Source: a virus
IMG/VR virus record: IMGVR_UViG_3300030012_003380
Span: 588-29,332 of that record
Direction: 5' to 3' (one strand)
DNA: 28,745 bases
Shown here: positions 1 to 28,745 of the stretch, piece by piece
How the letters are laid out: the number at the start of each line of letters is the position of its first letter
Position numbering within the stretch: the stretch's first letter is position 1
Program-made: the position numbers and the translations under genes
Notes under the pieces: generated by a model
Told to the model about the DNA's origin: nothing
Seen by the model: only the letters and a program-made list of their open reading frames with translations
The model's database searches: none

Positions 1-1110
1 TTTACTTTTTCTGGAAGATTGACATATATTTCAAATGGTGTTGATGTTGATATTACAAATAATGTGTCACTCATAACAACTAGACAGTCCTCTGAAAATG
101 GAGATTCAATTGAATCTATTGATAATATTAAATATCTTGCTCCAAGAGTTTATGCATCGCAGTACAGAGCAGTTACACCTAATGATTATAAGAGTTTAAT
201 ACCCTTCCTATATCCAAATATTGATTCGGTTAGTGCTTACGGAGGTGAAGAACTTGATCCACCTGAATTTGGTAAGGTTTATATTACGGTAAAACCCAAA
301 AATGGTGAATTTTTATCGGCTGTAGCAAAAGATTCAATTAAAAATGACTTAAAGAAGTATACGGTAGCTGGAATCAAGCAAGAATTTCTAGATTTGATGT
401 ATTTGTATGTTGAATACAACTCAACTGTTTCATATGACTCAGGATTTATTGCTGATAAGTTAAATTTGCAAACTAGAATACAATCTGCGATCCAATCTTA
501 TGCGAGATCATCAGATATTAACTCTTTTGGTGGAAGATTAAAATATAGTAAGTTACTTTCTCAAATTGATAAGGTTGATACTGGAATAACTTCAAATATT
601 ACAACTCTTATAATGAGAAGAAACTTAATTCCAGCATACAATACAGTTGCAACATATGAAACTTGTTACGGAAATCAATTTCATGCTGATTTAGAGGGAT
701 TTAACATTCGTTCCTCTGCATTTAAACTTGAATCCGTCGATGGAGATGTATTTTTAACAGATTTTCCAAATAATGATCAATTAACAGGAGTTATTAAATT
801 CTTTAAAGTTGCAAATGGAGTAATTACTTTCATAAACAATAATGCAGGTACTGTAGATTATGTAAAAGGTGAAGTAATATTATTTCCAGTAAATATTTCA
901 TCAACAACTTTAACAAATCGTATTGAAATTGAAGTTACTCCTGAGTCAAATGATATTGTGGCAAAAGAGAATCTTTATATTGTGCTAGATACTACAGGAA
1001 ATAGTAAATTAAACCTATTAGAGGATGTTCTTGTTTCTGGTTCAAATATATCAGGAACTAATTACATACCACCCTCTAGTTTCATTAGTAATAAAAAATA
1101 TACAAGATAA
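1..1110 (+). CDS. gp6: Baseplate wedge protein gp6, C-terminal part (5' truncated by window edge)
   Basis: In T4, gp6 forms the dimeric ring that holds the six baseplate wedges together. The reading frame is open from base 1, so the gene starts upstream; the first in-frame TTG at 19 is not a credible start. About 369 residues are present, against roughly 660 for complete T4 gp6. The recognisable signature is at window residues ~56–100: an RAVTPNDYK segment, then SVSAYGGEELDPPEFGKVYI and a VKPKNGEFLS strand. This matches the gp6 pattern RxVTxxDY…WGGE…DPPxxGKVfisv. The C-terminal half is beta-rich without other motifs. The giant gene follows after a 3-base gap, so the two are very likely co-transcribed and co-translated. 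I see the motif directly; assignment to gp6 rests on it and on the position upstream of gp7/gp8-type genes. Confidence 0.9.
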   Translation, partial: FTFSGRLTYISNGVDVDITNNVSLITTRQSSENGDSIESIDNIKYLAPRVYASQYRAVTPNDYKSLIPFLYPNIDSVSAYGGEELDPPEFGKVYITVKPKNGEFLSAVAKDSIKNDLKKYTVAGIKQEFLDLMYLYVEYNSTVSYDSGFIADKLNLQTRIQSAIQSYARSSDINSFGGRLKYSKLLSQIDKVDTGITSNITTLIMRRNLIPAYNTVATYETCYGNQFHADLEGFNIRSSAFKLESVDGDVFLTDFPNNDQLTGVIKFFKVANGVITFINNNAGTVDYVKGEVILFPVNISSTTLTNRIEIEVTPESNDIVAKENLYIVLDTTGNSKLNLLEDVLVSGSNISGTNYIPPSSFISNKKYTR

Positions 1111-1113
1111 GAA

Positions 1114-4100
1114 ATGTCTGATAAAAAAGTCAAAATTTCAAATATTCTAGGTAGTCAAATACCAGATTTTATACAAGCAGATAATCCACTTTTTAAGGAA
1201 TTTTTAACTCAATATTATGAGTTTGAAGAACATGAATATGGAACAACAGATTTAGCTGATCATATTTCATCACTTAAAAAAATATCTACTGTTGCAGACA
1301 TTTCTTTAGTTGAAAAACAGACAATTAATGCACCAAATAGTAATGCACCAGAATCTCCAATTATTTTATCATCTTTAATTTATGCGTATGATGATACAAT
1401 TAATGTAAATGAAACTACTGGGTTTCCAGAAAAATATGGTTTATTAAAAATTGATAATGAGATTATCACATATACTGGAAAAACTGAAACATCATTTACA
1501 GGATGTATTCGTGGATTTAGTGGCATTTCAGCAATTAAGACTGAAGGTAATCCAGAATTTTTAACATTTAGTGATACTGACGCATCCGCACATGCTGAAA
1601 ATTCATTAGTTGTTAACTTAAGTTTTCTTTTTGTAACTGAATTTTACAAAAAATTTAGAAAAAACTTTTTGCCTGGTTTAGAAGGGAAAAGTTTTTCTTA
1701 TGGTTTAAATGTAGAAAATATTTTATCGAGAGCAAGAGATTTTTACAGTTCAAAAGGAACAGATACCTCCTTACAAATTCTTTTTCAAGTTCTTTATGGC
1801 GAACAGGTTGAAATAATTAAACCTTTTGATCAGACAATTAGACCTTCAGAGTCTGAATGGGATGTAACCGATGATATTGTGGTTGAAGTTCTTTCTGGTG
1901 ATCCTTTAAATTTAGTTGGAGTTAAAATATATCAAAATTCTTTTACAAATCCAACTGCAAGTGGTTCAGTATCAAATGTAACCACTAAACTTTTAGGAGA
2001 TCTTAGGTATTATAAAATATCTTTCTCAAAAGGAACAATAGAAAATAAATTTAATATTTCAACCAAAACAAAAGTAGTTGATACAAATTCATCAACAGAA
2101 GTTCTTTCTGTTGATTCTACTATTGGATTTGGTGAAACAGGAAATTTTTACTATCCAGATGCGGACAACATTTACACACTAGCTGAATATACATCTAAAT
2201 CAAGTAATCAATTTTTTGGGTGTACTGGTGTGTCTAGACTTTTAAGTGAGTCTGATCCAATTATTGATACTAATTTTGTATATGGGTATGAAGATAATGA
2301 TTTGACTAAAATTTGTATAATGAGAATAGTTGGATCTATTTCTGGTGCAGCAGATAACGCTAGTAATACTAAGTATTTTGATATTAATGATTCTATTAGA
2401 GTTAAGCATTTAGGTGAAAAGTATGATATATCGGATAAAAAATTTAATACATGGTTTTATAATAACTTATCATACACTGAAGTACATCAACATCAAGCTG
2501 GATCTAAGACTTTTGAAACATTAGTAGAACACTTTTTAAAAATAGGTGATATAGTAGATGTTATCTTTAAGGATACGAAAGGATTAATAGTAGAAAATGC
2601 AATAGTTTCTGATGTTTATAGTTCAACTCGTTTTCTTATTAGTGGTGGAGTTGAATTAAATTCAATAGTTTTTGGTGATTATATTATTAAAAAGAAACTA
2701 AATTATGCATCATCTAATTTTGGAATCACTTCATTACTATCAAACATACAAAATTCATTTTCCGATGTAGATAAAAATACATACGTTGCTTTTTCTGGAT
2801 ATCCTTCTTTTGATACTCAAACTACAAATAGATCAAAATCTGTTGTTTCTTCAGGAATCAGCACAAATGCAAGTACAATTACAGTAAATAATCATAATTT
2901 TATAAATGGTGAAAGAGTTTATATGTCAATTTCTGCTAATTCTGGAATTAGTGGAAGTGTAAGTGGATACTTTTATGTAAATGTTGTTGATAGCAATACT
3001 ATAAGGTTAGCACTGAACTTATCAAACTTATACAATAACATTTTTGAAGGAATAAAGTATAATGGCATTGGTTCTGGAACACATAATATAATACCAGCTT
3101 CATTATTTGATGGTGAAAAATTAGTAAATCAAAATAATTTTAAAAGAATTTTTAAAAACCCACAAATAGTAAAAAATAATAATAGTATAAGTGGCCCAAT
3201 TGGTGTTTCATTAAATGGTATAGAGTATCACTCACCTATTTCTGAAGATGCTGTTTTTTACGGTCAGATAGATGAATTAGAAGTTTTAAATTCTGGAAAA
3301 GATTTTAACGTTGTAAATCCACCTACAATATTAATTACAGATGACACTGGAAGCGGTTGTGAGGCACATGTAAATTTTTCAGGTAGTTTATCTGAAATTA
3401 TAGTAAATGAAGGTGGATTTGACTATTCTGATACCCCTTCTGTTAAAATAATAGGTGGTAATGGAAATGGTGCTGTCTGTGAAGCAAAAATGAGAAGTTT
3501 TACTCATAGTAAAACATTTACCGAATTTGATATAAATTTAACAAACAATACTTTAGATGGTGATCATAGATTTTTAAATGGTGAAGAAGTCACATATATT
3601 GCTACAGGATCTCCAATCGGAATTGATACTAATACTAGTGTTGCTAGTGTTGGATTTAGCACTGATTTATTATCTTCGGGAAGTAACTATTTTGTTTCAA
3701 AAATTGATGCAAATACTTTTAGGTTAGCAACCACTAAAGATAAAGCTATATCTAGAACTAATTTAATAGAACTAATTGATAACGGAACTAGAACTCACAC
3801 TTTCAGATCCAATAAAGTTAGAAAAATTATTGATAGAATAGTGGTTAAAAACGTTGGTTCGCTCTATTCAAATCATAAAATTTTAGTAGATTCCCAATTA
3901 TACCCTCCATCTAATAAGGAAAATTTATTTAAAACATTCGTAGGTATAAACACATTTAATAATTACATATATGCTAAAAATCATAATTTTAGTAATGGAG
4001 ATTTAATAGAATATCTTTGTAATGATACTGTTATTTCTGGATTATCAGTATCTAAACTTTATAAGATAACAGTTATTAATGACGATAAATTTAAATTAAG

Positions 4101-7100
4101 TGAAGCAGGAACTGCAGAAAATATATCTAATTTAGATTATGATAGAAAAATATATGTAAATTTAGGTAGCGTTGGAGTTGGAACTCATACATTTAAGTAT
4201 CAGGATATTGAAGTTAAAATTGATGGTAAAGTTTCTGTAGGAACAACAGACTCAATTCCAAATTATTATAAAGCATCTGCAAAAGCAATTGTGAAAGGTG
4301 GGTTAAAAAATATTTTTGTTAAAGATGGTGGTATTAAATATGGGGTTACAAATGTAGTAAATTATTTACGTACACCTAACATAAAGTTGTTAACTGGTAG
4401 AGATGCTCAGATAACACCAATAATTTCTGAAGGGAAAATATCTGATATTGATATCGTAAACTCTGGATCTGAATACACAACACCACCAGAACTTGAAGTT
4501 GTGGGAGTTGGTGGAACTTTTGGAACTACTGGACAGTTTGCTAAATTAGAATCAGTTGTATCTAATGGAAAAATTATAGGTGTTAATATAATAGCAAAAG
4601 GAACTGGATATGATGCTAATGATACAATAATAAAAGTGATTCCATCTGGATCTGAAGAAATTATTGGATCTAAAGTTCATGAATGGAAAGTAAATTTAGT
4701 TGAAAGGTATAGATATGCTTTAACTCTAGATAATTCAGAATTACTTCAAGTAAGATCAACATCAGCAACCAATAAAAATAAAATATGTTCTTTATATCCA
4801 CCAAAAAAATATCGTCGTTTACTTAGAGATAATATAACTGATAATTTCGTAGAATCAACCACAAATCACTCTAAAATACTTGGATGGGCATATGATGGAA
4901 ATCCAATTTATGGCCCTGTTAGCACAAATAATTCTGGAATAACTACGTTTATGCAATCAAGTTATTCTGTTAAAGTTATTTCAGATAATAATTTAAGACC
5001 ATCGGGTTATCAAAATGGATATTTCATTCAAGATTATGTTTATGATGAAAGTGGTGATTTAGATGAACATAATGGTAAATTTGTAAAAAACTCAGATTTT
5101 CCAAATGGAACATATGCATATTTTTCAACAATTGACAATCTTACAAAAGAACCATCATTTCCATATATTACATTTTTACATCGTAATGCTACAGATGAGT
5201 TTAATTACAATATCAATAAAGTTCAATCAGATAAAATTTTAAATACTGGTGAGTATAAACGAAATGTAACTCATCTGGGATTAGATGATGTATTTAGATC
5301 ATATCCTTTACTTCAAGATCCTTTAAAATCAGAAGCAGTAGTTAAAGTTGATGGTGTTGATTCTTCAACAGTTAAAAAAATATCTGTTATTGAATCTGGA
5401 ACAGGATATAAAGTTAATGATAAAATAAATTTCAATGATCCAACTATAAATGCTAGTGTAGAAGAGGTTATAGGTAAAGCGATAATATCAATTGGAACTA
5501 CCAATACTGTAGTTGATAATTTAATATTTTCAATTCTCAATGATAAGGTAACTGGTGTGTCTACCGTGCCTCATGGATTATCTTCAGGAGATATTGTAGA
5601 AATATCTGGAATATCTTCAACAAATTATAAAAATATTGAGGGAGTTAAAACTATTGGTGTATCTACAGTAGTTTCTAGTTTATCTGAATCTATGCCAAAT
5701 AGTGGAATTACAACTTTTGTTACATTTTTTGATTCTACAATTAATAGGAAATTTAATATTGATGATGTAATTAAAATTGATTCTGAGCAATTCTTAGTTA
5801 TAGATCATGATGACGTTAATAACAAACATAGACTTCGTAGAGCACATAATTCAACTACTGCTACATCTCATAATGCTGGAGCATTAATTACTAGACTAGA
5901 AACAGAATTTACATATCAAATTTCTAAAAAAATTGAAAATAGGAATATTCAGTTACCCAAAAAACAATATTTTCAAGCAGAGAGATCAGTTGGCATTGGA
6001 ACTACAGTCACAAATGTAGTTGTTGGATTTGTTGGAATTTCATCTATCAATAAATCAATCCCACCAGGAGCAATATATCTACCAAATCATCCTTTCCAAA
6101 ACGGAGATGAGGTATCATTAGTATCAATAGGATCTACAATTAAAGCATCTAGTAGTGATACTTTATCACCTGATTTTGATTTGGCTGATTTTAATAAACT
6201 TTACTGTATTAGAATAAACAATTTGTATGTTGGATTAGCAACTGAAAAAACAGGATTTATTGAAAATCGTGTATTTTTTAAAGAAATTTTGACTGAGGAG
6301 GGAGTTACTAAAGAGGACGATAATAGTATAGAAATTATTACAGACAATCTTTCTGGATCTTTAAGGAGAGTAAATGGAACTGTAACTGTTGCAACTGCAA
6401 CAACCACAGGTCAACAACATGATTTATCAGTAAATGATAATTTCAGATTACATGTTACATCGAATAAAACTCAAACTTTTGATTTAAGATATAATGAAAA
6501 TATTAGAAAATTAGTTGTAAATCCAATAACATTTGCTGATACATCAATTGGTATAGGAACTACATCATCAAAAATATCTCTTGATGATCATGATTTTGAA
6601 ACTGGTGATTTAATTGTATATAATTCAGCAACTCCAGCTAATCCTTTAGTTGATAATAGAGTTTATTATGTCGTAAAGGATTCTAAAGATACTATAAGAT
6701 TAGCAGAAAATTCTTTTGATATATTGACATTTCCGTACAATTACATCACACTTGAAACAAATGGTGGATCTGAACATAAAATATCAAAAATAAACCCAAA
6801 ATTATCAATATACAAAAATAATACAATTGAATTATTAACTTCTGATCCAAGTTTGAATGATTTTGATATTGAATTTTTCATAGATAATAATTTTAAATCA
6901 AGATATGATAGTGATTTAATCACAAAATCTGATGATAAAATTACTATATCGGTTACAGATCAATTGAGAAAAGAATTTTACTATAAAATTGAAGGAAAAA
7001 ATTCAAATATAATTAAAACATTATCCTTTGCTGTAGATGAAAGAGTTCCAAATCACTCACAAATAAATGTAATTGATTCTAAGTTTAATAAAGAATTTAG

Positions 7101-10100
7101 AGTAACAGGAATTGGCACGAATATATTCAAATTTAATCCAACTGGAATTGCAGAAACTAGTTTATACGATTCCACAGGAATATCAACTGTTTTTTATTCA
7201 ACAAAATCCACTAATGAAATAGGTGGGATACATTCAATAAAAATATTAAATAAAGGTTTTAATGTTACTGATTTACCTATAATTACATCTATAGACACCA
7301 TCAACGGTCAAAATTCTATTCTAAATGTAGAATCAGATAATATTGGAAGTATTAATAGTACTCAAGTTTTTAATCAAGGATTAGAGTTTTCTCCAGACCA
7401 TACATTGAAACCAAAAGCAGATAGTAATGTTATTTTAGAATTAAAAAATATATTTACACTTGAGAATGTAGGTATTGTTACTGGAGGATCCAATTATACA
7501 AGTCCACCAAAAGTAATTGCAATTGGAAAACCAAATATAGTCGCACAGACATCTCTAAATGGAACTTCAGTAAACAAAATTAAAATTTTAACTAATGATA
7601 GTGGATTATCAGAAGATCTTAGAATTGTCCCAGTATTAAATTCTAATGGTGTTGGTATTATAAGTGCATCAACAGATTCTAATAAAACAGTTTTACTGGG
7701 ATTAAGGGCACCGATTCCAGATGTTGGTAATCAAAGTGGATTTTTTAATAGTGGTGGATCTTTCCCATTTGAAATAGGTGATGAAATATTTGTCGAAAAT
7801 GTTAAAACTTTAGATGGAATTAATGGTTATGATTCAAGCACTTATGATTATGCTTATTTTACAGTCACTGCTGTTAATCAAACAGCTGGAGGAGAATCTA
7901 TTAGTTATTCTATAGTTGGATTAGGTTCAACTGGTGGGAAATACCAATCAGAAAATAATTTTGGTAGAGTAATTAAAAAATCAGATTTAGCTGAGTTTTC
8001 ACCACAATTTAGAAAATCTTCTTTTGCTGATAAGGAAGTAGTTCAAATTGTTAATAAAAATATTACAGGAACAGTTGCAGAAAATGGTTGGGATCCTATA
8101 TCACAAACATTAAAAGTATTTGATGTTACTGGAGATTTCTCAAAAGAAGATTCTATAATAGGTAAAACAACTAATAATAAAGCAACTGTAACCAATCAAT
8201 TTAAATTTGATTTCGATTTAAATGTTGATGCAACAGCAAATAATATTAATAGTTGGAAAGATGATATAGGAAAATTAAATTTAGATATTCAAAGATTGCA
8301 TGATAATGATTACTATCAAAGATTTTCATATTCAATTAAAGGTGGAGTCCCATTTAATACTTGGAAAGAAGCAGTTAATAGTTTAGATCATGTAGCTGGA
8401 TTTAAAAATTTCTGTAATTTAGGTATTACATCTGCCGCACAGCATACTTTAAATTCAGATGGTGAAATTGTATTTGAAGTTGACATTGATGCAGAAGCTT
8501 CTGTTCATGAAAAATTCTATTATGATATGGTAAGTGAGGATACTGATGATCCAGATTTATCAAAATTAGTTGTTTTCCAATCAAAAGTCATAACTGATTA
8601 CAATGAATCAAGAACCAATAAAGTTTTATTGATAGATGATATAAGTTCTCAATTCACAGGAATAGTAACTAGCACTGGTGGTGGTGTTATTGGAACTTCA
8701 ATTTTTAAAGTATTTACAGGAGGAGATCCATTATTCCACAAAGAATTCAATCCATCATCTGGAATTTCAACAGACACACATAAAATTACAATATCAAGAC
8801 ATAATTTTAATACTGGTGAAGAATTATTATATAAACCACAGACTGGTCAATCGTCTATTGGAATCGCTAATACATCAGATACTAACGCTGGTATTGCTGC
8901 AACAACATTATTACCATCAACTGTTTTTGCAATAAGAGACGATGCAGATAATATTAAGGTAGCAATTTCTGCTACTTTTGCATCTTCTGGAATTGCAGTT
9001 TCATTTACTGATATAACTGGCATTGGTACGCAACATATTTTAACTGTTCCATCTGAAAATGCTACTATTAGATCATTAATTAGTATTGATAATGTTATTC
9101 AAAGTCCTGTCGGCATAACAACAGTCATATCTGTTAGTTTATCAACTCAAGTTGGAATATCAACTGATATTGTATTTTTAAATGATACTTCAAAGATTGC
9201 TGGCAAATCCTTATTAAAAATTGAAGATGAAATATTAAAAGTAAATTTAGTAGGTGTTGGATCTACTAATGGTGGAGTAATACCAAATTCTTTAAATGTA
9301 ATTAGAGGACAAATGGGAACTGTTGCTGCAGCACACACAGTTGGTGCAGCAGTCACCGTATTAAAAGGTGATTATAGGATAAATGAGGGAAAAATATATT
9401 TTTCTGAAGCACCTTACGGGCCTACAGGTAATACTGGTATCACTACATTTTCTACATTTTCTGGAAGATCTTTCTATAGATTAGATTACACTAATAACAA
9501 AATTATTGATGATATATCTGATAGATTTGATGGATCAACAGATAAATTTAACCTAACAACTAATGGTGTTCAGTTATCAGGTATTAACACTAGTTTTGGT
9601 GCTATTTTAATTAACAACATTTTTCAAAATCCCCATTATGGTGATGTTGGTAGTGTTTCTGAGTCAGATTATGAAATGACTGGAACTGGAGAAAAAATTG
9701 ATTTTACTGGAACTTCTGGTAATAAAGATCTACCTAGAGGTGGAATAATTAATGAATTTGATGTTGGTGTTGGAACTGGATATCAAGTTCCTAGAAAAGC
9801 ATTATTTAGTGCTGTAGTATCAAATTCTGGAACTATTTCAACTGTAGGTATACTCACTGGAGGTTCTGGATATATAACACCACCTATAATTTCAATTGCA
9901 TCTAGTACTGGTTCTGGTGCTACAATTGAGGCTTCAATTACTGCTGGAATAGTTACATCTTTAAATTTATCAAATGCTGGATCTGGGTATAGTAATACAG
10001 GGATAAGCACTGGATTGAATTTTGTAACTGCTCCATTACCAAGTCCTTATAAAAATATACCACTATCAGGTGGAAGTGGATCTGGTGCAAAAATCGATGT

Positions 10101-11568
10101 TGTAGTAGGAACTGGTGGCAGTGTAATCTCATTTGATATGTCAGATCGTGGTATAGGTTACGAAATTGGAGATGTATTAGAATTAACTACTATTCCTCAT
10201 CAGGTAGGTATAGCAACAACATCATTTAAGATAACTGTTAAAAATAGATTCCAAGATAAGTTTGCTGGTTGGACTTTTGGTCAGTTAATACAACTAGATG
10301 ATTTTAGCGAACAGTTTAATGGGTTTAGAAAGTCATTCTTGATAACTCGCACTATTGTTAATAAAGAGTACTATAGTATAGTCGCTCAAGAAGGTTCTGG
10401 AGTCATTCTGCAGAATAATCTACTCATATTCATAAATGATATTTTACAAAAACCAGGTAGAGATTATAATTTTAATAGTGGAACGAGAATAACATTTAAT
10501 GAGGCACCTAGATCAGGTAGTAAATTTAACATGTATTTTTATACTGGATCTAATGAGGATTATGTTGAGGTTGACGTTGATGAAACAATAAAACCAGGTG
10601 ATGAATTAAAATTACAGTATTATGCTACACCAAATACTAAAGTATTAGAGCAAGACAATAGAATAGTTTATGAACTTATTGCAGCAGATACTGTAGAAAC
10701 AACAACTTATGGTGGAGTTGGTATTTCAACTGATTCTAGTTTCATTAGACCAACAATGTGGAGAAAACAAACAAATGATTTAATTATTGATGGTGTCAAA
10801 ATATCAAAAGAGAGAAATTATCTAGAACCACAAATACCACCAACAACTGGTATTATTAAATCTATAACTCCTAGTGATACTAAAATATATGTAAAAAATT
10901 CTTGGTTCTTTGAATCAGTGGATGATTTATCTCAAACTAAAAATGATATAACCATTGTTGGTTTAGGAACTACTTCAGTTGTAGAAAAAATTGAAAAAGT
11001 ATCATATGCAGGAGATTATGGAATTGTGGTTGGCATCGGAACTAGTGCAATTGGTATTAATACCACTGGGCCTGCAATATTCTTTGAAATTAAACCACAA
11101 CCTGATGAAAATTATGGAATATATCACCCTAACGGTGCACCAGCTGGTGGGGAAAATAATAAAATATCTAAATCTGGTATAACAACTGGTGATTATTTTG
11201 TAATAGAAAATACATTTATGGGAGATGGTGTTACTGGAATAAAAACCACTACATCAGGCCCTGAAACTGTTAGTATTGGAAATACTTTCTTAGATAATGT
11301 ATATTATGCATCACATCATGTGTCAGTTGGTTCATCTATACTAAGAGTATTTGCAAATGTTAATTCAATTGCAGGTATAAAGACGGCAGGATTTGGAACA
11401 GCTGGGATAGATCGCTTTAAATTTGGTGATTATAGTTGGGGATCTATCAATGTTACTAGAACTAGTAATTCTAAAGCATTCACATTCCATAATCAAAATG
11501 GTTTACTAGGAATCGAAACTTCAACTCAAGTAATAAGATCTCTACCTTTAAAATCACTTTATACATAA
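1114..11568 (+). CDS. Giant modular baseplate protein in the gp7 position, 3484 aa, with YHYH-type domain
   Basis: Predicted virion baseplate component of roughly 380 kDa, lying exactly where T4 encodes wedge initiator gp7 (about 1030 aa). Residues 1–100 and 170–260 look like the N-terminal region of marine-phage gp7-type proteins: a PDFIQADNPLFKEFLTQYYE helix, then ILSRARDFYSSKGTDTSLQI and VLYGEQVEI. Residues ~1213–1356 resemble a YHYH domain (GWAYDGNPIYGP; LDEHNGKF; FPNGTYAYF). The rest is short beta modules: SGxGY glycine repeats (~718–792, 1063–1180, 1420, 2113–2140, 2899–3025); HxFxxGE/D modules (~588, 811, 951, 1480, 1652, 1819, 2555); IDxE…RG…H modules (~104–170, 335–397, 1539–1605, 2688–2754); and a late NDILQKPGRDY module (~3102–3145). 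No signal peptide or membrane segment is visible. The ATG at 1114 follows an AAGATAAGA stretch. It could be a fusion of gp7 with peripheral fibre or receptor-binding modules; that is inference. Confidence 0.8.
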   Translation: MSDKKVKISNILGSQIPDFIQADNPLFKEFLTQYYEFEEHEYGTTDLADHISSLKKISTVADISLVEKQTINAPNSNAPESPIILSSLIYAYDDTINVNETTGFPEKYGLLKIDNEIITYTGKTETSFTGCIRGFSGISAIKTEGNPEFLTFSDTDASAHAENSLVVNLSFLFVTEFYKKFRKNFLPGLEGKSFSYGLNVENILSRARDFYSSKGTDTSLQILFQVLYGEQVEIIKPFDQTIRPSESEWDVTDDIVVEVLSGDPLNLVGVKIYQNSFTNPTASGSVSNVTTKLLGDLRYYKISFSKGTIENKFNISTKTKVVDTNSSTEVLSVDSTIGFGETGNFYYPDADNIYTLAEYTSKSSNQFFGCTGVSRLLSESDPIIDTNFVYGYEDNDLTKICIMRIVGSISGAADNASNTKYFDINDSIRVKHLGEKYDISDKKFNTWFYNNLSYTEVHQHQAGSKTFETLVEHFLKIGDIVDVIFKDTKGLIVENAIVSDVYSSTRFLISGGVELNSIVFGDYIIKKKLNYASSNFGITSLLSNIQNSFSDVDKNTYVAFSGYPSFDTQTTNRSKSVVSSGISTNASTITVNNHNFINGERVYMSISANSGISGSVSGYFYVNVVDSNTIRLALNLSNLYNNIFEGIKYNGIGSGTHNIIPASLFDGEKLVNQNNFKRIFKNPQIVKNNNSISGPIGVSLNGIEYHSPISEDAVFYGQIDELEVLNSGKDFNVVNPPTILITDDTGSGCEAHVNFSGSLSEIIVNEGGFDYSDTPSVKIIGGNGNGAVCEAKMRSFTHSKTFTEFDINLTNNTLDGDHRFLNGEEVTYIATGSPIGIDTNTSVASVGFSTDLLSSGSNYFVSKIDANTFRLATTKDKAISRTNLIELIDNGTRTHTFRSNKVRKIIDRIVVKNVGSLYSNHKILVDSQLYPPSNKENLFKTFVGINTFNNYIYAKNHNFSNGDLIEYLCNDTVISGLSVSKLYKITVINDDKFKLSEAGTAENISNLDYDRKIYVNLGSVGVGTHTFKYQDIEVKIDGKVSVGTTDSIPNYYKASAKAIVKGGLKNIFVKDGGIKYGVTNVVNYLRTPNIKLLTGRDAQITPIISEGKISDIDIVNSGSEYTTPPELEVVGVGGTFGTTGQFAKLESVVSNGKIIGVNIIAKGTGYDANDTIIKVIPSGSEEIIGSKVHEWKVNLVERYRYALTLDNSELLQVRSTSATNKNKICSLYPPKKYRRLLRDNITDNFVESTTNHSKILGWAYDGNPIYGPVSTNNSGITTFMQSSYSVKVISDNNLRPSGYQNGYFIQDYVYDESGDLDEHNGKFVKNSDFPNGTYAYFSTIDNLTKEPSFPYITFLHRNATDEFNYNINKVQSDKILNTGEYKRNVTHLGLDDVFRSYPLLQDPLKSEAVVKVDGVDSSTVKKISVIESGTGYKVNDKINFNDPTINASVEEVIGKAIISIGTTNTVVDNLIFSILNDKVTGVSTVPHGLSSGDIVEISGISSTNYKNIEGVKTIGVSTVVSSLSESMPNSGITTFVTFFDSTINRKFNIDDVIKIDSEQFLVIDHDDVNNKHRLRRAHNSTTATSHNAGALITRLETEFTYQISKKIENRNIQLPKKQYFQAERSVGIGTTVTNVVVGFVGISSINKSIPPGAIYLPNHPFQNGDEVSLVSIGSTIKASSSDTLSPDFDLADFNKLYCIRINNLYVGLATEKTGFIENRVFFKEILTEEGVTKEDDNSIEIITDNLSGSLRRVNGTVTVATATTTGQQHDLSVNDNFRLHVTSNKTQTFDLRYNENIRKLVVNPITFADTSIGIGTTSSKISLDDHDFETGDLIVYNSATPANPLVDNRVYYVVKDSKDTIRLAENSFDILTFPYNYITLETNGGSEHKISKINPKLSIYKNNTIELLTSDPSLNDFDIEFFIDNNFKSRYDSDLITKSDDKITISVTDQLRKEFYYKIEGKNSNIIKTLSFAVDERVPNHSQINVIDSKFNKEFRVTGIGTNIFKFNPTGIAETSLYDSTGISTVFYSTKSTNEIGGIHSIKILNKGFNVTDLPIITSIDTINGQNSILNVESDNIGSINSTQVFNQGLEFSPDHTLKPKADSNVILELKNIFTLENVGIVTGGSNYTSPPKVIAIGKPNIVAQTSLNGTSVNKIKILTNDSGLSEDLRIVPVLNSNGVGIISASTDSNKTVLLGLRAPIPDVGNQSGFFNSGGSFPFEIGDEIFVENVKTLDGINGYDSSTYDYAYFTVTAVNQTAGGESISYSIVGLGSTGGKYQSENNFGRVIKKSDLAEFSPQFRKSSFADKEVVQIVNKNITGTVAENGWDPISQTLKVFDVTGDFSKEDSIIGKTTNNKATVTNQFKFDFDLNVDATANNINSWKDDIGKLNLDIQRLHDNDYYQRFSYSIKGGVPFNTWKEAVNSLDHVAGFKNFCNLGITSAAQHTLNSDGEIVFEVDIDAEASVHEKFYYDMVSEDTDDPDLSKLVVFQSKVITDYNESRTNKVLLIDDISSQFTGIVTSTGGGVIGTSIFKVFTGGDPLFHKEFNPSSGISTDTHKITISRHNFNTGEELLYKPQTGQSSIGIANTSDTNAGIAATTLLPSTVFAIRDDADNIKVAISATFASSGIAVSFTDITGIGTQHILTVPSENATIRSLISIDNVIQSPVGITTVISVSLSTQVGISTDIVFLNDTSKIAGKSLLKIEDEILKVNLVGVGSTNGGVIPNSLNVIRGQMGTVAAAHTVGAAVTVLKGDYRINEGKIYFSEAPYGPTGNTGITTFSTFSGRSFYRLDYTNNKIIDDISDRFDGSTDKFNLTTNGVQLSGINTSFGAILINNIFQNPHYGDVGSVSESDYEMTGTGEKIDFTGTSGNKDLPRGGIINEFDVGVGTGYQVPRKALFSAVVSNSGTISTVGILTGGSGYITPPIISIASSTGSGATIEASITAGIVTSLNLSNAGSGYSNTGISTGLNFVTAPLPSPYKNIPLSGGSGSGAKIDVVVGTGGSVISFDMSDRGIGYEIGDVLELTTIPHQVGIATTSFKITVKNRFQDKFAGWTFGQLIQLDDFSEQFNGFRKSFLITRTIVNKEYYSIVAQEGSGVILQNNLLIFINDILQKPGRDYNFNSGTRITFNEAPRSGSKFNMYFYTGSNEDYVEVDVDETIKPGDELKLQYYATPNTKVLEQDNRIVYELIAADTVETTTYGGVGISTDSSFIRPTMWRKQTNDLIIDGVKISKERNYLEPQIPPTTGIIKSITPSDTKIYVKNSWFFESVDDLSQTKNDITIVGLGTTSVVEKIEKVSYAGDYGIVVGIGTSAIGINTTGPAIFFEIKPQPDENYGIYHPNGAPAGGENNKISKSGITTGDYFVIENTFMGDGVTGIKTTTSGPETVSIGNTFLDNVYYASHHVSVGSSILRVFANVNSIAGIKTAGFGTAGIDRFKFGDYSWGSINVTRTSNSKAFTFHNQNGLLGIETSTQVIRSLPLKSLYT
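1423..1620 (+). repeat. IDxE…RG…H module, copy in giant protein N-terminus
   Basis: Protein-level repeat: GLLKIDNEIITYTG, then CIRGFSG, then ASAHAENSLVVNL. It interrupts the gp7-like N-terminal region. Related copies lie in the same gene (~2116–2300, 5728–5910, 9175–9375), in the DUF4815 gene (19472–19665) and in gp15 (26091–26240). Confidence 0.6.
4750..5181 (+). other. YHYH-type domain inside the giant protein (residues ~1213–1356)
   Basis: The translated segment carries HSKILGWAYDGNPIYGP (residues 1252–1268), GYQNGYF, LDEHNGKF (1316–1323) and FPNGTYAYFSTID. This is the layout of the YHYH family (hGxAxDGxPIYGP … LDExNG … tYxYxxT … PY). The literal Y-H-Y-H tetrads are degenerate here (NHSK near the first, TYAYF at the second). 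The family occurs in bacterial extracellular proteins and marine phage structural proteins, and its function is unknown to me. Confidence 0.75.
9175..9375 (+). repeat. IDxE…RG…H module, copy near the giant protein C-terminus
   Basis: Translated segment SLLKIEDEILKV … LNVIRGQMGTVAAAHTVGA followed by AVTVLKG. It has the same order of elements as the copies at 1423–1620 and 19472–19665: an acidic IxxE strand, an RG turn, then an H-x(2–3)-G/N-x-V strand. Confidence 0.65.
9810..10200 (+). repeat. SGxGY glycine-rich repeats in the giant protein
   Basis: Three consecutive protein repeats: VGILTGGSGYITPPIISI, LNLSNAGSGYSNTG and ISFDMSDRGIGYEIGD. They alternate with GSGA-type turns (STGSGATIEA, GSGSGAKIDV). 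Each unit reads as a beta strand, an sGsGY turn and a second strand, probably forming a repetitive beta structure. Confidence 0.7.
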
Positions 11569-11572
11569 GAGG

Positions 11573-11580
11573 TATAAATA
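11573..11580 (+). promoter_or_regulatory. T4-type late promoter TATAAATA upstream of gp8
   Basis: The octamer TATAAATA matches the T4 late-promoter −10 element read by the phage sigma factor gp55. It is placed 22 bases before the gp8 start, in one of only a few real intergenic gaps. It would let gp8 and the DUF4815 gene be transcribed independently of the 10.5-kb gene upstream. Confidence 0.75.
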
Positions 11581-11601
11581 ATCAAAAAAATGTAAGTATC
11601 A

Positions 11602-13194
11602 ATGCCCGCAATAATCACTGACCAATATCGTATATTAAACGCAGAAACTTTTGTAGATAGTTTTGTAGGTATTGGTACAACTGGAAATAATAATTATTAC
11701 AGTTTCTTAGGACATCCAAATCCAAAAAATACTGATGTAAAAAATTATGGAAAATCTGATTGGGGAAATCCTGTTCCAAATCCAATAGATGCGTTCGATC
11801 AGGAAAATTATTATTATGATAGTATGCTTTTCTTAAAAAAAGTAACAGAAAATGACGTTAGAAGAGTGATTCCTAGATTAGATTGGCAGACTGGAACAAT
11901 ATATGAGATGTACAGAAATAACTATAACTCTGATAATCGTACACCTCAAACTAAATCAACTACATTATATGGATCACAATATTTTGTATTAAATTCTGAA
12001 TTTAACGTATATTTGTGTATTAATAATGGTGCCAATCCAGATAATCCAGATGGACAGAAATCAACATCTGAACCAACTCATACAAATACAGAACCTGATA
12101 TAGCTGGAAATGGGTCAGATGGTTATCTATGGAAATACTTATATACAATTTCTCCATCAGATATAGTTAAGTTTGTAACCACTGCGTATATCCCATTACC
12201 AAAAAAATGGGGAGATACAGCGACTGCAACCGTAAAAGATGCTGCAGTGGATGGAAAAATTGAAACTGTGATTATCAAAAACAGTGGATCTGGATATACT
12301 ATTGATGAGGGTGACGGTGTTGAACTTTCAACAGGAACTATCAGTGGAATACCCATAACGGGAAATGGTACAGGTGGATCAGTATCAGTTTTTATTAGTG
12401 GTAAACAAGTAAAAGGTATAACAGGAGTTGTTGGTGGATCTGGATATACGTACGCTTCAGTTAGATTTGAAGCTGGTTCGTTTGGTGGAAAGACATTAGC
12501 AGTAGGAACTGGAGCAGAATTTGAAGTTATAATACCTCCTAAAGGAGGACATGGTGCAGACATATATCGTGAGTTGGGTGGTTTTAGAGTCATGCTATAC
12601 TCCAAATATGAAAATAATGTTGATGATATCCCAGATTACGTTCTCGGTAATGATTTTTCTCGTATAGGTTTAATTAAAAATCCTTTAGAATTTAGTGGAA
12701 CTAACCTTCTAAATAATACGACTGCGACTAATTTGAGTGCATTAAAATTAAAACCAGATTCATCATCTGGATTAACTACTTCAAATGTTACATATACTCC
12801 AAATAGTTTAATTACACAAAAAGTAGGAGTCAATTCTACTGCAGTGGGTTATGTTGCATCTTGGAATCCAGATACTGGAGTTTTAAAATATTATCAACCA
12901 GTTGGTTTTTCTACTTTGTCAACTTATTCTTATAAAAAACTTGATTTTGTTGGATTGAATACTGCTATTACAGGAGGATCACCTGAAGATTTAGTTGTTG
13001 ATATTGATTTTAATGATAAAAGATCGGTTCCAGTTGGTGGAAAAGATGTTGATCTTGGTCAGACATTTAATCTTGGAAAATCAAATCCAGAAGTTAAAAA
13101 ATATTCTGGTGAAATCATATATGTTGATAACCGAGCACCAGTAACAAGAACATCTTCACAAAAAGAAGAAGTAAAAATAGTCATAGAGTTCTAA
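11602..13194 (+). CDS. gp8: Baseplate wedge protein gp8
   Basis: In T4, gp8 is a dimeric wedge component that binds gp6, gp7 and gp10. Here 530 residues are predicted, against about 334 in T4. The N-terminal ~200 residues look gp8-like: MPAIITDQYRILNAETFVDS, an RRVIPRLDWQTGTIYEMYRN segment, YFVLNSEFNVYLCINNG, then EPDIAGNGSDGYLWKYLYTI with a SPSDIVKF continuation. The extra length is mostly an insertion at residues ~205–320 with two SGxGY units (KNSGSGYTIDEG, VVGGSGYTYASV) and a GYVASWNPDTGVLKY module at ~410–425. The conserved fold seems to resume between and after these (GGFRVMLYSKYENN). The ATG at 11602 has no clear Shine-Dalgarno; an ATG at 11590 is followed at once by TAA and cannot be the start. 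It lies downstream of a TATAAATA late promoter, and the next gene begins 4 bases after its stop. Confidence 0.88.
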   Translation: MPAIITDQYRILNAETFVDSFVGIGTTGNNNYYSFLGHPNPKNTDVKNYGKSDWGNPVPNPIDAFDQENYYYDSMLFLKKVTENDVRRVIPRLDWQTGTIYEMYRNNYNSDNRTPQTKSTTLYGSQYFVLNSEFNVYLCINNGANPDNPDGQKSTSEPTHTNTEPDIAGNGSDGYLWKYLYTISPSDIVKFVTTAYIPLPKKWGDTATATVKDAAVDGKIETVIIKNSGSGYTIDEGDGVELSTGTISGIPITGNGTGGSVSVFISGKQVKGITGVVGGSGYTYASVRFEAGSFGGKTLAVGTGAEFEVIIPPKGGHGADIYRELGGFRVMLYSKYENNVDDIPDYVLGNDFSRIGLIKNPLEFSGTNLLNNTTATNLSALKLKPDSSSGLTTSNVTYTPNSLITQKVGVNSTAVGYVASWNPDTGVLKYYQPVGFSTLSTYSYKKLDFVGLNTAITGGSPEDLVVDIDFNDKRSVPVGGKDVDLGQTFNLGKSNPEVKKYSGEIIYVDNRAPVTRTSSQKEEVKIVIEF

Positions 13195-13198
13195 AAAG

Positions 13199-16100
13199 AT
13201 GCCACAAAATACCAATTTAAACGTTTCTCCTTATTTCGACGATTTTGTTGATAGTAAAAACTATCACAAGGTTTTATTTAAACCAGGATTTCCAGTTCAA
13301 GCTAGGGAATTGACAACATTACAGTCAATTTTACAGAATCAGGTTGAAAAATTTGGTCAGCACTTCTTTAAAGAAGGTTCAATGGTAATTCCTGGTGGAA
13401 CTTCGTATGATTCAGAATACTACTCAGTAAAAATAGATCCTAATTTTTTAAATATTCCAGTAAATAATTATACAAAAATATTAGCTGACAATAAGGTAAA
13501 GATAAAAGGAGAAATATCAGGAGTAGAGGCAATAGTTATCAATCGTCTAACATCTTCGGAATCAATTGATGGTTTTGACACTTTATATGTTAAGTACACA
13601 AAGTCTGGGCCAGATGGAAGCACTAGTACTTTTGTAGATGGTGAAAATCTAATAACTCTTTCAACTTTTAACTATCTAAACACAAGTATTTCAGCAGACA
13701 GTCAATTTGCTAGATGTATAGTGTCAAATGCAACATCTATAGGATCTGCATTTTCTGTAAGTGAAGGAGTTTATTTTATTCGTGGATTTTTTGTAAAAAA
13801 TGTAGCTTCTACAGTAATATTAGATCAATATTCTAACACTCCAAGTTATAGAGTTGGGTTTTTATTAAAAGAAGAAACAATTGGCCCTTCCTCTGTAAAT
13901 TCTGATTTATATGATAATGCGAAAGGTTTCTCTAATGAATCAGCACCAGGTGCAGATAGATTTAAACTATCAACGATTTTGCATAGAAAACTTCTAACAG
14001 ATGTTAATGATAACGATTTTGTAGAATTATTAAGAGTAGAAGGTGGTATTGTAAAAAATATAGTAACGAGAACAGAATATAACATTTTTGCACAGGAATT
14101 GGCACGAAGAACTTATGATGAATCTGGTGATTACTACGTCAAACCATTTTCAGTAAATGCAAGAGAATCTTTAAATGATAGAATTGGTAATAGAGGAATA
14201 TATTTTGATACTCAGCAAACACAAAATGGCAATACACCTGCTGAAGATATTTTTTCTTTACAAATTTCTTCAGGAAAAGCATATATTAGAGGTTATGAAG
14301 TAGAAAAAATATCTACATCTTCCATTGATGTTCTAAAACCAAGAACTACTAAATTAGTTGAAAACCAAAGTGTTCCTATTCGAATTGGAAATTCGATGCA
14401 AGTAACAAATATAAAAGGAACACCAGATATTGGATTTAGTGCTGCTTCATCTGTTAATTTAAAAAATAGAAGAACTGGTGTAGATCAAAATAGCCAAGGT
14501 GATGTAATTGGTCAGGTTAGAATTTTTGATTATGATCAAAAAGTTGTTGGAGCATCTGGATCATTCTCTACATATGATTTAAAAATATATGATCTTCAAC
14601 TTTATACAAGTTTAACAACTACAAATAACTTTAGTGCAGTAATACATTCACACGTAAAGGGAAAATTTAGTGGTGCTGTTGGGTATACAATTGCAGTAGT
14701 GAATAATAATACTTCAATGACTCTTCGTGATGTTACTGGAGCATTTCAAATAAATGAACCATTAATAATTAATGGTGTCAGTGAAGGAAATAATGTTAAA
14801 ACAATTGTAGATAATAGTTTTGAAGATGTTAAATCAGTGACTAATGCATCAGGAACTTTCACTGCAAATACAGTATTAAATCGCAAAAAACAAGTATTTA
14901 ATGAAGGAGCACAATTTGCCATTACTGGTAACAATGCAATGGCATCTGGAGCGATTGCTGATTTTAGAAGTCAATTAAAAGATGGAGATATTATTACATA
15001 TACAACAGCAGCTGCTGGTGATCCAGTTTTCAATGAAGTTGGAACAGTTGGTAAAAGTAGTGTGGCTCTTTCTGCTGTTGAGTCTCTTACTGGAGTTTGT
15101 AATGGAGCAGTTGTTAACAACAATACTCAAACTGGTGTTTCTGTTTTGGTTCCTTCTTTAACTGAATCAGATGATCCTGGTTTCAGAGTTAAATTAGCAG
15201 ACAAATATCTTTCATCAATGAATGTTTTGGATAGTTCTTATATTACTAGAAAGAAACTATCAAAATCATTCTCAGCAAATTCAGCTTCATTTAATATTAG
15301 TGATATTAGTGGAGATACTAGTGATTTATTTTTTGAACCATTTACTACATCAAACTACGTTTTAGAACTTGATGGTGAAGTGGAATCATTAAATTCAGCA
15401 CAGGTAAATGTAAGTACAGATCTGAAAACCGTAACATTTTCTGGTTTATCTGATGTTAGTGGAACTGCCAAATTAGTTGCTGCGATAAGAAGAAGTAAAT
15501 TAAGATCAAAAAATAAATCTTTAGCAAGATGTAGTAGTTTAATTATCAACAGATCAAATTTAGATGGATCAGGAATTACAACTACATCTTTTAATGATGG
15601 TTTAACACAAAGTAATGTATACGGAACAAGAATTCAAGATGAAGAAATATCTCTAAACGTACCAGATGTTGTTCGTGTTTTGGGTGTTTTTGAATCTAAT
15701 GATTCGAATGATCCAGAATTACCATTAATCGGTGTTACAAATCAAACAGATACATTTGACGGAAATGTAACTGTTGGGGAACAATTTATTGGTGGTAGAT
15801 CAGGTGCAGTTGCTCGTGTAGTGGTAGCACAAGCGACTCAGTTGTCTTTTGTTTACGAAAACGAAAATACATTCGAAGTTGGTGAAAACATCTCTTTGAA
15901 GACCTCTGGGATCTTTGCTACAATAACTGGTGTTGTACCTGGTGATAGAAATATTCTTAAAAACTTCAAGTTGGATAATGGTCAGAGAGTAGAATTTGCT
16001 GACTTTTCTAGACTTATTAGAAAACCTAACGTAGAAAAACCATCTCGTAAGTTAAGAATTATATATGATAATCTTTTAAATAATGAAGTTTCTGGAAACA

Positions 16101-19100
16101 TAGAAACAGTTAATAGTTATAGTACTCTTGATTATTCAAAAGATATTCCTTATGTTTTTGATAATTGGGCCTCAGATTTTATTGACTTTAGACCTAGAGT
16201 TGCATCATATAATACATCAAGTTCTATCTCACCATTCTCTTTCGAATCAAGGGATTTTTCGAGTACAAATTCAGAAACAGTAGTATCAGGAAAAACTGTT
16301 GTTGTTGATTATTCATATTTTCAAGGAAGAATCGATAGACTTTATTTAAATAAAGAAGGAACATTTGTTACAAAAGAGGGTACACCATCTAGAATACCAA
16401 AATTACCATTACCAAATGAGGAATCATTCCAAGTTGCTACAGTAAAACTCCCACCTTACATAAGAAATGCAACAGCTGAAGTATTAATTAAAACAGTCCC
16501 TCATAAAAGGTATACAATGAGGGATATTGGAAGTCTTGAGAATAGAATTAAAAATTTAGAAAATTACACAACATTATCACTATTAGAAACCGATACTAAA
16601 AATTTAACAATTAAAGATCCAAATACTGGTTTAGACAAGTTTAAATCTGGTTTCTTTGTAGATAATTTTAGAAATCATAACTCTCATAATTTAACTGGGG
16701 AATCAAAGTTTGATATTGATATTGAAAAAAGTGAGTTAAGACCAAGAACAAGTGAAAGAAATGTAGGTTTAGTATTTGAAACAGTTAGCACCACTGCAAA
16801 TCCAGCAACTACAGACTACAATTTTGTTACTGATTTTTCTGATTCAAATATCACTAGAGGTGGTGCAGCTTTAACTTTAAATTATACAGAAACAGAATTC
16901 TTATCACAACCAAATGCAACTCGAACAGAAAATTTAAATCCATTTCTTGTTGATATATTTGTTGGTACAATTGATTTAGTTCCTAGTTCTGATTTTTGGA
17001 TAGAAGAAATACCTTTAGAACCATTAAATGCTGAGATTGATAATGCATATGATGCAATTTCAACAATATTGGGAGTTGAAGATCGTGAAAATGGTGGAAT
17101 GGCATCTAGTTTCTTTAATTCACACGAAACTACTTGGAACGGTAGAGATAGTGCGACTTTAGTTGATGAAGATGTTATTGATAGGAGGGTTCTTTCATCT
17201 AATAGTCACGTAAGTGAACAGGATCGAGGTAATTTTATTAATATTACAACCACAACTACTGCTGATGTTGAAAATACAATTAGACAAACATTTGAAGAAA
17301 CAGGAATAGAGAGAGAATTTGGACTTGAGTTATCATCGACCACACAAGTCGTTGATCTAGGAACTAAGGTTGTTGGTATTGATGTATTGTATAATGTAAG
17401 ATCAAGAAATGTTCAGGTACATGCAAAAAGGTTAAAACCAAATACAAGATTTTATGTCTTTATGGAAAATACTGATCTTACATTATTTGCAGTTCCTAAG
17501 TATCTTCCAATCACAATGAATAAAGGAACTTTTGCTCCTAATGAACTAATTGGAAGTGTAGGTGAAGAAAATCCTGGAAGTGCTAATATACAATTTAGAA
17601 CAGCAAATATAAACCATAAATTAGGCCCATTTAATAATCCTGATAAAACTCTTGGTAGATGTATCTTACCAAATGTTGGTGAAATAACTATCCCCACAGC
17701 ATATTCAAGCACAAGTGAAATTGTAAACATTGATACTGCAGATTTAGCTCAACCCAGAGATCCTTTAACTGGTGGATATGTTAAAAAAGGATTGAAAATT
17801 GCCTCTGTTTTGGGTGATGGTGAGGCAACAGTCGGTGATGTAGCTTTAATAAGTGATGAGAGAGGTGATCTAATATTCTCTCTACATATTCCCGATCCAA
17901 AAGTTATAGGTAATCCTTTATTCACTACTGGTAATAATACTATAAGAGTAACTACAAGTGCTACTAATGCAAGTATATTAGATCCTGGTTCTAGTTCAGC
18001 AGAAGCAGAATACTTAGCGAGTGGATATCAAACAAATACACAAGAGCAAACATTATCAATTAAAACACCAAAGGTTGAAAGAAAACAAGTTGGAGTAAAG
18101 GATGTAACTAGAACATTTACAAGAGATAGAACTGAACAGGTTACTGAGGTTACAGTAGATGTTCGAAGAGAGGAGGTTGATGATAGTGATCCATTGGCAC
18201 AGTCATTCTTTGTTGATTCTGAAACTTATAAAGATGGTATTTTTATCACTAGTGGGGAACTATTCTTTAAAACAAAAGATGAAGAACTTCCAGTAACGGT
18301 TCAAATAAGGACTATGAGAGACGGAACACCAACCGAAACACTTGTCCCATTCGGTGAAACTGAAATAGATCCAGATGATGTAAATGTATCTGATGATGGA
18401 AGTGCTGCTACAGAATTTAAATTTAAATCACCAGTTTATCTACAAAGTGGGTATGAGTATTCCTTAATACTGATGGCAGGTAGAACTTTAAATTATCTAG
18501 CTTTTATAAACAGAATGGGTGAAATTGATTTAATCACTCAAGGATTTAATAGTTCTCAACCATCTCTTGGATCATTATTTAAATCACAAAACAATAGAAC
18601 TTGGACTCCTAGTCAATATGAGGATCTTAAGTTTAAACTTAACAAAGCAGTGTTTGTAGCAAATCAACCATCAAGTGTTTTACTTTATAATAGTGAACTA
18701 CCTCTAGGTCAGATTAGAAAAGAAAATCCAGTGGTAGGATTTACTAAAAGAGTTAATGTAAAACTATCGTCAACCAATTCCGCAACATTCGCACAGGGTG
18801 AAGAGGTAAGACAGACATCTGCTACTGCTGTAGATAACACTGCAAGAATATTTGCAACTGGTGGGCCTTTAGCAACTGGTGCTAATAAATTGACAATTGT
18901 AGCAGATGCCGAAACTGGTGTCAGTGGAATTGGATTAACTTCTGGAACATTTGCTGGAGTTGGTGTTTCAGCACTAACAGGTTCTGGAACTGGTGCAGTT
19001 GTTGAATTGACAGTTGATACCTCAGTATCAGCACCAAATCCAATTATAGCAGGTGCTGCAGTAACTGTAACCACTGCTGGTTCTGGTTATGCTGTTGGTG

Positions 19101-20572
19101 ATACTTTATTACTTGGTAAAATTGGTCAGACAGGATCAGGAGTCAAAGCAGTTGTTAAAAGTGCTTCAAGCATAAACAATACAGATTTATTAATCTTAGA
19201 TGAAGTTAAAAATAGTTTTGTCAGCACTAGAGATATAGTTCACTTTGCTGGTGGTGGAACTCAAACTACAATACCAAACGCAGAGATTGATACAGTTAAT
19301 CCAGATCCAATAAGAGATGGATATACACTTCAATTCGATCATAAAAATCATGGAATGCATTCAAGCACTAATAAATTAAAAGTTTCCAATTTCCATCCAG
19401 ATGGGAAACCAACTGTTTTGACAAGTAATATCGATGATGATACTACAATAATAACTCTTGAAAATGGAGCAGATTTTTCAACATTTGAAGGTGGTGCAGT
19501 TTCAGTTGGTGGAACAACTGGTTATCTTCTTATTGATAAAGAAATTATTTCATACAATGAAATAGATGGCACAACAATTACAATTGATGGTGCTGACAGA
19601 GGTATAGATTCTAGTCTAAAATCCAATCACTCAGCAAACACTTTAGTTTATAAGTATGAATTTAATGGAGTATCTTTGAGAAAAATTAATAAGGAACATG
19701 ATATTGATCCTAGAGAAAGAACATTTGATAGTTACTTTGTTGGTATTAATACAACTGGAGATACAGAACCAACGTTTAATGCTACTAAATCTGGTGGTGG
19801 AGAAAATGTTCATGTTTCGCAAAATATACCATTCGAGATTATTGATCCACAAATTACATCATTAACACCGACAGGAACAAATATATCAGGTAGAATAAAA
19901 ACTACTTCTGGAACTAGTTTAAGTGGTAATGAGGGTTCATTCGCAGATCTTGGTTATGAAAATGTATCATTGAATAGGGTGAATTTTCTTGATAGTCCAA
20001 GAATTATCGCATCTAAAACTAATGAAGACAATTTACTTGGAAATGAAAAATCGTTTGCCTTAGAATTAACACTTTCAACTGATAATCCTGATGTTTCTCC
20101 AGTAGTTGATTTAGAAAATCCAAATGTTATTTTAATAAGTAACTTAGTAGATGATAAAGTTGACGATTTCGAATCTGATAATAGACCAAAAATACCTGGT
20201 TCTGATCCAAATACAGCGATATATGAAACAAAAATGATTAATTTAGAATTTGTTTCTAATTCACTTCTCGTTCAATTTGACGGACATAGAGAGGCAGAAG
20301 GTGATATTAAAGTATTCTTTAAATTAATTAGAGGAGATGGCGATGATGATCATGCTACTTACATACCGTTCAATAGTAATGGATCATCAGATAAAGTTGT
20401 AAACCCAAATAGAACAAAAGATAGTTTTAGTGAATATAAATTTACTGCAGAAAATACAGCTCAGTTTAAATCATTCATGATTAAAGTCGTTATGACATCA
20501 ACAAATCAAGCAAAACCACCTAGAATTAAAAACTTTAGGGCAATTGCACTTAGATCATTTAAAATTGAATAA
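13199..20572 (+). CDS. DUF4815-type virion structural protein, 2457 aa
   Basis: Large baseplate- or fibre-associated structural protein of a type common in marine T4-like phages; its exact position in the virion is unknown to me. The N-terminus has the DUF4815 signature (YFDDFVDSKNYHKVLFKPG, then VQARELTTLQSILQNQVE, residues ~12–50). FKLDNGQRVEFADFSRL (~923) and IDFRPRV (~994) follow. A short coiled coil, RYTMRDIGSLENRIKNLENY (~1104–1123), suggests trimerisation. A second conserved block at 1664–1821 reads DPLAQSFFVD … IFITSGELFFKTKDEELPV … SLGSLFKSQNNRTWTPSQYE. Residues ~1880–1990 are glycine-rich with an AGSGYAVGD unit, and ~2092–2156 carry an IDxE…RG…H module. The last ~120 residues return to a conserved ending (LLVQFDGHREAEGDIKVFFK; NFRAIAL). 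The stop overlaps the next ATG (taATG). It may replace the role of T4 gp9–gp12; that is inference. Confidence 0.82.
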   Translation: MPQNTNLNVSPYFDDFVDSKNYHKVLFKPGFPVQARELTTLQSILQNQVEKFGQHFFKEGSMVIPGGTSYDSEYYSVKIDPNFLNIPVNNYTKILADNKVKIKGEISGVEAIVINRLTSSESIDGFDTLYVKYTKSGPDGSTSTFVDGENLITLSTFNYLNTSISADSQFARCIVSNATSIGSAFSVSEGVYFIRGFFVKNVASTVILDQYSNTPSYRVGFLLKEETIGPSSVNSDLYDNAKGFSNESAPGADRFKLSTILHRKLLTDVNDNDFVELLRVEGGIVKNIVTRTEYNIFAQELARRTYDESGDYYVKPFSVNARESLNDRIGNRGIYFDTQQTQNGNTPAEDIFSLQISSGKAYIRGYEVEKISTSSIDVLKPRTTKLVENQSVPIRIGNSMQVTNIKGTPDIGFSAASSVNLKNRRTGVDQNSQGDVIGQVRIFDYDQKVVGASGSFSTYDLKIYDLQLYTSLTTTNNFSAVIHSHVKGKFSGAVGYTIAVVNNNTSMTLRDVTGAFQINEPLIINGVSEGNNVKTIVDNSFEDVKSVTNASGTFTANTVLNRKKQVFNEGAQFAITGNNAMASGAIADFRSQLKDGDIITYTTAAAGDPVFNEVGTVGKSSVALSAVESLTGVCNGAVVNNNTQTGVSVLVPSLTESDDPGFRVKLADKYLSSMNVLDSSYITRKKLSKSFSANSASFNISDISGDTSDLFFEPFTTSNYVLELDGEVESLNSAQVNVSTDLKTVTFSGLSDVSGTAKLVAAIRRSKLRSKNKSLARCSSLIINRSNLDGSGITTTSFNDGLTQSNVYGTRIQDEEISLNVPDVVRVLGVFESNDSNDPELPLIGVTNQTDTFDGNVTVGEQFIGGRSGAVARVVVAQATQLSFVYENENTFEVGENISLKTSGIFATITGVVPGDRNILKNFKLDNGQRVEFADFSRLIRKPNVEKPSRKLRIIYDNLLNNEVSGNIETVNSYSTLDYSKDIPYVFDNWASDFIDFRPRVASYNTSSSISPFSFESRDFSSTNSETVVSGKTVVVDYSYFQGRIDRLYLNKEGTFVTKEGTPSRIPKLPLPNEESFQVATVKLPPYIRNATAEVLIKTVPHKRYTMRDIGSLENRIKNLENYTTLSLLETDTKNLTIKDPNTGLDKFKSGFFVDNFRNHNSHNLTGESKFDIDIEKSELRPRTSERNVGLVFETVSTTANPATTDYNFVTDFSDSNITRGGAALTLNYTETEFLSQPNATRTENLNPFLVDIFVGTIDLVPSSDFWIEEIPLEPLNAEIDNAYDAISTILGVEDRENGGMASSFFNSHETTWNGRDSATLVDEDVIDRRVLSSNSHVSEQDRGNFINITTTTTADVENTIRQTFEETGIEREFGLELSSTTQVVDLGTKVVGIDVLYNVRSRNVQVHAKRLKPNTRFYVFMENTDLTLFAVPKYLPITMNKGTFAPNELIGSVGEENPGSANIQFRTANINHKLGPFNNPDKTLGRCILPNVGEITIPTAYSSTSEIVNIDTADLAQPRDPLTGGYVKKGLKIASVLGDGEATVGDVALISDERGDLIFSLHIPDPKVIGNPLFTTGNNTIRVTTSATNASILDPGSSSAEAEYLASGYQTNTQEQTLSIKTPKVERKQVGVKDVTRTFTRDRTEQVTEVTVDVRREEVDDSDPLAQSFFVDSETYKDGIFITSGELFFKTKDEELPVTVQIRTMRDGTPTETLVPFGETEIDPDDVNVSDDGSAATEFKFKSPVYLQSGYEYSLILMAGRTLNYLAFINRMGEIDLITQGFNSSQPSLGSLFKSQNNRTWTPSQYEDLKFKLNKAVFVANQPSSVLLYNSELPLGQIRKENPVVGFTKRVNVKLSSTNSATFAQGEEVRQTSATAVDNTARIFATGGPLATGANKLTIVADAETGVSGIGLTSGTFAGVGVSALTGSGTGAVVELTVDTSVSAPNPIIAGAAVTVTTAGSGYAVGDTLLLGKIGQTGSGVKAVVKSASSINNTDLLILDEVKNSFVSTRDIVHFAGGGTQTTIPNAEIDTVNPDPIRDGYTLQFDHKNHGMHSSTNKLKVSNFHPDGKPTVLTSNIDDDTTIITLENGADFSTFEGGAVSVGGTTGYLLIDKEIISYNEIDGTTITIDGADRGIDSSLKSNHSANTLVYKYEFNGVSLRKINKEHDIDPRERTFDSYFVGINTTGDTEPTFNATKSGGGENVHVSQNIPFEIIDPQITSLTPTGTNISGRIKTTSGTSLSGNEGSFADLGYENVSLNRVNFLDSPRIIASKTNEDNLLGNEKSFALELTLSTDNPDVSPVVDLENPNVILISNLVDDKVDDFESDNRPKIPGSDPNTAIYETKMINLEFVSNSLLVQFDGHREAEGDIKVFFKLIRGDGDDDHATYIPFNSNGSSDKVVNPNRTKDSFSEYKFTAENTAQFKSFMIKVVMTSTNQAKPPRIKNFRAIALRSFKIE
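19472..19665 (+). repeat. IDxE…RG…H module in the DUF4815 protein
   Basis: Translated segment GYLLIDKEIISYNEIDG, then ADRGIDSS, then NHSANTLVYKYE. It is clearly related to the copies in the giant protein (GLLKIDNEIITYTG … RGFSG … HAENSLVV) and in gp15. Confidence 0.65.
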
Positions 20573-20796
20573 TGGAAAGATATCTGAAGGTAAAATCTGA
20601 TGTTTCATTAGTAAGAGACATGAATACAAACGCAATTGTTAGTAAAAATCAAAGTGAATATGACAAATTCGTAAAAGTTTCTCAGAAAAAATATGAGGAA
20701 AAAAGAAAATTTGATAATTTGCGTGAGGATTTAGATTCTTTAAAAACCGATATGGAAGAGATAAAAACACTTCTTAAAAATATTATGAATAAATGA
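20572..20796 (+). CDS. Small coiled-coil protein, 74 aa
   Basis: Not recognised as a named family. The N-terminal ~25 residues (MERYLKVKSDVSLVRDMNTN) look like an ordered strand-rich leader. From about residue 27 it is highly charged and predicted helical with heptad spacing (FDNLREDLDSLKTDMEEIKT, LLKNIMNK), so a coiled coil is likely. Its ATG overlaps the DUF4815 stop by one base, which implies translational coupling, and a TATAAATA lies immediately after its stop. Tight packing in the structural block suggests a minor virion or assembly protein, perhaps a chaperone for its large neighbour; that is inference. Confidence 0.75.
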   Translation: MERYLKVKSDVSLVRDMNTNAIVSKNQSEYDKFVKVSQKKYEEKRKFDNLREDLDSLKTDMEEIKTLLKNIMNK

Positions 20797-20798
20797 TT

Positions 20799-20806
20799 TA
20801 TAAATA
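20799..20806 (+). promoter_or_regulatory. T4-type late promoter TATAAATA upstream of the fibre cassette
   Basis: Exact TATAAATA octamer in the 39-base gap between the 74-aa gene and the 112-aa gene, 29 bases before the next ATG. It matches the gp55-dependent late −10 consensus and should drive the fibre cassette and possibly the neck/terminase genes downstream. Confidence 0.78.
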
Positions 20807-20835
20807 TTCCAAGATAGATTCTAATTAGTTAAATA

Positions 20836-21174
20836 ATGGCAGCATATATTAGTAACATAGTAATTGATGCTGGTGCTGACTTTGACCAAGTTTTCAATTT
20901 AGAGAACACGGCCAACTCACCTTTAGATTTGACTGGTTTTACGGCCATTTCAAAACTAAAAAAACATCCTGCTTCATTAAAAGAAAAGGCATCATTTTCA
21001 GTGTCCTTTCCAAATAGGGTTCAAGGTGAATTGAAAATCGCATTAGGGTCATCAATCACATCTACCTTAAAAGCAGGTAGATATAGTTATGATGTATTGT
21101 TAAATGATGGTTCATTAAAAACAAGAATCGTTAGTGGAAGTGCAATTGTTACTGCTGGAGTTACTACAGGTTAA
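20836..21174 (+). CDS. Small beta-rich virion/fibre-associated protein, 112 aa
   Basis: Resembles short structural proteins common in marine T4-like phages and the N-terminal domain of phage baseplate upper proteins. The pattern is YISNIVIDAGADFDQVFNLE, then SPLDLTGFTAISKLKKH, then KAGRYSYDVLLNDGSLKTRI and SGSAIVTAGVTTG. This layout (intrinsic-property strand, 'g.df.....l', 'pldLTG..a...ik', then GxYxYDvxl and a final xGxaxVxxGvt) suggests a beta-sandwich attached to the baseplate or a fibre. No signal or membrane segment is present. No Shine-Dalgarno is evident before the ATG, but a TATAAATA sits 29 bases upstream. The next gene starts 5 bases after its stop. Confidence 0.8.
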   Translation: MAAYISNIVIDAGADFDQVFNLENTANSPLDLTGFTAISKLKKHPASLKEKASFSVSFPNRVQGELKIALGSSITSTLKAGRYSYDVLLNDGSLKTRIVSGSAIVTAGVTTG

Positions 21175-21179
21175 TTAAT

Positions 21180-21407
21180 ATGGCTGATATTAAAGTCAGA
21201 GTCGGTTCAAGAAATGCCAATAAGGTTATATCCACAATATCTGGTGGTGGACAAACTTTAGGTGGATTATCAGATGTAGATATATCTGCTGGTTTACAAG
21301 ATGGAATGGTTTTAGTTTTTAATGCAGCGACAAGTAAATTTGAAGCAACTTTAGAATTGACACCAGGAGCAACACAAAATTTAAACATTAATGGGGGAAG
21401 TTTTTAA
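21180..21407 (+). CDS. Small fibre-cassette protein ending in INGGSF, 75 aa
   Basis: Related by appearance to short marine T4-like structural proteins of the form 'GLSDVDIS-GLQDGMVLVFnaaTskFeAt'. This segment (LGGLSDVDISAGLQDGMVLV) also occurs as a linker in longer phage fibre proteins. It starts with MADIKVRVGSRNANKVISTI and ends with the residues NINGGSF. The product of the next gene ends with a very similar IDGGQF. The stop codon directly abuts the following ATG, and the codons for the final Gly-Gly supply a strong Shine-Dalgarno for that gene. Probable minor virion protein; function unknown. Confidence 0.75.
   Translation: MADIKVRVGSRNANKVISTISGGGQTLGGLSDVDISAGLQDGMVLVFNAATSKFEATLELTPGATQNLNINGGSF
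21393..21400 (+). promoter_or_regulatory. Ribosome binding site GGGGGAAG embedded in the end of the 75-aa gene
   Basis: GGGGGAAG lies within the codons for the terminal Gly-Gly-Ser of the upstream protein, 7 bases before the ATG at 21408. It is among the strongest purine-rich sites in this AT-rich window and supports that start. Confidence 0.65.
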
Positions 21408-22832
21408 ATGGCCAGCATAATACGAACAAGAAGATCGACTGGCACTGCTGCACCTGCAACCATAAATTTTGGTGAACTTGCGGTTACAGTTTCAAATGGA
21501 ACTCAAGGTGATTTAGGAGGAAGATTATTTGTTGGAGACAATACTAACCCAGATCCAGATCCCATTGTAATTGGTGGTAAATACTTCACCGATATGATGT
21601 CTAATGGGCCAGGTCAAGTTAGAGGTCAAGCAAATGCCAATTCTGGAACATTACAGAACGGATTTATACCAATTCTAAAATCAGATGGAGGGTCTCTTCA
21701 TCCAGGTGGTGGTTCTTCAGGATTTGGGCCAGCATATGCAGCACAAACTTTACCGACAGTAGATAGTTGGACTGTAGATCAATTAACATTTGATGGAAGA
21801 ACAATATATTCAAATGATACTGATGGAGATATTCGTTTTGTAACTAACGGTGATGGTCAGGTAATTATTAATGATGACACTAAATTAACCTTTGGTGCAA
21901 GTGAAGATGCAAGTATTGAGTATGATGAAGATGGAACAGATAAAGTTCAAGTAACAGGTAAAGGTTGGGTTTATAACGGTGTTCCTGTTGAGATAATTAC
22001 TCCTCCAGGTGGTGGTGAATTAATTGTTGATAATATTGGTATTTCTTCTAATGTAATTAGATCTAAATCTGGTGGTGGAAATACAATATTCATTGATCCA
22101 TTTCCAGACGGTTTAGATAGTGATGGAATGGTGATAATTAAAGGTAGTTTACAGGTTGATGGAACAACCACCACAGTTAACTCTACAAATACAACATTAA
22201 ATGATCCAATAATGAATATTGGTGATGTTGTAAGTAAGAGAACTGTAATGGCAGTTGTTGGTTCTGGAACATCTTCAATCACTCTTGATTCTATTGTAGG
22301 TATTAACACTGGAGACCAAATAAGTGGTAGTTCTTCATTACCAGGTGCAGGTACAACAACCATACACTCTTTTTCAGGATCATCAATTTTCATTGACGGA
22401 CAAACAACTGCAGGTATAACATCCACTACTCAACTGACAATTACTCACGGATTTGACACTAATACTGATCGTGGTATTACTTTTAATTACAATACAAGCA
22501 CTGGAGTAGCAAATAATAAACTTGGATTTTTTGGATTTGATGATAGCAGACTTGCAGTTGATGGTAGTAGAATGTGGACTTATGTTCCTGAAGCTACTAA
22601 TACTGGTAACGTTATAAGCGGTACAAAAGGTTTCCTAGATATACGTGGAATATATTTCCAACCTGGTGAATTTGCTGCTGTTGGTAATGGTATTGTTTAT
22701 GCTGATAGCACTGGTAGATCAATAGTTTCTGCTGGTACAACTGCTGGTATAACTACTTCAAACTTTGTGCTAACAACTGATGCCAGTGGCACACCTAAAT
22801 GGACAACAACTATAGACGGAGGACAATTCTAA
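21408..22832 (+). CDS. Tail-fibre/adhesin-like structural protein, 474 aa, ending in IDGGQF
   Basis: Probable fibre or adhesin protein. The N-terminus has the phage fibre pattern IIRTRRSTGTAAPATINFGE, LAVTVSNG, then GGRLFVGDN … PIVIGGKYFTDMM (residues ~1–65), which usually precedes the fibre shaft. The middle has a GSLQVDGTTTTVNSTNTTL segment at ~247, a motif of phage fibre shafts ('gxLtVxGtTTtVNST…ddPimxiG'), followed by DPIMNIGD and a repetitive Gly/Ser/Thr-rich region. The C-terminus, LTTDASGTPKWTTTIDGGQF, echoes the ending of the preceding small protein. No chaperone or peptidase motif is visible. It starts directly after the upstream stop behind a strong GGGGGAAG site, and likely contributes to host recognition; that last point is inference from type and position. 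Confidence 0.8.
   Translation: MASIIRTRRSTGTAAPATINFGELAVTVSNGTQGDLGGRLFVGDNTNPDPDPIVIGGKYFTDMMSNGPGQVRGQANANSGTLQNGFIPILKSDGGSLHPGGGSSGFGPAYAAQTLPTVDSWTVDQLTFDGRTIYSNDTDGDIRFVTNGDGQVIINDDTKLTFGASEDASIEYDEDGTDKVQVTGKGWVYNGVPVEIITPPGGGELIVDNIGISSNVIRSKSGGGNTIFIDPFPDGLDSDGMVIIKGSLQVDGTTTTVNSTNTTLNDPIMNIGDVVSKRTVMAVVGSGTSSITLDSIVGINTGDQISGSSSLPGAGTTTIHSFSGSSIFIDGQTTAGITSTTQLTITHGFDTNTDRGITFNYNTSTGVANNKLGFFGFDDSRLAVDGSRMWTYVPEATNTGNVISGTKGFLDIRGIYFQPGEFAAVGNGIVYADSTGRSIVSAGTTAGITTSNFVLTTDASGTPKWTTTIDGGQF
22818..22823 (+). promoter_or_regulatory. Shine-Dalgarno GGAGGA within the fibre gene's last codons
   Basis: GGAGGA falls in the Gly-Gly codons of the terminal IDGGQF. It is 13 bases before the ATG at 22837, a slightly long but usable spacing. 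It is the same arrangement as at 21393. Confidence 0.5.
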
Positions 22833-22836
22833 TACT

Positions 22837-23013
22837 ATGAACAGTGAAGTTGATGTGAACATTTTGATTAGTCATTATCATAAAAAATTATCAACATTGG
22901 TTAATCAAAATTTATTATTGGAGGCAAAAATGGAATCTATGACAAAAGATTACATGGATTTGAAAGAACAATTTGAAGAATTGCAAAAATCCAAAAGAGG
23001 AATTAAGAAATGA
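22837..23013 (+). CDS. Small coiled-coil protein, 58 aa
   Basis: Short gene filling the gap between the fibre gene and gp13. Translation begins MNSEVDVNILISHYHKKLST and continues with LVNQNLLLEAKMESMTKDYM, then DLKEQFEELQKSKRGIKK. It is almost entirely charged helix with heptad-like leucine spacing (LSTLVNQNLLLEAKM), so a coiled coil is probable. Support comes from three points: a GGAGGA site upstream, a stop that overlaps the gp13 ATG (ATGA), and the otherwise gap-free packing of the region. No known family is recognised. A role in fibre or neck assembly is only suggested by position. Confidence 0.72.
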   Translation: MNSEVDVNILISHYHKKLSTLVNQNLLLEAKMESMTKDYMDLKEQFEELQKSKRGIKK

Positions 23014-23825
23014 GTAAACCATCCACTAGACAGGAACTAATCGATTATTGTCTGCGAAGACTTGGATTTCCTGTGTTGGAAATTAATGTGGATGAAGATC
23101 AAATTGAGGATTTAATTGATGATGCAATTCAATATTTTCAAAACCGTCATTTTGATGGTTCTGAAAGAATGTTACTAAAGCATAAAATTACAAAAGAAAA
23201 CAGAGAGACATTAAGAACTGGAATTACCACCACAACAGCTGGATCAACTGTTGGTATAACAACGACAACTTTCGAAGAAAATCAAAACTTCATACAATTA
23301 CCTGATCATGTATTAGGTGTAGAAAGGGTCTTAAAAATGGATAATAACACTATATCCAGTGGATTATTTAATATCAAATATCAAATATTTTTAAATGATC
23401 TTTATTATTATGGTGCACTTGATCTTTTGAATTATACGATGACTAAGACATACTTGGAGGATTTAAGTCGTATTATTACACCAGATACTCAAATAAGATT
23501 CAATAGAAAACGAGGAAGATTATATCTTGATATAGATTTTGAACAGATGAATGATGATACATTTATAGTAATCGATGGTTATCGTCTTTTAGATCCTAAT
23601 GATTCAACTAAAGTTTACAACGATTTTTGGTTAAAAAAATATGCAACTTCATTAATTAAAAAACAATGGGGAATGAACTTAATTAAGTTTCAAGGTGTAA
23701 TGTTACCTGGTGGAGTTCAGTTAAATGGAAGACAAATATATGAAGATGCAATTAGAGAACTAGAAGAATTAGAAAATACACTTAAGACAGAATACGAATT
23801 ACCACCTCTTGACTTTATAGGATGA
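23010..23825 (+). CDS. gp13: Neck protein gp13 (head completion)
   Basis: In T4, gp13 and gp14 form the neck that closes the filled head and docks the tail. Here 271 residues are predicted (T4 about 309). The N-terminus is strongly gp13-like: SKPSTRQELIDYCLRRLGFP, VLEINVDEDQIEDLIDDAIQ, then YFQNRHFDGSE. It continues with a conserved middle (YLEDLSRIITPDTQIRFNRK) and a C-terminus LKTEYELPPLDFIG. The ATG overlaps the stop of the 58-aa gene (ATGA), and AGAGGA sits 8 bases upstream. gp14 begins 4 bases after the stop, so the neck pair should be made together. Confidence 0.93.
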   Translation: MSKPSTRQELIDYCLRRLGFPVLEINVDEDQIEDLIDDAIQYFQNRHFDGSERMLLKHKITKENRETLRTGITTTTAGSTVGITTTTFEENQNFIQLPDHVLGVERVLKMDNNTISSGLFNIKYQIFLNDLYYYGALDLLNYTMTKTYLEDLSRIITPDTQIRFNRKRGRLYLDIDFEQMNDDTFIVIDGYRLLDPNDSTKVYNDFWLKKYATSLIKKQWGMNLIKFQGVMLPGGVQLNGRQIYEDAIRELEELENTLKTEYELPPLDFIG

Positions 23826-23829
23826 TATT

Positions 23830-25275
23830 ATGCCACTTTCTCCATATTTTTTACAAGGATCACAAGGTGAACAGAGATTAGTACAAGATCTAATTAATGA
23901 GCAGTTAAAAATTTATGGGCAAGATGTAGTTTATCTTCCTCGTAAAATCATAAACAAAAAAACAATTATGAAAGAGGTTGTGGCCTCTACATTTGATGAT
24001 GCTTATCGTATGGAAGCATATCTTTTAAACTATCAAGGATTTGAGGGTAGTGGGGATATTTTGCAAAAATTTGGAGTACAAACTACAGATGCAGTAACAT
24101 TTGTTATATCAAAAGAAAGATATGAAGATTTTATCAGTCCTTTTTTAACTGGAGATAGTGAAATAGAATTAGCAATAAGACCTGAAGAAGGAGATTTAAT
24201 TTATTTTCCTCTTGATAATACAATGTTTGAAATCAAATATGTAGAGGGAAAAAAACCTTTTTACCAATTAAATGATCTCTATGTTTATACTTTAAGTTGT
24301 GAGGTGATGGATTATGCACTTGATGAAGATATTGATACAGGAATCCAAGAAGTGGATGAAGCGGCAGTTGAGTTTGGATTCACCACCAGATTGACTATGG
24401 TAAGTATTGCTGCATCAACAGCAACAGCATCTGTTCAGTTATCAAAAAATGCTGGAAATACCATTGTTGGTAAAGGAGTTGCATTTATAGATTTAATTAA
24501 TGATGGAACTGGATATACGTTACCACCTTTAATTGGAATATCATCTGCACCAAGTGATGGCATCAATGCAACTGCTGTTGCAATTATGACAAGTAGGTCA
24601 GGACAAGTTGGTCAGTCAATAGATCGTATTGAATTAACAAATCCTGGTTTTGCATATACGACTCCACCAACAGTTACAATTAGAAGTCAAAATGCATTTG
24701 GAACTGGTGGTATTGCAACTGCAATAATAGCAGAAGGAACATTATCAACACCAACTATAAACAATGCTGGTGCAAGTTATGGTGTTGTTCCAAATGTAAC
24801 CGTAAATGCTGTTGGTTTAGATACTAATATTGGAATTGGGTCAACTGCAAAAGCAATAGCAATAGTTAATACTCTTGGTAAAATCGCTTCAATCAGATAC
24901 TCTTTTGCTGGTATCGGGTATACTTTAACTCCTACTATTACAATTGATCCACCAGCAAGAGCTGGATTAGCAACTGGTAATTATCAATTTAAAGAACTTG
25001 TTAGGGGAGTTTCAACAGGAACAACAGCAATCGTTGCTGATTGGGATGCGGATGATAGAATACTTAAAGTTACTAATGTTGGTGGTGTTGGATTTGCACC
25101 TGGTGAATCAGTGGTGGGTATTGGAACTACACTCTTAGGATCTGATTCTGAATACATTGTAAGAAGTGTTTCTGATCAGGATGAGTTTGATAATTATAAC
25201 GAAAATATACTTGTAGAGTCTGAAGCAGACTCAATTATTGATTTTTCTGAAGACAATCCGTTTGGTGATTTCTAA
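23830..25275 (+). CDS. gp14: Neck protein gp14 with glycine-repeat C-terminal extension
   Basis: Partner of gp13 in the neck. Residues 1–~200 carry the gp14 domain: MPLSPYFLQGSQGEQRLVQD, LPRKIINKKTIMKEVVAST, RMEAYLLNYQGFEGSGDILQ, and a VLSCEV-like strand (YTLSCEVMDYALDEDID). The full 481 residues greatly exceed T4 gp14 (about 256). The excess is residues ~215–378, with four SGxGY-type units (NDGTGYTLPP, NPGFAYTTPP, NNAGASYGVVP, FAGIGYTLTP). A module follows around ~390–425 (GTTAIVADWDADDRILKVTN … GFAPGESVVGIG). The last ~30 residues (DEFDNYNENILVESEADSII) are acidic. The extension resembles segments inside gp8 and the giant gp7-position protein, so the neck may be decorated in this phage. Confidence 0.9.
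   Translation: MPLSPYFLQGSQGEQRLVQDLINEQLKIYGQDVVYLPRKIINKKTIMKEVVASTFDDAYRMEAYLLNYQGFEGSGDILQKFGVQTTDAVTFVISKERYEDFISPFLTGDSEIELAIRPEEGDLIYFPLDNTMFEIKYVEGKKPFYQLNDLYVYTLSCEVMDYALDEDIDTGIQEVDEAAVEFGFTTRLTMVSIAASTATASVQLSKNAGNTIVGKGVAFIDLINDGTGYTLPPLIGISSAPSDGINATAVAIMTSRSGQVGQSIDRIELTNPGFAYTTPPTVTIRSQNAFGTGGIATAIIAEGTLSTPTINNAGASYGVVPNVTVNAVGLDTNIGIGSTAKAIAIVNTLGKIASIRYSFAGIGYTLTPTITIDPPARAGLATGNYQFKELVRGVSTGTTAIVADWDADDRILKVTNVGGVGFAPGESVVGIGTTLLGSDSEYIVRSVSDQDEFDNYNENILVESEADSIIDFSEDNPFGDF
24472..24965 (+). repeat. Four SGxGY-type protein repeats in gp14
   Basis: Units centred near 24505, 24646, 24765 and 24908 encode GTGYTLPP, GFAYTTPP, GASYGVVP and GIGYTLTP. They are about 40–50 codons apart and separated by Ala/Ile-rich strands (NATAVAIM, GIATAIIA, STAKAIAI). 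The repetition is clear in protein but loose in DNA, so these are old duplications. Confidence 0.75.
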
Positions 25276-25302
25276 ATAGTTTGGATGAGTCCTGTTTAAG
25301 TT

Positions 25303-26355
25303 ATGTTAGGAACCTATTATTATCATGAAATTATCAGAAGGACTATTATATCCTTTGGTACTCTTTTTAATGAAATAGATATAAAACACCAAACGTCTGC
25401 AGGTGGAGCATTTTCAACTGTAAGAGTTCCAATTGCTTATGGCCCAACAGAAAAGTTTTTAGCAAGATTAGAGCAGAAACCAGATTTAAGAAAGAGAGTT
25501 GCAATAACTCTACCTCGTCTAGCATTTGAAATGGACGGTATATCATATGATCCTGCAAGAAAAGTTTCAACAATGCAAACTTTTAAAGCATTTACTAAAG
25601 ATGGATCCAAAAGTGCACGAAAAGTTTTTATGCCAGTTCCATATAATTTAAGTTTTAAGTTATATGCAATGACACAATACAATGAAGATTCACTACAAAT
25701 AATAGAACAGATACTGCCATACTTTCAACCATCATTTAATTTGACTGTAGATTTAGTTAAAGCGATTGGTGAAACAAGAGATATACCAATGATTTTAGAT
25801 AGTGTAACTTTTGATGATAATTATGAGAGTGGATTCGATCAGAAAAGAGTTATAACTCACACATTAGGATTTACAGCAAAAACATATCTGTTTGGCCCTG
25901 TATCCGATTCTGGAACTGGACTAATTAAGAAAGTTCAAGTTGATTATCATGCAAGCACAAATACTAAAACCGCACAGAGATTTAAGAGATATGTTGCTAC
26001 ACCTCGAGCTCTTAAAGATTATAATGATGATGGAGTTACAAGACTTGCAGAGGATATAACAAAAACTCAAAGAAAATTCTTGGTTCAAAATACTGCAAGT
26101 TTAGTTGTGGATACTTATATTGCTATCGGTAATGAACTGATGTTTATTAAAGAAATAGATGGAAATAACATCACTGTTAATCGTGGTGAAGATGGAACAA
26201 CTATAGATACTCATATAAACGGTGACGTAATTGACGCAGTAAATGCTGCTGATGATGCACTTGTTGAAGTTGGTGATGACTTTGGATTTAGTGAACAGAG
26301 ATTTGATTTACCAGACTTTAGATCTTACAGTCCAACGAAAGGAGTTGATGTATGA
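25303..26355 (+). CDS. gp15: Tail sheath stabiliser / tail completion protein gp15
   Basis: In T4, gp15 forms the hexameric ring that ends the tail and accepts the head neck. Strong matches are seen at the N-terminus (MLGTYYYHEIIRRTIISFGT, LFNEIDIKHQ), then VRVPIAYGPTEKFLARL, ITLPRLAFEMDGISYDPARK, and the hallmark EDSLQIIEQILPYFQPSFN. The predicted 350 residues exceed T4 gp15 (about 272). The surplus is residues ~263–320, which hold an IDxE…RG…H module (FIKEIDGNNITVNRGEDG, then TTIDTHINGDVIDAVN). A 27-base gap precedes it with no clear Shine-Dalgarno. Its stop overlaps gp16 (ATGA). Confidence 0.93.
   Translation: MLGTYYYHEIIRRTIISFGTLFNEIDIKHQTSAGGAFSTVRVPIAYGPTEKFLARLEQKPDLRKRVAITLPRLAFEMDGISYDPARKVSTMQTFKAFTKDGSKSARKVFMPVPYNLSFKLYAMTQYNEDSLQIIEQILPYFQPSFNLTVDLVKAIGETRDIPMILDSVTFDDNYESGFDQKRVITHTLGFTAKTYLFGPVSDSGTGLIKKVQVDYHASTNTKTAQRFKRYVATPRALKDYNDDGVTRLAEDITKTQRKFLVQNTASLVVDTYIAIGNELMFIKEIDGNNITVNRGEDGTTIDTHINGDVIDAVNAADDALVEVGDDFGFSEQRFDLPDFRSYSPTKGVDV
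26091..26240 (+). repeat. IDxE…RG…H module in the gp15 C-terminal extension
   Basis: Translated TYIAIGNELMFIKEIDGNNI, then NRGEDGTTIDTHINGDVID. It has the same order of elements as the modules in the giant protein and the DUF4815 protein, though it is more diverged. Confidence 0.55.
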
Positions 26356-26771
26356 GTAAATTTGAAGAGATAGATGAATTTTTGGATATAGAACCGATTG
26401 ATGTTCCAAAAAAGAATCAAATTAAAAAGATAGAGAAAAAAGATGATCCCACTCTTGACTATGAGTATTCAAGAGGAAATTTATATTCTTTAATTGAAAA
26501 AGGACAAGAGGCAATAAATGGCATACTTGAGTTAGCACAAGATGGTCAGCAACCAAGAGCATATGAAGTTGCAGGACAATTAATTAAAAGTGTAGGAGAT
26601 ACAACTGATAAGTTAATTGATCTTCAAACCAAAATGAAAGAATTGAAAAAGGAAGATGATGGTTCACCAAAAACAGTTAATAATGCGTTATTTGTTGGAT
26701 CAACTTCAGAACTTTCAAAATTATTAAAGAAAGGAGTTCTAAATAATAAGGTGGAAAAGGAAGAAGAATGA
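26352..26771 (+). CDS. gp16: Small terminase subunit gp16
   Basis: Recognises or regulates concatemer DNA for packaging and stimulates the gp17 motor. It is 139 residues (T4 about 164). The acidic N-terminus (SKFEEIDEFLDIEPIDVPKK) leads into a conserved segment, DPTLDYEYSRGNLYSLIEKG, then QEAINGILELAQDGQQPRAY and a helical core (SVGDTTDKLIDLQTKMKELK) typical of the oligomerising coiled-coil region of T4-like gp16. The C-terminus is basic/acidic (LSKLLKKGVLNNKVEKEEE). AAAGGAG lies 7 bases before the ATG, which overlaps the gp15 stop; its own stop overlaps the next ATG (ATGA). Confidence 0.9.
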   Translation: MSKFEEIDEFLDIEPIDVPKKNQIKKIEKKDDPTLDYEYSRGNLYSLIEKGQEAINGILELAQDGQQPRAYEVAGQLIKSVGDTTDKLIDLQTKMKELKKEDDGSPKTVNNALFVGSTSELSKLLKKGVLNNKVEKEEE

Positions 26772-27481
26772 AAACATTCAAAGAATTTATACAAGAAAGC
26801 AGTCTTTCAAGAATCAAAAGTAAAGCAGATAAGGGTGGTATGGCTATCCTTTCTGGAAGTCGTGGTGATAAATCTGCAAAAGAAAATCGTGCAAGAGCAA
26901 AACAATTAGATAAAGATATTCGTGGAAAGTTTGGAAAAGGTGCAACAAAAGTAACTGGAAAATATCTTGAAAAAGATGAAAAAACTGGAGAAGAAAAGAA
27001 AGTAAAAGAGAGAAGTCACGTTGTAACTTCTGGAAAGATGGGTAAAAGAAAATTCAAGAAAGCAGTTAAGGCATTAGGTAAAAAATACGATCAAGATTCA
27101 GTCATTACACAAACAAAAGGTGGTGGAGGAGCTACACTTAAAAGAACTCGTAAAGGTGGATTACCAAAAAGAAATATAAAACTTGGAAAGATGAAACCTC
27201 AAGGTAAAAATCCAGAAGCAGAAACTCAAGTTAAAGGTAAAACATTTACTTATGAGTCATATCTTCGTATTCAAGAGAGAGGTAAAACTTATACAATAGC
27301 ACTTAACTGGAGAGGAAAATTAATTACAACTCAAATGTTTATACCATCATTTAAGAGACCTTCAAAAGCAGAGATGACAGCAGAAGTGCAAAAAGTATAT
27401 CCAACATCTGTTGTAATGTATTTCAGTCCATCAGTGGTAGATCCAACAAAACCGATGTTATACGCTGGAAAAGAAACGTAA
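26768..27481 (+). CDS. Probable head-internal protein with T4-type capsid-targeting leader, 237 aa
   Basis: The first ten residues, MKTFKEFIQE, nearly equal the T4 capsid-targeting sequence MKTYQEFIAE. That leader brings internal proteins into the prohead and is cut after the Glu by protease gp21. The residue after the cut is Ser. Residues ~22–115 have a pattern that may belong to the DUF3293 group (AILSGSRGDKSAKENRARAK, QLDKDIRGKFGKGATKVTGK, ERSHVVTSGKMGKRKF, KKYDQDSVITQ); this is tentative. A basic Gly/Lys linker (~116–155) follows, then a separate C-terminal domain (~156–237) with TYTIALNWRGKLITTQMFIP and VYPTSVVMYFSPSVVDPTKP. The whole protein is very Lys/Arg-rich, consistent with DNA contact in the head. 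It lies between gp16 and gp17, joined to gp16 by ATGA and preceded by AAAAGGAAGA. Its biochemical function is unknown. Confidence 0.75.
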   Translation: MKTFKEFIQESSLSRIKSKADKGGMAILSGSRGDKSAKENRARAKQLDKDIRGKFGKGATKVTGKYLEKDEKTGEEKKVKERSHVVTSGKMGKRKFKKAVKALGKKYDQDSVITQTKGGGGATLKRTRKGGLPKRNIKLGKMKPQGKNPEAETQVKGKTFTYESYLRIQERGKTYTIALNWRGKLITTQMFIPSFKRPSKAEMTAEVQKVYPTSVVMYFSPSVVDPTKPMLYAGKET

Positions 27482-27487
27482 ATTGTC

Positions 27488-28745
27488 ATGAGTGAAATTT
27501 ATCTTGGTAATCCTAATCTAAAAAAAGCAAATACACCGATTGAATTCACTGCAAAGCAGATTGAAGAATTTATGAAGTGTAAAAATGATCCTGTTTATTT
27601 CTCACAAAAATATGTGAAGATTGTGAGTCTTGATGAAGGATTAGTTCCGTTCAAACCATATAAATTTCAAGAAAAATTAATTAAGAGATTTCATAAAAAC
27701 CGTTTTAATATTTGTAAGATGCCTCGACAAACAGGTAAATCTACAACTGTGGTATCTTATCTACTTCACTATGCAGTTTTTAATGATAGTGTAAATATTG
27801 GTATACTAGCAAACAAAGCTGCAACTGCAAGAGAATTATTAGGAAGATTACAAACTGCCTACGAAAATCTTCCAAAATGGATGCAACAAGGTGTGTTGGT
27901 ATGGAACCGTGGATCATTGGAGTTGGAAAATGGATCTAAAATACTTGCAGCATCTACCTCCGCATCTGCAGTTAGAGGTATGTCTTTCAACATTCTTTTT
28001 CTGGACGAGTTTGCCTTTGTTCCTAATCACATCGCTGACTCGTTCTTTGCCTCTGTATATCCTACTATTACTTCTGGTAAAAAAACCAAAGTCATCATAG
28101 TTTCTACCCCACACGGTATGAATCATTTTTACCGATTATGGCACGATGCAGAAAGAGGAAAGAATGAATATACACCGACTGATGTTCACTGGTCTGAAGT
28201 ACCAGGTCGAAATGCAAAGTGGAAAAAACAAACGATTGCTAATACATCAGAACAACAATTTAAGATTGAGTTTGAATGTGAGTTCTTGGGATCTATTGAT
28301 ACTCTGATTGCTCCAAGTAAACTTAAGGCATTAGTATATGAGAACCCAATCAAACAGAATGCAGGTCTAGACATTTATATCCCTTCAGAAAAAAATCACG
28401 ATTACCTAATGACAGTTGATGTTGCAAGAGGTGTTGGAGAAGATTACTCTGCATTTGTATTAACTGATATCACTGAGTTTCCACATAAGGTTGTAGCAAA
28501 ATATCGAAATAATGAAATCAAACCAATGTTATTTCCAAATATCATATATGAAGTGGCAATGAATTATAATCAAGCCTTTATTCTTTGTGAAGTAAATGAT
28601 ATCGGTGATCAGATCGCTTCAATACTTAATTTTGATATGGAATACGAGAACCTTTTAATGTGCTCAATGAGAGGTCGTGCAGGTCAAATTGTAGGTCAGG
28701 GATTTAGTGGAAAGAAAACTCAACTTGGTGTAAAGATGTCCAAAA
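27488..28745 (+). CDS. gp17: Large terminase subunit gp17 (3' truncated by window edge)
   Basis: ATPase/nuclease motor that packages DNA into the prohead. 419 codons are present; the frame stays open to the window end (T4 gp17 is 610 aa). The ATP-binding region has an adenine-type motif FKPYKFQEKLI (~55–65), Walker A MPRQTGKSTT (78–87), Walker B ILFLDEFAFV with Asp173 and catalytic Glu174, and a coupling motif VSTPHG (205–210). The RNase H-like nuclease begins with TVDVARGVGEDYSAF (Asp311 as first metal ligand; Asp319 nearby) and CEVNDIGDQI (Glu368), matching T4 Asp401 and Glu458. The third acidic ligand lies beyond the window. The start at 27488 is 6 bases after the upstream stop. Confidence 0.95.
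   Translation, partial: MSEIYLGNPNLKKANTPIEFTAKQIEEFMKCKNDPVYFSQKYVKIVSLDEGLVPFKPYKFQEKLIKRFHKNRFNICKMPRQTGKSTTVVSYLLHYAVFNDSVNIGILANKAATARELLGRLQTAYENLPKWMQQGVLVWNRGSLELENGSKILAASTSASAVRGMSFNILFLDEFAFVPNHIADSFFASVYPTITSGKKTKVIIVSTPHGMNHFYRLWHDAERGKNEYTPTDVHWSEVPGRNAKWKKQTIANTSEQQFKIEFECEFLGSIDTLIAPSKLKALVYENPIKQNAGLDIYIPSEKNHDYLMTVDVARGVGEDYSAFVLTDITEFPHKVVAKYRNNEIKPMLFPNIIYEVAMNYNQAFILCEVNDIGDQIASILNFDMEYENLLMCSMRGRAGQIVGQGFSGKKTQLGVKMSK

Follow-up and report, generated by a model that had tools for sequence, protein, structure and literature searches.

The window analysed here, a stretch of 28,745 nucleotides, covers nearly all of a 29,332-bp IMG/VR record (GC 31.6%), and its phage is known from this metagenomic fragment alone. 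Genes around the locus were arranged in the order gp13-gp14-gp15-gp16-X-gp17, a late neck and packaging cluster of a T4-like cyanophage (Kyanoviridae). The large terminase matched best with its counterparts in Synechococcus phage Bellamy and Prochlorococcus phage P-TIM68, and the hosts are likely picocyanobacterial. ORF X was found exactly where the initial annotation had placed it, at 26768-27481 on the plus strand. It encodes 237 amino acids from an ATG start, opens with MKTFKEFIQESSLSRIKSK (N-terminus MKTFKEFIQE-SSLSRIKSK), and its ATG overlaps the stop codon of gp16 by 4 nt (ATGA). The lysine-rich character attributed to the protein was borne out by its composition (43 Lys, pI 10.25, net charge about +34). 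The features of the region are as follows.

23010-26355, plus strand: gp13, gp14 and gp15, neck and tail-completion genes forming the late structural context
26352-26771, plus strand: gp16, small terminase (phrog_445, E=9e-52), with a 4-nt overlap with the ORF start
26758-26763, plus strand: Shine-Dalgarno-like AGGAAG, read directly, inside the 3' end of gp16 and just upstream of the ORF
26768-26797, plus strand: putative capsid-targeting leader MKTFKEFIQE, residues 1-10, with a predicted gp21 cut after Glu10
26798-26845, plus strand: predicted mature start SSLSRIKSKADKGGMA, residues 11-26, a junction conserved in the homologue alignment
26846-27250, plus strand: SAM lyase domain, residues 27-161 (PF23780, E=1.4e-17), whose model matches T3 SAM lyase and Svi3-3
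26957-26965, plus strand: catalytic motif G64-K-Y66, equivalent to T3 G55/Y57 and Svi3-3 G56/Y58
27008-27016, plus strand: catalytic E81 and S83, equivalent to T3 E68 and Svi3-3 E69/S71, E81 being invariant
27092-27097, plus strand: substrate-binding Q109-D110, equivalent to T3 Q94-D95 and Svi3-3 Q104-E105, both invariant
27254-27481, plus strand: C-terminal domain, residues 163-237, plus stop, common to gp16-gp17-gap proteins of other cyanophages
27488-28745, plus strand: gp17, large terminase, 87.6% identical to Bellamy TerL, ending with the record

A search of the same genome for the prohead protease gp21, suggested in the initial annotation, found none on the 29.3-kb record that contains the window; this record stops within gp17. 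The gene (gp21, PF03420) was present on the 52-kb contig of a relative (L021, 84% identical), where the order gp13-14-15-16-X-17-18-19-20-gp21-gp22 was syntenic with the window.

SAM lyase domain

Residues 27-161 matched the Pfam family S-AdoMet_lyase (PF23780) with 64.3 bits against a cut-off of 28. The DUF3293-like domain proposed initially fell below its threshold (PF11697, 14.7 bits against a cut-off of 25, E=0.047) and was replaced by this assignment. An AlphaFold2 model built from an alignment of 44 relatives (identity down to 27%) reached a pLDDT of 71.6 and a pTM of 0.65; a full-protein model from a shallow alignment (pLDDT 47) was kept out of the fold claims. When the model was compared with known structures, as had been proposed with nucleotide-modifying or nuclease folds in mind, phage SAM lyases proved nearest, making up all of the first seven Foldseek matches in the PDB. 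The structural aligner placed T3 SAM lyase (8BB1) as the nearest solved fold (Z=14.3, rmsd 3.3, 132 residues), followed by Svi3-3 (Z 8.1), with the best unrelated fold at Z 6.1. The model displayed the PII/GlnB-like alpha-beta sandwich of the T3 enzyme. Sequence searches of the PDB with the window protein or a shallow profile gave chance matches only, and NCBIfam and PADLOC returned nothing for the window protein. The deeper profile from the 44 relatives ranked T3 SAM lyase first (E=0.033), a result weak alone and convincing together with the fold match. The SAM lyase fold is assigned to the body of the protein with very high confidence. Among predicted structures, the same fold occurred fused to other regions in BFVD entries A0A0C5AMW7 (cyanophage P-TIM40, 769 aa) and M4SKN3 (538 aa).

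A SAM-AMP lyase was also among the fold matches, and SAM-AMP lyases with the same PII-like fold are known from phages (PMC12255297), so that an injected enzyme could conceivably act as an anti-CRISPR, cleaving SAM-AMP, the second messenger of type III CRISPR, and not free SAM. The model was far nearer to T3 SAM lyase (Z 14.3) than to the SAM-AMP lyase (Z 5.2), which makes this reading very improbable.

In Svi3-3, SAM is bound by Gly56, Tyr58, Glu69, Ser71 and Gln104 (PMC7877911), whose counterparts in the window protein are G64, Y66, E81, S83 and Q109; Svi3-3 Glu105 is replaced by an aspartate (D110). In the profile alignment, E81 corresponded to T3 Glu68 and Q109-D110 to T3 Gln94-Asp95 (numbers counted along the alignment), and the T3 E68Q variant lost complementation (PMC7877911). 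G64, E81, Q109 and D110 were invariant across the 44 sequences, and Y66 was aromatic among the rows listed, with an occasional Trp in relatives. The lyase domain carried a charge of +25 to +33 in the cyanophage branch (+27 in the window) and of about +1 to +12 in those distant relatives that were examined; so basic a domain might be expected in a protein stored among packed DNA. Together with the basic nature of the T4 internal proteins, this charge would also fit an internal head protein with a structural job, such as DNA condensation or pressure, in which the lyase fold no longer has catalytic function. Loss of the catalytic residues would then be expected, and their invariance in the 44 sequences argues against such a protein, which we regard as highly implausible.

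The window protein shares with T3 SAM lyase (gene 0.3; PDB 7OCK, 8BB1) the fold and the equivalents of Gly, Tyr, Glu68 and Gln94-Asp95. Unlike the T3 enzyme, it carries the leader, is very basic and has an additional C-terminal domain, and its gene lies in a late cluster, whereas T3 expresses SAM lyase first after infection. Svi3-3 (6ZM9, 6ZNB) belongs to the same fold class and has the Gly56/Tyr58/Glu69/Gln104 equivalents; it came from a fragmented phage DNA library, with its native ends undefined, and had been assayed by rescue of an ilvA knockout; the accessible description mentions no leader.

N-terminal leader and its predicted cut site

The resemblance to the T4 capsid-targeting sequence (CTS) claimed in the initial annotation held in the T4 sequences compared. 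Internal proteins IPII and IPIII begin with MKTYQEFIAE|A and IPI with MKTFKEFTST; window residues 1-7 were identical to IPI, and residues 7-8 and 10 matched IPII/III, with Glu before the cut. In T4 IPIII mutants, targeting depended mainly on residues 4 and 7 and processing on residues 8 and 10 (PMC9026906). The window leader carries F4, F7, I8 and E10, so that all four functional positions fit, and MKTFKEFIQE has the expected form of an N-terminal CTS of 10-20 residues with key residues 4/7 and 8/10.

Relatives were gathered from phage records and from contigs of viral origin. All 153 unique homologues had I, L, V, M or F at P3 and, at P1, a Glu followed by SSLSR, or TSLNR and similar (pattern [ILVMF]xE|[ST]S); twelve different residues occurred at P2. 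In Prochlorococcus phage P-TIM68, the leader ends DIQE|SSLSR. Common leader lengths were 10, 13, 16-20 and 61-79 residues; a few longer values in the count may come from uncertain start codons. A clade of relatives (L029-L042, L122-L133) bore a basic leader of 61-69 aa (MKSFADFKKS...RRMLQRREYAAKVSAFIPDELKDHYEIDE) instead of the 10-aa one, still ending hydrophobic-x-E|SSL. S12 and R15 were invariant down to 27% identity, and in divergent members from Microcystis, Campylobacter, Alishewanella and Prevotella phages the N-terminal stretch ended hydrophobic-x-Glu before (S/K)SL.R. In the cyanophages with these homologues, the major capsid proteins carry a similar site, L/M-x-E|APT, apparently where the gp23 cut would be expected.

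Since the ESSLSR junction is kept across the whole family, the needs of the enzyme, and not of the protease, may account for some of its conservation. This is one point for supposing that the lyase acts only inside the infected cell, its N-terminus being part of the enzyme (e.g., an oligomerisation helix) and not a head signal. Another is that T3 SAMase is expressed early and acts without being packaged in this way (PMC8406200). Against this, P2 is free to vary while P3 and P1 are fixed, the gene lies in the late packaging cluster and not in an early region, and Svi3-3 retained its activity in a construct from which 19 N-terminal residues had been removed (PMC7877911). The leader on unrelated virion proteins, described below, also weighs against a purely intracellular role, which we consider unlikely.

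CsCl-purified virions of cyanophage S-CREM2 had been analysed by mass spectrometry, and the SAM lyase homologue ORF6 ('SAM hydrolase') was detected with 19 unique peptides and 26.3% coverage (PMC10665884). The domain of ORF6 is homologous to that of the window protein and its leader ends LEE|SSLSR, with Glu20 before the predicted cut; it differs in its length (414 aa), its C-terminal extension and its position outside the terminase gap. The authors proposed that ORF6 enters the cell and may protect DNA from restriction, and cautioned that such virion proteins could be co-purified contaminants (PMC10665884), a point that would also favour an intracellular enzyme. They regarded its virion status as unverified, and their available text describes no targeting leader for it.

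The leader pattern M..[FYLI]..F[LIMVFN].[ED] was run on all 219 annotated S-CREM2 proteins. It fitted 5 of 52 virion proteins versus 0 of 167 others (Fisher p=6e-4), having been tightened after the list was seen; a looser pattern gave 3/52 versus 0/167 (p=0.013). Only 0.05 of the 219 N-termini were expected to fit by chance, and the five seen were all virion-detected, so that, with the fixed P1 and P3 of the homologues, the leader is more than a chance resemblance. Four of the five were unrelated to SAM lyase: besides ORF6, the leader occurred on an APH-like kinase (ORF14), a cytidylyltransferase/NMNAT (ORF154), ORF13 and ORF136, the last located in the gp16-gp17 gap. Their positions in the S-CREM2 genome (OR473000; L087/L089) are the following.

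10310-10546: ORF13, leader MKDLHSFLTE
10579-12846: ORF14, leader MKRFDAFLTE
107301-108014: ORF136, leader MQTFSMFFSE
124608-125468: ORF154, leader MKNFSSFLTE

The presence of a T4-type leader on unrelated virion proteins suggests a general cyanophage cargo tag, and this modularity is the strongest argument for a head signal. ORF136, of the same length as the window protein (237 aa) and in the same gap, was considered as its twin and rejected, being an unrelated lysine-rich protein with the leader alone in common. In the independent genome of S-SCSM1, the expectation that the pattern would mark most cargo failed: two ORFs fitted, a virion-detected NMNAT and a 106-aa gp16-gp17-gap protein undetected in virions. 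With one of two detected, S-SCSM1 supports the leader rule, not strongly.

Related stretches were observed elsewhere. S-CREM2 ORF12 (7704-10313), annotated as a Cas9-like virion protein, contained LRFASFMAE|A, which resembles the leader, about 17 residues from its start; perhaps the true start lies downstream of the annotated one, or the leader is an internal one. Short leader-bearing ORFs occurred at L086:5844-6122 (MKEFDKFIEE|AAAKRC...) and in L076 near 609 (MKHFRKFMEE...).

C-terminal domain and the terminase gap

Residues 163-237 formed a separate domain, present in gp16-gp17-gap proteins of other cyanophages: S-CREM2 ORF137, S-SCSM1 SSCSM1_29, P-TIM68 AIR93437 and Bellamy gp123. The first two were virion-detected, and Bellamy gp123 directly precedes gp17. 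The 106-aa S-SCSM1 gap protein (SSCSM1_30, L093:44215-44535) consisted of the leader MKTFKQFMSE|S and the C-terminal domain alone.

When SAM lyase and C-terminal domain were fused, gp17 came next in 43 of 43 unique loci with room and gp16 preceded in 45 of 50 unique loci, while gp17 followed the stand-alone SAM lyase (about 162 aa) in 0 of 106 unique loci, these genes being located elsewhere. Most simply, the fusion would have arisen when a SAM lyase entered the terminase gap and came to lie between a leader and a C-terminal domain that were both already there.

The stand-alone lyase occasionally followed a D12-class adenine methylase, either directly or with one small ORF in between (L080, L156, L157, L158, L160, L164, L165; L083, L084, L085), placing a SAM user beside a SAM destroyer. 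A usual pairing with a phage Dam methylase was considered and dropped; such a gene lay immediately upstream in only 7 of 92 stand-alone loci with room, so that the pairing is not a rule.

Proposed delivery of the enzyme and its possible purpose

We propose with good confidence that the product of ORF X is a SAM lyase targeted to the capsid and ejected from it, combining a T3-type activity with a T4-style delivery. The protein would comprise three parts: a 10-residue T4-type CTS, a T3-type SAM lyase and a small C-terminal domain from a family of the head and packaging region. It would be synthesized late, from a gene overlapping gp16, and the leader would draw it into the prohead core, where gp21 would cut after Glu10. 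The very basic mature enzyme (about +33) would then be packed with the DNA, enter the cell with it at infection, and split SAM to 5'-methylthioadenosine and homoserine lactone before early genes are expressed. Processes depending on SAM in the host, i.e., type I restriction, BREX, DNA/RNA methylation and SAM-dependent regulation, should be blunted as a result. Cleavage, ejection, activity and biological target are inferred here.

Packaging of the enzyme in the head, already suggested by the initial annotation, is very likely, in view of the CTS logic, the gp21 gene in a relative, the late cluster and the homologue in virions. Early delivery of the active enzyme is reasonably probable. A precedent for an ejected anti-restriction protein exists in T4, whose IPI* is ejected along with the DNA and acts against a restriction enzyme of the host (PMC3012670). 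The body of IPI has an unrelated fold and inhibits the nuclease directly, whereas that of the window protein would be an enzyme against a small metabolite.

The early takeover or anti-defence role initially suggested fits a SAM lyase well, but a host defence is no more than a candidate target. T3 SAM lyase is reported to inhibit BREX via SAM depletion (PMC11842806). T3 is also reported to escape restriction without its SAMase, and the need for SAMase against restriction is disputed (PMC8406200). Restriction systems are absent from many Prochlorococcus genomes (PMC8262939), so that anti-restriction is only one possible purpose; that it, or anti-BREX activity, is the main benefit seems somewhat doubtful, and a reprogramming of methylation, polyamine metabolism or SAM-controlled regulation is a live alternative.

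Each half of the combination is known, and one SAM lyase homologue in virions was previously reported by proteomics. No description of a targeting leader on cyanophage cargo was found in the open literature searched, an absence that does not prove novelty. The finding joins the T4 head-targeting leader and the SAM-destroying enzyme of T3, two textbook mechanisms previously separate, in marine phages; public viral contigs contain related sequences by the hundreds.

It also yields a sequence rule for predicting injected cyanophage proteins, and a testable reason for the presence of SAM lyase, NMNAT-like enzymes and kinases in virion proteomes whose authors could not exclude contamination. A wider cargo system of T4-like cyanophages, in which one short leader loads SAM lyase, NMNAT and APH-like kinase for ejection and SAM lyase is a widespread marine cargo, could as well be right as wrong. 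If it is true, packaging would part two incompatible needs, SAM being destroyed on entry into the next host and kept for the phage methylases late in infection. Should SAM be destroyed at entry, the host could lose some of its methylation, restriction, BREX activity and SAM-controlled regulation before the phage begins transcription, and the enzyme may disarm or reprogram the cell before the phage genes are read.
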